From Biomaibacter acetigenes (GTDB lineage: Bacteria; Bacillota; Thermosediminibacteria; Thermosediminibacterales; Tepidanaerobacteraceae), in contig NZ_CP033169.1 of the NCBI RefSeq assembly GCF_003691585.1, positions 1,240,001-1,304,000 on the forward strand: a stretch of DNA of 64,000 nt, written 5' to 3'. The translations under genes and the position numbers were made by a program. The notes under the pieces were generated by a model that saw only the letters and a program-made list of their open reading frames with translations, did not search any database and was not told the DNA's origin. Below, in pieces: positions 1-64,000 of the stretch (positions within the stretch are counted from its first letter, which is position 1; each line of letters starts with the position of its first letter).

Positions 1-52
1 AATCGCCAGTTAAATGGACTGAAATAGATTAATTATAGGGGAGGTGAGAAGG

Positions 53-124
53 ATGGAAGAAGAAATGATACGGTTTAGGTACATTACTGATGACGAAAGA
101 AAAGAGATAAATTCCGTAAGCTAG
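53..124 (+). CDS. Possible 23-residue peptide
   Basis: A short acidic ORF begins with ATG about 7 bases after a strong GGGGAGGTGAG ribosome site and ends at TAG. There is no recognisable domain. It could also be the remains of a longer gene, since the window begins just upstream. Support rests only on the ribosome site. Confidence 0.3.
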   Translation: MEEEMIRFRYITDDERKEINSVS

Positions 125-175
125 TAGCTTCAAAGAATTTATCTCGGGAGGATCTAGTTTTAATATTAACATCCA

Positions 176-472
176 TTAGTTTGAATTACGATATTTTTCC
201 ACAAGGCTTGTTAGAGAAGACTCTAGGAATTCGAAAGTTGTAACATTTTCAATAACTTCTAAATTCACTTTGCCTGGTTTTAACTGCCAAAGATATATAA
301 CAGCTTTCATCTTTTTACGACTGTTATTTAGCCCGGATACTTCTAATTCATAGTTATCATTAATTTTACGATAAATGACTTGTTCAGCATCTATAACTTT
401 AATAGAGTAATCGGGACCTAATTTTGAACATATTTCTTTTAACTTTTTAGTTGGGCTTTTCACTTTAAACAA
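176..472 (-). CDS. Hypothetical phage protein, 98 aa, opposite strand
   Basis: Not recognised. A lysine-rich N-terminus is followed by alternating beta-like segments, with no membrane span or cysteine motif. The frame opens further upstream at a GTG, but that codon overlaps the AGGGAGG ribosome site; the TTG eight bases downstream of the site is the better start. It diverges from the next gene across a gap of about 60 bases, so that gap should hold divergent expression signals. A small early gene on the opposite strand could be a regulator, but nothing in the protein shows DNA binding. Confidence 0.5.
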   Translation of the reverse strand: MFKVKSPTKKLKEICSKLGPDYSIKVIDAEQVIYRKINDNYELEVSGLNNSRKKMKAVIYLWQLKPGKVNLEVIENVTTFEFLESSLTSLVEKYRNSN

Positions 473-532
473 ATCAAACACCTCCCTTCAGAGAAATTTT
501 ACCATAATTCAGGAGAAAGGAGGGCAGTGATT

Positions 533-799
533 ATGCTAAAGGAAGAACTCGAAAGAGAAATCAATAGCATCACTCAACAGCTTAATGAATGTAACCGAAT
601 TATCGCCTTAGCTGTAGAAGCCGCCCAAAAAGCAGACAAGCTCCGAATAGAATTAAAAAAGCTTATGATTGAATACCTAAAAATTGATACAGCAAAAGCC
701 GAAATAAAGCCGCTTTTTATCTTTCAAGGCAAAACAAAAGACCTTCTCAAAGAGCTTGAGAAGGCACAAAACCACTCACCCTCATTTTACCACTGGTAA
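533..799 (+). CDS. Hypothetical coiled-coil phage protein, 88 aa
   Basis: The first 65 residues are charged heptad-like helix, rich in Glu, Lys and Leu, predicting a coiled coil; the end is short and basic. No family was recognised. ATG 533 lies nine bases after AAAGGAGGGC; an in-frame GTG at 527 is closer than usual to the site. It heads the early rightward operon that leads into the replication module. Confidence 0.55.
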   Translation: MLKEELEREINSITQQLNECNRIIALAVEAAQKADKLRIELKKLMIEYLKIDTAKAEIKPLFIFQGKTKDLLKELEKAQNHSPSFYHW

Positions 800-824
800 A
801 TGAGGGAATCAAGGGAGAGATAAT

Positions 825-1043
825 ATGTTAACAAAATGTCCCCTGAAACCAAGAAAAACTATAGTCGGCAAAGATAGAAGAGATAATGAAGTGCCTCTTA
901 ATGAAGCAAGCTACAAAGAAGAAGAGGTATATGACTTTGGTGAATGTATCCATAAAGAATGCGCTTTCTGGAGCACCGATGCTGAGTGTTGCGGCATTCT
1001 GTTATTATCAGATACCGGCATGTATTTTAGTATGCGAATATAA
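825..1043 (+). CDS. Small cysteine-containing phage protein, 72 aa
   Basis: Carries a cysteine cluster (C-x4-C...E-C-C-G around residues 41-57) reminiscent of small phage proteins of Firmicutes that have an N-terminal KCP and a C-terminal CG motif. A metal-binding fold is an inference. The start follows an AGGGAGAG site by about seven bases. Function is unknown; it lies between two early genes in the same direction. Confidence 0.6.
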   Translation: MLTKCPLKPRKTIVGKDRRDNEVPLNEASYKEEEVYDFGECIHKECAFWSTDAECCGILLLSDTGMYFSMRI

Positions 1044-1061
1044 AAAGGAGGCCGAAACATA

Positions 1062-1286
1062 ATGCCAGACAAAGAAATAAAGTTTGAAATCATACAAAAT
1101 CTTGGGATCCTCTCTACATCTCCAAAGGGATGGAGAAAAGAAATCAATTTGATCAGCTGGGATGGCCGAGAACCAAAATACGATATCCGGGATTGGGACC
1201 CTGAACATAAAAGAATGAGTAAAGGTATTACGTTGACAACTGAAGAGCTGAAAAAGCTGAAGGAGGTCCTAAATAAGTGGAATTAA
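1062..1286 (+). CDS. YdbC/PC4-like single-stranded DNA-binding protein
   Basis: Matches the YdbC family (transcriptional coactivator p15/PC4 fold) over its whole length: an N-terminal KFEI-beta segment, a GWxKE-NLISW core, the PKYDIRDWDPEH motif around residues 38-50, and a C-terminal helix. Family members are about 75 residues and bind single-stranded DNA as dimers. In a phage early operon the role is probably in replication or transcription. The start has an AAGGAGG site. The gene overlaps the next one by ten bases, which suggests coupled translation. Confidence 0.8.
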   Translation: MPDKEIKFEIIQNLGILSTSPKGWRKEINLISWDGREPKYDIRDWDPEHKRMSKGITLTTEELKKLKEVLNKWN

Positions 1287-1732
1287 AACAAGTGACTATC
1301 AAAAAAGCTGTACCACCAGATCTGCCTGGCGCAAAAATTACGGTGTTCGGAAAAAACTACATAGGCACCAAGCACTATTTAATCAGAGAAGATATAGCAC
1401 CAAAGGCCTTTATCTCCGCAGTAAACGGCCTAAGTGAAATTAGAGTTCTCAACGCACCAAGTCTTGAAGGCTATTTCAAGGATGATTTTTATCACTGCTC
1501 TGATATAGATGCAGAAACTGGGCTTATTAAAGATAAAGTCATAGATGGTAAAAAGCTTTTAATTATTATGATCAAAACAGAAGCAGGCCCTGTTTATGTA
1601 AATTACAACTATTATTGCTATCTTAAAAGATTAAAATTGGAATTTCGATTTAACACACCTACATTGCCCATAGGTTTATTCAAAAATAACGAACTTGTCG
1701 GGATTTTATGCCCGATAGAATTAAAAAAGTAA
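1277..1732 (+). CDS. Hypothetical phage protein, 151 aa
   Basis: Not recognised with certainty. The protein is beta-rich, mostly soluble and without cysteine motifs. Its GTG start is reached by a ten-base overlap with the PC4-like gene and follows GAAGGAGG. The C-terminal motif PIGLFKNNELVGILCPIEL recalls the last strand of sliding-clamp folds, but this is only a resemblance. It probably belongs to the replication operon. Confidence 0.55.
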   Translation: MELKQVTIKKAVPPDLPGAKITVFGKNYIGTKHYLIREDIAPKAFISAVNGLSEIRVLNAPSLEGYFKDDFYHCSDIDAETGLIKDKVIDGKKLLIIMIKTEAGPVYVNYNYYCYLKRLKLEFRFNTPTLPIGLFKNNELVGILCPIELKK

Positions 1733-1752
1733 ATCAAAAGGAGAGAGAAACC

Positions 1753-2181
1753 GTGGATATGAACATCAGTATAAAAATCGACGCACCTGAATTGGCAGGT
1801 GCCATTCAAGCCCTGGCCGCAGCTTTGCTTGAAATGTCCAAACCTGTATCTGAATCCATGCCAACACCTGAACCAGAACCGACACCAATAGCACAATTTA
1901 AACCATCACCAACAGCTGTCCCGACTACCCCTATATCAACATCACAACCGATACCGGAACCGGTAATAACACCCGCACCCCCGACAACTGTTCCAACTAC
2001 ACCACAGACATACACTATGGAACAATTGGCGGTAGCGGCCACTCAATTAGTTGATGCTGGTCGCAGAATGGAACTCGTGGCTTTGTTGAACAGCTTCGGT
2101 GTACAAGCACTCACCGCATTGCCCAAAGAACAATACGGCGCATTCGCTACAAAACTTCGAGAGATGGGGGCCAAAATATGA
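1753..2181 (+). CDS. Hypothetical phage protein with Pro/Thr-rich linker
   Basis: Three regions: an N-terminal helix (ELAGAIQALAAALLEM), a proline/threonine-rich linker at about residues 35-85, and a C-terminal helical part of about 50 residues. This layout suits a flexible tether between two binding surfaces. The start is GTG 1753 after AGGAGAGAG, not the ATG at 1708, which lies inside the previous gene. It overlaps the DUF2800 gene by four bases (ATGA), so the two are probably co-translated. No function is known. Confidence 0.6.
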   Translation: MDMNISIKIDAPELAGAIQALAAALLEMSKPVSESMPTPEPEPTPIAQFKPSPTAVPTTPISTSQPIPEPVITPAPPTTVPTTPQTYTMEQLAVAATQLVDAGRRMELVALLNSFGVQALTALPKEQYGAFATKLREMGAKI

Positions 2182-3350
2182 AAAATATCGAGGCCCAGGT
2201 CCCGGTAGCCGAACATGCTTTATTATCGGCCTCAGGGGCGCATAAGTGGCTGGTATGCACACCATCCGCAAGACTGGAAGAGACTTTTCCGGAGACCACA
2301 AGCGAATATGCGGAAGAAGGGAGATTAGCCCATCAAATCGCAGAGTTAAAACTCCGGAAACACTTTATCGAACCCATGGGACCTAAGACTTTCAATAACA
2401 AACTTAAAAAACTTAAAGAAAATCCTTTATTTCAGGAAGAAATGTTAAACCACGTAGATGAATACTTTAATTATGTTTGCAAAATAGCACTTAATTATCC
2501 TTCAACACCCTATGTAACTATCGAAAAAAAGCTGGATTACAGCACTTATGTTCCTGAAGGTTTCGGCACCGGAGACTGCATCATAATTGGTGGCGACACC
2601 CTTCACATAATTGATTTTAAATACGGAAAGGGGGTGCCTGTGTCAGCAGAAGACAATCCGCAAATGAAACTTTACGCACTGGGGGCTTTATCAGCCTATT
2701 CAATCCTGTATTCAATCAAAAAAGTGAAGATGTCTATAGTGCAGCCCAGACTTGACAGCATTTCAGAATGGGAAATATCAGCAGCGGACTTGCTAACCTG
2801 GGGTGAAAGTATTAAACCTATTGCACAAAAAGCCTTCAATGGCGAAGGTAATTTTGTTCCCGGGGATCATTGCCGCTTTTGCCGGGCAAAAGCACTATGC
2901 CGGGCCCGGGCAGAATTCAATATGAGTCTTGAGAGCTATAATATGATGAAGCCCCCAATAATCTCGAATCAGGAAGTGGGAGAAATCCTGATAAAAGCTC
3001 AGGACCTGGTTAAGTGGGTTAAGGACCTTGAGGAATATGCTTTGTCAGAATGCTTGGCCGGCAATGATATACCCGGATGGAAAGCGGTTGAAGGCCGAAG
3101 CGTAAGACAATTTACCGACCAAGAAGCAGCTTTTAAGGTACTCATGGCAAACGGTATAGATGAAGCCATGCTGTATGAACGTAAACCGTTAACCTTAGCA
3201 AGCGTTGAAAAGTTACTGGGGAAAGCAAAATTCAAAGAACTATTAGACGCTTATGTAGAAACGCCGCCCGGAAAACCGACTTTAGTACCGGAAAGCGACA
3301 AACGAGAACCGATAAGACGCATAAGCGCAGAAGAAGATTTTAAAAGCTAA
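2178..3350 (+). CDS. DUF2800 family phage nuclease (PD-(D/E)XK type)
   Basis: Recognised as the DUF2800 family found in replication modules of Firmicute phages. A RecB/Cas4-like core is visible: GTGDCI near residue 130, then IDFKYGKG near 147-155, which supply the acidic and lysine residues of a PD-(D/E)XK site. Near residue 232 a CRFCRAKALC cluster resembles the iron-sulphur cysteines of Cas4/AddB. The start overlaps the preceding stop. With the DUF2815, polymerase and VapE genes it forms a conserved module for phage DNA replication or recombination. Confidence 0.82.
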   Translation: MKNIEAQVPVAEHALLSASGAHKWLVCTPSARLEETFPETTSEYAEEGRLAHQIAELKLRKHFIEPMGPKTFNNKLKKLKENPLFQEEMLNHVDEYFNYVCKIALNYPSTPYVTIEKKLDYSTYVPEGFGTGDCIIIGGDTLHIIDFKYGKGVPVSAEDNPQMKLYALGALSAYSILYSIKKVKMSIVQPRLDSISEWEISAADLLTWGESIKPIAQKAFNGEGNFVPGDHCRFCRAKALCRARAEFNMSLESYNMMKPPIISNQEVGEILIKAQDLVKWVKDLEEYALSECLAGNDIPGWKAVEGRSVRQFTDQEAAFKVLMANGIDEAMLYERKPLTLASVEKLLGKAKFKELLDAYVETPPGKPTLVPESDKREPIRRISAEEDFKS

Positions 3351-3379
3351 AAAATTATATGTAAAGGGGAAAAGTGAAA

Positions 3380-4090
3380 ATGAGCAAAAATAATCCACAG
3401 CATGTAGTAACCGGCAAAGTGAGACTTAGTTATGTGCATCTGTTTACACCATACGCAAATCCAAACGGAGGGGAACCAAGATACAGCGTAACAATCCTGC
3501 TTCCAAAATCCGACATAGCGACAAAACAGCGTATTGATGCAGCTATTCAGGCAGCCATTCAAACCGGGATATCCTCAAAATGGAATGGTGTCAGACCCCC
3601 GCAAATAGCAATACCCATCCATGACGGCGACGGGGTCCGGCCTTCTGACGGAATGCCTTTTGGTGAAGAATGCAAAGGGCACTGGGTATTTACGGCATCC
3701 TCCAAACAGCCTCCACAGATAGTGGATTTACAGCTTAACCCGATTATTAATCAAAGTGAAATCTATTCCGGCATTTATGCTAGAGTGTCAATTCAATTCT
3801 TCCCTTACTCCAACAGCGGTAAAAAAGGTATCGGATGCGGCCTTGGCAATGTCCAGAAACTCGAAGACGGAGAACCGTTAGGTGGGCGCACCACCGCCGC
3901 TGACGATTTTGGCGACAGCGCCGAAATATACACCACGCAACAGATACCTGCTTATACTCAACCAATACAACAAAATCAACCAACATATTCACAATTAAAC
4001 AAACCAACTTTTGCACAACCTATGCCTTCAGCACCGCAGATTGACCCAATAACTGGCATGCCGATTACCGGCCGAGTGATGGGCATATGA
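3380..4090 (+). CDS. DUF2815 family protein, probable phage ssDNA-binding protein
   Basis: Matches DUF2815 along its length, with the typical N-terminal TGKVRLSYVHLF and an internal FFPYSNSGKKGIGCGLGNVQ motif. The family is thought to adopt an OB-like single-strand-binding fold, as its place between the nuclease and polymerase suggests. The C-terminus is long, Gln/Pro/Thr-rich and presumably disordered, as in single-strand-binding proteins that recruit partners by their tails. ATG 3380 was chosen after AAAGGGG; a GTG six bases upstream is possible. It overlaps the polymerase start by four bases. Confidence 0.8.
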   Translation: MSKNNPQHVVTGKVRLSYVHLFTPYANPNGGEPRYSVTILLPKSDIATKQRIDAAIQAAIQTGISSKWNGVRPPQIAIPIHDGDGVRPSDGMPFGEECKGHWVFTASSKQPPQIVDLQLNPIINQSEIYSGIYARVSIQFFPYSNSGKKGIGCGLGNVQKLEDGEPLGGRTTAADDFGDSAEIYTTQQIPAYTQPIQQNQPTYSQLNKPTFAQPMPSAPQIDPITGMPITGRVMGI

Positions 4091-6075
4091 AACATCTATC
4101 AATAGACTTAGAAACCTTTAGTAGTGTAGATATTAAAAAGGCGGGATTGTACAAGTATGTACAATCCCCCGACTTCCAAATATTGCTTTTTGCATTTGCC
4201 TTCGATGATGACCCTGTGCAGGTAATTGATCTGGCTCAGGGTGAAAAAATACCCCAACATGTCATATCCGCTCTGTGGGACCCAAATATTATCAAACATG
4301 CCTATAATGCATCCTTTGAATGGTACTGCCTAAGCAAATTTTTCAGTATATCAAACCCGGAAGCATGGCTCCCCCAATGGCAGGATACCATGCTGCACGG
4401 CTTATATTGCGGTTACACGGCAGGCCTGGCAGCCACAGGCGCCGCACTAGGGCTGCCTGAAGATAAAAAGAAAATGAGCATCGGCCAGGCGCTTATCCGG
4501 ACTTTTTGCGTGCCCTGCAAGCCCACAAAAAGCAACGGATACCGGACAAGGACGTTACCACACCATGAACCTGAAAAGTGGAAATTATTCAAGCAGTATA
4601 ACGCCCAGGATGTAGTGACTGAGCGGGAAATAGAACGTAGACTGTCTGCCTTTCCGGTGCCGGAACAGGAACAAAAACTCTGGCGGCTGGATCAGCAGAT
4701 AAATAATTATGGGGTTATGGTGGACCAGGATCTAATTGAAGGGGCTTTATATTGCAGCGAAAAAATTACAGATGAATTAATAAATGAGGCAATAAAGATT
4801 TCAGGCCTGGACAACCCCAAAAGTGTTCAACAATTGTCACAGTGGCTCGAAGAAGAAACCGGAGAGGAAATACCGGACCTGCAAAAAGATACTGTTAAAA
4901 ATCTTATTAAAACTACCGAAGATGAAAAAGTAAAACGCATGCTGGAGATCCGTCAGGAGCTTTCTAAAACATCCGTGAAAAAATATACAGCCATGAAAGA
5001 AGCTGTATGCGACGACGGACGTATCCGAGGGCTATTACAATTTTACGGAGCCAACCGTACTGGCCGATGGGCAGGCCGCCTCGTCCAGGTTCAGAACCTT
5101 CCTCGAAATTATCTTGAAACATTATCCCACGCCAGGGACTGTGTAAAAAACAAAAAAGTAGACGCCCTAAAAATCGTATACGGCAGTATTCCAGATACCC
5201 TCTCGCAACTCATCCGAACCGCTTTTATACCGTCTCCCGGGTATGTTTTAATAGATGCTGACTTTTCCGCGATAGAAGCCCGGGTAGTCGCCTGGCTTGC
5301 CGGTGAACAATGGCGGCTTGATGTGTTCAACACTCATGGGAAAATATATGAAGCATCCGCATCCCAGATGTTCGGAGTACCTATAGAAAAAATAGTTAAG
5401 GGTAATCCGGAATATGCCTTAAGGCAAAAAGGAAAAGTTGCAGAATTAGCTTTAGGTTATCAGGGTTCCGTAGGTGCCCTTATCAAGATGGGTGCATTGA
5501 GCATGGGGCTAACCGAAGAAGAATTACCGGAAATTGTGCAACGGTGGAGATCCTCAAACAAAAGGATTGTGGATCTATGGTATGCGGTAGAAAATGCTGC
5601 TCTTACCGTAATGAGAACAGGTCAACCTGTAGGTATAAAAAATCTGCTATTTGCCCGAGAAGGAGATTATAACACTGGCCAAGATTTCTTAACAATTACC
5701 TTGCCCAGTGGCCGAAAGTTATTTTATGTAAAACCGTTTATCGCACAAAATGACCGGGGCCAGGATGCGCTATATTATCACGGGATAAATCAAACGTCAA
5801 AGAAGTGGGAAACGGTCTCTACATACGGAGGCAAACTGGTTGAAAATATAACCCAAGCAGTTGCCCGTGATTGTTTGGCTGAAAGCCTAATGAGGCTTAC
5901 TGCTGCCGGATACAAAATCGTTTTCCACGTACATGATGAAGTTGTGCTGGATGTACCGGAAGAAAAAGCAGATCTTGACAAAGTATGCGAAATTATGGGG
6001 CAACCAATACCTTGGGCACCAGGATTACCACTTAAAGCGGATGGGTTTATAACAAAGTTCTATAAAAAAGATTAA
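4087..6075 (+). CDS. Phage DNA polymerase, family A
   Basis: Replicative phage polymerase of about 662 residues. An N-terminal 3'-5' exonuclease-type segment starts with SIDLETFS (Asp7, Glu9). Polymerase motif A is DADFSAIEARVVAW near residue 390; motif B is RQKGKVAELALGYQG near 445; motif C is HVHDEVVLD near 615. All catalytic acidic residues appear intact. It lacks a PolI-type 5' nuclease domain, as phage members do. Start overlaps the DUF2815 gene by ATGA. It should copy the phage genome together with the VapE-type primase/helicase downstream. Confidence 0.93.
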   Translation: MKHLSIDLETFSSVDIKKAGLYKYVQSPDFQILLFAFAFDDDPVQVIDLAQGEKIPQHVISALWDPNIIKHAYNASFEWYCLSKFFSISNPEAWLPQWQDTMLHGLYCGYTAGLAATGAALGLPEDKKKMSIGQALIRTFCVPCKPTKSNGYRTRTLPHHEPEKWKLFKQYNAQDVVTEREIERRLSAFPVPEQEQKLWRLDQQINNYGVMVDQDLIEGALYCSEKITDELINEAIKISGLDNPKSVQQLSQWLEEETGEEIPDLQKDTVKNLIKTTEDEKVKRMLEIRQELSKTSVKKYTAMKEAVCDDGRIRGLLQFYGANRTGRWAGRLVQVQNLPRNYLETLSHARDCVKNKKVDALKIVYGSIPDTLSQLIRTAFIPSPGYVLIDADFSAIEARVVAWLAGEQWRLDVFNTHGKIYEASASQMFGVPIEKIVKGNPEYALRQKGKVAELALGYQGSVGALIKMGALSMGLTEEELPEIVQRWRSSNKRIVDLWYAVENAALTVMRTGQPVGIKNLLFAREGDYNTGQDFLTITLPSGRKLFYVKPFIAQNDRGQDALYYHGINQTSKKWETVSTYGGKLVENITQAVARDCLAESLMRLTAAGYKIVFHVHDEVVLDVPEEKADLDKVCEIMGQPIPWAPGLPLKADGFITKFYKKD

Positions 6076-6154
6076 AAAGTAGCTTATACCGTTTAATAAG
6101 AAATTAATATATCCAAAACCAAATTATTCTATTCAATCTTTTAGGTGGTGGCTT

Positions 6155-8557
6155 ATGCTCACTAATGACCGAAAAATAACGATATCCGCTGCCGGAAGCC
6201 GAAGAGCCACACGATGGCCCGCTCAAACTTTATATTGGTCTGAATTTGTAGAACGCTTAAAAACGCCGGTAAGAGGCACCGAAACTTTAACTGAATACTT
6301 ACGTTTCCCCAAAAGCCGTCAAGATGATTTAAAAGACGTGGGCGGCTTTGTAGGGGGCCTTTTAAAAAATGACAGGAGAAAAGCAAACAATGTAATCGGA
6401 AGGGATATCATCACCCTGGACCTTGATAATATACCCGCAGGTGGCACTCAGGACGCATTGCGCCGAATTGAAGCCCTGGGATGTGCTTATGTCGTATATT
6501 CCACACGTAAACATGAGGAAGCAAAGCCACGACTTCGGGTAATCATACCGGGCAACCGGACAATTACAGCCGATGAATACGAACCATTGGCCCGAAAACT
6601 GGCAAGCATAATTGGAATAGAATTATGTGATCCTTCTACCTTTGAGGCTTCCAGGCTCATGTATTGGCCCTCATGCTGCTCTGACAGCCAATACGTCTAC
6701 CAATATGGAGACAAACCTTTCCTGGATGTGGATGGGCTACTGGCAACGTATAAAGACTGGCGCAATGTAGCAGAATGGCCTGAAATACCAGGAGTACAAC
6801 AGACACATGCAAAACTCGCCGCAAAACAGGGAGATCCTACGGCCAAAGCAGGTATCGTCGGTGCCTTCTGCAAGGTATATGACATATATAAGGCTATGGA
6901 TACTTTTTTACCCGGCGTTTATGCCCCATGCGACGGTAAGCCGGATCGATACACTTATACCGGTGGATCCACAACCGGCGGTGCAATTGTATATGATAAC
7001 GGAACATTCCTTTATTCGCACCATGCCACAGATCCAGCGGGAGGACGGCTGGTAAATGCTTTTGACCTCGTGAGATTACATAAGTTTGGTGAACTGGACG
7101 ATGAGGCAAAGCCCGATACCCCTACAAATAAATTGCCATCTTATGCGGCAATGTGTGAGCTGGCGGTATCGGATGCCCAGGTGGTAGCATTACTCAATCA
7201 AGAGCGATACGAAAAAGCCACTCAAGATTTTGCTGTAATCACTGTAAATCAAGATGATAATACCAATTGGATAAGTAAGTTGCAGGTCAGCACCACCACC
7301 GGTATGCCGGCAAAGACAACGGACAATATCCTGATTATACTGGAAAACGATCCACTTTTGAAAGGAAAGCTTGCTTTTGATGAATTCGCCAACAGAGGTC
7401 TAGTGCTGGGCCCCCTACCCTGGGATCCTCGCACGGAACGCCGACAATGGACAGATGTCGATGACGCCGGTCTCAGACATTACCTTGAACACACTTATAA
7501 AATCACGGGTAAAGACAGAATATTCGACGCCACAGCATTATGCGCTCATAAACACTTGATAAATGACGTAAAAGACTACTTAACCAGCTTAGAATGGGAT
7601 GGTATTAAACGACTTGACACATTGCTTATAGACTACCTGGGGGCCGAGGATACGCCATACACCAGGGCGGTCATACGTAAGTCTTTAACGGCAGCTGTGG
7701 CCAGGGTAATGACGCCGGGAGTAAAATATGACTTTGTGCCGATTATAGCAGGACCACAGGGTATAGGTAAAAGCACTTTTTTAAGAATCCTGGGCCGGCA
7801 ATGGTTTTCTGATAGCTTAACAACTTTTGAAGGCAAAGAAGCATCTGAAATGGTCCAGGGTATATGGATCAATGAACTCGGAGAACTAAACGGCCTTAAT
7901 CGTTCAGAAATCAATGCCGTAAAGCAATTTATAAGCAGAACGGACGATATATATCGAGAACCATATGGCCGGCGCACAGGCAGATATCCGAGACGATGCG
8001 TATTTTTTGGGACTACCAACGATGCTGAATTTTTAAGAGACAAGACAGGCAATCGACGCTTTTGGCCAGTAGATGTGGGGATTCAACCTGTAAAGAAAGA
8101 TGTTTTTAAGGATTTAGAAAATGAGGTAGACCAAATATGGGCTGAAGCATTCGTTCACTGGCAGCTGGGGGAACCGTTATATTTGACGGGTGAAATAGCG
8201 GCTGAAGCAAAGAGAGAACAGGAAGCGCATGAAGAAAGCAATGCGAAAGAGGGCATTATTCAAGAATTTGTAGAACGTCGGGTGCCGCTGGATTGGGAAA
8301 AAAGGACTTTAAATGAAAGGCGATTATATTGGGCCGGGGAGTTTGGCCGTGACACCGGCGAAACCATGGAACGGGACCGGATATGTGCCGCAGAAATATG
8401 GTGCGAATGCCTGGGCGGGGATATCAAGTATATGAAAAGGTCCGATGTGTTGGAAATAAATAGTATTTTGGCAAACATCCCGGGGTGGAAAAGAAGTAAA
8501 GGCACGTATCGCTTCGGGTGTTATGGACATCAAAGAGGATTTATCAGAATCAAATAA
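6155..8557 (+). CDS. VapE-family phage primase/helicase
   Basis: An 800-residue replication protein. The N-terminal third has prim-pol features (ITLDLDNIPAG near residue 85, KPRLRVIIP near 128). The C-terminal half is the virulence-associated E superfamily 3-like helicase: Walker A GPQGIGKST near 535, Walker B WINELGEL near 570, and a TTNDAEFLRDKTGNRRFWP sensor/arginine-finger region near 630. It initiates and unwinds during phage replication. The iteron cluster directly downstream is the likely binding target of this or a partner protein. The start follows TAGGTGG by six bases. Confidence 0.88.
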   Translation: MLTNDRKITISAAGSRRATRWPAQTLYWSEFVERLKTPVRGTETLTEYLRFPKSRQDDLKDVGGFVGGLLKNDRRKANNVIGRDIITLDLDNIPAGGTQDALRRIEALGCAYVVYSTRKHEEAKPRLRVIIPGNRTITADEYEPLARKLASIIGIELCDPSTFEASRLMYWPSCCSDSQYVYQYGDKPFLDVDGLLATYKDWRNVAEWPEIPGVQQTHAKLAAKQGDPTAKAGIVGAFCKVYDIYKAMDTFLPGVYAPCDGKPDRYTYTGGSTTGGAIVYDNGTFLYSHHATDPAGGRLVNAFDLVRLHKFGELDDEAKPDTPTNKLPSYAAMCELAVSDAQVVALLNQERYEKATQDFAVITVNQDDNTNWISKLQVSTTTGMPAKTTDNILIILENDPLLKGKLAFDEFANRGLVLGPLPWDPRTERRQWTDVDDAGLRHYLEHTYKITGKDRIFDATALCAHKHLINDVKDYLTSLEWDGIKRLDTLLIDYLGAEDTPYTRAVIRKSLTAAVARVMTPGVKYDFVPIIAGPQGIGKSTFLRILGRQWFSDSLTTFEGKEASEMVQGIWINELGELNGLNRSEINAVKQFISRTDDIYREPYGRRTGRYPRRCVFFGTTNDAEFLRDKTGNRRFWPVDVGIQPVKKDVFKDLENEVDQIWAEAFVHWQLGEPLYLTGEIAAEAKREQEAHEESNAKEGIIQEFVERRVPLDWEKRTLNERRLYWAGEFGRDTGETMERDRICAAEIWCECLGGDIKYMKRSDVLEINSILANIPGWKRSKGTYRFGCYGHQRGFIRIK

Positions 8558-8560
8558 TCT

Positions 8561-8905
8561 GTTAACATTGTTAACATTGTTAACATTCAATGTTAACGGT
8601 TAAAACCCGCATAAAATCTAATATTATAACCTTTTGTTAACATTGTTAACATTCTTTTTATAGTAAATATAAAAAGAGAGGATATAAAGGGTTATATAGT
8701 ACTTAATACGCCTGTACAGCCTAATTTATATATTTTATATATAGAAAAAACGTTGACTTTGTTAACAAAACCCTTCACATGTAGATAGGACAAGGCTTTG
8801 ACCCGTTAACATTCTATGTCGACAATGTTAACGGGTTCCAGCGGCAAAAGCCGTTAAACACAGGTAGGTCAAGACTTTAACCCGTTAACATTCTTCGTTA
8901 ACATT
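8561..8905. repeat. GTTAACATT iteron cluster, putative phage replication origin
   Basis: This non-coding stretch contains eleven GTTAAC palindromes, at 8561, 8570, 8579, 8592, 8636, 8645, 8761, 8805, 8827, 8884 and 8897. Eight are the 9-mer GTTAACATT; three are in exact tandem at 8561-8587 and two at 8636-8653. An imperfect 31-base direct repeat ending in CCCGTTAACATTCT occurs at 8785-8815 and 8864-8894. Between the groups, 8655-8750 is very AT-rich, as expected for an unwinding element. Position between the replicative helicase and the nuclease genes supports an origin; an operator array is the alternative. Confidence 0.7.
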
Positions 8906-8928
8906 CTATTGCGAAGGAATGAAATACC

Positions 8929-9219
8929 ATGAGAGAAAAAGATATCGAACAATATTTACGAAATAAGGTAAAAGAGTTCGGAGGCAGAGCATATAAATTT
9001 ATCTCCCCGGGCAATGCAGGGGTGCCTGATAGGTTGGTGCTGTTTCCCGGAGGTCGTATGGCCTTTGTGGAATTGAAAGCACCGGGAGAAAAACCCACAC
9101 CTTTACAGAAGGCACAGCAGGAAAAAATCCGAGCTTTGGGGTTTCCAGTATATGTAATCGACAGTAAAGAAAAAGTGGATATCTTTATTCACCAGTATAC
9201 AGGAGTGACTTTGGAGTGA
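8929..9219 (+). CDS. VRR-NUC domain nuclease
   Basis: A 96-residue stand-alone VRR-NUC protein, the usual size for phage members. The fold signature is complete: SPGNAGVPDRLVLFPGG near residues 26-42 (metal-binding Asp), then AFVELKAPGEK near 46-56 (Glu and Lys of the PD-(D/E)XK site), then QxxKI-ALGFPVYV. Predicted to cleave branched or flapped DNA during replication or packaging. In related phages this gene normally runs straight into the SNF2 helicase; here an HNH gene sits between them. Confidence 0.9.
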   Translation: MREKDIEQYLRNKVKEFGGRAYKFISPGNAGVPDRLVLFPGGRMAFVELKAPGEKPTPLQKAQQEKIRALGFPVYVIDSKEKVDIFIHQYTGVTLE

Positions 9220-9719
9220 AAAAGATAATCGTTAAGTGCGATTGGTGTGGCAAAGTGATATTGCGGTATCCAAGCCAGATAAAGGGTAAAAAGAAGATTT
9301 TTTGTAGTCGAGATTGCATGAATAAATTTGCATCTAAAAGTTATAACCCTGTTGGATACACTTATCGAGATTTTACAAAAAACGCTGCAAGGTTTAAAGA
9401 AATTAACGCTAAATTAAACCCAACACGCATGACTATGGAAACTCGTAAAAAATTAAGAATTTCACGGTTGGGTAAAGGTGAAGGTAAAACTTATACCAAA
9501 ACTTACGGGCGTCACACACATAGGATTGTTGCTGAAAAGATGCTAGGTAGAAAATTATTACCGGGTGAAGTTGTTCACCACATTGATGGGAATAAACGAA
9601 ACAATAAACCTGAAAATTTAATGGTTTTTGCTTCCCAAAAAGAACACGCTGCTTGGCATTTGAAAGAAGAAAAATTTTTCAATGGCACGGTTTTAGGTCG
9701 GGAGGTGATGCCTGAATGA
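9216..9719 (+). CDS. HNH endonuclease, probable homing type
   Basis: The N-terminal zinc finger is CDWCGK...FCSRDC (residues 8-34). The C-terminal HNH motif is VVHHIDGNKRNNKPENLMV near residues 118-136, followed by EHAAWH. Linker with NUMOD-like basic residues lies between. This is a free-standing HNH endonuclease of the type that spreads by cutting phage DNA. It overlaps VRR-NUC by four bases and the helicase gene by four bases, so the insertion is very compact. The neighbouring helicase is broken at its P-loop, a common target for homing nucleases; see findings. Confidence 0.85.
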   Translation: MKKIIVKCDWCGKVILRYPSQIKGKKKIFCSRDCMNKFASKSYNPVGYTYRDFTKNAARFKEINAKLNPTRMTMETRKKLRISRLGKGEGKTYTKTYGRHTHRIVAEKMLGRKLLPGEVVHHIDGNKRNNKPENLMVFASQKEHAAWHLKEEKFFNGTVLGREVMPE

Positions 9720-11103
9720 AGTTCATACCATATAGCTATCAAAAGTATTGTATAAATCGTTTGATTAACGATAAAGCTTTAGGGCTATTTTTGGATATGG
9801 GCTTAGGTTGAGCAAAACAGTAATAACAATGACCGCAATTAATGACCTGAAATATAACCGATTTGCCATAAACAAGGCCTTGGTTATAGCCCCTAAAAAA
9901 GTTGCAGAAGGGACCTGGAGCAAGGAAGCTGCAAAATGGGACCACCTGCATTTATTGAGAATATCGGTAGTAATGGGAACTATAAAACAAAGAGTAAGAG
10001 CACTTAATACTCCTGCCGACATTTACATCATTAACCGTGAAAACACACAATGGCTTGTAGATTATTATCGAAATAATTGGCCCTTTGATATGGTGGTAAT
10101 TGATGAATCCAGTAGCTTTAAAAATCACAATGCAAAACGGTTTAAATCTTTAACCTGGGTGCGGAACAAAATAAACAGGATTGTGGAATTAACCGGCACA
10201 CCAGCACCAAACGGATTATTGGACCTGTGGGCGCAAATATATTTACTGGATGAGGGTAAAAGACTAGGTAAAAAATTTACACATTATCGTGAAAGATATT
10301 TTGAACCGGACCGGCGGGATCGGGATCATGTTTTCAGCTATGCGCCAAAGCCAGGAGCTGAAGAGATCATCAAACAACTTATAGGTGATATATGCGTATC
10401 GATGAAAGCAGAAGATTATTTAGAACTGCCAGACTGTATTACTGTTGATGTGCCAGTAGTTCTAGATAGTAAAGCAAAAGTAGCTTATGAAAAATTGGAA
10501 CGTGAGATGCTTTTGGAAGTAGATGAAAGCACGATTGATGCCGGTAGTGCGGCAGTCTTAACAAACAAGCTATTACAGTTATGCAATGGTGCTATATATG
10601 ATGAAAACCGTAAACCAGTAGAAATACACAACTGTAAGATTGAAACCTTTTTAGAACTTATAGAGGCTCTGAACGGTCAACCGGCATTAGTGTTTTACAA
10701 CTTTCAACACGACCTGCAGCGGATAAAAAAAGCCCTGGCGGGATCCGGCCTTAGAGTGAGAGAGCTTAAAAGTTCACAAGATGAAGATGATTGGAACAAT
10801 AGAAAAATTGATATTTTATTGGCGCATCCAGTCAGTTGCGCTTATGGTCTAAATCTTCAACGAGGTGGCCATCACATTATATGGTTTGGTCTTAACTGGA
10901 GCTTAGAGTTATATCAACAAGCCAATAAACGATTACATCGGCAGGGACAAACGGAAAAGGTTATTATTCACCACCTGGTTGTTGAAGGAGGGGTTGATGA
11001 AGATGTCATGGCAGCGCTGGAGGATAAAAGTGCTACCCAGGATCGGTTGATGGAGGCTTTGAAAGCAAGAATTGAAAAATATCAAAGGGAGATGCCAAAA
11101 TGA
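9716..11103 (+). pseudogene. SNF2-family helicase, frame broken in Walker A
   Basis: Reading from ATG 9716 gives an SNF2 start (FIPYSYQKYCI...GLFLDMGLG) and then a stop at 9809. The rest, 431 residues from 9808, continues in another frame with KTVITM, DEAH-like VIDESSSFKN, LTGTPAPNG, and helicase C motifs ending NKRLHRQGQTEKV. Five extra bases (9809-9813, TGAGC) separate the Gly and Lys codons of the expected GLGKT P-loop. A minus-one slip would give GLGLSKT, not a functional loop. TTG 9808 has no ribosome site. The helicase is probably inactive, unless the insertion is an error. Confidence 0.8.
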
Positions 11104-11387
11104 GGGATTTTAAAAAAGATCTTGAGTTATGTGAAAAGGCGATACCGGGACCTTGGAAATATGCGAATACAGCCAATATGGGGCACGTTTTACAAATGCC
11201 GTATATCAATATACACGGTCAAAAAGTCATGGCGATTGTTCTTAAAGAATGGACTCCACTTGAAAATATAAAGGATAATCTTGAATTCATAGTTCAAGCC
11301 AGAGAAGGTTGGCCCGAGGCCATAAAAAGAGTTATGGAATTAGAGTCAGAAGTGAAACGGTTGAAAGCTGAAAAAGAAGAACTATGA
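11100..11387 (+). CDS. Hypothetical phage protein, 95 aa
   Basis: Resembles the small phage proteins that begin with a LCExAIPGPW motif and contain a NxEFIxxAREGWPEAIxRV segment followed by a coiled coil; function unknown. The stretch LEFIVQAREGWPEAI is at residues 60-75. It starts with ATGA overlap of the helicase stop, so it is part of the same operon. Confidence 0.65.
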   Translation: MRDFKKDLELCEKAIPGPWKYANTANMGHVLQMPYINIHGQKVMAIVLKEWTPLENIKDNLEFIVQAREGWPEAIKRVMELESEVKRLKAEKEEL

Positions 11388-11405
11388 TCTAGGAGGCCAT
11401 GTAAA

Positions 11406-11579
11406 GTGGATAAGTGGTATCGAATAGAAGGCAGTTTTATTCTGGTGGTTGATGCCGGTGATTCCAGAGAGGCGCGAGAAAAAGCACAACGGATTTTGAA
11501 AGTGGATGGGATAGATCACCATATTATAAACGTGGAGGAGGAAAAGAGTCAGTCATATGTATACGTCGAGAAAATTTGA
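11406..11579 (+). CDS. Small hypothetical phage protein, 57 aa
   Basis: A GTG start 9 bases after TAGGAGG gives a 57-residue acidic/basic protein (starts MDKWYRIEGSF, ends YVYVEKI). It overlaps the next gene by 23 bases in a different frame. The pattern of a beta strand, a helix (SREAREKAQRILK) and strands is compatible with a small alpha/beta fold. No family recognised. Confidence 0.55.
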   Translation: MDKWYRIEGSFILVVDAGDSREAREKAQRILKVDGIDHHIINVEEEKSQSYVYVEKI

Positions 11580-11916
11580 GATGCTATGCAGAGAGTTTTT
11601 AAACCAGGAAGAAAAATTGATGTGCTGGAAAGCCGGAGAATATACGAATAATGATGATCGTCTTAAAAACTTTAACATGGTGGCTGGTTTTCTTGGGGTA
11701 TCACCGGCAGATGTGGCCCTGACATATCTCTTGAAGCATATACAATCCGTTACGCTTGCCGTTAAAAGTAAAAATTACAAATGGGAATGGGAAACTGAAA
11801 ACGGTGAGGGCTTGAAACAACGTATAGCTGACGCAAGAAATTATTTGCTTTTACTGGCGGCTTGTATTGATGAGGAGGTCGTCAAAACAAATGGCTCACA
11901 ACACATCGATAAGTAA
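11557..11916 (+). CDS. Hypothetical phage protein, possible MazG/DUF1599-like helical fold
   Basis: All-helical 119-residue protein. The motif KAGEYTNNDDRLKNFNMVAGF, followed by ALTYLLKHIQSV and RIADARNYLLLLAAC, resembles the EYxxxxDRLxNF...KH pattern of phage nucleotide-modification and nucleotide pyrophosphohydrolase-like proteins. This assignment is a resemblance, not a firm match. It has a GGAGGAAAAG ribosome site 16 bases upstream, within the previous gene. Confidence 0.5.
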   Translation: MYTSRKFEMLCREFLNQEEKLMCWKAGEYTNNDDRLKNFNMVAGFLGVSPADVALTYLLKHIQSVTLAVKSKNYKWEWETENGEGLKQRIADARNYLLLLAACIDEEVVKTNGSQHIDK

Positions 11917-12094
11917 GGTTGCAAACTGGCTGTGGAGACTTCCACCGGCTGACAGGAAAGACGGAGAAGTCAAAACTTATTTTTTGACCCCGGAAGAATT
12001 AGAAAAATACAGAAGGAAGGATGAAAAGAAAATGGAGGAAAAAACAGTTAATAATACATCTGAGGCAAAAATGTTTCTGAAAAGAGGAATCTAA
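11891..12094 (+). CDS. Hypothetical phage protein, 67 aa, perhaps 5' part of a split gene
   Basis: The start is ATG 11891 after GAGGAGGTC; an upstream ATG at 11867 is inside the previous gene. The basic protein ends soon after an A run at 12067-12071. If that run held six As instead of five, the frame would pass into the next ORF and give one longer protein, reading EAKNVSEKRNLKEIL across the join. The next ORF has no good start codon of its own, which supports a split gene. No function recognised. Confidence 0.5.
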   Translation: MAHNTSISKVANWLWRLPPADRKDGEVKTYFLTPEELEKYRRKDEKKMEEKTVNNTSEAKMFLKRGI

Positions 12095-12102
12095 AAGAGA
12101 TT

Positions 12103-12477
12103 TTGATACGGGACCTGGGAGTTAAGACTTTAGAGGAAATTGCTGCAGAACAGAATGTCAGTATAAGGTCTTTAAAAATGATTGCAACAAGGTGTGGGAT
12201 AAAATGGAAGAAAGAAAGGGCCTCAAATATCAAGATAGATAAGAATATAGCGCTTAAAGCTGCAGTTTTTAGCGGCAAATTCAGCTATAAATTTAACCAG
12301 GGCAAATTATCGGTTAAGCAGGATAAACGTCATATGATTATCATTGAGCTTAATGATATTACAGACCTGATTTTCGAAATAGCGGATATAAAAAATAAAA
12401 TAAAGTTGATCCAGGAGAGTGAAAAAATGGAGGTTATGGGGTATGGAGAAAAGAGAAATATGGCAGATGATCATTGA
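12103..12477 (+). CDS. Putative HTH-containing phage protein, maybe 3' part of a split gene
   Basis: Residues 5-35 (GVKTLEEIAAEQNVSIRSLKMIATRCGI) look like a helix-turn-helix. The rest is beta and helical with no known domain. The only starts available are a TTG without a ribosome site or further downstream codons. The open frame extends upstream past the TTG without a start, in register with the previous gene if one A is added. It may be a DNA-binding regulator; confidence is low. Confidence 0.5.
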   Translation: MIRDLGVKTLEEIAAEQNVSIRSLKMIATRCGIKWKKERASNIKIDKNIALKAAVFSGKFSYKFNQGKLSVKQDKRHMIIIELNDITDLIFEIADIKNKIKLIQESEKMEVMGYGEKRNMADDH

Positions 12478-12622
12478 TAAGGCTAAGCTGGAACTGACCT
12501 TGGCTGAACAGGATCTACAGAATGCGGAATCGGATTTTGTTGTAGCTGCAGCGTATGAAGTAGTGGCAAAACGAGAGAAGCTAAATGCCTTGATCTGTAG
12601 GGCAAAGAAAGAGTGCGCGTAA
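12443..12622 (+). CDS. Small helical phage protein, 59 aa
   Basis: ATG 12443 follows TGGAGGTTATGGGGT, a good site, and is preferred to the ATG at 12419. The product is a single long amphipathic helix pair (KAKLELTLAEQDLQNAESDF...AAAYEVVAKREKLNALI). Small DUF2508-like helical phage proteins look similar. Function unknown. Confidence 0.5.
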   Translation: MEKREIWQMIIDKAKLELTLAEQDLQNAESDFVVAAAYEVVAKREKLNALICRAKKECA

Positions 12623-12649
12623 TGTAAATAATGTGAGGAGGAAAATAAA

Positions 12650-12970
12650 TTGAATCAGCCGGAATATAGAGAATATCGATGTTGCATGTGCCCTAATGTA
12701 AATAAGCCAGAAACACAATGCCCAGCAGGTCCATTAAAATCTGAAGCAACGCCATGCCGATTTGTGAAAACATATGTAGACAATAGAGGTTGGAAATACA
12801 GGGTAATGGGCGGCATTGGCGGAGACGTCTACAAAGCTAGGTATCAAAAACCTGGGAAAAGCGGTTGGAAATGCTTGAGAAATATGGAATGGAGAAAGAG
12901 CTTCGATGAAGCTCAGAGCGATCTGAATGCCATGGCAAAACTGAAAAAATGGAATGAATGTGATTTTTAG
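12650..12970 (+). CDS. Hypothetical cysteine-rich phage protein, 106 aa
   Basis: TTG start eight bases after GAGGAGG. The N-terminal third has CCMCPN...TQCPAG...TPCRF cysteines that could bind zinc. The C-terminal part is a single alpha/beta unit (VDNRGWKYRVMGGIGGDVYKARYQKPG...FDEAQSDLNAMAKLKKW) resembling small phage proteins of unknown role. No partner is obvious from context. Confidence 0.6.
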   Translation: MNQPEYREYRCCMCPNVNKPETQCPAGPLKSEATPCRFVKTYVDNRGWKYRVMGGIGGDVYKARYQKPGKSGWKCLRNMEWRKSFDEAQSDLNAMAKLKKWNECDF

Positions 12971-13026
12971 CAAAAATATATCACAGTATGTAAAGAATGT
13001 GAAGTAATTAGAAAGATGGTGAAGAA

Positions 13027-13221
13027 ATGAGCTTAAAATGTCCTAAATGTGGGAATAGTAAAACCTTTTATCGTCAAATATCTGTAACTGCAAAACTCAA
13101 AGTTAATAAGCAAGGCAAAGATTTAAAGACTGTGTATGATGTTAATAAAAATGATATTGATGGTTGGTATGAACCTATTTACTGTAATGTTTGTAATACT
13201 CAAGTTGGTGAAGATAGTTAA
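13027..13221 (+). CDS. Small zinc-ribbon phage protein, 64 aa
   Basis: Two CxxC pairs, CPKCG at residues 5-9 and CNVCN near 53-57, frame a beta-rich core, giving a classic zinc ribbon. ATG is preceded by AGAAAGATGGTGAAGAA, a weak ribosome site. Function unknown; such proteins often bind nucleic acid. Confidence 0.6.
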   Translation: MSLKCPKCGNSKTFYRQISVTAKLKVNKQGKDLKTVYDVNKNDIDGWYEPIYCNVCNTQVGEDS

Positions 13222-13257
13222 TGCACATTTCAAAGAAAATGCGAAGGAGTGAGAAAA

Positions 13258-13599
13258 TTGAATAAGGCCGAAACTGTCGAAGATTTTATAAGGCGATTAG
13301 ATGTAATGAGCGGAACGGGAAACGGCATTGGTAAAGTAACGGTTGAAAAAATTCGGAAATTCGCAGAAAAAGAAGGCTTCATAAAACAAAAAGATGATAA
13401 AACCTTAAAGCCTGATGGTGTAACAAATGAAAACATAGAAACCCAGCTAATAGAAGCATTGGAGAAGGCAATACAGCTGATACTTGATGTATCAATTCGG
13501 AAAACAACAGTTCCTTATGATACCCTTCATAGATGGGAAAATCTTATACAATATGCCAGAAAAAATGAAGAAAATGGGGGTAGGCTAAATGACTTTTGA
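13258..13599 (+). CDS. Hypothetical phage protein, 113 aa
   Basis: Start at TTG 13258, eight bases after GAAGGAG; the in-frame GTG at 13249 overlaps the site. The first half is basic; the second half (ETQLIEALEKAIQLILDV, WENLIQYARKNEENGG) is helical. No family recognised. The 3' end overlaps the start of the next gene. Confidence 0.5.
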   Translation: MNKAETVEDFIRRLDVMSGTGNGIGKVTVEKIRKFAEKEGFIKQKDDKTLKPDGVTNENIETQLIEALEKAIQLILDVSIRKTTVPYDTLHRWENLIQYARKNEENGGRLNDF

Positions 13600-13768
13600 T
13601 GAAATTGATAATCGGATTAAAAAACTGATTGAAAGGCATAAAAAGCTTTATCAAATATGCAAGAATGGTAAAGAAACACCAATTATTCGAAAAAGAATGA
13701 TGAGTATTGCAGCAGAAATTAGTTGGCTGCTAGAGGAAAAAAGACGCTTAAGAAGTGATATTCCTTGA
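13589..13768 (+). CDS. Small helical phage protein, 59 aa
   Basis: ATG 13589 after GGGGGTAGGCTA, overlapping the end of the previous gene by 11 bases and the next TTG start by four. The product is lysine/arginine-rich and helical (IDNRIKKLIERHKKLYQ, IAAEISWLLEEKRRLR). Tight packing on both sides supports a real gene. Function unknown. Confidence 0.5.
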   Translation: MTFDEIDNRIKKLIERHKKLYQICKNGKETPIIRKRMMSIAAEISWLLEEKRRLRSDIP

Positions 13769-13983
13769 AAAATGTAGAATATCAGCGGAAAATACAATGT
13801 TATCTAGTTGGGTGTAAATTTTATTATAGATGCTTAGTTTATAGAGGCAAAGATTGTATCCGCCAGGGTGGGGATAAAATTCCTAGAATAAAGCCTTTAA
13901 AACGACGAATTTATCAAATTATAACCTGTGGCCCGGGAGAGGAACCGGTTGTTAGAAAAGCGTCAGATCCGATATTCGGGTGA
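13765..13983 (+). CDS. Small basic cysteine-containing phage protein, 72 aa
   Basis: TTG start overlaps the previous stop (TTGA). Cysteines at residues 12, 17, 23 and 31 could form a zinc site. Basic throughout (RGKDCIRQGGDKIPRIKPLKRR). No known family. Confidence 0.45.
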   Translation: MKNVEYQRKIQCYLVGCKFYYRCLVYRGKDCIRQGGDKIPRIKPLKRRIYQIITCGPGEEPVVRKASDPIFG

Positions 13984-13993
13984 GGAGGTAGAA

Positions 13994-14278
13994 ATGAAAT
14001 ATTTAAAGTTACAACGGAAAAATTATGGAGTAATGATTACAATAGGGGAATACATCAAAATAACGGATCCCGTAATTTATGATAGATTGATAACTTTTAT
14101 GGCGATTGAAATCATACAAAAAATTGAAGCCTGGAAACGTCTGAGCGATATAACTAACTTAGTTTTGGCAGCGGCTGATGTTTCCGGAGTAGACAAGCAT
14201 TATCAATATATCATGCAGGAGCGACCTAGGCCAGGGCGTGGGGGATTGCTTCCAGGGGAAGGAGATGATGCACTTTGA
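13994..14278 (+). CDS. Hypothetical phage protein, 94 aa
   Basis: ATG 13994 has an excellent GAGGAGGTAGAAATG context, so the open frame upstream of it is not used. The protein is helical in its middle (VIYDRLITFMAIEIIQKIEAWKRL) with a Pro/Gly-rich tail. It overlaps the next gene by four bases (TTGA). Not recognised. Confidence 0.55.
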   Translation: MKYLKLQRKNYGVMITIGEYIKITDPVIYDRLITFMAIEIIQKIEAWKRLSDITNLVLAAADVSGVDKHYQYIMQERPRPGRGGLLPGEGDDAL

Positions 14279-14708
14279 ATCACAAAGAACTTTTACAGCA
14301 ATATACGGACTTGCAAGCTGAAATCAAAGATTTAGAAGACCGAATAAGAAAATTAGAAAATCAGGCTGATAAGATTGTTCAGGACAGTGTGATAGGATCT
14401 GATCCGCATTTTCCTTACACTGAAAGATCCTTTCACATCGAAGGTTATAGTGATAAAAAACAACGAAGGTTAAGTCGATTAAAAAACTTTTAAGCAAGAG
14501 AAAAGAAAAATGCGAAGAGATGAAATTAGAGATTGAGGAATTTATAAACAATATTCCGGATTCCAAGACACGAAGAGTTTTTCAATATCGTTATATCGAC
14601 GGTTTATCATGGCAGATGATTGCCAGCAAAATTGGAAAACATGATGAAAGTTATCCGAGAAAAATTATTCATGATAAATATTTAGAGAATCCGAAAAATC
14701 CGAATTAA
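14275..14708 (+). CDS. DUF1492-like late-transcription regulator, split by a -1 shift
   Basis: Two open frames make one protein. The first (from TTG 14275) has the coiled coil DLQAEIKDLEDRIRKLENQ and PYTERSFHIEGY; the second has IEEFINNIPDSKTRRVFQYRYIDGLSWQMIASKIGKHDESYPR, a sigma-region-4-like helix-turn-helix. This matches phage RinA/ArpU/DUF1492-type activators of late genes. The join needs a -1 shift or one more A in the run 14481-14486. The zero-frame codons there read A AAA AAC, a canonical slippery heptamer. The gene sits at the end of the early operon, where such a regulator belongs. Confidence 0.75.
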
Positions 14709-14747
14709 GTGTGTTAATATGATAGTAAGTGGTAATGTAATAAAAAC

Positions 14748-14777
14748 AAAGCATCGGGAAACCGGTGCTTTTATTTT
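14748..14777 (+). terminator. Rho-independent terminator of the early operon
   Basis: AAAGCA-CGG stem, GAAA loop, CCG-TGCTTT stem and a TTTTATTTT tract. It follows the regulator gene. Confidence 0.85.
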
Positions 14778-14847
14778 GGTGTGCCGGCAACGGTGGGGGT
14801 GAACACCTCATTTTAGCTGGGGTGGGGGCGGAGGTGTGATAAAATTT

Positions 14848-14883
14848 TTCGACAATAGCAGGACTTTCCCTTCTGACGTCGAA
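14848..14883. promoter_or_regulatory. Spaced inverted repeat TTCGAC...GTCGAA
   Basis: TTCGAC (14848-14853) and GTCGAA (14878-14883) are 24 bases apart with the sequence AGCAGGACTTTCCC between them. A related TTCGAC-N8-AGGG-T-rich-CC element occurs at 35251-35274 in another intergenic space of the prophage. Just upstream, AACACCTC and GAGGTGT (about 14800-14838) form another inverted repeat. Role unknown; a protein-binding site is likely from symmetry. Confidence 0.45.
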
Positions 14884-14908
14884 GTAGACAGATGAGGAGG
14901 CGAGGAAA

Positions 14909-15169
14909 ATGGTGTACCCAAAATGCGAAGAATGTGGGAAAATATTAGATGATTGGCAAGGTAATGTAATGGTTGATAAAAAATACTATCCTGATAAAAT
15001 AAAAGAATTAGTTATAATTTGCAAGGAATGTACCAAAAGATTAGATGAAGAAAAGGAAGGGAGAAAGCTTTGGCATAATATATGGGAGTTACGATGGGTA
15101 AAAGATAATTATTTTCATCTACAAGAGAATGTTTTTAAAGAAAAAATAATTGGTCAAGCAAAGCATTAG
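14909..15169 (+). CDS. Zinc-finger-like phage protein, 86 aa
   Basis: CEECGK (residues 6-11) and CKECTK (residues 38-43) form a four-cysteine zinc site, and the second half is helical and charged. ATG follows GAGGAGGCGAGGAAA. It stands alone between two terminators, so it may have its own promoter in the preceding 130 bases. Function unknown. Confidence 0.65.
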   Translation: MVYPKCEECGKILDDWQGNVMVDKKYYPDKIKELVIICKECTKRLDEEKEGRKLWHNIWELRWVKDNYFHLQENVFKEKIIGQAKH

Positions 15170-15223
15170 AAGATTTTAATAAACTCGGAAGGATGGTTTA
15201 TAACCAGCTATATGATAATAATT

Positions 15224-15246
15224 AAAGAGCCTTATGGCTCTTTTTT
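15224..15246 (+). terminator. Terminator after the zinc-finger gene
   Basis: AAAGAGCC-TTAT-GGCTCTTTTTT, a perfect eight-base stem with a T tract. Confidence 0.85.
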
Positions 15247-15257
15247 ATACCCAAAAT

Positions 15258-15279
15258 AAAAAAGGCCATTACGGCCTAT
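15258..15279 (-). terminator. Terminator of hicAB
   Basis: On the minus strand, AGGCC-GTAAT-GGCCT followed by TTTTT. The stop codon of hicB lies in the hairpin loop. Faces the terminator at 15224. Confidence 0.75.
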
Positions 15280-15679
15280 CGTGAATACCTAAATGTTCTT
15301 TTAATGCTGATTGAAGCAGCTGAGAGAAGTTAACATTCTTTTTTTCAGCTAAAGCTTTTAACCACTGCGGCATAGTTACAGTTGTTTTAACTGTTGAAGA
15401 TTCAATAGCATTGCGGTATAAAGGCATATAAACTTCAACCAGTAATGGAATTTCATTTGAATCTAATTTTAAATTATTGATAGATGAAGGAGAAGGGATA
15501 TCAATGCCATCTTCTTCCATACCGAACAGATGAAGTGCTAAAGCTTCTTTGGCGTTTTTAACGGCCTCATCCATATTTTTGGCGTTAGACACGCAACCGG
15601 GCAAATCGGGAAATGTAATGCCAATATTATCTTCATATTGAGTTAAAATAGCAGGGAAAACATAAATATCCTTTTTCAT
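15269..15679 (-). CDS. hicB: HicB antitoxin
   Basis: The N-terminal partial RNase H-like fold is clear: DNIGITFPDLPGCVSNAKNMDEAVKNAKEAL, with the FPDLPGC signature. A linker follows, then a ribbon-helix-helix or helix-turn-helix DNA-binding end (TTVTMPQWLKALAEKKNVNFSQLLQSALKEHL). It neutralises HicA and represses the operon. It lies 40 bases downstream of hicA with an AAAAGGAGG site. A perfect 20-base palindrome inside the promoter is the likely operator. Typical length and intact. Confidence 0.92.
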   Translation of the reverse strand: MKKDIYVFPAILTQYEDNIGITFPDLPGCVSNAKNMDEAVKNAKEALALHLFGMEEDGIDIPSPSSINNLKLDSNEIPLLVEVYMPLYRNAIESSTVKTTVTMPQWLKALAEKKNVNFSQLLQSALKEHLGIHDRP

Positions 15680-15719
15680 GATGATACCTCCTTTTAGGTT
15701 TTCAGGGGAAAGTCAGGGA

Positions 15720-15911
15720 TTAGTTGAATTTAATCCCTGTTTGTTTTTCGATGCTTTTTAAGTTTTTTATTCCTAAATCCTTGACCGGATGTCTGATTGT
15801 TGTCAACCTATGGCCGTCTGTGTATTGGTAGTGGTCTCCAACTATTCTTTTTAAGTACCATCCGTTCTGTTCGAGTATTTTAATTACTTCTCTTGATGAG
15901 TAAGACTTCAT
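15720..15911 (-). CDS. hicA: HicA toxin (mRNA interferase)
   Basis: A 63-residue double-stranded RNA-binding-like toxin. The catalytic His is His27 in VGDHYQY, between the SSREVIKILEQNGW helix and the HRLTTIRHPVKDLG segment. HicA cuts mRNA when free of HicB. ATG follows GGAGGGGAAAGTAA. It is first in the operon, the usual order for this family, and reads against the surrounding phage genes. Probably serves prophage stability or exclusion of other phages. Confidence 0.93.
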   Translation of the reverse strand: MKSYSSREVIKILEQNGWYLKRIVGDHYQYTDGHRLTTIRHPVKDLGIKNLKSIEKQTGIKFN

Positions 15912-15935
15912 TTACTTTCCCCTCCTGACGATTAT

Positions 15936-15964
15936 ATTATAACACGTCTTATAAGACGTGTCAA
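15936..15964 (-). promoter_or_regulatory. hicAB promoter with palindromic operator in the spacer
   Basis: On the minus strand: -35 TTGACA (15964-15959), 17-base spacer, -10 TATAAT (15941-15936), both perfect consensus. The palindrome ACACGTCTTATAAGACGTGT occupies 15942-15961, covering the spacer and the last bases of the -35. A bound HicB dimer would block RNA polymerase. Confidence 0.88.
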
Positions 15965-15970
15965 TAGGTT

Positions 15971-15999
15971 ATATAAAAATTATTTTGTAGTTTTTATAT
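15971..15999. promoter_or_regulatory. AT-rich inverted repeat upstream of the late operon
   Basis: ATATAAAAA (15971-15979) and TTTTTATAT (15991-15999) form a perfect nine-base inverted repeat with an 11-base loop. It lies between the divergent hicA and terminase genes. It could be a binding site or part of the late promoter region. Confidence 0.4.
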
Positions 16000-16023
16000 G
16001 TTTAAGCTGTATAAACTCTGCGC

Positions 16024-16080
16024 ACCAAGAGCGGGTCCTTCCAGAGGGATGGGCCAAATGCGGGTCTGGCGAGGCCCGAA
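16024..16080. other. Candidate cos/packaging site
   Basis: GC-rich block directly upstream of the terminase small subunit, in contrast with AT-rich flanks. It contains AGCGGGTCCTTCC and a second GCGGGTC copy 28 bases on, followed by GGCGAGGCCCG. Phages with lambda-type (Nu1/A) terminases place their cos site here, and similar GCGGGT motifs occur in several cos sites. Inference from position and composition. Confidence 0.45.
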
Positions 16081-16140
16081 ATTTCACCCAGTATGAAACA
16101 AAAAAATCATGCAACTTTGCAACTTTTTTGGTGATAGAAA

Positions 16141-16677
16141 ATGGATAAAAAAGTAAAAATCCTTGATGAAAAAATTTGCCTCAGCACAGCAGCAATGTGC
16201 GAGGTATTCAACATAGATAAATCCACTCTAAAGCGCTGGGGTGATGATGGATGCCCAAAAACCGCTCGCGGGTGGTGGCCTCTGGCAGAAGTTTTACGTT
16301 GGCGGGGTTTAGTCAGCGCCGGCGGCATACAGACAGAAAAAGACGTAGAAAGGTTATCTCTTCAAGAACAAAAGCTTTATTATGAAGCCAAATACAAACA
16401 AGCTCAGTCAGAGGCGGCCGAGTTTAAAAACGCAATACAGAGAGGGGAATATATTCTCAAAGATGACATTATCGCTGAACTCCAGCGATTTTTTATTGTC
16501 CTGAAAAGGTCCATGCTTGGCTACAGCAGGAGGATAGCCACAGAGCTTGCCGGTTACGTAGACTCTGTTACTGCCAGGAGGATTGAAAAGATGATAACGG
16601 AGCTGACGCTGGATGCCCTTGAGCAAATTAGCATTGACGGAGTCTACAAGCCGTCAAAGAAAAAACGCAAGAATTGA
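16141..16677 (+). CDS. Terminase small subunit, Nu1-like
   Basis: Winged helix at the N-terminus: LSTAAMCEVFNIDKSTLKRW (residues 19-38) and GWWPLAEVLRWRG, the pattern of lambda gpNu1. A charged coiled-coil middle and a C-terminal helix for contact with the large subunit follow. It recognises the packaging site and delivers DNA to the large terminase. 178 residues, about family length. GGTGATAGAAA precedes ATG. It overlaps the large subunit by 65 bases if the latter starts at 16613. Confidence 0.85.
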   Translation: MDKKVKILDEKICLSTAAMCEVFNIDKSTLKRWGDDGCPKTARGWWPLAEVLRWRGLVSAGGIQTEKDVERLSLQEQKLYYEAKYKQAQSEAAEFKNAIQRGEYILKDDIIAELQRFFIVLKRSMLGYSRRIATELAGYVDSVTARRIEKMITELTLDALEQISIDGVYKPSKKKRKN

Positions 16678-18505
16678 ATGGTCTCCCTGGCTACAAAAAG
16701 CTCTGAAGGTGTTTAAACCTCCTGAGCGGTTAACAGTTTCAGAATGGGCTGATAAATATAGAGTGCTTGATGCAAAAACATCTGCTGAACCCGGTCCCTG
16801 GAGGACGGCAAGGACGCCGTATCTTCAGGGGATAATGGACGCATTCACTGATCCTGACATAGAAGAAATAATCTTTGTAAAGCCTACACAGGTGGGCGGC
16901 ACCGAATGTCTAAATAACATAGTGGGTTATGTCATTGCCCAGGATCCAAGCCCGACATTGATTGTATATCCTACGCTGGAACTTGCCGAATATACATCAA
17001 AAAACAGGGTCCAGCCCATGATAAACCTTTGCCCAGTTTTAAAGGAACGATACCAGGAAAAAGAGAGCAAGATACTTGAACTGCAGTTTGACGGCATGTA
17101 TGTAGTGCTGTCCGGGGCAAATAGTCCAGCATCCCTGGCCTCCCGGCCAATACGGTACTTATTTATGGACGAGGTGGATAAATTCCCTCCAAGTGCCGGT
17201 AAAGAAGCAGACCCGAGGAGTCTGGCCCGAGAGAGGACTAAGACCTTTGCTCACAACAAAAAGATATTTCAAACCTCTACTCCTACTCGAAAGAATGGAC
17301 CTATATGGCAGGAGTGGGAGAACGCTGACGACCAGCGAAGATTTTATGTTCCATGCCCTCACTGTGGCCATTATCAGACACTTAGATTTAAGCAGATCAA
17401 ATGGCCTAAACCAGCAGATCAAGATCCCTCTCCGGAGGACGCCCGGGCCACGGCATATTATGAATGTGAGCAATGCCGTGGAATCATCACCGACGGCCAT
17501 AAACCAGGGATGCTTCGGGCGGGCAGGTGGGAGTCCGAAAGGAAAACTGGCACTAGAAAAACAGCATTCCACCTTAATGCAATTTATTCACCATGGGTAA
17601 GATTCGGTGATGTGGCTTATGAATTCCTCAAATCCAAAGACTTCCCTGAGCTTCTAATGAACTTTATAAACTCCTGGCTTGCGGAACCTTGGGAGCAGAC
17701 GGAGGTCAAAATGAACTCCGATTTAGTGTTACAGCGACAGAGTGAATACGAGGAAGGTGTGGTCCCTGATGGCACTATGCTGATAACGGGAGGCGTAGAC
17801 GTTCAGAAGGACCATTTTTATTATACAATTCGAGCCTGGGGCACCAGCATGACCAGCTGGAATATAGCCCATGGGATAGCGGAAACCTGGGACCAGATTG
17901 AATATGTCATGAATCTGCTATACCAAGATAAGCAAGGGAACACATATCAAGTCAACCTTTGTGCGATTGATTCTGGTGACCGAACCGATGAAGTATATGA
18001 CTTTTGTGCTTTTAATCAGGAATGGGCGGTGCCGGTAAAAGGATCATCGAATCCGCTACTTTCTAGATATAAAGTAAGCACAATTGATAAAGTAAACAGT
18101 AAGGCGCATGGTATGAGACTGTATCTTGTAGACGGCAATCAGTATAAAGATATGATTGCCGGCAGACTGAGACGACCCAATGGTCCCGGTTCCTGGATGG
18201 TATATAAAGGCTGTGACCGTGAATATGCTGAGCAGATATGCGCTGAAGAAAAAGTTATTGAAAAAAAGAAAAACGGTGCAGAGGTTGAAGTATGGAAACC
18301 CAAAGCCACACATGCGGCAAACCACTATTTAGATGCTGAAGTCTATGCTGCTCTGGCCGCGGACCTTTTGCATGTAAGGTATCTACAATCGAAGACGAAC
18401 CGGGAACAGCCGGAAATAAATAAAACTCAGCCGGTTGAATATCAGCAGAATAATTTTATTAAACCAAACTCTAATTGGATACCTCAGAAAGGCAGGTGGT
18501 TATAG
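16613..18505 (+). CDS. Terminase large subunit, GpA family
   Basis: Lambda gpA-like packaging motor/nuclease. The ATPase has the variant P-loop KPTQVGGTE near residue 90 and Walker B YLFMDEVDKFP near 183. A CPHCGH...CEQCRG zinc ribbon lies at about 247-290. The nuclease half has the AIDSGDRTDEVY motif near 450. ATG 16613 lies inside terS without a clear ribosome site; the homologous region begins near residue 20, so a later non-ATG start (after 16640) is possible. Confidence 0.92.
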   Translation: MPLSKLALTESTSRQRKNARIEWSPWLQKALKVFKPPERLTVSEWADKYRVLDAKTSAEPGPWRTARTPYLQGIMDAFTDPDIEEIIFVKPTQVGGTECLNNIVGYVIAQDPSPTLIVYPTLELAEYTSKNRVQPMINLCPVLKERYQEKESKILELQFDGMYVVLSGANSPASLASRPIRYLFMDEVDKFPPSAGKEADPRSLARERTKTFAHNKKIFQTSTPTRKNGPIWQEWENADDQRRFYVPCPHCGHYQTLRFKQIKWPKPADQDPSPEDARATAYYECEQCRGIITDGHKPGMLRAGRWESERKTGTRKTAFHLNAIYSPWVRFGDVAYEFLKSKDFPELLMNFINSWLAEPWEQTEVKMNSDLVLQRQSEYEEGVVPDGTMLITGGVDVQKDHFYYTIRAWGTSMTSWNIAHGIAETWDQIEYVMNLLYQDKQGNTYQVNLCAIDSGDRTDEVYDFCAFNQEWAVPVKGSSNPLLSRYKVSTIDKVNSKAHGMRLYLVDGNQYKDMIAGRLRRPNGPGSWMVYKGCDREYAEQICAEEKVIEKKKNGAEVEVWKPKATHAANHYLDAEVYAALAADLLHVRYLQSKTNREQPEINKTQPVEYQQNNFIKPNSNWIPQKGRWL

Positions 18506-18705
18506 TGACAATCCAGGAACAACTCGACCAGATTAACCAGGCTATAAGTGCCATAGAAAATGGTGCCCAGGAATACCGAATAGGGAGCAGATCTTTACGA
18601 CGGCCCGACCTTACTATCCTTTATCAAGAACGTAGAGAATTACAGCGACAGCTCTATGAGGAAAACGGCGGCGGTGTCTATGTGGCCGTCTTTGATAGGA
18701 GGTGA
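18505..18705 (+). CDS. gpW-like head-tail joining protein
   Basis: A 66-residue helical protein between the large terminase and the portal, the position of lambda gpW. It has an N-terminal coiled helix (IQEQLDQINQAISAIENG), YRIGSRSLRRPDLTILYQERRELQRQL in the middle, and a short C-terminal strand. GTG 18505 overlaps the terminase stop by one base and follows GGCAGGTGG. gpW-type proteins stabilise filled heads before tail addition. Confidence 0.75.
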   Translation: MTIQEQLDQINQAISAIENGAQEYRIGSRSLRRPDLTILYQERRELQRQLYEENGGGVYVAVFDRR

Positions 18706-18709
18706 CAGT

Positions 18710-20208
18710 TTGAATTGGCTTGATAGAGCGATATCCGTTTTCAGCCCTGCCTGGGCATATAGGCGCGTAGCCTGGCGAAATGCGCTGAGGAGTTTTTATG
18801 ATTCCGGGGGAACAGATAGACTGAATTCCGGATGGACCACCATAAACGCTACCGCAGAACAGACAAACCAAGGGCAGAGAGATACAATTCGGGCAAGAGC
18901 CCGGGACCTTGAAAGGAATGCCGATTTTGCGGAAAGTATAATCAATTCATTCGAGCGTAACGTTGTAGGGACAGGAATACGAGTTCAGGCTAAAGTTGTT
19001 GATGCTAGTGGGAATGAGGATGATGAATTAAATCAGCAGATTGAGGACCTATGGGAAGAATGGTGCCGAGCCCGTAATTGTGATGTAACCGGCCAGCAGT
19101 CTTTTGTCGAGATGCAGCAGATGGCGGTACGCCGCTTGATTGTTGATGGTGGAATAATTTTTATAAAAGCATATACAAATACCGGCCCGGTGCCGTTTTC
19201 ACTGCAAGCCAGAGAAGTAGATGAGCTGGATACATCGCTAAATAGCTTGCCCGGAGCAAACGGGAACAGGATTGTCGGTGGAGTTGAACTTGACAAATAT
19301 AACCGGCCTGTAGCTTATTGGCTTAAACAATATACCCCTGATGGTTTTTGGAATGGAAAATCAGAGAGGATACCCGAACAGAGGGTAATTTTTTTATGGC
19401 ACAAAACCAGGCCTACGCAAATCCGTGAAGTATCTCCGATGGCAAAGACATTACCGAGGGTTAGAGATACAAATGAATTTATAGAAGCTGTATCGGTAAA
19501 AGAAAGAATTTTGGCTTGTCTATCCGTTTTTATCAAAAACAAAATCCCACAGGTCTAGGGCGTAACGTCAAACTGGATCAGCAAAGTGGCTATACTACAA
19601 AGACCATTTCTCCGGGTATGATCCATGAGTTACAGCCAGGTGATGAAGTTCAAGCCGTAGTTCCGGCTGGCCAGGCGAGCAATGCAAAAGACTTTATTTC
19701 CATACAGCAGCGTCTTGCAGGTTCCGGCCAGGGCCTTTCTTATGAGGCTGTATCTCGGGATATGTCCCAGGTCAATTACTCCAGTGCCCGCCAGGGCCTT
19801 CTGGAAGACCAGCGCACTTACATGATGTGGCAGCAGTTCCTCATTGAGCATTTTTGCCGGGAGGTTTACACCGAATTTGTTATATCAGCGGTCCTTTCAG
19901 GTCAGCTCAATATCCCTGATTTTTGGCAGGATAAACGCCGGTATCTAAAGCATGTCTGGATACCGCCCGGATGGAGCTGGATAGATCCATTGAAAGAAAT
20001 AAATGCTTACAAAATTGCGCTCAATACCGGCCAGGATACACTGGCCAGAATATGCGCTGAAAGGGGAGAAGATTGGAGGGATGTCTTAAAACAAAGAGCT
20101 AAAGAGTATGATTTTGCAAAATCTCTGGGTCTTGATTTATCAGTCTTAACAGGGGGTGACAAAACAGGTGGGGCACAACAAACCCAAAACGGGAATACAG
20201 CAGAATAG
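18710..20208 (+). CDS. Portal protein, lambda family, frame broken at an A run
   Basis: Two open frames cover one lambda-type portal: residues 1-283 in the first and about 216 more in the second. The first contains RARDLERNADFAESIINSFERNVVGTGI and REVDELDT; the second continues with RLAGSGQGLSYEAVSRDMSQVNYSSAR and WIPPGWSWIDPLKE. The switch falls at five As, 19535-19539; a sixth A would make one frame (IKKQNPTGLG). TTG 18710 follows AGGAGGTGACAG. The portal is the dodecameric gate for DNA entry. It must be intact in a working phage, so a sequencing or assembly error is likely. Confidence 0.87.
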
Positions 20209-20767
20209 AACATTCGATATGGCTATAAGAGCGGTGAATGCGGATGAAAGGCGTGTCACCGTTTCTTTTTCTTCGGAATTACCGGTCAACAGATGGTATG
20301 GGGTAGAAATACTCCAGCATGATGAGGGTAATGTCAATCTTGAAAGGCTTAACAACATTGGGGTTGCCCTTTTCAACCATGATAGAAATTATGTGCTGGG
20401 GAAAATTGAGAATGCCAGACTTGCGGCTGATGAAAAACGGACCTACGCCGATATAGTTTTTGACACTGACCCTGATGCGGATTTGATATACCAAAAAGTT
20501 CAAAATGGGACACTGAAAGGTGTATCCGTAGGATATTCCGTAGATGTTTGGGAAGAAGTGGCAGCGGGTAAGATGTCCAGTAATGGCCGCTTTACCGGCC
20601 CGGCATATGTGGCAGTAAAATGGACCCCGTTAGAAATATCTATCGTTTCTGTCCCTGCTGATGATACAGTTGGCGTGGGGCGAAATATGGAAGATGATAC
20701 ACTGGAACCTAATAATTCAATAAGTATCTTCGAAAGGCAAATACAAATCAATAAAAATTTTATATAG
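20156..20767 (+). CDS. Prohead maturation protease
   Basis: About 200 residues with the prohead-protease pattern: NIGVALFNHDRNYVLGKI (a catalytic His near residue 75), LKGVSVGYSVDVWEE (the GVS serine near 122), and LEISIVSVPADDTVGVGR. It trims scaffold and capsid during head assembly. GTG 20156 follows AGGGG and overlaps the portal by about 50 bases. Family HK97/U35-type cannot be told apart from the sequence here. Confidence 0.85.
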   Translation: MTKQVGHNKPKTGIQQNRTFDMAIRAVNADERRVTVSFSSELPVNRWYGVEILQHDEGNVNLERLNNIGVALFNHDRNYVLGKIENARLAADEKRTYADIVFDTDPDADLIYQKVQNGTLKGVSVGYSVDVWEEVAAGKMSSNGRFTGPAYVAVKWTPLEISIVSVPADDTVGVGRNMEDDTLEPNNSISIFERQIQINKNFI

Positions 20768-20779
20768 GAGGTTGTGAAA

Positions 20780-22237
20780 TTGAACAAAAAAGAATTGCTT
20801 AAGGCAAAAGTATTAAAGCAGCAAGAGATTGTCAATGGAGCCAGGGCTGCTGGGCGGGGATTAACCGCAGAAGAACAGGCAGAGTTTGATACATTGCAAA
20901 GAGAAATCGATGCTCTTAAGGCAGAAATAGCGAAAGATGAAGGGAACACTCAGACACTGACAGAAACAGAAAGAGCTATTCAAGCTGAAAGGCAACGTGT
21001 ATCAGAAGTAATCGCTCTTTGCAGAGATTTCGAGGAAGATCCAAGTGAATATATCAGATCCGGTGTCACAGTTGACCAAGTCAGAGCAAAAATCCTTGAG
21101 AAACTCAAAGCCGAAAGAAAACCATCGCCGGCCCCGGTGCCCGATGTAAGGATTGAAAAGGAAGAGGTTGACAAATTTAGAGCTGCGGCTTCCGATGCAA
21201 TCCTGCTGAGGGGCGGTATAAAACTTGATAAGCCTGCCGACGGTGCCAAAGACCTCAGGGGTATGAAACTCCGTGACCTGGCTATAGAGTGTCTTTCCAG
21301 AGCTGGGAGGCCCAATGCCCACCGTCTTGATAATGATACTCTGTTCCGAGAAGCACTGAGTCCTGACAGCCAGTTTGCAAGCATACTCTCCAATGCCGTC
21401 AACAAAACTATGGCTACCGCATATAATGCCGCAAGGCCCACATATCAGGTGTGGACCGGCAGAGGGAGCAATCCCGACTTTAAGGCTGCAACACATTACC
21501 AGATTTCCGAAGCCGGCGAGCTTGTGAAGATGACACAATCCGGCGAATTCAAATTTGATGAAATGACTGACCAGGGAGTGTCCAAGGCCGTGGCGACTTT
21601 CGGCAGAGAATTTGGCATGACCAGACAGGCCCTCATAAACGATGACATCGGAATACTGACCAGAGTCCCTGAAGCATATGTGAGGGCCGCATCCAGAGGC
21701 ATAAACAAATTGGTATATCAAATGCTTGGAAGTAACCCGGCCATTTATGACGGTATTGCCCTGTTCCATGCGAACCATAAAAACCTGGCTTCCAGTGGCG
21801 GAGCAATAGCAACTGCTACGGTGAGTGCAGGCCGGGCTGCTATGCGGAAGCAAAAGAATTTAAGGGGTAAAGAGACTCTCAATATCGGGCCTGCTTTCTT
21901 GATCGTTCCCGCTTCTCTTGAGACACAAGCCCAGCAATTCATTGTATCCATAGCAGACCCCACAGGAGCAAATTCTAATGTGGCAAACGTGTTTAGAAAT
22001 TCTTTGGTCATCGTGGCCGATGCTGAACTTGATGACTACAGCGAAACTTCCTGGTATCTTGCGGCTTCTCCCGCTGATATAGATACCATTGAGGTGACAT
22101 ATTTGAATGGGAACGATATGCCGATCCTTGAGAGCCAGGTTGGTTTTGACTTCCTGGGCATCAAGTGGAGAATATATATTGACTACGGTGTAACGGTTCT
22201 TGACTACAGAGGACTCTACAAGAATCCTGGCGCATAA
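20780..22237 (+). CDS. Major capsid protein with N-terminal scaffold-like coiled coil
   Basis: About 485 residues. The first 90 are a coiled coil (LTAEEQAEFDTLQREIDALKAEI) as in capsid genes with a fused, removable scaffold. From about residue 150 the capsid fold follows, with GREFGMTRQALINDDIGIL and an LFHANHKNLA motif typical of Mu gpT-like major head proteins. TTG 20780 is eight bases after AGGAGG; GTG 20774 is too close. It follows the protease that probably cuts it. Confidence 0.87.
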   Translation: MNKKELLKAKVLKQQEIVNGARAAGRGLTAEEQAEFDTLQREIDALKAEIAKDEGNTQTLTETERAIQAERQRVSEVIALCRDFEEDPSEYIRSGVTVDQVRAKILEKLKAERKPSPAPVPDVRIEKEEVDKFRAAASDAILLRGGIKLDKPADGAKDLRGMKLRDLAIECLSRAGRPNAHRLDNDTLFREALSPDSQFASILSNAVNKTMATAYNAARPTYQVWTGRGSNPDFKAATHYQISEAGELVKMTQSGEFKFDEMTDQGVSKAVATFGREFGMTRQALINDDIGILTRVPEAYVRAASRGINKLVYQMLGSNPAIYDGIALFHANHKNLASSGGAIATATVSAGRAAMRKQKNLRGKETLNIGPAFLIVPASLETQAQQFIVSIADPTGANSNVANVFRNSLVIVADAELDDYSETSWYLAASPADIDTIEVTYLNGNDMPILESQVGFDFLGIKWRIYIDYGVTVLDYRGLYKNPGA

Positions 22238-22283
22238 ATGATTTATGCACCTTTCAAATTTTGATTAGGAGGTATAAGACATT

Positions 22284-22613
22284 ATGGCAAAAGGGACATA
22301 TATTCAGAAGGGTTATATTATCGACTTTACAAACAGCACCGGTGCCGATATAGCCTATGGTGATGTAGTGCCAATAGGGGCAAGGATAGGTATAGCTGCT
22401 GAAGACATTGCAAAAGATGCAACAGGCTCGCTGAATGTTTCAGGAGTATTCGAGTTGCCTGCGGATAATACAGTAGCTTTTGCGGTTGGTGATGAGGTTT
22501 ACTGGGATAATGTAGGAGGTAAACTCACAAAAACCGCGGGCACCTATAAAGCTGGATGGGTAATAGAGCCCAAAGCTCTAGCAGGAACCACAGCGAAAGT
22601 GAAGATTGACTGA
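22284..22613 (+). CDS. DUF2190 capsid decoration-type protein
   Basis: 109 residues of beta structure with the DUF2190 pattern: GYIIDFTNSTGADIAYGDVV near the start, SGVFELPADNTVAFAVGDEVYWD in the middle. These proteins resemble head fibre or decoration proteins and lie directly after the capsid gene. ATG follows GGAGGTATAAGACATT. Confidence 0.82.
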   Translation: MAKGTYIQKGYIIDFTNSTGADIAYGDVVPIGARIGIAAEDIAKDATGSLNVSGVFELPADNTVAFAVGDEVYWDNVGGKLTKTAGTYKAGWVIEPKALAGTTAKVKID

Positions 22614-22927
22614 TGAGCTTCAAAGATATAATTCAATCAGACCTTAATGTGTTTTTTAACCTTGACGAATTTGCTGAAACTCACACAATAGACGGCAGGT
22701 CCCTAAACGTCATTGTTGATAATGACCGGCTACAGCAAAGGTCCAAGAAAGAATATGACGGCATAAGCGTAGGGGAGATATTGTTTTACGTAAAGGCTTC
22801 AGATTTCGGGGAGCGCCCGGAGCAGGGCACTCCCATGGTTTTTGACGGGCGGCAGATGTATGTTTTTGACTGCAGGGAAGATGATGGGGTGTATGAAATA
22901 ATTTTACAGCAAAATAGAGGTATTTAA
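22613..22927 (+). CDS. Head completion/head-tail joining protein (gpFII-like position)
   Basis: 104 residues, mixed alpha/beta, overlapping the previous stop (TGATG). The C-terminal FDGRQMYVFDCREDDGVYEIILQQNR motif fits small head-tail connectors such as gpFII-like proteins. Position between decoration and tail genes supports this. Family assignment is moderate. Confidence 0.65.
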   Translation: MSFKDIIQSDLNVFFNLDEFAETHTIDGRSLNVIVDNDRLQQRSKKEYDGISVGEILFYVKASDFGERPEQGTPMVFDGRQMYVFDCREDDGVYEIILQQNRGI

Positions 22928-22929
22928 TC

Positions 22930-23592
22930 ATGCCAAATGATAGCATTATTGTAGATACGAAACAACTTGACATATTGACAATGGAATTAAAAGGTTTTGA
23001 AAAACAAGTCGGAGAAGCGGCTTATCATGCCCTAAACAGAACAATTGACCATGTCATTACCCAGGTGGGGCGCATAGTACCGAAAGAATATGCTATCAAA
23101 GCCGGAGATGTAAAAGAAACCTTCAAGGGCGGTATAAAACGACCCAGCAAAAATGACTTGACGACGTATGCGGTATCAAAAGGCTATTCGCTGACGCTTG
23201 CGCATTTCCCACACAGCCCACAAGTACCGCCTGCTTCGGGGAAGAAGTATAAAGTCAAGGCGACAATCAAGCGAGGCGATAGGAGGACTATAAATACCGA
23301 GCCCAAACCTTTTGTCGCACCAACCGGAGCAAAATCAGAAGACGAAGACAAGATGCAATATAATATTTTTCGTCGGACGGGCACATTTAAAATAATGAAA
23401 AAAGGAAGATATGCGGGCAAATTGAGGGAAGCGATAATGCCGGTGTTTACATCTTCAATTCCTCAAATGATAACCAATGAAAAAGTGAAGAAACAAATCG
23501 AGAAGGTTTCCCAGGAAAAGCTTGATGAAAGACTGGAGCACGAAATAATATATCGCATGACCAGCATTAATAAGAAAATAAAGAAGGGATAG
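22930..23592 (+). CDS. Minor tail protein Z-like
   Basis: 220 residues, basic. Resembles prophage minor tail protein Z: an N-terminal helix with ALNRTIDHVITQVGR, then a KYAIKAGDVK-like segment, a FVAPTGAK motif, and a basic C-terminus (IIYRMTSINKKIKKG). It likely works in tail completion at the neck. It starts two bases after the preceding gene. Confidence 0.75.
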   Translation: MPNDSIIVDTKQLDILTMELKGFEKQVGEAAYHALNRTIDHVITQVGRIVPKEYAIKAGDVKETFKGGIKRPSKNDLTTYAVSKGYSLTLAHFPHSPQVPPASGKKYKVKATIKRGDRRTINTEPKPFVAPTGAKSEDEDKMQYNIFRRTGTFKIMKKGRYAGKLREAIMPVFTSSIPQMITNEKVKKQIEKVSQEKLDERLEHEIIYRMTSINKKIKKG

Positions 23593-23593
23593 C

Positions 23594-24124
23594 ATGTCTA
23601 CGGTATCGGTTTTAGAGGCATTGAAATCTTTCCTGCAGGAAAAAATTTCGCCAATCATCAAACTACAAAAACCATCAGATAATAACATTCATGACTATAA
23701 GTTAGTTAATCCGGCTATCCATATAGGATGGATACCTCCGAAAGGATATCTTCCTGAAGGAATGGAAGCCGCAATACCCTGCTTAATAGTTGGCCTGGAT
23801 GATGCCACCGATGATGGCCAGGGTTTGGAGTTAAATATCAGGATTTCTGCCGCAGTTTACAGCCCTGGATTACATAAACCGGTTGCTACAGGGCTGGATT
23901 ATACTCCTGACTTCAAAGGTTATAATGACCTGCTCAATCTTATAGACAGGACCGTTGCAGAGCTTATGAAAAATCAAATAATCGATGGCAAAGTGGCAAT
24001 ACAAATGCCCGTCAAGTGGGGAATGTATCAGGAGCAGCCATATCCTTACTGGTATGGCTGGATAACATTCCCGGTGAAAAAACAGACATACCCGACGGCG
24101 GAAATAGCCCGCCAATTCTTATAA
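23594..24124 (+). CDS. Tail terminator/completion protein
   Basis: 176 residues located between the minor tail gene and the sheath, where tail-terminator proteins of contractile phages lie. Features: N-terminal helix (SVLEALKSFLQEKI), PAIHIGWIPPKGYLP, CLIVGLDDATDDG, and a YPYWYGWITFPV end. Assignment is from order and general pattern. Confidence 0.65.
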   Translation: MSTVSVLEALKSFLQEKISPIIKLQKPSDNNIHDYKLVNPAIHIGWIPPKGYLPEGMEAAIPCLIVGLDDATDDGQGLELNIRISAAVYSPGLHKPVATGLDYTPDFKGYNDLLNLIDRTVAELMKNQIIDGKVAIQMPVKWGMYQEQPYPYWYGWITFPVKKQTYPTAEIARQFL

Positions 24125-24139
24125 GTGAGGTGAGATAGC

Positions 24140-25594
24140 TTGTATATTCATGGAGCATATGCCGATCTGCAGCCCACCCAGGATTTAATACCTCCTAAAG
24201 GGGTATCGACACTTCCGGTATATTTCGGACGGCTTCCGGTGCATCAGCTTATGGATTATTCCGGGAAAGTGAACAAACCTATATTGGTGCAGAGCTTTTC
24301 TGATGCTGTAACCAAAGTGGGCTACAATGACAGCAACTGGGATGATTTCGACCTGTGCGAGGCAATATATGCGCATTTCAAAAATAGCATTCAGGTTATC
24401 GGACCTGTCATTTTAGTCAATGTTCTTGACCCCGATACACATAAAACATCGGCCAAGACAACCAGCGTTACTCTTACCAACGGTCAGGGGTATATAAACA
24501 ATGACAAGGTTATTCTCAAAACCGTTGCAATTACCGGCAAGGTATTGGGGACTGATTTCAGTGCGGAATACACCCCCGACGGCACAAAAGTGCTAATTAA
24601 AGACCTTAAAGGGACTTTGACATCTCCTGTGGATGTAACCTTTGACGAGGTCAATCCAGATGCCATAACCGCCACTGAAGTTATAGGCGGGACCAATTCT
24701 ACTACAGGAGAAAAAACAGGAATATCAGTAGTAGACCTGGTATATCAGACCTATAACATGATACCCACCATCCTTGACGCCCCTGGCTGGAGCCATCATC
24801 CCGAAGTTGACGCCGCCCTAAAAGCAGCAGCCCAAAAGATAAATGGGCACTGGTATGCGTTTGTAAACAGCAATCTGGCTGCAGATACCAGTGCAGATAC
24901 TATTGAGGAAGTCAAAACGTGGAAGTCTACAAATGGTTATACTGGGGCCAATGAAGCCCCCTGCTGGCCGCTTGCTAAAAACGGGAACAGAAAATTCCAC
25001 CTATCCACACTTGCCACAGTAACCATGCAATGGGTGGATTATAACAATGACAACATTCCCTATGAAACGCCATCGAATAAGCCGGTGGATGTAACCGGAA
25101 TGTGCCTTGCCGATGGCGCTCCCATAGAATTTGACCAGGTCCAGGCCAACGACTTAAACAGCAAGGGTATCCGGACGCTCACGTACTGGGGAGGCCGCTG
25201 GGTGCTCTGGGGACCCCATACCGGAGAATACGAATACGGCAAAGACATGGACCCCAGGAATAAATTCGATTCCAGCGTGAGGATGCTTTATTACCTGGTG
25301 AACGATTTTCAGAGCCGCTACGGTGCTCAGGTAGATAAGCCAATGGATCGGGCCAGGGTCGATACGATACTCAATGACTATCAGGAATTTCTCGATAGCC
25401 TTGTAAACCGTGGAGCATTGCTGTATGGAACGATTTCTTTCAATGAAACCAGTAACCCGACCAGCGACATCGTGGAAGGAGATTTTGTCTTTGATGTGGC
25501 CACAACTACCACACCGCCAGGCAAGAGCATAACTGCAAAGATTGAGTATACCACCCAGGGCATTGATGTATTGTTCGGAGGTGAGCAGGCATGA
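24140..25594 (+). CDS. Tail sheath protein
   Basis: 484-residue contractile-tail sheath. Signatures: the N-terminal HGAYADLQPTQDLIPPKGVSTLPVYFG, a central insertion domain, the WPLAKNGNRKFHLST region, and the C-terminal VNDFQSRYGAQVDKPMDRARVDTI and NRGALLYGTI motifs of the sheath fold. TTG 24140 follows AGTGAGGTGAGATAGC. It contracts to drive the tube through the envelope and shows the phage is a myovirus type. Confidence 0.92.
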   Translation: MYIHGAYADLQPTQDLIPPKGVSTLPVYFGRLPVHQLMDYSGKVNKPILVQSFSDAVTKVGYNDSNWDDFDLCEAIYAHFKNSIQVIGPVILVNVLDPDTHKTSAKTTSVTLTNGQGYINNDKVILKTVAITGKVLGTDFSAEYTPDGTKVLIKDLKGTLTSPVDVTFDEVNPDAITATEVIGGTNSTTGEKTGISVVDLVYQTYNMIPTILDAPGWSHHPEVDAALKAAAQKINGHWYAFVNSNLAADTSADTIEEVKTWKSTNGYTGANEAPCWPLAKNGNRKFHLSTLATVTMQWVDYNNDNIPYETPSNKPVDVTGMCLADGAPIEFDQVQANDLNSKGIRTLTYWGGRWVLWGPHTGEYEYGKDMDPRNKFDSSVRMLYYLVNDFQSRYGAQVDKPMDRARVDTILNDYQEFLDSLVNRGALLYGTISFNETSNPTSDIVEGDFVFDVATTTTPPGKSITAKIEYTTQGIDVLFGGEQA

Positions 25595-26103
25595 TAATAT
25601 CCGGGAATGTAATAGCCCATAAACTTTTGGCTGATGGAGTAGAGATTGACGATAACGTATCTTGCCAGCTACCTTCCATAGAGATTCAGACAGGGGAGAT
25701 AAAAGGCGCTGGTATAATGGGGTCCATTGATATGCCTGTCCCTGGTCAGATTGGGAGCATGACTTTTACCATAAATATGCGGTCAATCAACAAAAACGCT
25801 TCAAATCTGGCTAAGCCTGGTACTCAAAATCTTGAACTCCGATTTGTAAGGGATACATTGACGGCCAACGGGCAGATGGTGCCGGAAGGAGCTAAGATAT
25901 TTATTACCGGCATCAATAAAAAGTATGACCCTGGGAAAGTTGAATCGCCAGCAACGACCATGGATGGGAGCATTGATTTTGAGGTGCTCAGATATCGCCA
26001 AGTAATAAATGGCGTTGAAACATTGTTGATTGACAAAAGGAACTATATTTACAAGATTAATGGTGTAGACTATATGAAAAACATCAGGGCGGCTCTCGGT
26101 TAA
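25591..26103 (+). CDS. Major tail tube protein
   Basis: 170 residues matching P2 FII-like tube proteins: SGNVIAHKLLADGVEIDDNV at the start, PSIEIQTGEIKGAGIMGSIDMPVPGQIGSM, and YDPGKVESPATTMDGSIDFEVLRYRQ near the end. It overlaps the sheath stop by four bases. Polymerises into the inner tube. Confidence 0.92.
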   Translation: MIISGNVIAHKLLADGVEIDDNVSCQLPSIEIQTGEIKGAGIMGSIDMPVPGQIGSMTFTINMRSINKNASNLAKPGTQNLELRFVRDTLTANGQMVPEGAKIFITGINKKYDPGKVESPATTMDGSIDFEVLRYRQVINGVETLLIDKRNYIYKINGVDYMKNIRAALG

Positions 26104-26133
26104 GGGCCGCCCAAACTTTTAAGGAGGATTATC

Positions 26134-26439
26134 ATGGAGACTTTAAAATTGTCAAAACCCATTATGATTAATGGGGAAGAGGTCACAGAACTGCCCTACG
26201 ACTTTGAGAATTTGACGGCAAAGGATAAACTTAACGCCAGCAAAAAGATGAAGGCAGCAGGAATACCTTTAAGTATACCCGAAACGGACCCTGACTATCA
26301 TTTATACCTTTTTGCGGAAGCGGTATGCAAAGTAAATTCAGCTATAGATATAACCGATATAATGCGGATGAGTGCGAAGGATGCCGACAAAGCCGCTTCT
26401 CTGGCAAGAAGTTTTTTCTATCTCGATTTGGCGGAATAA
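26134..26439 (+). CDS. Tail assembly chaperone, short product (gpE-like)
   Basis: 101-residue product between the tube and tape-measure genes, the place of P2 gpE or lambda gpG. Begins LKLSKPIMINGEEVTELPYDF, with many lysines and acidic residues; ends shortly after the slippery site. It presumably coats the tape measure until the tube polymerises. ATG follows AAGGAGG. Confidence 0.85.
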   Translation: METLKLSKPIMINGEEVTELPYDFENLTAKDKLNASKKMKAAGIPLSIPETDPDYHLYLFAEAVCKVNSAIDITDIMRMSAKDADKAASLARSFFYLDLAE

Positions 26440-26618
26440 TCCCTGATCAGTTTATAAAGACTGCAATTGCTCAGGTTACTTTAATAACATCCACATCGGC
26501 AGAATGGTGTTTTAATCAACCGTTAGTGGATTTTCTTGACTTTTACCATACTTTATGTGAAGAAGCCGAAAGGTTAAGAAGGGAGGCGGCTACCGGTGGC
26601 CAGTCAAAAAGAACTTAG
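26134..26618 (+). CDS. Tail assembly chaperone, -1 frameshift fusion (gpE+E'-like)
   Basis: A T TTT TTC heptamer lies at 26412-26418 with zero-frame codons AGT TTT TTC. A -1 slip there continues into an ORF without its own start codon that ends at 26618 (FLSRFGGIIPDQFIKTAI..., AEWCFNQPLVDFLDFYHTL). This is the architecture of P2 E/E' and lambda G/GT, where a few percent of ribosomes shift to make the longer chaperone. The extension overlaps the tape-measure start by 23 bases. Confidence 0.85.
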
Positions 26619-28518
26619 AGCGTTGATTACTCTTGCCGGGAAAGTAGACCCATCTTTACAAACTGCTTTAATGACAGCATCAGCCCAGACGTCGAAAGCA
26701 TCTCGAACTTTTTCAAAACTCGGCAGTTTTGCATCCAAAGGTTTAAGCATAATAGGTAAAGCCGCTGCAGTCACCGGAGCTGCGGTTGCCGCCGGAATAG
26801 GCACCGGGACAGTTGCCCTTGGCGGATTATTGATGAAGGCTACTGAGACCGGTGATCAGTTGGTAAAAATGCGGGATAAAACAGGGCTTTCCGCTGAGGA
26901 ATTACAGCGCCTGCAGTATATATCAAGCCAGTTAGGGACGAATTTTGAGGCCCTCCCCCAGGCCATAAGCATTATGACAAAGCAGATGGATGCAGCCCGA
27001 AAGGGCAGTAAAGATACCGCAGCTGCATTCCAGGCCCTGGGAATTTCGGTGACAGATGGGGCCGGAAAACTCAGGCCGCAATCCCAGGTATTTCAGGAGG
27101 CCCTTGTCCAGCTTTCGAAAATAGAAAATCAGGCAGACAGAAATGCACTGGCATTCAAACTTTTTGGCCGAGGAGCGGCAGAACTATTTCCTATTCTGAA
27201 TGCCGGGACAGATGAAATACAAAAGCTCGCTGCTGAAGCCGACAAGTTGGGTCTTGTCATGTCAGGTGAGCAGGTTGAAGCTTTGGATAACTTGGGAGAT
27301 ACAATTGATAAGCTGAAGCTTTCAGTAATGGGTCTTGGAAACAGGATTTTGGCGTCTTTGTTGCCCAAAATACAACCAATAATAGATAAGCTGGTTTCCG
27401 ACTTACCTGCCATAGCCCCTAAATTATCCAGTGCATTAGGTGGATTTTTGGGCAATATAGCAAATTTATTGCCGGACCTTTTAAATGTGGCCAGTCAATT
27501 TGCACAAATACTGATGCCCATATTTGACACCATAGGCAGCACCATGGGTCCCATGCTTGTGAATATCATACAACAGGCTTTGCCCATAGTGATGCAGATT
27601 ATACAGACTGCAATGCCTTTATTAAATCAAGGTCTCAGCATGCTCATATCTCTTATACAGCCCTTACTTCCACTTTTAATGCAGCTGGTTCAGCAGATAC
27701 TTCCAATCGCAGCACAGATGATAATGGTTGTATTTTCAGTGCTTCAGCCGATAATACCCGTATTGGTGCAGCTCATTCAGGATATTTTACCTCCGATCAT
27801 GCAGATATTGCAGGCTATATTACCATTTTTACAGGCATTAACCCCTATCATTGCGATGGTTGCCACAATAATTAGCTCGCTTTTAACTACCGCTTTAAGT
27901 GCGATAATTCCTGTATTAACGGAAATAGTTCAGGCATTATTGCCCCCACTTATGCAGATTTTGAACTCTATATTCCCGATTTTGCAGGCAGTAATACCAA
28001 TTATTCAATTGCTTGCCAATGTTATAGGCACTGTTTTGGGCGGGGCTATAAAACTGGTTATGCCAATTATTGAGAAGTTTTTGAGTTTAATCTCCCCGAT
28101 AGCTAATTTAGCGTCTAAATTTATAGGCGGTGTTAGTAATGTTATAGGCAGTGTAGGAAAATTTTTGGGGCTTAATGGGAAGAACGTGGAGTTGCAGGCG
28201 AATGTATCAAGCTCAATGCCCCGATTTGCCGAGGGCGGTATAGCAACCGAACCCTCGATATTTGGCGAAGCGGACTGGGCAGAAATGGCCATTCCACTTA
28301 AAAGGACCCCAAGAAGCCTTAGCTTATTGAATAAAACCGCTCAAATACTTGGAGCAAAACCTGCCGGGAGCAGTATTCAGATAATCTATAATCCCACTAT
28401 CTACGGCGGAAATCGTGCGGAACTGGAACCCATATTACAAAAACACAAAGAAGAATTACGAATGATGATAGAAGAAATCGAGCGTGAAAGAGCGAGGGTT
28501 GCCTATGGCTATAGTTAA
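26596..28518 (+). CDS. Tape measure protein
   Basis: 640 residues, the longest tail gene, immediately after the chaperones. The N-terminus is helical with Gly/Ala-rich membrane-like segments (AAAVTGAAVAAGIGTGTVALGGLL). The middle is made of repeated hydrophobic helices with recurrent PxxxQ motifs (LIQPLLPLLMQLVQQILP) that could enter the host membrane. It sets tail length at roughly 1.5 angstrom per residue by known phage relationships. GTG 26596 is nine bases after GGGAGG. Confidence 0.9.
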   Translation: MASQKELRALITLAGKVDPSLQTALMTASAQTSKASRTFSKLGSFASKGLSIIGKAAAVTGAAVAAGIGTGTVALGGLLMKATETGDQLVKMRDKTGLSAEELQRLQYISSQLGTNFEALPQAISIMTKQMDAARKGSKDTAAAFQALGISVTDGAGKLRPQSQVFQEALVQLSKIENQADRNALAFKLFGRGAAELFPILNAGTDEIQKLAAEADKLGLVMSGEQVEALDNLGDTIDKLKLSVMGLGNRILASLLPKIQPIIDKLVSDLPAIAPKLSSALGGFLGNIANLLPDLLNVASQFAQILMPIFDTIGSTMGPMLVNIIQQALPIVMQIIQTAMPLLNQGLSMLISLIQPLLPLLMQLVQQILPIAAQMIMVVFSVLQPIIPVLVQLIQDILPPIMQILQAILPFLQALTPIIAMVATIISSLLTTALSAIIPVLTEIVQALLPPLMQILNSIFPILQAVIPIIQLLANVIGTVLGGAIKLVMPIIEKFLSLISPIANLASKFIGGVSNVIGSVGKFLGLNGKNVELQANVSSSMPRFAEGGIATEPSIFGEADWAEMAIPLKRTPRSLSLLNKTAQILGAKPAGSSIQIIYNPTIYGGNRAELEPILQKHKEELRMMIEEIERERARVAYGYS

Positions 28519-28720
28519 TTATTTCGAATATACAACGATGCAGGGTGATACTTTCGACATGCTTGCTCTTGATGCATACAACGATGAATTCAAAGCCCAT
28601 CTGATAATCCAGGCCAATCCACAATATGCTGGCGTGCTGGTATTCGATGCAGGAATAAAGCTAAAAATCCCTATTATTGAGCAGGAAGCCGCCGCAACCC
28701 TCCCGCCATGGAAGAGGTGA
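28505..28720 (+). CDS. Tail protein X, LysM-like
   Basis: 71 residues with the P2 gpX pattern: YTTMQGDTFDMLALDAYNDE...LIQANPQYAGVLVFDAGIKLKIP, a single LysM-like unit. Overlaps the tape measure by 14 bases. Probably links the tube end or baseplate to the tube; LysM suggests peptidoglycan contact. Confidence 0.87.
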   Translation: MAIVNYFEYTTMQGDTFDMLALDAYNDEFKAHLIIQANPQYAGVLVFDAGIKLKIPIIEQEAAATLPPWKR

Positions 28721-28727
28721 CAGAGTT

Positions 28728-29639
28728 TTGCAGCTGATATATGAAGGTAAGGATATAACCAATGCCGTTGAAATTCATAAAGCCGACATAACTGATAATG
28801 CTGGGGGGATTGCCGACAGCTTGGAAGTCTGGTTTGATGATCCGGAAGGATTTTGGAGCCAATGGAAACCGAAGAAAAACGATAAGGTTCAAGTAAAAGA
28901 AAACGGTTTTGATTCCGGCCGCATGTATATAGACGAGCTTGAACAGCAGCGGGGTTTGTTTATTATTCGTGCCCTGGCCATTCCCCAGGATGCTAAAACG
29001 GAAAATACCAAGGCCTGGGAAAATGTAAGGTTTCTGGAGATAGTTACTGAACTGGCAAGGAAGTATGGATTCCTGCTGGAGACTTATAACATACAGAATC
29101 CTTTTTATGAGCGTGTAGACCAATTCGAACAGGCAGACTTCGCTTTTCTGGCATGGCGGTGTTTACTGGAAGGATACATGCTGAAAATAACCAGCCAGAA
29201 GGTTGTTATGTATGATGAGCGGTATATGGATGCACAGTCGCCAGTTAAGACCATTTATATTGACGACTTTGACGGGGATTACAGATTTTTACAGAGGTCA
29301 ACATGGATATATGGTGGGTGCCGCATATCTTTCGGAGACATCAAATATGAGTATAAACCTTCCGGGGCTTTCGGACCTGTTTTAAAATTTGCTGATATAT
29401 TTGTTTCAAGCCAGGCGGAGGCTGAACGATTCGCCAAAAATATCCTTCGTTCTAAAAATAAATATGAAAATACCGGATACTGCACCATCGAACTTGCTCC
29501 CGGGATTGCGGCAGGTAATGTAATACAGATACAGGGAGTAGGCATGGCCGATGGGAAATACTTTTGCGAACAAGTAACCCATAAACTTGCGAATAAAAAG
29601 ACCTTTTTAAAACTCAGGAAACCGCTGGAGGGGTATTGA
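28728..29639 (+). CDS. Baseplate hub protein, late control gene D family
   Basis: P2 gpD/VgrG-type hub of about 300 residues. Features: DITDNAGGIADSLEVWFDDPEGFW near the start, AWENVRFLEIVTELARKYGF in the middle, YCTIELAPGIAAGNVIQIQGVG near the end, then KKTFLKLRKPL. TTG 28728 lies after AAGAGGTGACAGAGTT; upstream codons of the open frame lie in the previous gene. It forms the central hub that holds the spike. Confidence 0.9.
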   Translation: MQLIYEGKDITNAVEIHKADITDNAGGIADSLEVWFDDPEGFWSQWKPKKNDKVQVKENGFDSGRMYIDELEQQRGLFIIRALAIPQDAKTENTKAWENVRFLEIVTELARKYGFLLETYNIQNPFYERVDQFEQADFAFLAWRCLLEGYMLKITSQKVVMYDERYMDAQSPVKTIYIDDFDGDYRFLQRSTWIYGGCRISFGDIKYEYKPSGAFGPVLKFADIFVSSQAEAERFAKNILRSKNKYENTGYCTIELAPGIAAGNVIQIQGVGMADGKYFCEQVTHKLANKKTFLKLRKPLEGY

Positions 29640-29830
29640 TGGTTTTAAAGGGCAAGATATCGAGTATAGAATCTTCAGGGATACGGGTTTTATTTCCTGA
29701 AAGGGATAATGATGTATCCTGGCCTTTAAAAGCGGCTTCTCATGTTGGAACCCTTCAGGTAGGGGATAATGTTGCGGTGGTTTTCTTTTCAAACTGTATG
29801 AATGATGGGCTCATTATAGCTAAGTTTTAG
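29639..29830 (+). CDS. Small OB-fold-like baseplate protein, 63 aa
   Basis: 63 residues of beta structure (GKISSIESSGIRVLFPERD, VGTLQVGDNVAVVFF) resembling the OB fold of spike/gpV-type proteins in miniature. ATG overlaps the hub stop (TGATG). Likely the spike or its adaptor, but the small size leaves this open. Confidence 0.6.
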   Translation: MVLKGKISSIESSGIRVLFPERDNDVSWPLKAASHVGTLQVGDNVAVVFFSNCMNDGLIIAKF

Positions 29831-29841
29831 GCGGTGGTTAC

Positions 29842-30399
29842 ATGCCTATTGCGGTTTTTGCGAATAAAACATTTCAGGTAAACAGTCAGAAAATATATAC
29901 TTTCGATGATCTTACCATGAATAGCAGTCTAGAAACTGAAAAACAGGATGCGGCAAATAAAAAGCCAAGCACCTATATAAAGGGACCCGATTTATATACA
30001 ATGAGCTTTAGCATACCTCTTGATGTTTCCATGGGTGTGAATGTCAGGAATGAATACGGAGCATGGAAAGCTCTTGTTGAAGCCGGCAAGCCTTACCCTT
30101 TTATATTGGGCGGGATACCCCTGGGTGCGAATAAATGGCTTCTCAAGAGTGCTTCATTGAATAATACAGTAATAGATTCAAACGGGAATATTCTTTCGGG
30201 GACTATTCAGTTGGAGTTTGAAGAATATGTCCGCCCGGGGAGTGCCCAGGCTTCCAAGAGTACCAAGAAAACTTCAACTTCGTATGCTCCAGGCATATCC
30301 CTTCCAAAAGTATCAGGAAATATAAATTTACTGGGGTCATCGGATAAGGCTGACATTAAAAGGTCCAATCCCAATATGCTTTCACGTTTACCGGAGTAG
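29842..30399 (+). CDS. Tail protein gpU-like
   Basis: 185 residues. The first 130 match the P2 gpU-type tail/baseplate module: NKTFQVNSQKIYTFDDLTMNSSLETEKQD, then KWLLKSASLNNTVIDSNG...LEFEEYVRPG. The C-terminal tail is Ser/Lys-rich and flexible. It sits between the spike-like gene and the gp25-like gene, as in P2-type operons. Confidence 0.75.
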   Translation: MPIAVFANKTFQVNSQKIYTFDDLTMNSSLETEKQDAANKKPSTYIKGPDLYTMSFSIPLDVSMGVNVRNEYGAWKALVEAGKPYPFILGGIPLGANKWLLKSASLNNTVIDSNGNILSGTIQLEFEEYVRPGSAQASKSTKKTSTSYAPGISLPKVSGNINLLGSSDKADIKRSNPNMLSRLPE

Positions 30400-30407
30400 G
30401 TGATTGA

Positions 30408-30713
30408 ATGGAATACATTATAGATACGTCAAAACCAGCCAATTTGAATTGGGCCGCAAAAGATGCGGAAAGAATAGCGCAAAACGTTAGGAATCTTATA
30501 TCCACCTGGCGCTATGAGGTAGCATATGACCGAACTTTGGGCATTGACCAGAACATGCTTGATAAGCCCAAGGATACCATCGTGGCTTTATATGTTGCAG
30601 AAATATACAGACTGGTGAGCGATTACGAACCCAGGGCGACAGTCAAAGAAGTAAAATTCATCGGTGTGGATGATGAGGGTAATATGCAGTTCAGGGTGGT
30701 GATAGAGGTATGA
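30408..30713 (+). CDS. Baseplate wedge protein gp25/gpW-like
   Basis: 101 residues, T4 gp25-like fold: AERIAQNVRNLISTWRYEVAYDRTLG at 21-45, and VSDYEPRATVKEVKF near 75-90 with the EPR motif of the family. ATG follows GGAGTAGGTGATTGA. It nucleates sheath assembly at the baseplate and overlaps the next gene by four bases. Confidence 0.88.
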   Translation: MEYIIDTSKPANLNWAAKDAERIAQNVRNLISTWRYEVAYDRTLGIDQNMLDKPKDTIVALYVAEIYRLVSDYEPRATVKEVKFIGVDDEGNMQFRVVIEV

Positions 30714-31815
30714 GCGAAGTAAATTTTGTCGAAGTAGACGCCGAAAGTTTAAAAAACCAGCTCATACAGGATTTTGAAAGTGCGTTGGGAGAAACCTTTT
30801 ATCCGGGTGATGAGCGCCGGATTTTTTATTGCAAATCTTACCTTTAATCGTGGGTTTGAAAAATGACATAAACGAATCGGCGAAACAAAATCTTTTGAGA
30901 TATGCGACGGGCGATAAACTTGATGTGATTGGAGAATTTTATAATACAGCACGGCTTCAGGCCCAAAAAGCTAGAGTTACTTTAAGATTTACTCTTTCGG
31001 CTATTCAGCCAACAAATATTACAATCCCCGCAGGGACCCGTGCCACTCCTGACGGGCAACTTTATTTTGCAACGATTCAGGAACTTACAATTCCAGCAGG
31101 CCAGACACAGGGCGATGTAATTGCAGAAGCTACCGAGGGCGGAGAAAAATATAACGGCTTTGCTCCGGGGCAGATAAAAACAATCGTTGACCCGGTGCCG
31201 TATGTGGCCTCAGTGGCTAATATTGATACCAGCTCTGGGGGGTCAGATACCGAGGATGATGACCACTACCGAGACAGGATCCGGCAGGCACCGGAAAGTT
31301 ATTCGACCGCAGGCCCTGAAGGGGCTTATATTTATTGGGCAAAAACAGCCGATGCAAATATAATTGATGTTTCAGTGTCCTCCCCATCTGCAGGCACCGT
31401 TAAAGTTGTACCGCTTTTGAAAGACGGAGAAATCCCATCCCAGGCTATCCTCGATAAAGTTACCGCTATTGTAAGCTCTAAAGACAAGAGGCCGTTAACT
31501 GACAACGTTCAGGTTGCGGCGCCAACCACAGTTTCTTACGATATAACATTGACTTATTATATAGCATTGGAGCGGCAAACCGAGGAAACCATCATAAGAA
31601 ATGCTATTGAAGGAACCGGCGGTGCTATAGATCAATATAAGTTATGGCAGGCGGGGAAATTAGGGCGGGCCATTAACCCTGATTATTTACGGCAATTGAT
31701 GCTTAATGCTGGGGCATTTAGAATTGATATTACAAGCCCAGTGTATACCGAAATCAATCTCGACCAGGTAGCCAAAGCCGGTACCGTAACTATCGCTTAT
31801 GGAGGTCTGATATAA
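30710..31815 (+). CDS. Baseplate J-like protein, frame broken at a T run
   Basis: ATG 30710 (overlapping the gp25 stop) gives MSEVNFVEVDAESLKNQLI...YPGDERRIF and then a frame change. The rest, in the frame from about 30829, shows LPLIVGLKNDINESAKQNLLRYATGDKLD, GTRATPDGQLYFAT, TGGSDTEDDDHYRDRIRQAPE and the J-type C-terminus. Adding one T to the run 30822-30827 restores one 368-residue reading frame (RRIFLLQILPLIVGL). J builds the baseplate wedges. An error is likely, since a broken J would stop tail assembly. Confidence 0.88.
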
Positions 31816-32376
31816 ATGGACCTGAAAAACGTTGACCTTCTAAGCCTCCAAACATCATACATGAAACAGGATCCGACAACCCAGGCGCTTTGTGCAGCTT
31901 TAAACTCTCATTTCCGGCAGCTGGCCGATGAGGTTAAAGCCTGCTTAATTCTTTCCCGCATTGATGAACTGGATGATGCTGCTCTGGATGAATTGGCCTG
32001 GCAGATGCACGTGGATTGGTATGATTCAACTGCAGAAATTGAAATAAAACGGAGCCTGATAAAAAATGCTATTAAAGCCCATAGATACAGGGGTACGCCT
32101 TTTGCGGTAGAGGAAACCGTAAAAACCTATTTTGGAGACGGTGAAGTCCAGGAATGGTTTGAATATGGCGGCCAACCCTATTATTTCAAAGTCATGACTA
32201 CGAATACTCAGGTAAATACTACGCTGCTTAATCAGTTCTTAAAGGTTTTAAATTCAGTCAAAAACGCCAGGAGTTGGCTTGAAGCGGTAGAAATAACGGC
32301 CACGGATGAAATGAATTTGTATTTTGGCAATGTTGTTCACATAGCCGACTATCAAGAAATAAGGCAGGTGGTATAA
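31816..32376 (+). CDS. Tail protein I
   Basis: 186 residues matching P2 gpI family: LSRIDELDDAALDELAWQMHVDWYD and IKNAIKAHRYRGTPFAVEETVKTYFGDGEV are the diagnostic region, with a final ARSWLEAVEI segment. It joins wedges to fibre attachment. It begins directly after the J stop. Confidence 0.9.
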   Translation: MDLKNVDLLSLQTSYMKQDPTTQALCAALNSHFRQLADEVKACLILSRIDELDDAALDELAWQMHVDWYDSTAEIEIKRSLIKNAIKAHRYRGTPFAVEETVKTYFGDGEVQEWFEYGGQPYYFKVMTTNTQVNTTLLNQFLKVLNSVKNARSWLEAVEITATDEMNLYFGNVVHIADYQEIRQVV

Positions 32377-34023
32377 ATGGGAGCTTTCGGGGGTCTTATT
32401 CTCACAAACAAAGGCAGAAATTTGCAGGCCAAAGCCCAGACTGGGGTTCAGCTGAACTTCACTAAAATAAAAATCGGTGATGGGAGCCTCAGCGGGCAGA
32501 GCATTGTAGATTTAACCAACTTAATTAATACAAAAAAAGAGCTAACAATACTAGGAATCGAGAGACTGACTGGTGGGAAGGCCAAACTTCGCAGCTATTT
32601 TACGAATGCAGATATTGTAACAGGCTTTTACTGGCGAGAGCTTGGGGTGTTTGCCCAGGATCCAGACGAAGGGGAAATACTTTACTGCTATGGTAACGCC
32701 GGAACAAATGCGGAGTATATCCCCGCTGGTGGTGGGCCTGACGTAGTCGAAAGATATATAAACGTAATAACCCTGGTTGGGAATGCTACAAATGTTTCAG
32801 CGACATTGGGGTCCGAAATATATGTAACCCAGGCTGATTTTGATAACCATACCGGAAATATAGTAATACATGTTACTCAGACAGAAAAAGATACATGGAA
32901 TGCCAAGGAAACCCCTGCGGGAGCACAGGCCAAAGCAGATGCGGCAGGCTCAGCAGCCGTGACAGCAGCAAATTCATATACAGACCAACAGGTGGGATCG
33001 GTAAGTAATGCGCTTGCTGCACATCAGGCCGATTATGTGAAGCAGGTTGGCTATGCCACAGCCACAGGCTCGGCAAACACTTATGCAGTTACTTTAAATC
33101 CAGCACCGTCTGCATTAGTAGATGGGTTGTGTGTTGCAGTAAAAATAAATGTTGACAACACAGGAGCAAGCACTTTGAATGTAAATGGACTTGGTGCAAA
33201 ATCTATTAAAAAACCAAATGGCAATGATGTAAGTGTAGGTAATCTAAAAGCCGGGAGCATATACACGCTGCGTTATAATGGCACAAATTTTATATTACAG
33301 GGTGAAGGGGGGTCGGGAAACGCTCAACCCTCAGATGTATTGAGTGGTAAGACTTTTACTAATGACATCGGAGAACAGATTGGAACAATGACCAACAACG
33401 GTATAAAAACAATAACACCATCCAACATAGACCAGGCCCTAAGCGGATACTATGCAAGCGGGAGCAAAGTTGCGGCTGTGACATTTGATGCAAGCAAAGT
33501 TTTAACGGGAACAACGATAGCTGGAACAGCAGGTACAATGCCGAACAGAGGTGCAGTGGTAATTACACCTAGCACAGCTAATCAAGCAATTGCGGCTGGA
33601 TACCATAATGGAAGTGGGTATGTTGTAGGCGACCCAAATTTAGTTCCTGCGAATATTGTATCAGGAAAGAGTATTTTTGGAGTGGTTGGAAGTCTAATCC
33701 CAGGTAAAAAGTTTGCGAGTGGAACAGTAACTAGCTCCGGTAGTACTACTACCTTTCAGAAAATCGATGGATCAACTACGTCTCAATTTTCAGTAGCCGT
33801 TTCAGGTTTAACATTTCAACCGTCAATTATAATAGTATACAATCCAAACGGATATTATCCTACTATTTATAATTCTGCAGGTTTAACTAAAGACACTTAT
33901 TTAGGAGTGGTTGAAACATACAATATCTTCTATACTTCACAAAATATAGTTGTAAATTCAACGGGGTTTACATTACCTGCATTTAATCCAAATATCCAAT
34001 ATAATTGGATTGCTATAGAATAA
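32377..34023 (+). CDS. Tail fibre protein
   Basis: 548 residues. The N-terminal 170 match the phage tail-collar/DUF3751 attachment domain (GAFGGLILTNKGRNLQAKAQTG, TGFYWRELGVFAQDPDEGEI). After a helical neck (AKADAAGSAAVTAANSYTDQQ), beta repeats appear with LSGKTFTNDIGEQIGTM and VSGKSIFGVVGSL units; the C-terminus is a Tyr/Asn-rich receptor-binding end. It determines host range. Confidence 0.87.
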   Translation: MGAFGGLILTNKGRNLQAKAQTGVQLNFTKIKIGDGSLSGQSIVDLTNLINTKKELTILGIERLTGGKAKLRSYFTNADIVTGFYWRELGVFAQDPDEGEILYCYGNAGTNAEYIPAGGGPDVVERYINVITLVGNATNVSATLGSEIYVTQADFDNHTGNIVIHVTQTEKDTWNAKETPAGAQAKADAAGSAAVTAANSYTDQQVGSVSNALAAHQADYVKQVGYATATGSANTYAVTLNPAPSALVDGLCVAVKINVDNTGASTLNVNGLGAKSIKKPNGNDVSVGNLKAGSIYTLRYNGTNFILQGEGGSGNAQPSDVLSGKTFTNDIGEQIGTMTNNGIKTITPSNIDQALSGYYASGSKVAAVTFDASKVLTGTTIAGTAGTMPNRGAVVITPSTANQAIAAGYHNGSGYVVGDPNLVPANIVSGKSIFGVVGSLIPGKKFASGTVTSSGSTTTFQKIDGSTTSQFSVAVSGLTFQPSIIIVYNPNGYYPTIYNSAGLTKDTYLGVVETYNIFYTSQNIVVNSTGFTLPAFNPNIQYNWIAIE

Positions 34024-34036
34024 AAGGAGTGATATG

Positions 34037-34288
34037 ATGCAACTTGGTAGAAAAATATATTATGAAAAGACAAATGGCATTGTAATATGGGATAAAGGTG
34101 AAATGTCAGGCGATGTACAAGAAACGACATTGGAACAAGACAAAGAATCAATGCCAGTATTAAAATTAATTACTCCTGAGCAATTAGGTGTTTTGCAATT
34201 AAGTTACGGGGAATATGCTGAAGAATTTGCGAGCTGCAGGGGATATAGAATAAATCCTGATACAGGGCGACTACAATTTATACAGTAG
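34037..34288 (+). CDS. Small protein downstream of the tail fibre, 83 aa
   Basis: Resembles a common short phage gene found after tail fibres, with GRKIYYEKTNGIVIWDKGEMSG at the start, LQLSYGEYAEEFASCRGYRINPDTG near the end. Possible chaperone or fibre-associated role, unproven. ATG 34037 follows AAGGAGTGAT; ATG 34034 is also possible. Confidence 0.6.
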   Translation: MQLGRKIYYEKTNGIVIWDKGEMSGDVQETTLEQDKESMPVLKLITPEQLGVLQLSYGEYAEEFASCRGYRINPDTGRLQFIQ

Positions 34289-34394
34289 ACTTATACTGTG
34301 CAACACGCCACAAGGGGTATTTTTTATTTTATGAAAATACATCTTCTTTTTAAATAAGATCTATAGTAGTATTGAATTGGAGGTGGTATCAGGA

Positions 34395-35066
34395 ATGGAA
34401 GTCAAGGAAGTTATTGCTTTAATTCTGTTTGTGCTTCCTGGAATTTTAGCAGAAAAGATAAGTTATAAAATGGACTTTCCTTCTTCTGATAAAAGATCCG
34501 ATTTTAATGAAATTGTTAACGGCATGTTGCTAAGCTTACCCATTGTTGTTCTTACGGGAGTTACGATGGCCCGGTTTAACGATATTAAAACTATTAAAGA
34601 ATTTATTAATGCACTGGGCAACATAATGTTTTTATTAAAGTATTCCTTGCTTGTGGTCCTTATAGCAATTGCTACCGGCACAATTAAGGGGCTATCCGGA
34701 GACAATGTAAACTTTATAATTAACAAGGTTCGCTCATGGAATAAAAAAATGAATATCGACGATAAGTCCTGTTGGCGTCAAGTGTTCTTGGAGGAAAATG
34801 TGCCTCGCTATGTTAAAATCATAAAAGACGGGATAGTCCTAGGTGAAGGCTTTGCAAAGCATTATTCTCTACCTAATGAAGATATGGGCATAGTTTTGGA
34901 AGAGCACAAAGATATGGAATATTATAACACCCACCATCCGGAATACAAAGAGTATTTAAAGCTTTGCAAGACATACATCAATATAGAAAAAGGTGTCATA
35001 GTTGAGGTCTATGACACCAAAGAAGTTGAAAAGTATCTGATGAGTCTAAGCGAAAGTAATAAGTAA
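34395..35066 (+). CDS. DUF6338-like membrane protein (accessory)
   Basis: About 223 residues with three hydrophobic segments: EVIALILFVLPGILAEKI, MLLSLPIVVLTGVTM and IMFLLKYSLLVVLIAIATG. The soluble C-terminus contains WRQVFLEENVPRYVKIIKDG and a VIVEVYDTKEV strand. This matches the DUF6338 layout. GTG/TTG possibilities exist, but ATG 34395 after GGAGGTGG is preferred. It stands between fibre and lysis modules, so it is an accessory gene, perhaps for lysogen fitness or exclusion of other phages. Confidence 0.6.
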   Translation: MEVKEVIALILFVLPGILAEKISYKMDFPSSDKRSDFNEIVNGMLLSLPIVVLTGVTMARFNDIKTIKEFINALGNIMFLLKYSLLVVLIAIATGTIKGLSGDNVNFIINKVRSWNKKMNIDDKSCWRQVFLEENVPRYVKIIKDGIVLGEGFAKHYSLPNEDMGIVLEEHKDMEYYNTHHPEYKEYLKLCKTYINIEKGVIVEVYDTKEVEKYLMSLSESNK

Positions 35067-35201
35067 TTAATTTTTTGGTGGCTTCGGTGGTATAAATGTA
35101 GGTGGATTAGCTGAGTGTTCTTCATTGCCTTTTCCCGGTTTTGGTCGTGGTGATGGGGCGGGTGAAGGCTTTAGCCTGGAAATAGGTTTCTTATCCGCCA
35201 A
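35067..35201 (-). CDS. Proline-rich basic peptide, 44 aa
   Basis: TTG start after GGAGGGATC on the minus strand gives MADKKPISRLKPSPAPSPRP..., ending with PPKPPKN. It is a PxP-repeat-like peptide with many Lys and Arg residues. It ends on the base next to the membrane-protein stop codon, convergent with it. Low-complexity peptides of this type occur in Firmicute prophages; function unknown. Confidence 0.45.
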   Translation of the reverse strand: MADKKPISRLKPSPAPSPRPKPGKGNEEHSANPPTFIPPKPPKN

Positions 35202-35250
35202 AAAAGATCCCTCCTTCCATGTCATATTTCTACAATCATTAATTTGAAAA

Positions 35251-35274
35251 TTCGACGAAGGTAGGGTTTTTTCC
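35251..35274. promoter_or_regulatory. TTCGAC...AGGG motif, second copy
   Basis: TTCGAC at 35251-35256, then AGGTAGGG and a T-rich stretch ending in CC. The order and spacing resemble the element at 14848-14870. Intergenic in both places. Confidence 0.35.
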
Positions 35275-35321
35275 TTTTAAAAATTAAACAATAAAATGCA
35301 AACTAAAGTTCGGACGTTGAC

Positions 35322-35350
35322 TTGGGTTTTTAGACATGATATGGTATAAT
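35322..35350 (+). promoter_or_regulatory. Extended -10 promoter for the recombinase
   Basis: TTGGGT (35322-35327), 17 bases, TATAAT (35345-35350) preceded by TGG, giving an extended -10. A TTGACT lies a few bases further upstream at 35317. Transcription would begin near 35357 and leave a leader of about 100 bases before the recombinase. Confidence 0.7.
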
Positions 35351-35353
35351 ATG

Positions 35354-35446
35354 AGCAGGCTAGTCTGACCTGATCAGTCAGATAAAAAGCGCTTCCCGTA
35401 GGCGCCGCCTGCTTCAATCATTCTACGGGGCAAAAACACTTTACGG
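35354..35446 (+). promoter_or_regulatory. Structured leader / candidate recombinase binding sites
   Basis: Nested inverted repeats: AGCAGGC (35354-35360) with GCCTGCT (35408-35414), TCTGAC with GTCAGA inside it, and CCCGTAG (35396-35402) with CTACGGG (35424-35430). Three copies of a TACGGG-type unit occur (one inverted), the last at 35440-35446. The array could fold in the mRNA leader or be arm-type sites for the recombinase encoded directly downstream. Confidence 0.5.
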
Positions 35447-35459
35447 GGGTGTTCATATC

Positions 35460-36464
35460 ATGCCTACTATTTCCCAATCATCTGAGGAACTTTTGCTTAC
35501 CCAAATCTCATCCGAAGTCGTTTCATTATCTCCACAAATCGACCAAATTAAATTAAGAATGCGGTTGGCCGGTATTTTATCTTTATATGATGTCAGGCCG
35601 GCACAACTACCTGGTGCCCACCCGGATATCCAAGACAAGGTCCGGTTATTCCTGGCAGCTAAAAAGCTGGAAGGCTTGAGCCCGCTTACATTAGAGGGAT
35701 ATCAGCTTGAGCTTCGTATCTTCGCTGAGAAGGTCCGAAAACCTGTGACAGACATAACTACTGCCGACATAAGGGTATTTCTTGGGGATTTTCCGGATCT
35801 AAAGACCAGTTCGATATCAAAAAAGCTGTCGGTCCTGAAGAGTTTCTTCAGCTGGCTCACGGAGGAAGAAATCATCCCCCGGGACCCAACCAGGAAAATC
35901 AAGCCACCGAAAAAGGAACAGAGGATGCCGAAGGCGTTGACTATAGAGGAATTAGAGATGATCCGAGAGGCCTGCCAGACCTACCGTGAACGGGCACTCA
36001 TCGAAGTGTTATATGCTACTGGATGCCGGCTGTCTGAAGTACAAGCTCTGAATCGAGACGATATCAATTGGCAAACAGCGTCGGCCCGAGTGATAGGAAA
36101 GGGTAATAAAGAGCGGGAAGTTTTCTTCTCATTCAAAGCCATGTATCACCTGCGGAAATATTTGATGAATCGGCTTGACCGAGAACCAGCCCTTTTTATC
36201 ACGGAACGCCAGCCTTATCGAAGACTTTCCAAAAGAGGCATACAAAGAGAAATACATATCATAGCAGATCGGGCCGGCATTCAAAAAAGCGTTCATCCAC
36301 ATACTTTGAGGCATACCTTTGCTACCCTAACTTTGAACAATGGTGCCGATATAAGTACGGTTCAGGCCCTTCTTGGTCATGAGGACCCGGCCACAACGCA
36401 AGTATATGCTCAAATTAGTGATGAACACAAAAAAGAACAGTATAAAAAATATCATGTTCAATAG
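35460..36464 (+). CDS. Tyrosine recombinase (XerD/integrase type)
   Basis: 334 residues. SAM-like core-binding domain (FLAAKKLEGLSPLTLEGYQLELRIFAEKV) from about 62; catalytic domain with Arg190 (GCRLSEV), Lys214 (GKGNKER), His281-xx-Arg284, His307 (LGHEDP) and Tyr316. All active-site residues are present. ATG follows ACGGGGGTGTTCATATC. It has its own promoter and terminator, so it is expressed apart from the late genes. It could be the prophage integrase or a second, XerD-like recombinase; its place between tail and lysis genes is unusual. Confidence 0.9.
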   Translation: MPTISQSSEELLLTQISSEVVSLSPQIDQIKLRMRLAGILSLYDVRPAQLPGAHPDIQDKVRLFLAAKKLEGLSPLTLEGYQLELRIFAEKVRKPVTDITTADIRVFLGDFPDLKTSSISKKLSVLKSFFSWLTEEEIIPRDPTRKIKPPKKEQRMPKALTIEELEMIREACQTYRERALIEVLYATGCRLSEVQALNRDDINWQTASARVIGKGNKEREVFFSFKAMYHLRKYLMNRLDREPALFITERQPYRRLSKRGIQREIHIIADRAGIQKSVHPHTLRHTFATLTLNNGADISTVQALLGHEDPATTQVYAQISDEHKKEQYKKYHVQ

Positions 36465-36471
36465 TAATCTT

Positions 36472-36498
36472 AGCCTCGGTTTATACCGAGGCTTTTAT
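36472..36498 (+). terminator. Terminator after the recombinase
   Basis: GCCTCGG-TTTATA-CCGAGGC followed by TTTTAT. Confidence 0.85.
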
Positions 36499-36514
36499 AT
36501 TGGAGGTGTGATAG

Positions 36515-37078
36515 TTGCATGAATTAGAGCAATATTTTTCAAAAGCTTTTAACTCAGTCAAACCAATATGGGCTTTTTTTGTTGTTGCGGCAAATTATGT
36601 TTTATTTCCGGATGCAGCCTACATTCCTGCGGCTGGAGCCTTGGGCGGGGCGGTAGTGCTGGATATCATCACAAAATATTATGCCCTGGGTAAACGAAAT
36701 GGCGGGATTCTAGCCGCTTTTAGGACCCACAAAATCAATAGTGAGAGTTTCTGGGAAGGAACAAAGATTAAGTTATTCAGCTATTTATCAATCATGATCC
36801 TGGCCGGTCTTAGTGTTAGAGTTACAATGCTGGATAGGGTAGCGGTGTTCTTGGCCACAGTAGCTTATTCAATCATGTTTTTACGTGAATCACAATCAGT
36901 CATGGAAAATCTTATCGATGCGGGTGCCACATGGCTAGAACCGCTGCTTAACTGGACAAAACGGAAGCAGGAAAAAGTGTTAGATCAGGACTTTGTAATA
37001 CTATCATCAGAGACTGAAACTTCAAGTGTAGAAAAGCCTTTAGATTTGCCTACAAAGGAGGATGGAATAGATGGCTAA
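36515..37078 (+). CDS. Phage holin, toxin-secretion/lysis holin family
   Basis: 187 residues with hydrophobic segments at about 15-60 and 85-125 (IWAFFVVAANYVLF, AGALGGAVVLDIITKYYALGK, LFSYLSIMILAGLSV, VAVFLATVAYSIMFL). The pattern DIITKYYALGKRNGGILAAFRT is typical of the phage lysis-holin family PF05105. The charged C-terminus is cytoplasmic. TTG 36515 follows GGAGGTGTGATAG. It overlaps the amidase by eight bases and times its release. Confidence 0.85.
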   Translation: MHELEQYFSKAFNSVKPIWAFFVVAANYVLFPDAAYIPAAGALGGAVVLDIITKYYALGKRNGGILAAFRTHKINSESFWEGTKIKLFSYLSIMILAGLSVRVTMLDRVAVFLATVAYSIMFLRESQSVMENLIDAGATWLEPLLNWTKRKQEKVLDQDFVILSSETETSSVEKPLDLPTKEDGIDG

Positions 37079-37805
37079 AATCTGTATTGACCCCGGGCAC
37101 GGAGGACAAGATCGGGCCAACCGTGGGCCCACGGGATATATTGAGGCAGATGGAGTTTTGGACATATCTCTCCGCCTAGCTGCTAAACTTCGGGCCGCCG
37201 GTCACCAGCTGAAACTTACCAGAGAAAAAGATATGACACTATCTTTGGCTGAAAGAGCTCAAATTGCAAACAATTGGGGAGCGGATATTTTCATCAGCGA
37301 ACACACCAATGCTGGCCCATCTGAAGCCAGAGGAGTAGAAGTGATTCACAGTATTCATGGTGGCCCAGGGCAAAAGCTTGCACAGCTTATTTACGATGAG
37401 CTTGTGGCCCTGGGACTTCCGGGTCGGAGGGTATTCAGCCGTGAAAGTAAAAATTACTCTGGCCAGGATTATTATGGTGTTATACGGATGACCAAGATGC
37501 CGGCAGTGATAGTGGAATCAGAGTTTCACACCCACCCTGAGGCTGAAAAGCTGCTCAAGGATCCTGCCTGGCGTGAGAAAATAGCGGAGGCCCAGGCTAA
37601 AGCTATTTTAAAATTTTTTGGTCAGAATGTTGCAAATAAAGGGGATGATAATTTGGTTAAAACAAAAGTATTATTTGATGGGGAAGAGTTGGAAGGAGTG
37701 ATTATTGATAATAAGACTTATGTTGAAGTTAGAAAGCTTTGTGAAAAAGTTAAGTTGAAAGTATATTGGAATGATAAAAAGAAACAAGTGGAGGTGTCAA
37801 AATAA
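37071..37805 (+). CDS. N-acetylmuramoyl-L-alanine amidase (endolysin)
   Basis: Amidase_3 catalytic domain at residues 1-185: IDPGHGG with His10, ISEHTNAG with the second zinc His, and the catalytic Glu in VIVESEFHTHPEAE. The last 45 residues (KVLFDGEELEGVIIDNKTYVEVRKLCEKV...YWNDKKKQVEV) are a copper-amine-oxidase-N-like stalk domain, which may bind the wall. It cuts the peptidoglycan at lysis. One-base overlap with the next gene. Confidence 0.92.
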   Translation: MAKICIDPGHGGQDRANRGPTGYIEADGVLDISLRLAAKLRAAGHQLKLTREKDMTLSLAERAQIANNWGADIFISEHTNAGPSEARGVEVIHSIHGGPGQKLAQLIYDELVALGLPGRRVFSRESKNYSGQDYYGVIRMTKMPAVIVESEFHTHPEAEKLLKDPAWREKIAEAQAKAILKFFGQNVANKGDDNLVKTKVLFDGEELEGVIIDNKTYVEVRKLCEKVKLKVYWNDKKKQVEVSK

Positions 37806-38183
37806 TGGAAGATAAAATTTTAAACCTGGCCTATGACCTGCTGGCTATCCTGATACCGTTGTTGGCAGGTTTTTTAGTTGAGCTGCTTCGGCGGAAACTC
37901 GGGACGGAAAAAAATGCGAAAAATACAGGAGGAACTAACCGCAAAACAGGAACTTGCATTATTGGCTGTGCGGTTTGTGGAGCAGGTATACAAGGACCTA
38001 CATGGCGAAGAAAAATATCAAAAGGCGGCAGAATGGCTTGTGGAACAGGCGGCAAAAATAGGGTTGAACCTGACCGCTGAAGAAGTGAAAGGGTTGATCG
38101 AGGCTGCCTTGCGAGAAATGAAAGATGTCTTCGGCGAAGAATGGGCTAATGCAATAGAGAAGAAAGAAGACACCCCCGGTTAA
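37805..38183 (+). CDS. LLH-family holin, frame broken at an A run
   Basis: ATG 37805 opens EDKILNLAYDLLAILIPLLAGFLVELLRRKLG, one membrane segment; the rest (MRKIQEELTAKQELALLAVRFVEQVYK...AAEWLVEQAAKIGLNLTAEEVKGLIEAALREM) is the typical helical tail of LLH-type phage holins, but it is in the +1 frame. The run of seven As at 37908-37914 needs to be six for one frame (GTEKMRKIQ). A separate start at ATG 37914 has no membrane segment. Error or mutation. Confidence 0.78.
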
Positions 38184-38200
38184 GGCCGGGGGATTTTTTT
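38173..38200 (+). terminator. Late-operon terminator
   Basis: CCCCCGG-TTAAGG-CCGGGGG and seven Ts. The holin stop codon lies in the loop region. Confidence 0.9.
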
Positions 38201-38224
38201 ATTTGCTCTGAAGAAACTGTATGT

Positions 38225-38258
38225 AAAAGAAAAAGGGACCGTTTTTAGAGGGTCCCTT
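38225..38258 (-). terminator. Terminator of the zinc-ribbon/PH gene
   Basis: On the minus strand, AAGGGACC...GGTCCCTT followed by a TTTCTTTTAC tract. Confidence 0.8.
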
Positions 38259-38269
38259 CTTATAATTTT

Positions 38270-38752
38270 TTATAGTCTTTCCTCATATTTTACACCTTGC
38301 TTATTCTTTTCAGCTCTTACCGCATTTCTTATCATTTCCTTTACCTCCATAGGTTTTTTCACATCATTAAGCTTAAGGACCGGGGTGGAAGGGTCTGTGG
38401 ATGCTATTGTTATATCACCGATTCCCAGAGCTCTTTCTGTTATGCCCTGCTTTACAATAATGTCTTTAACCTTGATTAATTCCATCTCTTCTTGTTTTTT
38501 GCCTATAAGTCCCGTCTTTATTATAAGTCTTTGATTGGTAAGCATATAAGTAGTGGAATTGAGATTTGCTTTGTCCAGTGCTCTGGCCGTAAGGCCTGAA
38601 GGTTTCCCCTCCCATAAGATCTTTTCTTCGTCAATATATTCTTTTGTAGTCATTGATGTGGGTTGGGCATTTTGATCAAGTTTATTGCCACATGACGCAC
38701 AAAATTTACTTCCAAGTTGATATTCCGCTCCACAATTAATGCAGAATGGCAT
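38270..38752 (-). CDS. Zinc-ribbon and PH-domain protein
   Basis: 160 residues. The N-terminus is a zinc ribbon: CINCGAEYQLGSKFCASCGNKL. After a linker is a bacterial PH-like (bPH_2/DUF304) domain: EEKILWEGKPSG, TYMLTNQRLIIKTGLIGKK, IKVKDIIVKQGITERALGIGDITI. ATG 38752 follows GGGAGGAATTCTT; the longer frame upstream has no site. It reads against the phage genes at the edge of the prophage, so it is a typical lysogeny-expressed cargo gene, but it could be a host gene. No function is known. Confidence 0.75.
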   Translation of the reverse strand: MPFCINCGAEYQLGSKFCASCGNKLDQNAQPTSMTTKEYIDEEKILWEGKPSGLTARALDKANLNSTTYMLTNQRLIIKTGLIGKKQEEMELIKVKDIIVKQGITERALGIGDITIASTDPSTPVLKLNDVKKPMEVKEMIRNAVRAEKNKQGVKYEERL

Positions 38753-38982
38753 AAGAATTCCTCCCTTTTTACAATTATTAAAAAAAATTATTCTACAAAA
38801 AGCATTATTTTCCTTTATTTTTGACAAAAATTTTATTATAAGAAATTTTACTTCTGTATTTTAGAATTGCTCTTTTGTTTCTACTCCAAGAGCACAAAAA
38901 CAATAATAATTTCTATCCGTCAAAAATTCGTCAAAAAAATTTTTCATTTTTATTCAATTTTATACTCATCATTAAAAAACAA

Positions 38983-39014
38983 AAACCCCGCAAAACCTTG
39001 ATTTTACGGGGTTT
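38983..39014. repeat. Long palindrome near the prophage right end
   Basis: AAACCCCG-C-AAAA-CCTTGA-TTTT-A-CGGGGTTT is a 32-base imperfect palindrome. On the minus strand it is followed by TTTTTGTTTTTT, so it can end transcripts coming from the right. It lies 30 bases before the ComEC homology begins and may border the attachment site. Confidence 0.6.
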
Positions 39015-39045
39015 GTTCTGAAATATTCGTTTAGGTTCGAAGTAA

Positions 39046-40863
39046 AATTTATTTTCCCGGGAAATAGAATTTATCGGCCCGTATTCCGTAAATCCCTTTA
39101 TCAGGGCTGCCTATTCATTAAGAGAAAGTATTTCGGCGTTCTATGAAAAAAATCTTTCCCCAGACCTTTCCTCGCTGCTTGTGGGCATCGTTCTGGGCTT
39201 AAAAGGCAATATTTCAGACCAAACCCTGAGGGCCTTTTCGGATTCGGGTACACTCCATTTGCTAGCCGTGTCCGGTATGAATACTGCCATCATCTATGGG
39301 GTACTTCAGAGTATTTTTGATTTCTTTAATTTTCCCCGCATTTTTTCCTTTTTGGCAGGTTCAGCGGCTATAATATTTTACTCCTTCATGGCAGGCCTAT
39401 CCCCTTCGGTGTCAAGAGCTGCAGTCATGATTGTGGTATTAATGCTGGGCAGGTTGGTAGGAAGGGAAAACGATGCTCTAAACTCCCTCGGCTTTGCGGC
39501 GGTATTGCTGCTTCTAATAAATCCCTTAAACCTTTTTTCCGTCAGTTTTCAGCTTTCCTTTGCCGCCACCCTTGGGATTATCCTTTTTTATAAAACCTTT
39601 CGGGATATTCTTTCGTCCCTTCCGCATTTTCTCAGGGACTCCCTGGCGATAGTAATGTCCGCTCAAATGACGGTATGGCCTTTTGCGGCGTACTATTTTC
39701 ACCGGGTTTCTCTGATAGGTTTCATTTCAAATCTATTTATAGTTCCTGTGGTAAGTCTTGTATTGATAGCCGGCATAATTTCGGGCTTGGTGGGCATCAT
39801 CTTTCCGCCATTGGGAGCGGTGCTTGTTAAAATAGCCGGCCTTCTGCTGACCTTCGCGGAAAGGGCTGCGGTCATAAGTTCCGGGGTTCCTCTGTCAGTC
39901 CTGGTAGTACCAGTATTATCCCCCATTATTATCATTCTGTATTTTATATTGATAGCCATTATTTTTAACATCATCCCGGTTCCTTTCGCTGCGGCACCTC
40001 AAGTAAAAAAAGCTTGTGCAGCAGTGCTGGCAGCGGTGTTTTTTTTACTAATAATCCCCAAAAACTCCGGCCTTGAAGTGACCTTTGTGGATGTAGGCCA
40101 GGGGGATTGCATCTTTATAAGGACGGAAAACGGAGGCACGGTGTTAATAGATGGTGGGGGAACGCCCGCATATTACACCGGGGATTTTGATGTGGGGTCG
40201 GCGATTGTGGAGCCCTTTTTGTACGGCAGGGGTGTTGATCACATCGATGTTATGATTTTCAGCCACTTTGACGATGACCATGCCAGGGGATTATTGACAG
40301 TTTTAAGAGATATGAAGGTAACCACGGTAATTTACGGCAAACCTGCAGGTTCGGACATTTACAAAGACATGCTGGAAATTGCCCAAAGTAAAAAGATAAG
40401 GTTGATTCAGGTAGGCCGCGGCGATAAATTTTATATGGGGGAAACGGTCTTTGAAGTATTGAACCCTTCCCGGGACAGTACTTTAGCTAATGACAATGAC
40501 AATTCCGTGGTATTAAAAATGACATTTGACAACATGAGTTTTTTGTTTACAGGAGACCTTGGGTTTGAAGGCGAGAGGCAGCTTTTAAACTCAGGATTGG
40601 ATCTTGAAGCAGAAGTATTAAAGGCGGGACATCACGGCAGTGCCACATCCACTTCAGGGGAGTTTCTTTCAAGGGTGAATCCCACCTTTGCGGTGATTTC
40701 TGCCGGCAAGGACAACAGCTTTGGCCATCCATCTCCGAAGGTTCTGGACATGTTAAAGCAAAAAGGCATTAAAATTTTTCGCACAGACCTTCAGGGAGCG
40801 GTGACCTTTAAAATACAGAAAAATAATGTTAAAATATTTACATCAATTCCCGGGGAGATGTGA
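39046..40863 (+). pseudogene. comEC: comEC (DNA uptake channel), 5' part missing
   Basis: In frame from just after a TAA at 39043-39045 the sequence reads FSREIEFIGPYSVNPFIRAAYSLRESISAFY, which is ComEC-like, and continues into the competence domain (HLLAVSGMNTAIIYG, multiple membrane spans) and the C-terminal metallo-beta-lactamase domain (VDVGQGDCIFI, FSHFDDDHARG, GHHGSATSTSGEFL). The N-terminal DUF4131 domain and start codon are absent. GTG 39181 could only start a truncated product. The upstream part is presumably at the other end of the prophage. In B. subtilis comEC is also directly upstream of holA. Confidence 0.88.
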
Positions 40864-40868
40864 AAATT

Positions 40869-41840
40869 ATGGAAAATCTCCAGCTGTTTTTCGGTGATGA
40901 GAAGTTATTAATAAAAGAAGAGATAGAAAAAATAAAAACCGCAATGATTCCTGCGCATCTTGAAGCAGTTAACTTTATCGGTCTTGACGGTAAAACCGTG
41001 TCCGAGGATGAAATAATCAATGCCGTCATAACAGTGCCGATGCTCCAGGACAAAAAACTGGTGGTAGTGTATGACGCCCGTTTTTTTGAGAGCACTAAAA
41101 ATGAAAAAGACGGGCAGGAATCCGACAAAAAGGATGATTTTGCAAAATTTTTACAAAAAGTGCCTCCATATACCCAGCTCATATTTACCTGCGAAAAAGT
41201 GGATAAGAGGAAAAAAATCTTTAAATTAATCCAGAAGGAAGGTATTGTCCGGGAGTTCCCGGCGCCATCCCTCAAGGAGAAAGCCCTGTGGGTGCAAAAG
41301 AGGGCGGAACTCTACGGTAAGAAGATGGATTTATCCGCAGCATATTTCATGGCCCAGTACACCAGGGACCTCTATCAAACTGACATGGAACTTAAAAAGG
41401 TAACGGCCTTTGCAGGTGAAAAACAGACCATACAACAAAATGAAATTCAGTCAATATTTTCAAAATCCCTGGAAAACAACATTTTTGATTTGATGGATTA
41501 TATGGGCATGAAAAAACCAGCGCTGGCTATTGCTATCCTGAATGATTTATTATTGCAGGGTGAAAAGGGAATTGTAATCCTTTTTATGATTTCAAAACAC
41601 ATTATGGACCTAATCTCGGTGAAATCCTTACAAAATGCGGATTATCAGGAAATAAAACAAAAGCTGAATCTACATCCTTTTGTTCTAAAAAAAGCCATTG
41701 AACAGGCCAAAAACTTTTCCCAGGAGGAATTAAGACAGGCTCTAAAATGGTGTCAACAACTGGACCTTGACATAAAAAGGGGAAAAATTGATGACAGAAA
41801 GGGTATAGAATTGTTTATCACAAGGATAGCAACAAAATAA
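40869..41840 (+). CDS. holA: DNA polymerase III delta subunit
   Basis: Clamp-loader delta subunit, about 323 residues. The N-terminal LQLFFGDEKLLIKEEIEKIK, central LVVVYDARFF and QLIFTCEKVDKRKKIFKLI, and C-terminal DIKRGKIDDRKGIELFITRI are typical of bacterial HolA. GTG 40860 overlaps the comEC stop but is two bases from the GGGGAG site; ATG 40869 is better spaced. comEC-holA is the normal Firmicute order, so this gene is probably transcribed from within or upstream of comEC and may be affected by the prophage. Confidence 0.9.
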   Translation: MENLQLFFGDEKLLIKEEIEKIKTAMIPAHLEAVNFIGLDGKTVSEDEIINAVITVPMLQDKKLVVVYDARFFESTKNEKDGQESDKKDDFAKFLQKVPPYTQLIFTCEKVDKRKKIFKLIQKEGIVREFPAPSLKEKALWVQKRAELYGKKMDLSAAYFMAQYTRDLYQTDMELKKVTAFAGEKQTIQQNEIQSIFSKSLENNIFDLMDYMGMKKPALAIAILNDLLLQGEKGIVILFMISKHIMDLISVKSLQNADYQEIKQKLNLHPFVLKKAIEQAKNFSQEELRQALKWCQQLDLDIKRGKIDDRKGIELFITRIATK

Positions 41841-41880
41841 AAGGAGGTCACTTTTCCGGTGGGAAAAAGTGACCCCTTTT
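41838..41880. terminator. Bidirectional terminator between holA and the coiled-coil gene
   Basis: AAAAGG-A-GGTCACTTTT / AAAAAGTGACC-CCTTTT, a long stem with A and T tracts on both sides. Confidence 0.85.
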
Positions 41881-41882
41881 GT

Positions 41883-42521
41883 TTACTGATACCTGGAAGG
41901 TTGCTGCTGTCTGGCCGGTGCTACGGTCTGGGCTGTATGCTGACCGAATTCCTGGTTGTAGGCCGATGTCCTGTACTGCTGTTGCTGACCTTTAGCCGGC
42001 GCCACGGTCTGGGCTGTGTGCTGGCCGAATTCCTGGTTGTAGGCCGAAGTCCTGTACTGTTGCTGCTGACCTCTGGCCGGTGAAACCGGTTGAGCCGTAT
42101 GCTGACCGAATTCCTGATTATAGGCTGCCATCCTCGCCTGCGGAGTGCCGGTCGAAATTGTCTGCCCTATTTGAGGCTGATACTGCTGCCCCGCGTAGCC
42201 GAACTGTCCGGCCTTTCTCTGGGCTTCGGCCTGAGTTACCTGTGTTCCAATATCCCGACTGACCGAAGTTAACTGCTGCAATTGCCGTGAAAGATCATTG
42301 CACATCCTCTGCATCATACTGAGCTGTTCAGTGGCTTTCTGTTCGGCCTGTTGCAGCTGCTGAAGCCTTTGAGCTGTGGCGGATTCAGAAGAAGATAATT
42401 GAGAAAGCTGCATGGCATTGTTCTGTTCAGCCCGGGAGAGTTGATTAACTATCTGGTTAAAATTGTTAAGGTTTTGCTGGAACTGCTGAATCTGCTGCTG
42501 AAGCTCCATTACTTTATCCAA
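41883..42521 (-). CDS. Coiled-coil protein with repeated QEFGQHT motifs, candidate spore protein
   Basis: About 212 residues. The first 105 are Gln/Leu-rich coiled coil (QQIQQFQQNLNNFNQIVNQL, SATAQRLQQLQQAEQKATEQL). The C-terminal 80 contain three near-identical repeats of the AYNQEFGQHTAQ unit followed by PV or TV, PAR/PAK, GQQQQYRTS. The QEFGQHT core resembles TEFASET, the cleavage site of gamma-type small acid-soluble spore proteins, and gpr, the protease for that site, lies 1 kb away. TTG 42521 is eight bases after GGAGG. The spore role is inference; it could be a structural or phage-like coil. Confidence 0.6.
   Translation of the reverse strand: MDKVMELQQQIQQFQQNLNNFNQIVNQLSRAEQNNAMQLSQLSSSESATAQRLQQLQQAEQKATEQLSMMQRMCNDLSRQLQQLTSVSRDIGTQVTQAEAQRKAGQFGYAGQQYQPQIGQTISTGTPQARMAAYNQEFGQHTAQPVSPARGQQQQYRTSAYNQEFGQHTAQTVAPAKGQQQQYRTSAYNQEFGQHTAQTVAPARQQQPSRYQ
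41895..42128 (-). repeat. Three tandem-like coding repeats of about 78 bases
   Basis: The unit encoding AYNQEFGQHTAQ plus a Pro/Gln-rich spacer occurs three times, at about 41920-41965, 41998-42045 and 42080-42125. Units 1 and 2 are nearly identical; unit 3 (nearest the N-terminus) has diverged. This indicates recent duplication. Confidence 0.8.
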
Positions 42522-42544
42522 GTCAACCACCTCCAGGTATTTTT

Positions 42545-42565
42545 GAGATTAGATATTCTAATCTC
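42545..42565. promoter_or_regulatory. Perfect nine-base inverted repeat upstream of the coiled-coil gene
   Basis: GAGATTAGA-TAT-TCTAATCTC. It lies in the 5' region of the minus-strand coiled-coil gene, 10 bases beyond its ribosome site. It could be an operator or an mRNA hairpin. Confidence 0.5.
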
Positions 42566-42603
42566 ATAATTATTTTTTCTCAAAACAACTTAAATTAAAC
42601 TGG

Positions 42604-42633
42604 AAAAAAAATCGCGTAAGCGACGGCTTACGC
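42604..42633 (-). terminator. rpsT terminator
   Basis: GCGTAAGC-CGTC-GCTTACGC and a T tract on the minus strand, four bases after the rpsT stop. Confidence 0.88.
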
Positions 42634-42636
42634 TGA

Positions 42637-42912
42637 TTAACTTACTGCTATGTTGGATTGTGACATCCTCTTATAAAGGCTGGATTTTTTACGGGCAGCG
42701 GCATTTTTGTGAATAACACCTTTGGAAGCGGCCTTATCAATGGCCTTTATGGCATTGACCAGGCTGGTTTTGATGCTTTCGGAATCGGCTGATTTTAAAG
42801 CCTCGGCGAATTTTTTAATGGAAAATCTCATTTGAGATTTAACCAGATTATTCCTGAGCGTCCTGGTTCTGGCCTGGCGGACTTTCTTCTTGGCCGATGC
42901 AATATTTGGCAA
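42637..42912 (-). CDS. rpsT: Ribosomal protein S20
   Basis: 91 residues, normal length. Basic helical bundle: PNIASAKKKVRQARTRTLRNN at the start, KAASKGVIHKNAAARKKSSL near the end, both signatures of S20. TTG start after AGGGGGTGAAAAGT. It binds the 16S rRNA early in 30S assembly. It reads opposite to its neighbours, the same as in many Firmicutes. Confidence 0.96.
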   Translation of the reverse strand: MPNIASAKKKVRQARTRTLRNNLVKSQMRFSIKKFAEALKSADSESIKTSLVNAIKAIDKAASKGVIHKNAAARKKSSLYKRMSQSNIAVS

Positions 42913-43055
42913 AACTTTTCACCCCCTTGAAATGCTAGACATTATTCTATCATTTCATTTGTTAAAATGCAAGGGACAAAAAGATTTCTGTCCTGCATAT
43001 TATAAAAATCTTAAGGTTAATATAATAAAAGAATACAAATTGGAGGTGATAATTT

Positions 43056-43382
43056 ATGGTAGGTATGATAATTAGGTTTATTGTTTCAGCGCTGGTGTTG
43101 ATGCTGGTAAGTTTTATCCTGCCCGGTTTCAAGGTGGCAGGCTTTACAGGAGCCCTGATTGCGGCTATCGTCATAGCCATACTGGGCTTTATAGTGGAAA
43201 GTCTTTTAGGCAATAAGATTTCCCCGCAAAACCGGGGTATAGTGGGCTTTATCACGGCGGCAGTGGTCATATATTTCGCCCAGTTCCTGGTTCCCGCCAT
43301 GAGTGTTACATGGTGGGGAGCTCTGCTTGCTTCTCTTGTAATAGGTATTATTGATGCCTTTGTGCCCACCGAGCTTCGATGA
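43056..43382 (+). CDS. YvlD-like phage-holin-family membrane protein
   Basis: 108 residues with four hydrophobic segments: IIRFIVSALVLMLVSFILPGF, LIAAIVIAILGFIVESLLG, GIVGFITAAVVIYFAQFLVPAM and ALLASLVIGIIDAFVP. This is the mycobacterial-holin/YvlD family (PF04020), found widely in host genomes and not a phage lysis gene. ATG follows TGGAGGTGATAATTT. Role unknown, possibly envelope stress. Its end overlaps the gpr ribosome site. Confidence 0.8.
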   Translation: MVGMIIRFIVSALVLMLVSFILPGFKVAGFTGALIAAIVIAILGFIVESLLGNKISPQNRGIVGFITAAVVIYFAQFLVPAMSVTWWGALLASLVIGIIDAFVPTELR

Positions 43383-43392
43383 GGAGGGGTAG

Positions 43393-44370
43393 ATTATAAA
43401 CAAAAACATTCGCACCGATCTCGCCATCGAAGCAAGGGAGCTTACAGGCGGCAAGGAACTCTCCGGGGTGCGGGTCGATACTGAAAAATCTGATGAAATG
43501 ACCATCAGCAGGGTCAGGATAGAAAACGAGGCTGGAGCCGAAGCCATGGGTAAACCCATGGGTTATTATGTCACGCTGGAAGTGCCTCGCCTCAAGGAAA
43601 AAGATCCGAAACTTACCGAAGAAGTCAGTAAAAATATGGCCGAGGAAATAAAAAATATGATAGATTTACCGGCCGATGCTACCATACTTGTCATAGGTCT
43701 GGGCAACTGGAATGTAACACCGGATTCTCTGGGGCCCAAGGTTGTCAGCAGACTGATTATCACCAGACATCTGATGGAAATAATGCCCGATAAATTTAAC
43801 ACGGAAAATGGAATCCGTCCCGTTTGCGCTCTGGCACCAGGAGTTCTCGGAATAACCGGCATAGAAACCAGCGAAGTAATCAAGGGTCTGGTAGAAAAGG
43901 TAAAACCCCAACTTGTCATTGCCATTGATGCCCTGGCAGCAAGAAGTATGGAGCGCATCAGCACCACCATCCAGATAGCCGATACCGGTGTTTATCCGGG
44001 TTCCGGGGTAGGTAATCGCCGCATGGGCATTACTGAAGAAACCATAGGTGTTAAAGTTATTGCCATAGGAGTGCCCACAGTAGTGGATGCGGCTACCATG
44101 GCCAATGACACTCTGGACATGTTGATAGGCCAGTTTACCCGACAGGCAAAACCCGGCAGTGATTTTTATAGACTGTTGCAGGATCTGGACAAAGACGAAA
44201 AATATAAATTAATACAGGAAGTCATGTCTCCTTTTGTGGGACAACTGGTAGTAACTCCAAAGGAGATAGATTCCCTGATAGATAACACAGCCAGGACGCT
44301 GGCCGGGGGTTTAAACCTGGCCCTTCATCCCGGGATAAGTTATGAGGAGGTGAGCACTTTTCTCCAATAA
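43393..44370 (+). CDS. gpr: Germination protease
   Basis: GPR degrades small acid-soluble spore proteins in the germinating spore. The N-terminus required for the family (NIRTDLAIEARELTGGKEL) lies upstream of the first standard start codon (GTG 43468). Between the TAG at 43390 and that sequence no ATG, GTG or TTG occurs in frame; translation must begin at ATT 43393 or ATA 43396, five or eight bases after AGGAGG. Other family features: LVIGLGNWNVTPDSLGPKVV, CALAPGVLGITGIETSEVI and AIDALAARSMERISTTIQIADTGVYPGSGVGN are intact. RTDLAIEA resembles the self-cleaved propeptide junction. Confidence 0.9.
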   Translation: MINKNIRTDLAIEARELTGGKELSGVRVDTEKSDEMTISRVRIENEAGAEAMGKPMGYYVTLEVPRLKEKDPKLTEEVSKNMAEEIKNMIDLPADATILVIGLGNWNVTPDSLGPKVVSRLIITRHLMEIMPDKFNTENGIRPVCALAPGVLGITGIETSEVIKGLVEKVKPQLVIAIDALAARSMERISTTIQIADTGVYPGSGVGNRRMGITEETIGVKVIAIGVPTVVDAATMANDTLDMLIGQFTRQAKPGSDFYRLLQDLDKDEKYKLIQEVMSPFVGQLVVTPKEIDSLIDNTARTLAGGLNLALHPGISYEEVSTFLQ

Positions 44371-44400
44371 AAATGAGGCAAAAAAAGCCTCATTTTTTTT
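44371..44400 (+). terminator. gpr terminator
   Basis: AATGAGGC-A7-GCCTCATT and a T tract directly after the gene. Confidence 0.85.
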
Positions 44401-44439
44401 GTGTACGGTGAATATGTTTTATGGGAGGAAGTGATAGAC

Positions 44440-45633
44440 TTGATAAGGTTTAAAGTAATAAAAATTAAAAAATACATACTATTTGCAGTTTTAGGCATTT
44501 TAATTTTGGGTTTGGTTGCTTCGGTGATCAGAACCGGCCTTTCTCCAAAAGTAGTTCCGGTTTTCGGCAGTTCGGGCAAAAAAAATATTGATATTAATAT
44601 AAATTTCGTACATAGGTTGGATAATGGGTTCCTCAGGAAACTCATATGCTGGGGTTTACCTGTGATCAATGCCGTAAACAATGAACGATTTCCCCTGGTA
44701 AATTATATTTCCCTGGCAAGAACTGCATTCCGGATGATGACAAATGTGGATTTAGATAACCCGAGAAGTTATTTTTCAATACAGGTTCCCATTATAAGTA
44801 TTGTCAAGACGGAAATGGTTTCGACGCCAGGAGTGGAACTGCCCCCGGAAAATCCCCCAACGGTGGAAAATGAACATGAACCCTCGACAAATCCGCCAGA
44901 AGTTCCGGAACCTGACACATCGGCGGCAGAGGTGGAAAAAATCGTGCCCATGAAGGGAAAGCCGCTGGTTCTAATATACCATACCCATACCACGGAATCA
45001 TATATGCCTTCAAAAAACTATAACTACAACCCCAGAGATAAGGCATACCATACCAATGACCTTAGATTCAGCGTAGCAAGAGTTGGAGATGTAATGGCCG
45101 ACGAACTAAATAAGATGGGCATCCCTACTTTACATGACAAGACCGTGCATGATGTGCCCACATACATGACATCGTATACCAATTCCCTGAAGACTGTGGA
45201 ACAAATTCTCAAAACAAATCCATCCATAAAAATAATAATAGATCTTCACCGCGATGCCCCTACGGCAGATCCTCAAAAATCAAGGGAATTGACCACAGTT
45301 AAGATTGACGGCAAGACCTATTCTAGAATCATGCTGGTCATCGGCAGCGACAAGGTATTTCCACACCCGCACTGGAAGGAGAATTACCGGTTCGGTGTTC
45401 TAGTCAATAATAAGCTTGAAGAACTCTATCCGGGCATTTCCAGAGAGATAGATTTAAGGGAGCAGAGGTTTAACCAGCATCTTTCCAAAAAGGCTATTCT
45501 TGTGGAAATAGGCAGTCACGGGAATACCATGGAGGAATCCATAGAATCCGCAAAAGCCTTTGCCCGGGCGCTCTCAGAAGTAGTAAAAAGTTTGACGCTG
45601 CTGAATGAAAATGAAAATATTGGCCAACAATAA
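44440..45633 (+). CDS. spoIIP: Stage II sporulation protein P
   Basis: SpoIIP is the peptidoglycan amidase/endopeptidase for engulfment, acting with SpoIID and SpoIIM. An N-terminal membrane anchor (YILFAVLGILILGLVASVI) is followed by a Pro/Glu-rich linker near 130-165, then the catalytic domain: LVLIYHTHTTESYMPS, IIIDLHRDAP, and ILVEIGSHGNTMEES with the zinc-type residues. TTG 44440 is nine bases after GGGAGG. It lies after gpr as in Bacillus. Confidence 0.94.
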   Translation: MIRFKVIKIKKYILFAVLGILILGLVASVIRTGLSPKVVPVFGSSGKKNIDININFVHRLDNGFLRKLICWGLPVINAVNNERFPLVNYISLARTAFRMMTNVDLDNPRSYFSIQVPIISIVKTEMVSTPGVELPPENPPTVENEHEPSTNPPEVPEPDTSAAEVEKIVPMKGKPLVLIYHTHTTESYMPSKNYNYNPRDKAYHTNDLRFSVARVGDVMADELNKMGIPTLHDKTVHDVPTYMTSYTNSLKTVEQILKTNPSIKIIIDLHRDAPTADPQKSRELTTVKIDGKTYSRIMLVIGSDKVFPHPHWKENYRFGVLVNNKLEELYPGISREIDLREQRFNQHLSKKAILVEIGSHGNTMEESIESAKAFARALSEVVKSLTLLNENENIGQQ

Positions 45634-45753
45634 AAAAATAAGAACAACATCTGACTTCTGGCCTCCGACATCTGATATGTTACCGGTGCTGCACAAGTCG
45701 TTCGCTAAGGCAAACTGTGCACCTCCTTCATCTTTATTAAAAGGTGAGTATCT
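45634..45753. other. Intergenic with small direct and inverted repeats
   Basis: ACATCTGA occurs at 45647-45654 and 45668-45675; GGTGC...CACA (45685-45695) pairs with TGTGCACC (45716-45723) around a 20-base loop. Could be a small dispersed repeat element; no gene or clear terminator is seen. Confidence 0.35.
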
Positions 45754-46065
45754 GTGAACTATAAGGATTTATTGACATTGATTATCATCTTTCTTTTTGT
45801 TTTAGCCCTGGGACTTCGGGCGGCCGAAGAGGGCGTGTATGCCACTATGGGTATCGATAAAAGGCCCGCAAGTTTTGACTTTGATTTCGATGCCCGGGAC
45901 AGGTCCTATGACTTTTCCATTTTGGGCAGACACTGGCAATTTGCCAGTACATTCAAGATAGCCGATTTCTATGCCGACAGGAAAAAGGTCAACATAAGAA
46001 TTTCAGGAAGGGATATAAAGTTTCATCCTCTTGTAAACCTGGGGTTCAAGTTAAGAGCGGGGTAA
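45754..46065 (+). CDS. Hypothetical anchored protein, 103 aa
   Basis: An N-terminal hydrophobic segment (LLTLIIIFLFVLALGLRAAEE) is a membrane anchor or signal. The remainder is beta-rich and polar (FDFDFDARDRSYDFSILGRHWQFASTFKIADFYADRKKVNIRI). GTG start after AAAAGGTGAGTATCT. It lies between spoIIP and lepA; a sporulation or envelope role is possible only by neighbourhood. Confidence 0.6.
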   Translation: MNYKDLLTLIIIFLFVLALGLRAAEEGVYATMGIDKRPASFDFDFDARDRSYDFSILGRHWQFASTFKIADFYADRKKVNIRISGRDIKFHPLVNLGFKLRAG

Positions 46066-46135
46066 ATCTTGATAAAAAATCCGCCGAAATGTATAATTGA
46101 ATGTAAAAAGGGCTGAAGAAAATGAGGTGGAATAA

Positions 46136-47938
46136 ATGTCTATACCCCGCGAAAGAATCAGGAATTTCTGTATAATAGCCCACATTGACCACGGAAAATC
46201 AACCCTGGCCGATAGACTGCTGGAATATACCGAGACCATACCCCCTCGCGAGATGGAAGACCAGGTTCTTGATAAAATGGAACTGGAGCGGGAGAGGGGT
46301 ATCACCATCAAAGCCCAGGCGGTTAGGATGATATACCACGCCGATGACGGGCACGACTATCTTTTGAATCTAATAGATACACCCGGACATGTGGATTTTA
46401 ACTATGAGGTTTCAAGAAGCCTGGCCGCCTGCGAAGGTGCTCTGCTGGTGGTAGACGCCACCCAGGGTATAGAGGCCCAGACTCTGGCCAACACTTATCT
46501 TGCACTGGAACATAATCTGGAGATAGTGCCAGTAATAAATAAAATTGACCTCCCCAGCGCCGACCCCGAAGAAACCAAAAGAGAGATAGAAGAGGTAATC
46601 GGGCTTTCCACCGAAGAAGCCGTTTTGACTTCGGCCAAAGAAGGCACAGGGGTGAAGGATGTACTGGAAGCCATTGTTAAATTTATCCCTCCCCCAAAAG
46701 GCCGCATTGAGGACCCGTTGAGGGCTCTCATATTCGACTCCTTTTACGACTCGTACAAGGGGGCTGTGGCCTTTGTGCGTGTCATGGAAGGGGAAATATC
46801 ACCGAAAAAGGTCATTAAAATGATGTCAACAGGCAAGAGCTTTGAAGTTACCGAAGTGGGCGTTTTTAAGCCCGACATGGTATCCGTTGACAGCTTGAAA
46901 GCTGGAGAGGTCGGGTATGTGGTGGCCAGTATAAAAAATGTTACCGACACCCGGGTGGGAGACACCATCACCGATGCTGAAAGGCCTGCGGAAAAACCGC
47001 TGCCCGGTTATAAAAAAGCGGTGCCCATGGTATTTTGCGGCATGTACCCTGCCGAAGGCGAGGATTATGAAAATCTAAAAGACGCGCTGGGCAAGTTGCA
47101 ATTAAATGATGCAGCCCTGTTTTTTGAACCTGAAACTTCGGCGGCTCTCGGATTCGGATTCCGATGCGGTTTTCTGGGATTGCTGCACATGGATGTGATT
47201 CAGGAACGCCTTGAGCGGGAATATAACCTGAACCTTATCACCACTGCCCCCAGTGTCATTTACAAAGTCACCAGGACCAGCGGGGAGCAGATCAACGTGG
47301 ACAACCCCACTAATTTTCCGCACCCAACGGAAATAGAATATATTGAAGAGCCTTATGTAGACGCGTCCATCATGCTTCCTACCGAATATGTGGGTACGAT
47401 CATGGAGCTTTGCCAGGATAAGCGCGGGACCTTTAAGGATATGCAGTATATAAATGAAAAGAGGGTAATATTAAAATATGACATGCCCCTTTCGGAAATA
47501 ATTTACGATTTCTTTGACCAACTCAAATCCAGATCCAGGGGCTATGCATCCCTGGATTATGAGCTTTCGGGCTATAAAAAATCCGAGCTTGTCAAGCTGG
47601 ATATCCTTATAAACGGAGAAATAGTGGATGCTCTGTCTTTTATCGTTCACAAGGATAAGGCGAATAGCCGGGGCCGGCAGATGGTGGAAAAGCTAAAAGA
47701 AGTAATTCCCCGCCATCTTTTCGAGATACCCATACAGGCTGCTATAGGAGGCAAGATCATTGCCCGGGAAACAGTAAGTGCCCTGAGGAAAAATGTTCTT
47801 GCAAAATGCTACGGCGGTGATGTCACCAGAAAGAAAAAGCTTCTTGAAAAACAAAAAGAAGGCAAGAAGCGGATGCGCCAGCTGGGGAATGTGGAAGTGC
47901 CCCAGGAAGCCTTCATGGCTGTATTGAAAATGGAGTAA
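46136..47938 (+). CDS. lepA: Elongation factor 4 (back-translocase)
   Basis: 600 residues, full length. G1 [20 protein letters not shown], switch [17 protein letters not shown]4 VINKIDLP, and the EF4-specific C-terminal ([43 protein letters not shown]) are all intact. A ribosome-bound GTPase that remodels stalled translocation states. ATG follows GAGGTGGAATAA. Start of a block of conserved translation genes. Confidence 0.97.
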
Positions 47939-47942
47939 CAAT

Positions 47943-49070
47943 ATGAATGAAATTTCTCTATATATCCACATTCCCTTTTGCGTCAAAAAATGCAATTACT
48001 GTGACTTTAACTCCTATGCTGCGCCGGAACTGGTGCCTTCCTATATGGAAGCCTTACAAAAGGAAATCTCATTATATAGATACATGAATCGTCCGGTAAA
48101 AACAGTATATATCGGCGGAGGAACCCCAACCCTTCTAAGTGAAAAAGACCTGGAGACCTTGATAGACTGCATCCGCCGGCGCTTCAAAATAAAATCCAAC
48201 GCCGAATTTACCATAGAAGCCAATCCCGGCGCTTCAAGCCGGGAAAAGCTTTTGCTTTTAAGAAATCTCGGGGTAAACAGACTGAGCCTGGGACTTCAAG
48301 CTTACCAGGACAGGCTTTTGAAAGTCATGGGCAGGATTCATTCGGCGAAGGAATTTGAAGAAAGTTTCAAAACCGCCAGGCAAGCAGGTTTTGACAATAT
48401 AAATGTAGATGTGATATTTGGCCTGCCCTGGCAGACCCTTTCGGACTTCATGGAAACTCTGGAATATCTGGCCAAACTTTCTCCGGAACATATATCCTGC
48501 TATTCGCTGACAGTGGAAGAAGGTACCGTATTTTACAAATGGCAGCAACAGGGCTTGCTGGAACTCCCGGGCGAGGATGAAGAGCGGGCCATGTACCATA
48601 AAGCCGTGGAATATCTAAAGAGGCAAGGATTTATCCATTATGAAATATCTAATTTTGCAAAACCAGGCCGGATGTCCCGGTACAACATGGCCTGCTGGGA
48701 ATATGAAGATTATCTTGGCCTCGGTGCGGGAGCCCATTCCTTTATGGATGGCCTCAGGTTTTATAACTACCTCTCCCCGCAGCAATATATAAAATGCCTG
48801 TCACAAAAAATGCTTCCGGTGGCGAAAACGGAACATATAGATATCCGGGAGCAGCAGGCGGAATTTTGTTTTTTAGGGCTGAGGCTGATAGAGGGATTGA
48901 ATAAAGAAGCTTTTAAAAAACGTTTCGGAAAGGATATTCATCAAATTTACGGCAGTACCATCGAAAAACTTTTAGCATCGGGCTTGCTTGAAGAAGATGA
49001 TATACATTTGAAGCTCACTTACCGGGGCCTGGACCTGGCCAACGAAGTATTTGTAGAATTTTTGCCTTAA
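47943..49070 (+). CDS. hemW: Heme chaperone / HemN-like radical SAM protein
   Basis: 375 residues. The radical SAM cysteines are Cys13, Cys17 and Cys20 (PFCVKKCNYCDF), followed by the GGGTPTLL, NPGASSREKLLLLRNLGVNRLSLGLQ and NVDVIFGLPWQT motifs of HemW/HemN. HemW lacks the residues typical of true coproporphyrinogen oxidase and carries heme; the close lepA pairing is normal. Four bases after the lepA stop. Confidence 0.93.
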   Translation: MNEISLYIHIPFCVKKCNYCDFNSYAAPELVPSYMEALQKEISLYRYMNRPVKTVYIGGGTPTLLSEKDLETLIDCIRRRFKIKSNAEFTIEANPGASSREKLLLLRNLGVNRLSLGLQAYQDRLLKVMGRIHSAKEFEESFKTARQAGFDNINVDVIFGLPWQTLSDFMETLEYLAKLSPEHISCYSLTVEEGTVFYKWQQQGLLELPGEDEERAMYHKAVEYLKRQGFIHYEISNFAKPGRMSRYNMACWEYEDYLGLGAGAHSFMDGLRFYNYLSPQQYIKCLSQKMLPVAKTEHIDIREQQAEFCFLGLRLIEGLNKEAFKKRFGKDIHQIYGSTIEKLLASGLLEEDDIHLKLTYRGLDLANEVFVEFLP

Positions 49071-49075
49071 TCTTC

Positions 49076-49104
49076 TTGACAAAAAAAATCCGAAGTGATA
49101 TTTT
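49076..49104 (+). promoter_or_regulatory. Heat-shock operon promoter
   Basis: TTGACA (49076-49081), 17-base spacer, TATTTT (49099-49104) preceded by TGA, an extended -10. The CIRCE operator begins 13 bases downstream. Confidence 0.75.
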
Positions 49105-49117
49105 TTTAATTAGAATT

Positions 49118-49144
49118 TTAGCACTCTCGTGTTAAGAGTGCTAA
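49118..49144 (+). promoter_or_regulatory. CIRCE operator (HrcA binding site)
   Basis: TTAGCACTC-N9-GAGTGCTAA, a perfect copy of the CIRCE consensus, in the leader of hrcA. It predicts repression of the whole hrcA-dnaJ operon by HrcA, including the chaperonin. Confidence 0.97.
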
Positions 49145-49161
49145 AAAGAGGTGAGAGTTAT

Positions 49162-50193
49162 ATGCTGGATGAAAGGAAAATGAAAATACTTTCAGCTATC
49201 ATAGATGACTATATAGCCACGGCCGAACCCATTGGTTCCAGGACCATAGCCCGAAAATATCACATCGGAATTAGCCCGGCCACGATCCGCAACGAAATGG
49301 CGGACCTGGAAGAACTGGGATACCTATCTCAGCCCCATACATCGGCGGGGCGCATACCATCCAATAAGGGATACAGGTTTTATGTGGACTTTCTGATGCC
49401 TTCAAGGAAGCTGGATGAATACGAGCAATCCTTTATAAAGAAGCTTCTCAAAAAGCGTGTCAAAGAACTGGAGGACCTGATCGAAGAGGCGGGAAAGGTC
49501 ATATCCAAACTTACCAGCTATACCGCCATCATTCTGGGGCCCCAGCTTGAATGCAGCAGGTTGAAGCACGTGCAGATAATACGGCTGGAAGAAAAGAAAG
49601 GCCTCATGATCATAGTAACCAATTATGGTACCGTCAGCCATCACATTATAGAGATACCTCAGAATTTGACGGATTCGGATTTGCAGAGAATATCAAATGC
49701 ATTAAACAGCAATCTCGGGGGGAAAGCCCTTGAAGAAATAACTCCAGAAGTTATGAATTCCATAAAAGATGACATGATAGAATATGACAGTGTTTTAAAT
49801 ATACTGCTGGATTTGTTGATGGAAAACCTTGACGACACAAAAGAGAATAGTAAGGTCTACGCCTCGGGAAGTTCCAGGATGCTGGAGTTTCCAGAATTCA
49901 GGGATGTGGAAAGGGCCAGGAATTTTCTATCTCTCCTGGAACAGCATGACCTGATCACAAGGGCTCTCAAGACTGCATGCAAGCCCAACACCATAACAGT
50001 TACCATAGGCAGTGAAAATCCCTGGAGCGAATTTCAAGAACTGAGCATTGTTACCACAGGTTTTTTCGTTGAGGATAAAAACCTGGGCATTTGCGGCATA
50101 ATTGGCCCCACCCGCATGGAATACTCTAAAGTTTTTTCCATACTTGAGAAAGTAACCGACTATCTCAACAAAGCCATTACATCACTATTGTAA
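49162..50193 (+). CDS. hrcA: Heat-inducible transcription repressor
   Basis: 343 residues. The winged helix at 1-80 is clear (ILSAIIDDYIATAEPIGSRTIARKYHIGISPATIRNEMADLEELGYLSQPHTSAGRIP). A GAF-like centre and C-terminal NPWSEFQELSIVTTGFF, GIIGPTRMEYSKVFSILEKV complete the family pattern. ATG 49162 follows AGAGGTGAGAGTTAT. It binds the CIRCE upstream; GroEL classically helps HrcA fold, a job that the group III chaperonin may share. Confidence 0.96.
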   Translation: MLDERKMKILSAIIDDYIATAEPIGSRTIARKYHIGISPATIRNEMADLEELGYLSQPHTSAGRIPSNKGYRFYVDFLMPSRKLDEYEQSFIKKLLKKRVKELEDLIEEAGKVISKLTSYTAIILGPQLECSRLKHVQIIRLEEKKGLMIIVTNYGTVSHHIIEIPQNLTDSDLQRISNALNSNLGGKALEEITPEVMNSIKDDMIEYDSVLNILLDLLMENLDDTKENSKVYASGSSRMLEFPEFRDVERARNFLSLLEQHDLITRALKTACKPNTITVTIGSENPWSEFQELSIVTTGFFVEDKNLGICGIIGPTRMEYSKVFSILEKVTDYLNKAITSLL

Positions 50194-50270
50194 GATACAC
50201 CGGATTTAAACCTCGACCCTATGGGCGGGGTTTTCTTCCGCATTCGTAAATTATTAAGGAGGTTTTGATA

Positions 50271-51858
50271 TTGACATTCAAGGATAACAGCGCCCAGGAA
50301 GTGGATGAAAAACTGGCAGCTCTCATCACCAATTCCAATGCCATAAGAGCCGTCGCATCGGCCGTTGAAGGCACCATCGGTCCCAAAGGTCTGGACATAA
50401 TGCTGGTGGACCGTTTTGGAGAGGTTACCATCACCAACGATGGAGTTACGATTTTAAAGCAGATGGATGTAAACCATCCGGCAGCTAAAATGCTCATCAA
50501 CATCGCAAAAGCCCAGCAGGAAGAGGTAGGAGACGGGACCACCACGGCCACCATTATGGCGGGAACCATGGTTTCCGAAGGCGTGAACCAGATATTGAAG
50601 GGTGTACCTGTGGCCCGGGTCATAGAGGGCGTAAAATACGGGGTAAAAAAAGCCCGGGAGATTCTGAGCGCGAACATCATTCCGGTCAGGGATATAAATG
50701 ACCCGGCACTGAAGAATATAGCCCTCATAGCCGGAAGGGAGCATGAGGACATTGCAGAGCTCGTCACAAAGGCGGCAAAACTTATCGGTGAAGAAAAACT
50801 TAGAGAAAAGAATTTCAAATTAAAGGACATTGTAATGTCCCGGGCGGGAGCAGACAATGAGGTTTTTATGGGCATAATAATTGATAAGGAAAAAATGAAT
50901 AAACAGATGCCCGACGAAATCAACGATGTAAAGGTGCTTTTGATAGATGATGCTCTGGAACCCGAAGAAATTGCCCCAGAAGCCCTCAGGACGGAAGCAG
51001 GATTTACCCGTTATCTGGAACTCAAGCAGGAGTTCAAGGAGAACCTTAAGAAAATAATGGATTTGAATATAAATCTCATACTGGTGGATAAAAATGTAAG
51101 CGATGAGGCCGAGGAACTCCTGACCGATGCAGGCATTATAGTACTGGAAAGGGTATCAAGAAAAGACCTGGAGAGGGTGTCGGAACATACCGGCGCAAGG
51201 ATAATAAAGCGTATGGGCCTTAAAAAGCCGGCACAAGAGATACAAAACTACATAGGCCGGGCCGATAAGGTATATGAAGATGAGAAACTGGAGCAGATAA
51301 GGATAGTGGGAGGCAAGGGCAAACCCATGGCCACCATCCTGGTGGGGGCAGCCACCGAGGAAATAGTCGGCGAAAGGGAACGTATAGCCAGGGATGCCGC
51401 TTCATCCCTGCAAGCTGCCGTGCTTTTCGGCATGGTTCCGGGCGGCGGAGCCGTGGAAATGGCCATATCCCGGGAACTGGAAAAAGAAAAGGATAAAATG
51501 AAGAGCATGGCTTCGTACGGGGTGGAATGCGTATGTGCCGCCCTTAAAAGGCCCCTGGCCCAGATTGTGTATAATGCAGGATTTAACCCCCTGGAAAAGA
51601 TGGAAGAAGTAAATTTCACCCAATCTGAAAAAAAACAGCTTCTCCATCGGAATCAACTGTGAAACCGGAGAAGTGGCGGATATGGTGGAACTCGGGGTGC
51701 TAGACCCTGCCCTGGTAAAGCTGCATGCCATCAAGGCTGCAGGGGAAGTTACCGAAGCTATTCTCAGGATAGATACCATAATCAAGAAGAAGGACGAATC
51801 AGTTCCGAGCAAGCCCGGGGCCGAAACGCCAAATGGCATGGCTGAAATGGATTTTTAA
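50271..51858 (+). CDS. Group III (archaeal-like) chaperonin, frame broken at an A run
   Basis: A thermosome-like Hsp60 of about 528 residues in two frames. N-terminal ATP loop GTIGPKGLD, then [12 protein letters not shown], a lid region without a GroES contact, [20 protein letters not shown], and [15 protein letters not shown] near 390. After eight As (51628-51635) the frame changes; with seven As it continues [47 protein letters not shown], the C-terminal ATP domain. Bacterial group III chaperonins close with a built-in lid and are known from thermophilic clostridia in the dnaK operon, exactly this context. TTG 50271 follows AAGGAGGTTTTGATA. The frameshift removes the ATP-site Asp-containing end unless the run is misread. 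Confidence 0.9.
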
Positions 51859-51892
51859 AACATTTTAAAACAAAAGAGGTGAGGTGATCCAA

Positions 51893-52485
51893 ATGAATTT
51901 AAAGCCCGGGGAAGAAAAGGATAAAGATGTGGAAAACGCCCTGAAAGAAAAAGATGATGGCAGCACGGGTACGGGCGATGAAGAAATAAAAGAAGAAAGT
52001 AACAGCGAGAATGATTTAAAACAAAAACTTGAAACTCTGGAAAAGACCATTGAAGATCAACAAAAGCAAATCGATGAATACAAGAACCGCTGGTATAGAG
52101 CCCAGGCGGATTTCGACAACTTTAGAAAAAGAACTCAAAAAGAAATTCAGGATATTCATCTCTATGCAGGGGAACAGTTGATTAAAGATATCCTTCCCGT
52201 GGTGGACAATTTTGAAAGGGCCATGGACTCCATAGAGGACAGGGAAGGCCCCATTTATAAGGGAATCCAGCTTATTTACCAGCAGCTCAAAAAAGTGCTG
52301 GAAAAATATGATGTAAAAGAAATCGATGCTCAGGGCAAGACCTTTGACCCCAGGTTCCACGAGGCGGTCATGCAGGTGGAAAGCCAGGAATATGAAAATG
52401 ATACCGTAATTGAAGTCTTGCAAAAGGGTTATTTATTCCATACAAAAGTCATAAGACCCAGCATGGTCAAAGTTGCTAAAAATAA
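51893..52485 (+). CDS. grpE: Nucleotide exchange factor GrpE (stop codon lost in this sequence)
   Basis: A coiled coil ([21 protein letters not shown]) leads to the GrpE head domain ([55 protein letters not shown]). In this sequence the frame runs on into dnaK. One more A at 52478-52482 would create TAA at 52483-52485 directly before the dnaK ribosome site, giving a normal GrpE end. ATG 51893 follows GAGGTGAGGTGATCCAA. It releases ADP from DnaK. Confidence 0.88.
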
Positions 52486-52498
52486 CGGAGGTGTTTTT

Positions 52499-54376
52499 AT
52501 GGGTAAAGTAATCGGTATTGATCTTGGTACTACAAACTCAGTAGTTGCATATATGGAAGGAGGCCAGCCTGTAGTTATTCCCAATGCCGAGGGGTCAAGA
52601 CTTACTCCTTCCGCAGTAGCTTTTACAAAGGACGGTGAGCGCCTGGTAGGGCAGCTCGCAAAACGTCAGGCTATCACGAATCCCGAAAGAACCATACTAT
52701 CTATTAAAAGGCACATGGGTACCGACTATAAGGTAAATATAGACGGCAAAGCCTACACTCCTCAGGAAATATCTGCCATGATTTTACAAAAGCTAAAACA
52801 GGATGCGGAAAGTTATCTGGGAGAAAAAATTACCCAGGCGGTAATCACCGTACCCGCGTACTTTACTGACAGCCAGAGGCAGGCCACAAAAGATGCGGGT
52901 AAGATCGCAGGCCTTGAAGTGCTGAGGATCATCAATGAACCTACGGCTTCAGCTCTGGCTTACGGCCTCGATAAAGGGGAAGATCATACCATACTGGTCT
53001 TTGACCTGGGAGGCGGCACTTTCGATGTTTCCATACTGGAACTCGGTGATGGTGTCTTTGAGGTCAAAGCCACCAGCGGAAACAACCGCCTGGGTGGTGA
53101 CGATTTTGACCAGCGCATCATCGATTATGTAGCAAATGAATTTCAGAGAGAACACGGCATAGATTTACGAAAAGACCGCATGGCCCTTCAGAGATTGAAA
53201 GAGGCCGCGGAAAAAGCCAAAATAGAATTGTCCAGCATGGTGACCACCAACATCAATCTTCCCTTTATCACCGCCGATGCCAGCGGTCCCAAGCACCTGG
53301 ACATAACTCTTACCAGGGCTAAATTTGAAGAACTTACGCGAGACCTGGTGGAAGCTACCATGGGACCAACCCAGAGGGCTTTAAGCGATGCCGGGCTCAA
53401 GCCCCAGGACATCGACAAGGTCATACTGGTGGGAGGCTCTACCAGGATTCCTGCAGTGCAGGAAGCCATCAAAAAGTTCATCGGCAAGGAGCCCCATAAA
53501 GGTGTCAACCCGGACGAAGTGGTAGCCATGGGTGCTGCCATCCAGGCAGGAGTACTGGCAGGCGAAGTTCACGATGTGGTGCTTCTGGATGTCACTCCGC
53601 TTTCCCTGGGTATAGAGACCCTGGGGGGCGTGTTTACAAAGCTTATAGAAAGGAATACCACCATACCCACATCCAAGAGCCAGATATTCACGACGGCGGC
53701 CGATGGCCAGACAGCGGTGGATATACATGTGTTACAGGGCGAACGGCCCATGGCAGCCGACAATGTCACCCTGGGCAGATTCCAGCTCACCGGAATTCCT
53801 CCGGCCCCCAGGGGAGTGCCCCGCATCGAGGTAACTTTTGACATCGATGTGAACGGCATAGTCCACGTTTCTGCCAAAGATTTAGGCACCGGCAAGGAGC
53901 AAAAAATTACCATAACTTCATCCACAGGTTTGAAAGAAGAAGAAATACAGAGGATGGTCAAAGACGCCGAAAAATATGCAGAAGAGGACAGGAAGAAAAA
54001 AGAAAAGATTGAAGCAAAGAACCATGCGGATTCCCTCATATACCAGTCCGAAAAGATGCTGGGTGATTTAAAGGATAAAATAAGCCAGGAAGATGTCGAT
54101 AAGGTGAAAAAAGAGATAGAAAATGTCAGGAAGGCTCTGGAATCCGACGATGTTGAAAGGATAAAGAAAGCCACTGATGACCTGACCAAGGTGTTTTACG
54201 ATATTTCTTCAAAACTGTATCAATCAGCAGGCCAGGGAAACCCCGGAGCAGGTCCAAACTTTAACCCCGGAGCGGGAGCGAATCCCTTCGGTGGAGGAGC
54301 GGCCAATGAAAGTAAAAAAGACGAAAAGGTAGTGGATGCGGACTATAAAGTGATGGATGACAATGATAAGAAATAA
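52499..54376 (+). CDS. dnaK: Chaperone DnaK (Hsp70)
   Basis: About 625 residues. [20 protein letters not shown] at the N-terminus, [63 protein letters not shown]-type [13 protein letters not shown], and the substrate-binding [14 protein letters not shown] are all present. The Gly/Asn-rich tail ends with the [13 protein letters not shown] motif. GGAGGTGTTTTTATG is its ribosome site. It folds proteins with DnaJ and GrpE. Confidence 0.97.
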
Positions 54377-54403
54377 AAGCGGGCTCTTTCCGGGCCGGCT
54401 TTT
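54375..54403 (+). promoter_or_regulatory. Hairpin between dnaK and dnaJ
   Basis: AAAAGCGGGC pairs with GCCGGCTTTT (one mismatch) around a nine-base loop. A short T run at the 3' arm suggests partial termination or mRNA processing that would lower dnaJ relative to dnaK. Confidence 0.5.
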
Positions 54404-54420
54404 AACTGGAGTGATGCCGA

Positions 54421-55572
54421 TTGGCCAAAAGAGACTATTATGAAGTGCTCGGCGTAAGCAAAGACGCATCGGAAGACGATATAAAAAAAGCATATAGAAA
54501 ACTTGCGCGCCAGTACCATCCCGATGTAAACAAAAATGATAAGGATGCTGCAGAAAAATTCAAGGAAATAAACGAGGCCTACGAAGTGCTGAAAGACCCC
54601 GAAAAGCGGGCCCGGTACGACCAGTTCGGCCATGCCGGCGTGGGCCAGGGGAATTTTGACGCCGGCAATTTTGGCGGATTCGGCGATTTTGGTGACTTCG
54701 GCAATTTCGGAGGAGAGTTCTTCGGAGATATTTTTGAAAACTTTTTCGGGGGCGGATTTGGAGGAACAAGGCGGCATGGACCCGTTCGCGGCGCCGATGT
54801 GCTGTATGATATGGAGATTTCTCTGGAAGAGGCTGCTACCGGAATAGAAAAGGAAATCCAGGTGTCGCGCATGGAAAAGTGCGAAAAATGCCATGGCACC
54901 GGAGCAAAACCCGGAACCCATCCCACCACATGCCCGCTATGCGGCGGTACCGGACAGGTAAAAAATGTACAGAATACGGCCTTTGGAAGGTTTGTGAACA
55001 TCACCACCTGCAACAGGTGCGGCGGGCGGGGTACCATCGTGGAGGCCCCATGCCCTAACTGCCATGGCAGTGGTCAGGTGCGGGCCAACCGAAAGATCAA
55101 GGTAAAGGTTCCAGCCGGTGTGGATACAGGTTCACGCCTTCGGATAAGTGGGGAAGGAGAGCCCGGCGAGCGCGGCGGACCTCCGGGAGACCTTTATGTA
55201 GTGATCCGGGTCAAACCCCACAAGCTTTTTACAAGGCATGGAGATGACCTCATATATGAAGCCCATATTTCTTTTGTGCAGGCGGCTCTCGGCGATGAAA
55301 TCGAAATACCTACGCTGGAGGGCAAGATAAAGTTAAAAATACCCGAAGGGACCCAGCCAGGGACAAATTTCCGCCTGAAAGCCAAAGGCATTCCGCATAT
55401 AAAGGGATATGGCAGGGGAGACATGCATGTCAGGGTAAATGTGGTTATACCCGAAAGGTTGAACGAAAAACAAAAGGAAATCCTGAGAAAATTTGCCGAT
55501 ATAAGCGGCGAGGAATTAAAAGGTCCGTCAAAGGGGTTTTTCGGCAAGATGAAAGATGCCTTTGGCGTATAG
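54421..55572 (+). CDS. dnaJ: Chaperone DnaJ
   Basis: 383 residues. J domain with [11 protein letters not shown]; a Gly/Phe-rich region ([17 protein letters not shown]); four CxxCxGxG zinc repeats ([32 protein letters not shown]); then the C-terminal substrate domains. TTG 54421 follows TGGAGTGATGCCGA. It delivers substrates to DnaK and stimulates its ATPase. Confidence 0.97.
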
Positions 55573-55585
55573 CCGGGAGGTAAAT

Positions 55586-56530
55586 ATGAATTGGGTTGAA
55601 ATTAAAATAAAAACTTCCACCGAAGCCATTGAAGCTATATCCAATATTTTCTATGAAGCGGGTGTTATGGGAGTTGTCATAGAGGACCCCAGGGATTACC
55701 TTCGTCCTCAGGATGAAAAGCAGTGGGATTATGTGGAAATTCCTGAAGGCATTGATTTTGAAGAAGCCGTGGTGACGGGCTATCTGGTGGAAGACAGCAG
55801 CCTTGCCGAAAGAGTCAGGGAAATCGGGGAAAGGGTAAAGCAACTCCCCGAATATGGCTTAAACATAGGCAAGGGTGAAATGGCCATGGCCACCGTTTCC
55901 GATACGGATTGGGCCAATGCCTGGAAAAAATATTACAAGCCAACCCACATTGGGAAAAGTCTCGTGGTAAAACCCTCCTGGGAAGTATACCGGCCAGAGG
56001 CAGGGGAAATTGTGATAGACCTTGACCCGGGCATGGCCTTCGGTACCGGCACTCATGAAACCACCAGGCTGTGTATGGAACTATTGGAAAAATATATGAA
56101 GAGTGGTTTTGCTGTCATAGACATAGGCTGCGGTTCGGGCATACTATCCATAGCGGCTGGGAAACTGGGAGCTTCCCATGTTGTGGCCATCGACAGGGAT
56201 GATGTGGCGGTAAAGGTTGCCCGGGAGAACGTAGAAAGAAACAATTTAAGCTCGGTAGTGAAGGTGCTCAGGGGTGACAGGCTGCAGAATATTTCTTTTA
56301 AGGCGGACATTATAATGGCCAATATCATCGCCGATGTCATTATAGAATTGAGCGAAGAGGTTCCTTTGAATCTAAAAGAAGGCGGCCTTTTTCTGGCATC
56401 GGGCATCATAAAAGACCGCAAGCTTTCAGTGGTGGAAGCCCTGGAGAAAAACGGTTTTGACATGGTAGAAGAGTCTGAAAAAGGTGAATGGGTTGCACTG
56501 GTATCAAAACAGGCCCCCATCGGAAACTGA
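55586..56530 (+). CDS. prmA: Ribosomal protein L11 methyltransferase
   Basis: 314 residues. An N-terminal substrate domain (WVEIKIKTSTEAIEAISNIFYEAG) and the SAM domain with AFGTGTHETTRLC, VIDIGCGSGILSIAAGKLGA and NIIADVI motifs. ATG 55586 follows GGGAGGTAAAT. dnaJ-prmA-rsmE is the typical Firmicute order. Confidence 0.95.
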   Translation: MNWVEIKIKTSTEAIEAISNIFYEAGVMGVVIEDPRDYLRPQDEKQWDYVEIPEGIDFEEAVVTGYLVEDSSLAERVREIGERVKQLPEYGLNIGKGEMAMATVSDTDWANAWKKYYKPTHIGKSLVVKPSWEVYRPEAGEIVIDLDPGMAFGTGTHETTRLCMELLEKYMKSGFAVIDIGCGSGILSIAAGKLGASHVVAIDRDDVAVKVARENVERNNLSSVVKVLRGDRLQNISFKADIIMANIIADVIIELSEEVPLNLKEGGLFLASGIIKDRKLSVVEALEKNGFDMVEESEKGEWVALVSKQAPIGN

Positions 56531-57306
56531 TGGGGGTGAATTTTACGCCCAGGTTTTTTATTTTTAAAGAACTGGACATAAATGATACTGTAATAATTTC
56601 GGGAGATGAGGCCCACCATATAATAAAAGTGTTGCGGTATAAGCCCGGGGATCTTCTCAAACTTTCCGACGGAAAAAATACGGAAGCCACGGCCGTAATA
56701 GAAGAAATAGATACAAAAGATATTCAAATAAAAACAAAAATTATAGAGAAAAATATAAAAGAGAATATAAAACCAGTCATAACCCTGTTCCAGAGTTTGC
56801 CCAAAGGGGACAAACTGGATTTCATCCTTCAGAAAAACACCGAAATAGGCGTATCGAAATTTGTTCCCATTATAACCGAAAGGACTGTTGTTGAACTTTC
56901 ACAAGAGAAGCTTTCAAACCGTATGCAGCGGTGGAAAAAAATCGTGCAGGAAGCTTCCAAACAGTGCATGCGCATGGATATACCGCAAATAGCCGAAGTG
57001 AAAGGCTTTGATGAGAGCCTGAAAGATATAAAAGACTATAATCTGGCCATCATACCCTGGGAGCAGGAAAAATCATGTTTTTTAAAGAACATCCTGAACG
57101 GGGTCCAACGCCAAGATGCTTTAAAGATAGCGGTTTTCATAGGTCCCGAAGGGGGCTTTACCGGCGGGGAAATAGAAAAGGCAAAAAGTTCCGGTGCCGT
57201 GCCGGTAAGCCTGGGTTCCAGGATTCTGAGGACCGAAACCGCATCCATAGCGGTTTGTGCCGCAATAATGTATGAACTGGGTGAACTGGGAGGTAGAAAT
57301 GCCTAA
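56530..57306 (+). CDS. rsmE: 16S rRNA (uracil1498-N3)-methyltransferase
   Basis: 258 residues of the SPOUT class. An N-terminal PUA-like part (RFFIFKELDI...ISGDEAHHIIKVLRYKPGD), and the knot region IGPEGGFTGGEIEKAK plus VSLGSRILRTETASIAVCAAIMYELG. It overlaps the prmA stop (TGATG). A GTG at 56536 is an alternative start. Confidence 0.93.
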   Translation: MGVNFTPRFFIFKELDINDTVIISGDEAHHIIKVLRYKPGDLLKLSDGKNTEATAVIEEIDTKDIQIKTKIIEKNIKENIKPVITLFQSLPKGDKLDFILQKNTEIGVSKFVPIITERTVVELSQEKLSNRMQRWKKIVQEASKQCMRMDIPQIAEVKGFDESLKDIKDYNLAIIPWEQEKSCFLKNILNGVQRQDALKIAVFIGPEGGFTGGEIEKAKSSGAVPVSLGSRILRTETASIAVCAAIMYELGELGGRNA

Positions 57307-58603
57307 AGTAGCTTTTTATACCCTCGGATGTAAAGTAAATCAGTATGAATCCGATGCCATGGCCGAGCTTTTTAAAGAGCGGGGATATGAAATAACGGAT
57401 TTTGAAAGACCGGCCGACATTTATGTAATAAACACATGCGATGTAACCAATGAAAGTGCCAGAAAGTCAAGACAGATGATAAGAAAAGCCTCCCGGATAA
57501 ACCCTAATGCAGTAGTGGCGGTGGTGGGCTGCTATGCGCAGCTAGAATCCGGTGAGATATCCCGGATACCCGGTGTTGATGTAATCGTGGGCACCAAAGA
57601 CCGCCGCCGCATAGTGGACCTGATTGAGGAGTCCATAAAAAAGCATGAGCAAATCGTGGCCGTTGAGGACATCTCAAAGGAGAGAAGTTTTGAGGAAATC
57701 GCCTTCAAGGGCTTGAGGCAGAGGACCAGGGCTTTTCTCAAGATTCAGGAAGGATGCAATATGTTCTGTTCCTACTGCATTATCCCCTATGCAAGAGGGC
57801 CCGTCAGGAGCAGGCCGGTAGAAAGCATAATAAAAGAGGCGCAAGAGCTTGCTGAAGAAGGTTTTAAAGAAATAGTCTTGACGGGAATCCATCTGGGACT
57901 ATACGGCCATGATTTCAGGGAAAAGGGGCTTCATTTGTTTGAAGTGGTTTCCAGGCTTTCCAAAATCGAGGGCATAAGGAGAATCAGACTGAGCTCTATT
58001 GAAGCTCTGGAACTCACCGATGAGTTTATAGAAGGCCTCTCCAAACTCGAAAATTTCTGCCATCACTTTCACATACCCCTTCAGAGCGGCTGCGACAGTG
58101 TGCTTGAGCGCATGAACCGCCGCTACACCACCGCTCAATTCAAGGAGAGGGTGGAATACATCAGGGGGAAAATGCCCGATGTTTCCATAACCACCGATGT
58201 CATAGTAGGATTTCCCGGAGAAACTCAAGAGGAATTTGATGCCACTTTCAATTTTATACAGGAAGTAGGATTCTCCCGGCTGCATGTTTTTCCATTTTCG
58301 CCCAGGGAAGGCACTCCAGCTGCTAAAATGCCCAACCCCATAAAAAAGAGCGTTAAAGAGGAAAGAAGCCACAAACTTATCGCTTTAAGCCGGGAGCTGG
58401 AGAAAAATTTCCGGCAAAAATTTTTAGGTGATACAGTAGAGGTATTATTTGAAGAAGAGGTGGATAATAATACCTATGAAGGCCTAACGGGAAATTATAT
58501 AAAAGTCGTGGCTTCATCCGGGGAAAACCTTCACAATAAACTGGCGCTGGTAACCCTCAAGGAAAATACTCCCGACCACCTTGTTGGCGAAATCCGGACA
58601 TGA
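57299..58603 (+). CDS. mtaB: tRNA ms2-t6A37 methylthiotransferase
   Basis: 434 residues. N-terminal UPF0004 domain (FYTLGCKVNQYESDAM, INTCDVTNESARKSRQMI, VVGCYAQ); radical SAM cysteines CNMFCSYCIIPYARG; C-terminal TRAM domain. MtaB adds methylthio groups to t6A in tRNAs decoding ANN codons. ATG 57299 follows GGGAGGTAGAA and overlaps rsmE by eight bases. Confidence 0.95.
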   Translation: MPKVAFYTLGCKVNQYESDAMAELFKERGYEITDFERPADIYVINTCDVTNESARKSRQMIRKASRINPNAVVAVVGCYAQLESGEISRIPGVDVIVGTKDRRRIVDLIEESIKKHEQIVAVEDISKERSFEEIAFKGLRQRTRAFLKIQEGCNMFCSYCIIPYARGPVRSRPVESIIKEAQELAEEGFKEIVLTGIHLGLYGHDFREKGLHLFEVVSRLSKIEGIRRIRLSSIEALELTDEFIEGLSKLENFCHHFHIPLQSGCDSVLERMNRRYTTAQFKERVEYIRGKMPDVSITTDVIVGFPGETQEEFDATFNFIQEVGFSRLHVFPFSPREGTPAAKMPNPIKKSVKEERSHKLIALSRELEKNFRQKFLGDTVEVLFEEEVDNNTYEGLTGNYIKVVASSGENLHNKLALVTLKENTPDHLVGEIRT

Positions 58604-58692
58604 GCAAGGACAATGCTGCTTTGGCTTTAGCGCATGAGCAGTTTAAAAAAATTTTGCTGCAAGCAGGAAATTTGACCTTGAATGTGGAATAA
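58600..58692 (+). CDS. Possible 30-residue peptide
   Basis: ATGA overlap with the mtaB stop, then SKDNAALALAHEQFKKILLQAG... and TAA. No ribosome site of its own except translational coupling; a conserved role is unproven. Confidence 0.25.
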   Translation: MSKDNAALALAHEQFKKILLQAGNLTLNVE

Positions 58693-58740
58693 TTTTTAAG
58701 AAAAATATTGCAAGTAGTTCAATGTAAGGAGGTGGGAAAG

Positions 58741-59082
58741 ATGGACTGTATTTTTTGCAAGATTGCCCAACATGAAATACCGGCAAATACCGTCTATGAG
58801 GATGATGATGTGATAGCCTTTAAAGATATTAATCCTCAGGCCCCCATCCATCTCCTGATAGTCCCCAGGAAACATCTGGTTTCCATAATGGAAATAAATG
58901 ACGAAAACAAGGAAATTTTAAATAAAATCATACGGGTAGCACAAAATCTTGCCAGGCAAAATAATATAGATAATAAGGGATTCAGACTGGTAGTCAATAC
59001 CGGCGATGATGGAGGTCAAACGGTAGGCCACCTGCATTTTCATCTACTAGGAGGCAGGTTTATGACATGGCCTCCCGGCTGA
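58741..59082 (+). CDS. HIT-family protein (HinT-like)
   Basis: 113 residues. CIFCKIAQHEIPANTVYEDD at the start and the histidine triad HLHFHLLGG near residue 100, with GDDGGQTVGHLHFH as the signature. Purine nucleotide phosphoramidase type. ATG follows AAGGAGGTGGGAAAG. Commonly next to rpsU in Firmicutes. Confidence 0.93.
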   Translation: MDCIFCKIAQHEIPANTVYEDDDVIAFKDINPQAPIHLLIVPRKHLVSIMEINDENKEILNKIIRVAQNLARQNNIDNKGFRLVVNTGDDGGQTVGHLHFHLLGGRFMTWPPG

Positions 59083-59156
59083 TATTGACGGGAGCCTTTC
59101 AAAGCCTTATAATTAAATGAGTTGCAGCAAAAGAGCAGTGGAGGGAGGGAGTAAGA

Positions 59157-59339
59157 GTGGCAGAAGTAAGAGTAGGGGAAAACGAATCACTGGACAATGC
59201 ACTTCGGAGATTTAAACGCCAGTGCCAGAGGGCAGGCGTTCTTTCAGAAGTCAGGAAACGGGAACATTATGAAAAGCCCAGCGTAAGAAGGAAGAAAAAG
59301 TCCGAAGCAGCCAGAAGGAGAAAATTTCACAAGTTTTAA
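59157..59339 (+). CDS. rpsU: Ribosomal protein S21
   Basis: 60 residues, basic: [25 protein letters not shown] at the start, [17 protein letters not shown] at the end. GTG start after GGAGGGAGTAAGA. It acts in initiation on the 30S. Confidence 0.96.
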
Positions 59340-59350
59340 GGAGAGATGAC

Positions 59351-59794
59351 ATGTCTATTAAGGATGTGTTAAATCAGGACATGAAAGCTGCCTTAAAAGA
59401 AGGCCAGAAAGACAGGCTTTCGGTGATAAGGATGGCCAAGTCTGCTATTCTTTACGCAGAAAAGGAGAGGCTTCATGAACTGGATGACGGAGAGGTCATA
59501 GAAGTACTGTCCCGGGAAGTAAAAAAGCTTAAAGACGACCGGGATGAGTTTGAGCGGCTCGGCAGGACCGAACAGGCTCAAAAGCTGGGACAAGAAATCG
59601 ACATATTGATGAGTTACCTCCCTCAGCAATTGACCGATGATGAAGTGGAAGAAATAGTACGTCAGACCATATTTGAAGTCGGAGCCAACAGCGTTAAGGA
59701 TATGGGCAAGGTCATGAGTGCCATCATGCCCAAGGTCAAGGGCAGGGCTGATGGCAGGGTCGTAAATACTCTTGTAAAAAAATTGCTACAATAA
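59351..59794 (+). CDS. yqeY: YqeY/GatB-tail domain protein
   Basis: 147 residues, helical GatB/YqeY fold: IKDVLNQDMKAALKEGQKDRLSVIRMAKSAI, IDILMSYLPQQLTDDEVEEIVRQTI, DMGKVMSAIMPKVKGRADGRVVNTLVKKLL. A tRNA-amidotransferase-like binding domain without a known reaction. Follows rpsU by 11 bases, as in Bacillus. Confidence 0.92.
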   Translation: MSIKDVLNQDMKAALKEGQKDRLSVIRMAKSAILYAEKERLHELDDGEVIEVLSREVKKLKDDRDEFERLGRTEQAQKLGQEIDILMSYLPQQLTDDEVEEIVRQTIFEVGANSVKDMGKVMSAIMPKVKGRADGRVVNTLVKKLLQ

Positions 59795-59831
59795 AACTGA
59801 ATTCGGGATACCGTAAATAAAAGGCCGGATT

Positions 59832-59864
59832 AAAAAGGATTTGCCGCAAGGCAAATCCTTTTTT
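59832..59864 (+). terminator. yqeY terminator
   Basis: A 14-base stem AAAAAGGATTTGCC / GGCAAATCCTTTTT with a GCAA loop and T tract. Confidence 0.9.
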
Positions 59865-59905
59865 GGGACCACCGATCGCCGGCCTGCAGTTAAAGTATGT
59901 AAATT

Positions 59906-59930
59906 AGTCCGCGTATGCGGACTTTTTTTT
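59906..59930 (+). terminator. Second terminator upstream of yqfC
   Basis: AGTCCGC-GTAT-GCGGACT followed by seven Ts; the two hairpins insulate yqfC. Confidence 0.85.
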
Positions 59931-59998
59931 GTAATTAATCTTGCATATGAAGAATAAATTTTTAGAGAATCCATTTTGAGTTTAAGAAGGGGTTTAAA

Positions 59999-60268
59999 AT
60001 GGCCGATGGAATCAAAAAGCGCTTTTCTGACGCCTTAGACCTGCCAGGGGACATTGTCCTGAATCTTCCGAGGGTTACCATAACGGGCAGCATCGCCGTA
60101 TTCATTGAAAATCACAGAGGAATAGTGGAATACGCCTCCGACAGAGTCCGCATAAATACCGGTGCAGGTGCATTAATCGTAAAGGGCGAAGACCTTCTCA
60201 TAAAATCACTGGTGGCCGATGAGGTGACCATAGAAGGTCAACTTAAATCCATAGAATTTGAGGATTGA
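59999..60268 (+). CDS. yqfC: Sporulation protein YqfC
   Basis: 89 residues, YabP/YqfC fold: LDLPGDIVLNLPRVTITGSIAVFIENHRGIVEYASDRVRIN and VKGEDLLIKSLVADEVTIEGQLKSIEF. ATG follows AGAAGGGGTTTAAA. Mother-cell sporulation gene paired with yqfD. Confidence 0.93.
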   Translation: MADGIKKRFSDALDLPGDIVLNLPRVTITGSIAVFIENHRGIVEYASDRVRINTGAGALIVKGEDLLIKSLVADEVTIEGQLKSIEFED

Positions 60269-60287
60269 CTCTGAAGGGGGGACAGGG

Positions 60288-61502
60288 ATGCTACTCATTA
60301 AATTGTGGAATTATTTGCGGGGATATGTTATTATTAAAATAACAGGAGAGTATGTTGAAAGGCTCCTCAATCAGGCTGCTCTAAAGGGTATATATCTATG
60401 GGATGTCAGACGGGTGGACGACAAAGCTCTGATAGCCCGAGTGAGCGTTGGTGACTTTTTCAGCTTGAGCCGTCTGACCAGAAAAACCCGTTGCCGGATA
60501 TTTATCCTCCGGAGGGCAGGCATCTTCTTCATGTTTTACAAGTTGAGAAGGAGAAAAATACTTCTGGCAGGAGCCGTGCTGTTTGTAGCCGCAATATATT
60601 TCCTGTCTTCATTTATCTGGAGCATAGATGTAAATACCCAGGACCCCGAACTCAAAAAGGCTGTTGAAAGTGATTTGAGGCAGTGGGGATTGAAAGAGGG
60701 CACATTCAAATACTATCTGGATAAGAAGTATTATCTGGATAAAATCCTGCAAAAGCACAAAGAAATTGCCTGGGGAGAGATCCGGGTGAAGGGCTCCAGG
60801 CTGGTGGTAGAGCTTGTCAAAAAGAAAATGCCGCCGGAACTTGAAGAAAATACACCTTGTGATATAATAGCTTCGAAAGATGGTATCATTGAAGAAATCA
60901 TCCCCCTCAAAGGGGAAGCTCTGGTAAAAACTGGAGACACTGTGAGCGCTGGAGATGTGTTGATAACCGGCAGGGTGGCTATAAAATCGGACCAGAGCCA
61001 GAAAGACCAGAAAAATCAGGAAGACCAATCCAATGTGCTTTTAGTCCACGCCAGGGGCATTGTAAAAGCGAGAACCTGGTATCAAAAAGCAGTCAGGGTT
61101 CCCCTGGTGAAAGAGGAGAAGGTCCCCACAGGTCAGGTTAAAAAAGCGTATAGACTTCAACTGGGGAAGAGCGCGTTGAAATTCCAATGGGGCAGGATTC
61201 CCTTTGCGCTTTATGAAACGGAAACCGCCGGGGAAACCCGGTTGCTGCCTGAAAGCCTGGGAGATATTAAATTCAGTATAATAATTTATAGGGAAATCCA
61301 GACAAAAAAAGAGTTTCTGGGTGTGGAGAAAGCTGTGCAGGAAGCCGAAAAGCAGCTCCTGGAGCAGCTTGAAAGTCTTCCGGAGAATATTAAAATAACC
61401 AGGAAAAAGATGGATTTCACACTGGACTCTGATGAAAAAAATGTGATTGGTTCCTTGACGCTGGAAGTCATTGAAGATATAGGCAAAGAGCAAAAATTTT
61501 AA
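60288..61502 (+). CDS. yqfD: Sporulation protein YqfD
   Basis: 404 residues. The N-terminal soluble part (LIKLWNYLRGYVIIKITGEYVERLLNQA), one membrane span near 95-115 (ILLAGAVLFVAAIYFLSSFIW), then beta-rich domains with GIIEEIIPLKGEALVKTGDTVSAGDVLITG. ATG 60288 after GGGGGGACAGGG. Functions with YqfC; the molecular job is unknown. Confidence 0.92.
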   Translation: MLLIKLWNYLRGYVIIKITGEYVERLLNQAALKGIYLWDVRRVDDKALIARVSVGDFFSLSRLTRKTRCRIFILRRAGIFFMFYKLRRRKILLAGAVLFVAAIYFLSSFIWSIDVNTQDPELKKAVESDLRQWGLKEGTFKYYLDKKYYLDKILQKHKEIAWGEIRVKGSRLVVELVKKKMPPELEENTPCDIIASKDGIIEEIIPLKGEALVKTGDTVSAGDVLITGRVAIKSDQSQKDQKNQEDQSNVLLVHARGIVKARTWYQKAVRVPLVKEEKVPTGQVKKAYRLQLGKSALKFQWGRIPFALYETETAGETRLLPESLGDIKFSIIIYREIQTKKEFLGVEKAVQEAEKQLLEQLESLPENIKITRKKMDFTLDSDEKNVIGSLTLEVIEDIGKEQKF

Positions 61503-61515
61503 GGGAGGAGAAAAT

Positions 61516-62499
61516 TTGGGGAAAAACCTCGCAGAAGCACGAGTGACGGTAGATGATATTAACAGCCTGGCATTTTTGTTTGGAAACAGGGACGAGAACA
61601 TAAGATTCATAGAAGAGGCATTCAAGGTCAGAGTTCTGACCCGGGATGGCAATATAACCATTTTAGGCGACGCGGATAATGTGGAGTCGGTTCAAAAGCT
61701 ATTTAACCAGTTGATGGAAGTTATAAGAGGAGGCAACCAGTTGACTTCAGCGGATGTAAAATATTTTGCAGGCCTCGTAAAAGACGGCGAAGGGGAAAAA
61801 ATCACAGACTTATATGATGATGTCATTTGCTATACACACCGGGGTAAACCTATAAAACCCAAAACTATCGGCCAGAAGCTGTATGTGCAGGCCATCAAAC
61901 GCAATGATGTGGTCTTTGGCATAGGGCCTGCCGGCACCGGGAAGACATATCTTGCTATGGCCATGGCGGTGACAGCCTTCAAGGAAAAAGAAGTGAACAG
62001 AATCATCCTGACCAGGCCGGCGGTAGAAGCAGGAGAAAAGCTTGGTTTCCTGCCCGGCGACCTGCAGGATAAGGTGGATCCATATCTTCGGCCGCTTTAT
62101 GATGCCCTTTATGACATTCTTGGAGTGGAGTCTTTCCGACGCCTTATGGAAAGAGGCCTGATTGAAGTGGCTCCTCTGGCGTATATGAGGGGAAGGACTT
62201 TAGACGATTCCTTTATCATCCTGGATGAAGCTCAGAATACAACTTCCGAACAGATGAAAATGTTTCTTACCAGGTTAGGGTTTGGTTCCAAGGCGGTGGT
62301 CACCGGGGATATAACCCAGATCGATTTACCAAAGGGGGTCTTCTCCGGCCTGGAAGAAGTAAAACAGGTGCTGCAAGATGTCAAGGGCGTCGAATTCATA
62401 TTCCTCGATGACAAAGATGTAGTGCGCCATGAAGTGGTACAGAGAATCATAAAGGCCTACGAGAAGTTTGAAGAAAAGCGCCAGCAATGCGGGGAGTGA
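61516..62499 (+). CDS. PhoH-like ATPase (PhoL)
   Basis: 327 residues. KH-like N-terminus; Walker A GIGPAGTGKTYLAMAMAV near 140, VEAGEKLGFLPGDLQDKVDPY, Walker B SFIILDEAQNTT. TTG 61516 follows GGGAGGAGAAAAT. Often co-transcribed with ybeY and yqfF and implicated in RNA metabolism. Next to yqfF here. Confidence 0.93.
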   Translation: MGKNLAEARVTVDDINSLAFLFGNRDENIRFIEEAFKVRVLTRDGNITILGDADNVESVQKLFNQLMEVIRGGNQLTSADVKYFAGLVKDGEGEKITDLYDDVICYTHRGKPIKPKTIGQKLYVQAIKRNDVVFGIGPAGTGKTYLAMAMAVTAFKEKEVNRIILTRPAVEAGEKLGFLPGDLQDKVDPYLRPLYDALYDILGVESFRRLMERGLIEVAPLAYMRGRTLDDSFIILDEAQNTTSEQMKMFLTRLGFGSKAVVTGDITQIDLPKGVFSGLEEVKQVLQDVKGVEFIFLDDKDVVRHEVVQRIIKAYEKFEEKRQQCGE

Positions 62500-62503
62500 T
62501 TTT

Positions 62504-64000
62504 GTGGCTGTCAGTAGCAACTTGCGCCAAAAGAAGGCCCACATGACATTACTTTATAATAAACTTATCAGGAAAATGGCACTAGGCCTGTTTTTCTTTT
62601 TGGCATTAACGGCTCTGGTATATGCCAGCATTCTGCCTCAGAAGTACGATTTAAAAGTGGGAGATGTGGCGCAGGAGGACATCAGGGCCCGGAAAGATGC
62701 CATAAACACCGTGGCCACCCGCAAGCTCCAGCAGGCTGCGGCTGATTCCGTATCCAAAAAATATATTCTCGACCACAATATTACCCGGGAATCCAAGGAT
62801 GAGATAACACAAATTTTCGACAGCATAAGGCAGGTGCGCTCACGGGATTACCTCGATGAGCAGGGGAAAGCAAATGCCCTCAAGCGCATGATAGACAAAA
62901 ACCTGTCTGAGGAAACTTATGTCCAGGCAGTAAAGATGGACAACTCCAGCCTGAGGGAACTGGAAACCATAACAAAGGCCATCCTGGAAAAGGTAATGGA
63001 AGGCGGGGTCAAGGAGGATTCTATTGACAGGGCCAAAGCCTATATCATCGAGGAATTCAGAAATATCAAGCTCCCCCAGGAAGTAAAAAACATGGGAGAA
63101 GATATAGCCTTTTCGGCAATCAAATACAATATGGTGTACGACAGAGAGGCCACCGAAAAAGAGCAACAGGAAGCCATGAATGCCGTGGAACCGGTAAAGA
63201 TAGCCCGGAACCAAATATTGATTGAAAAGGGGACAACCGTTACCGCCGAACAGAGAGAACTGTTAAAAGAACTCGGGCTGCTGGTTCAGGATAGGCGTGT
63301 AAATTTAAGCCTTCTTGCAGGGGCTATGCTCATGGTGGCAATACTGGAAGGAATTCTTGCCGTTGCCATATACTTTTTTCACAGGGGCCTTTATGAAAAT
63401 GAGTTGTATTTGAGCCTTCTGGCGCTCATCATTTTATCGACTCTTGTTATTTCTATTGGCATAAAGGCCATTTCAAATTTCCTTATACCCCTGGCTGCCG
63501 GTAGTATGCTCATATCCATTTTAATCAATCCCTTTATTGCCATCATTTCCAGCTTTATTATGAGCATAGCGGTGGGCATAATGCTGGGCAATGACTTTAT
63601 TTTCTCCGTGGTGGCTTTTCTGGGCGCCGTGGCGGGAGTTTTTTGCACGGTAAAGGTATCCCAGAGGGTTGACCTGACCAAATCCGGAGGAATAATAGGA
63701 CTGGTGAATTTTGCCCTCATTATGGGCATAGGGCTTTTGAACAACAATCCCCTCTGGACTACCTTAAGACAGAGTTCGTGGGGCATTATCAGCGGCATTC
63801 TATCATCGGTGCTGACCATAGGCACCCTTCCCTTTCTGGAAAGTGCCTTTGGCATAACCACTTCCATAAAACTACTGGAGCTGTCAAATCCAAACCAGGC
63901 GCTCCTGAGAAAACTGATGATAGATGCCCCCGGAACTTACCACCACTCCATCATAGTGGGCAATCTGGCGGAGGCCGCCGCAGAAGCTGTTGGGGCAGAC
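62504..64000 (+). CDS. 7TM-HD phosphohydrolase YqfF (PgpH-like), 3' end outside the window
   Basis: GTG 62504 follows GGGGAGTGATTTT. After a first membrane segment (MALGLFFFLALTALVYASIL) comes the extracellular 7TMR-HDED domain (VGDVAQEDIRARKDA..., KIARNQILIEKGTTVTAEQRELLKELG), then seven membrane spans and the start of the HD domain (DAPGTYHHSIIVGNLAEAAAEAVGAD). This family hydrolyses cyclic-di-AMP. The catalytic HD motif lies at or beyond the window end. Confidence 0.93.
   Translation, partial: MAVSSNLRQKKAHMTLLYNKLIRKMALGLFFFLALTALVYASILPQKYDLKVGDVAQEDIRARKDAINTVATRKLQQAAADSVSKKYILDHNITRESKDEITQIFDSIRQVRSRDYLDEQGKANALKRMIDKNLSEETYVQAVKMDNSSLRELETITKAILEKVMEGGVKEDSIDRAKAYIIEEFRNIKLPQEVKNMGEDIAFSAIKYNMVYDREATEKEQQEAMNAVEPVKIARNQILIEKGTTVTAEQRELLKELGLLVQDRRVNLSLLAGAMLMVAILEGILAVAIYFFHRGLYENELYLSLLALIILSTLVISIGIKAISNFLIPLAAGSMLISILINPFIAIISSFIMSIAVGIMLGNDFIFSVVAFLGAVAGVFCTVKVSQRVDLTKSGGIIGLVNFALIMGIGLLNNNPLWTTLRQSSWGIISGILSSVLTIGTLPFLESAFGITTSIKLLELSNPNQALLRKLMIDAPGTYHHSIIVGNLAEAAAEAVGAD

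Follow-up and report, generated by a model that had tools for sequence, protein, structure and literature searches.

Organization of the hrcA–dnaK locus

The window, by which we mean the whole stretch of 64,000 nucleotides analysed, carries the gene order CIRCE-hrcA-chaperonin-grpE-dnaK-dnaJ-prmA, with all features described here on the + strand. The CIRCE operator (TTAGCACTC-N9-GAGTGCTAA; 49118–49144), the predicted HrcA site, is a perfect match with 0 mismatches, against a chance expectation of 0.02 at up to 3 mismatches. Just upstream of it, a consensus scan whose overall yield was not above chance placed a candidate sigma-A-like promoter (TTGACA-17-TATTTT, 49076–49104; 10 of 12 positions matched, with TG ahead of the −10 element). 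The heat-shock repressor gene hrcA follows at 49162–50193 (Pfam HrcA, E = 1.4 × 10−63), both marks of an HrcA/CIRCE operon, the operator at the promoter and the repressor gene itself, being present.

Downstream of hrcA, the group III chaperonin gene begins at a TTG codon at 50271 that is served by a good ribosome site (AAGGAGG), and it is recorded in two pieces. Its open part (50271–51662) holds native residues 1 to ~454 followed by ~9 out-of-frame residues, and the remainder of the C-terminus, which matches the Cpn60 profile and ends in EMDF, lies in another frame at 51637–51858. The initial annotation had given 50271–51858 as the span of the gene; a group III gene does start at the TTG, but its frame ends at 51662, and 51858 is the end expected from the frame of the relatives. 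The remaining genes are grpE (51893–52484, its stop missing through a one-base deletion near 52477), dnaK (52499–54376) and dnaJ (54421–55572).

The gap between hrcA and the chaperonin gene contains a hairpin with a T-rich tail (50201–50240; fold energy z −1.7). It is also present in the nearest relatives, among which no compensatory pair was found, and it is not obvious in Tepidanaerobacter or Thermosediminibacter; as a guess, it might be a site of mRNA processing or attenuation.

Assignment of the chaperonin to group III

The chaperonin protein belongs to the Pfam family Cpn60_TCP1. Such membership would also fit a group I protein (GroEL) that has diverged, or an archaeal thermosome acquired recently, as all of these candidates share the Cpn60 family with group III. 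Among the profile models, those of the thermosome scored best for the window protein, yet far below their cut-offs, as expected for a third chaperonin group, and the closest natural solved chains, both by sequence and by predicted fold, were those of the group III chaperonin of Carboxydothermus hydrogenoformans (5x9u/5x9v). A maximum-likelihood tree of 59 sequences, with group II represented by four haloarchaeal plasmid genes and three solved chains, set all three groups apart, each on its own side of a branch (support for group III 88/96); the window copy fell inside group III, within Thermosediminibacterales, paired with the copy of the same genus (support 100/92). The alignment revealed a built-in lid four residues shorter than that of archaeal group II, the absence of the six-residue nucleotide-sensing loop, and R156, the equivalent of the gamma-phosphate arginine Arg155 of the C. 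hydrogenoformans chaperonin (Ch-CPN), which is invariant across alignment A1. This lid type, the missing sensing loop and Arg155 were described as marks of group III by An et al. 2017 (PMC5635000).

The tree, the lid, the missing sensing loop, the best matches and the conserved bacterial operon all contradict a GroEL or archaeal thermosome, an identity that the tree refutes for the sequences sampled and to which we attach next to no probability. Lying between hrcA and grpE, the gene belongs as an ordinary member to the described group III (thermosome-like) family of archaeal-looking chaperonins, which many Clostridia have within their heat-shock operon; the proposal of the initial annotation that it encodes a lid-carrying group III protein rather than GroEL is thus borne out by the tree, in which the window copy stands with group III and apart from GroEL, by the lid alignment and by the best matches.

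Structural comparison was made with an AlphaFold2 model built on an intact, 96% identical relative, not on the window's own protein (pLDDT 76, pTM 0.71), in which residues 1–89 and 501–528 are of low confidence and helices 236–239 and 242–264 lie at the lid. A structure search with this model returned 5x9v and 5x9u first, archaeal thermosomes next and CCT after these. Ch-CPN (5x9u/5x9v; PMC5635000) shares with the window copy the lid type, the missing sensing loop, the conserved arginine and the location in a dnaK operon, but is only ~46% identical to it, and in the recorded sequence the window copy has a broken frame. The archaeal thermosome (group II) has the built-in lid and the overall fold in common with the window copy and differs in the length of the lid, in the sensing loop and in forming a separate clade. 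GroEL (group I), likewise a Cpn60 protein and, judging from its operator, also CIRCE-controlled in this genome, is without a lid, requires GroES, and has its own clade and its own locus: an intact groES-groEL pair with its own perfect CIRCE was found elsewhere in the genome.

One PDB entry, 9rwq, is named 'Ancestral Group II Chaperonin (ACII)', yet at 582 bits versus 247 for the same-named 9rwp it is far nearer to group III; possibly it is the ACIII structure, mislabelled.

Conservation and distribution of the locus

In ~50 related loci the order lepA-hemW-CIRCE-hrcA-chaperonin-grpE-dnaK-dnaJ-prmA was found as far as the contig reaches and a match was detected, with a perfect CIRCE upstream of hrcA in nearly all of them. 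Together with the perfect CIRCE of the window, this shared order upholds the earlier reading that the gene sits in a CIRCE/HrcA heat-shock operon, after hrcA and before grpE. In five genomes that lack the group III gene, grpE comes next after hrcA, without a chaperonin gene in between. From this direct adjacency the gene is, at the level of gene order, a clean insert that is lost at times, and close relatives that cleanly have or lack it at this position offer a natural comparison for what group III adds. In one of these five, a genome of the same family (L161, G012:C8:83436-84461), the gene has been cleanly lost and hrcA is directly followed by grpE, while other members of that genus have the gene.

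A group III gene was present in 102 of 299 genomes sampled from the same phylum, the named carriers including Pelotomaculum and Propionispora, genera that contain mesophiles. The gene is not rare, and the earlier description of the family as known solely from a few mainly thermophilic Firmicutes is accordingly too narrow. The tie of a group III chaperonin to the DnaK operon, also proposed there, holds and is already published (PMC5635000, PMC5220055): a 2010 account by Techtmann and Robb, cited in both PMC5220055 and PMC12696368, described group III in the dnaK operon, as did a 2017 paper (PMC5635000). The arrangement is not new, and the window gene adds one more copy to a known family.

The group III operon of one metagenome-assembled genome (MAG) labelled Armatimonadetes (L036) is nested among Desulfovirgula-like sequences, a placement that would reflect either mis-binning or transfer. 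Apparent internal stops in other copies were dismissed: those of G198 and G282 fall at the C-terminus and simply close the gene as usual, and the G222 match contained none.

Frame breaks in the chaperonin and grpE genes

The frame break was absent from the initial annotation. The chaperonin frame stops at 51662, 50271–51858 is not one open frame, and a single full-length frame of ~520–530 codons, as in the intact copies, is absent from the recorded sequence. The break falls at a run of eight adenines (A8; 51628–51635, + strand), which is A7 in the same-genus relative and shorter or interrupted elsewhere, and the frame is open in the ~50 relatives examined. Past the A8 run the conserved C-terminus resumes in another frame (Cpn60 profile positions 434–489, E = 8.4 × 10−13), and this segment is also conserved in the same-genus relative. 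That relative, the MAG contig DUMA01000004.1, has the same operon and CIRCE and differs in its intact frame with A7; the two chaperonins are 96% identical in protein and ~86% identical in DNA, a difference which, at the sequence level, indicates that selection acted on the gene until very recently.

A second one-base break sits 850 bases beyond the first. At 52477, in another A run, the window has one base fewer than its relatives, the stop of grpE is lost, and grpE and dnaK are read as one 830-residue frame (51884–54376), leaving 210 residues open upstream of dnaK versus 0–32 in the relatives. A GrpE-DnaK fusion annotated over this span would probably be an artefact.

One-base breaks over ~400 kb of the genome

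The frequency of such breaks was assessed by comparison with the same-genus genome over ~400 kb and 283 matched genes, comprising window positions 39052–64000 and the adjoining G000:C1:1304001-1664000; for window 1–39051, the neighbouring 39 kb of the contig from the same genus gave no long DNA match, and synteny breaks near 39052. Besides the chaperonin gene and grpE, about a dozen of the 283 genes are interrupted internally by a one-base change in this genome, mostly within a homopolymer; the count is rough, because a single relative served to set polarity. Examples, in a numbering that starts at the first position of the window, are A8 versus A7 at 77585 and 347065, T4 versus T5 at 332639, and C5 versus C6 at 350248. 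Searching in the opposite direction yielded 12 cases; the grpE-dnaK fusion itself is among them, and several lie at gene ends or involve neighbours that are fused here. Breaks in this pattern are typical of uncorrected long-read assemblies. One gene carries two one-base breaks within 125 bases.

Origin of the recorded break

The A8 run could in principle act as a functional switch, through slippage of RNA polymerase or of the ribosome or through phase variation, giving both full-length and truncated subunits. A8 runs can slip, and the intact downstream frame would fit such a switch. The run, however, is not conserved, being A7, shorter or interrupted in relatives whose frame is simply open, and comparable breaks occur in unrelated genes. 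A conserved programmed frameshift is ruled out by this lack of conservation, and a switch of any of these kinds is very unlikely; a shade less likely still is the fuller version, in which slippage or phase variation at the A8 run would govern how much full-length and how much truncated subunit is made, and the joined grpE-dnaK frame would be genuine and working.

A true recent mutation would mean that this genome has lost its group III chaperonin while GroEL/GroES remain, with grpE and dnaK read as one frame. The intact groES-groEL pair under its own CIRCE is compatible with such a loss, the same-family relative that is cleanly without the gene in a genus otherwise having it argues that the chaperonin is dispensable, and a further single-contig genome, G040, carries the gene with a break within a TA dinucleotide repeat (L082 2874-2878). 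The conserved C-terminus and the gap between protein and DNA identity nonetheless imply that any loss would be very recent, and the same kind of one-base break in unrelated genes of this genome speaks against it. We consider a true mutation unlikely, though clearly less so than slippage.

The difference between A8 and A7, the open frames in the relatives, the conserved downstream frame and the other one-base breaks make an assembly error the most likely origin of the break, ahead of a true recent mutation in second place and of programmed slippage, which is unlikely. From the sequence comparison it is quite probable that this is an ordinary group III gene in an HrcA-controlled operon, that the recorded break is a one-base homopolymer error of the finished assembly, and that the gene is intact. 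The recorded chaperonin break and the grpE-dnaK fusion should accordingly not be taken to show that the gene is lost or that a new fusion protein exists before a sequence check, and the many one-base breaks call for caution with the gene calls of this record.

Proposed working of the operon

Heat-shock control by HrcA and CIRCE is established in other bacteria. For an intact group III gene in this operon, HrcA bound to the CIRCE beside the promoter would hold transcription down; upon heat shock HrcA would release CIRCE, and the chaperonin would be made together with DnaK, DnaJ and GrpE. By analogy with what was shown for C. hydrogenoformans, the subunits would form a double ring whose built-in lids close on ATP binding, and the chaperonin may fold clients alongside GroEL/GroES. 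DnaK has been proposed to hand clients over directly (PMC5635000, PMC5220055), and the window adds one further copy to a family with a putative DnaK partnership.
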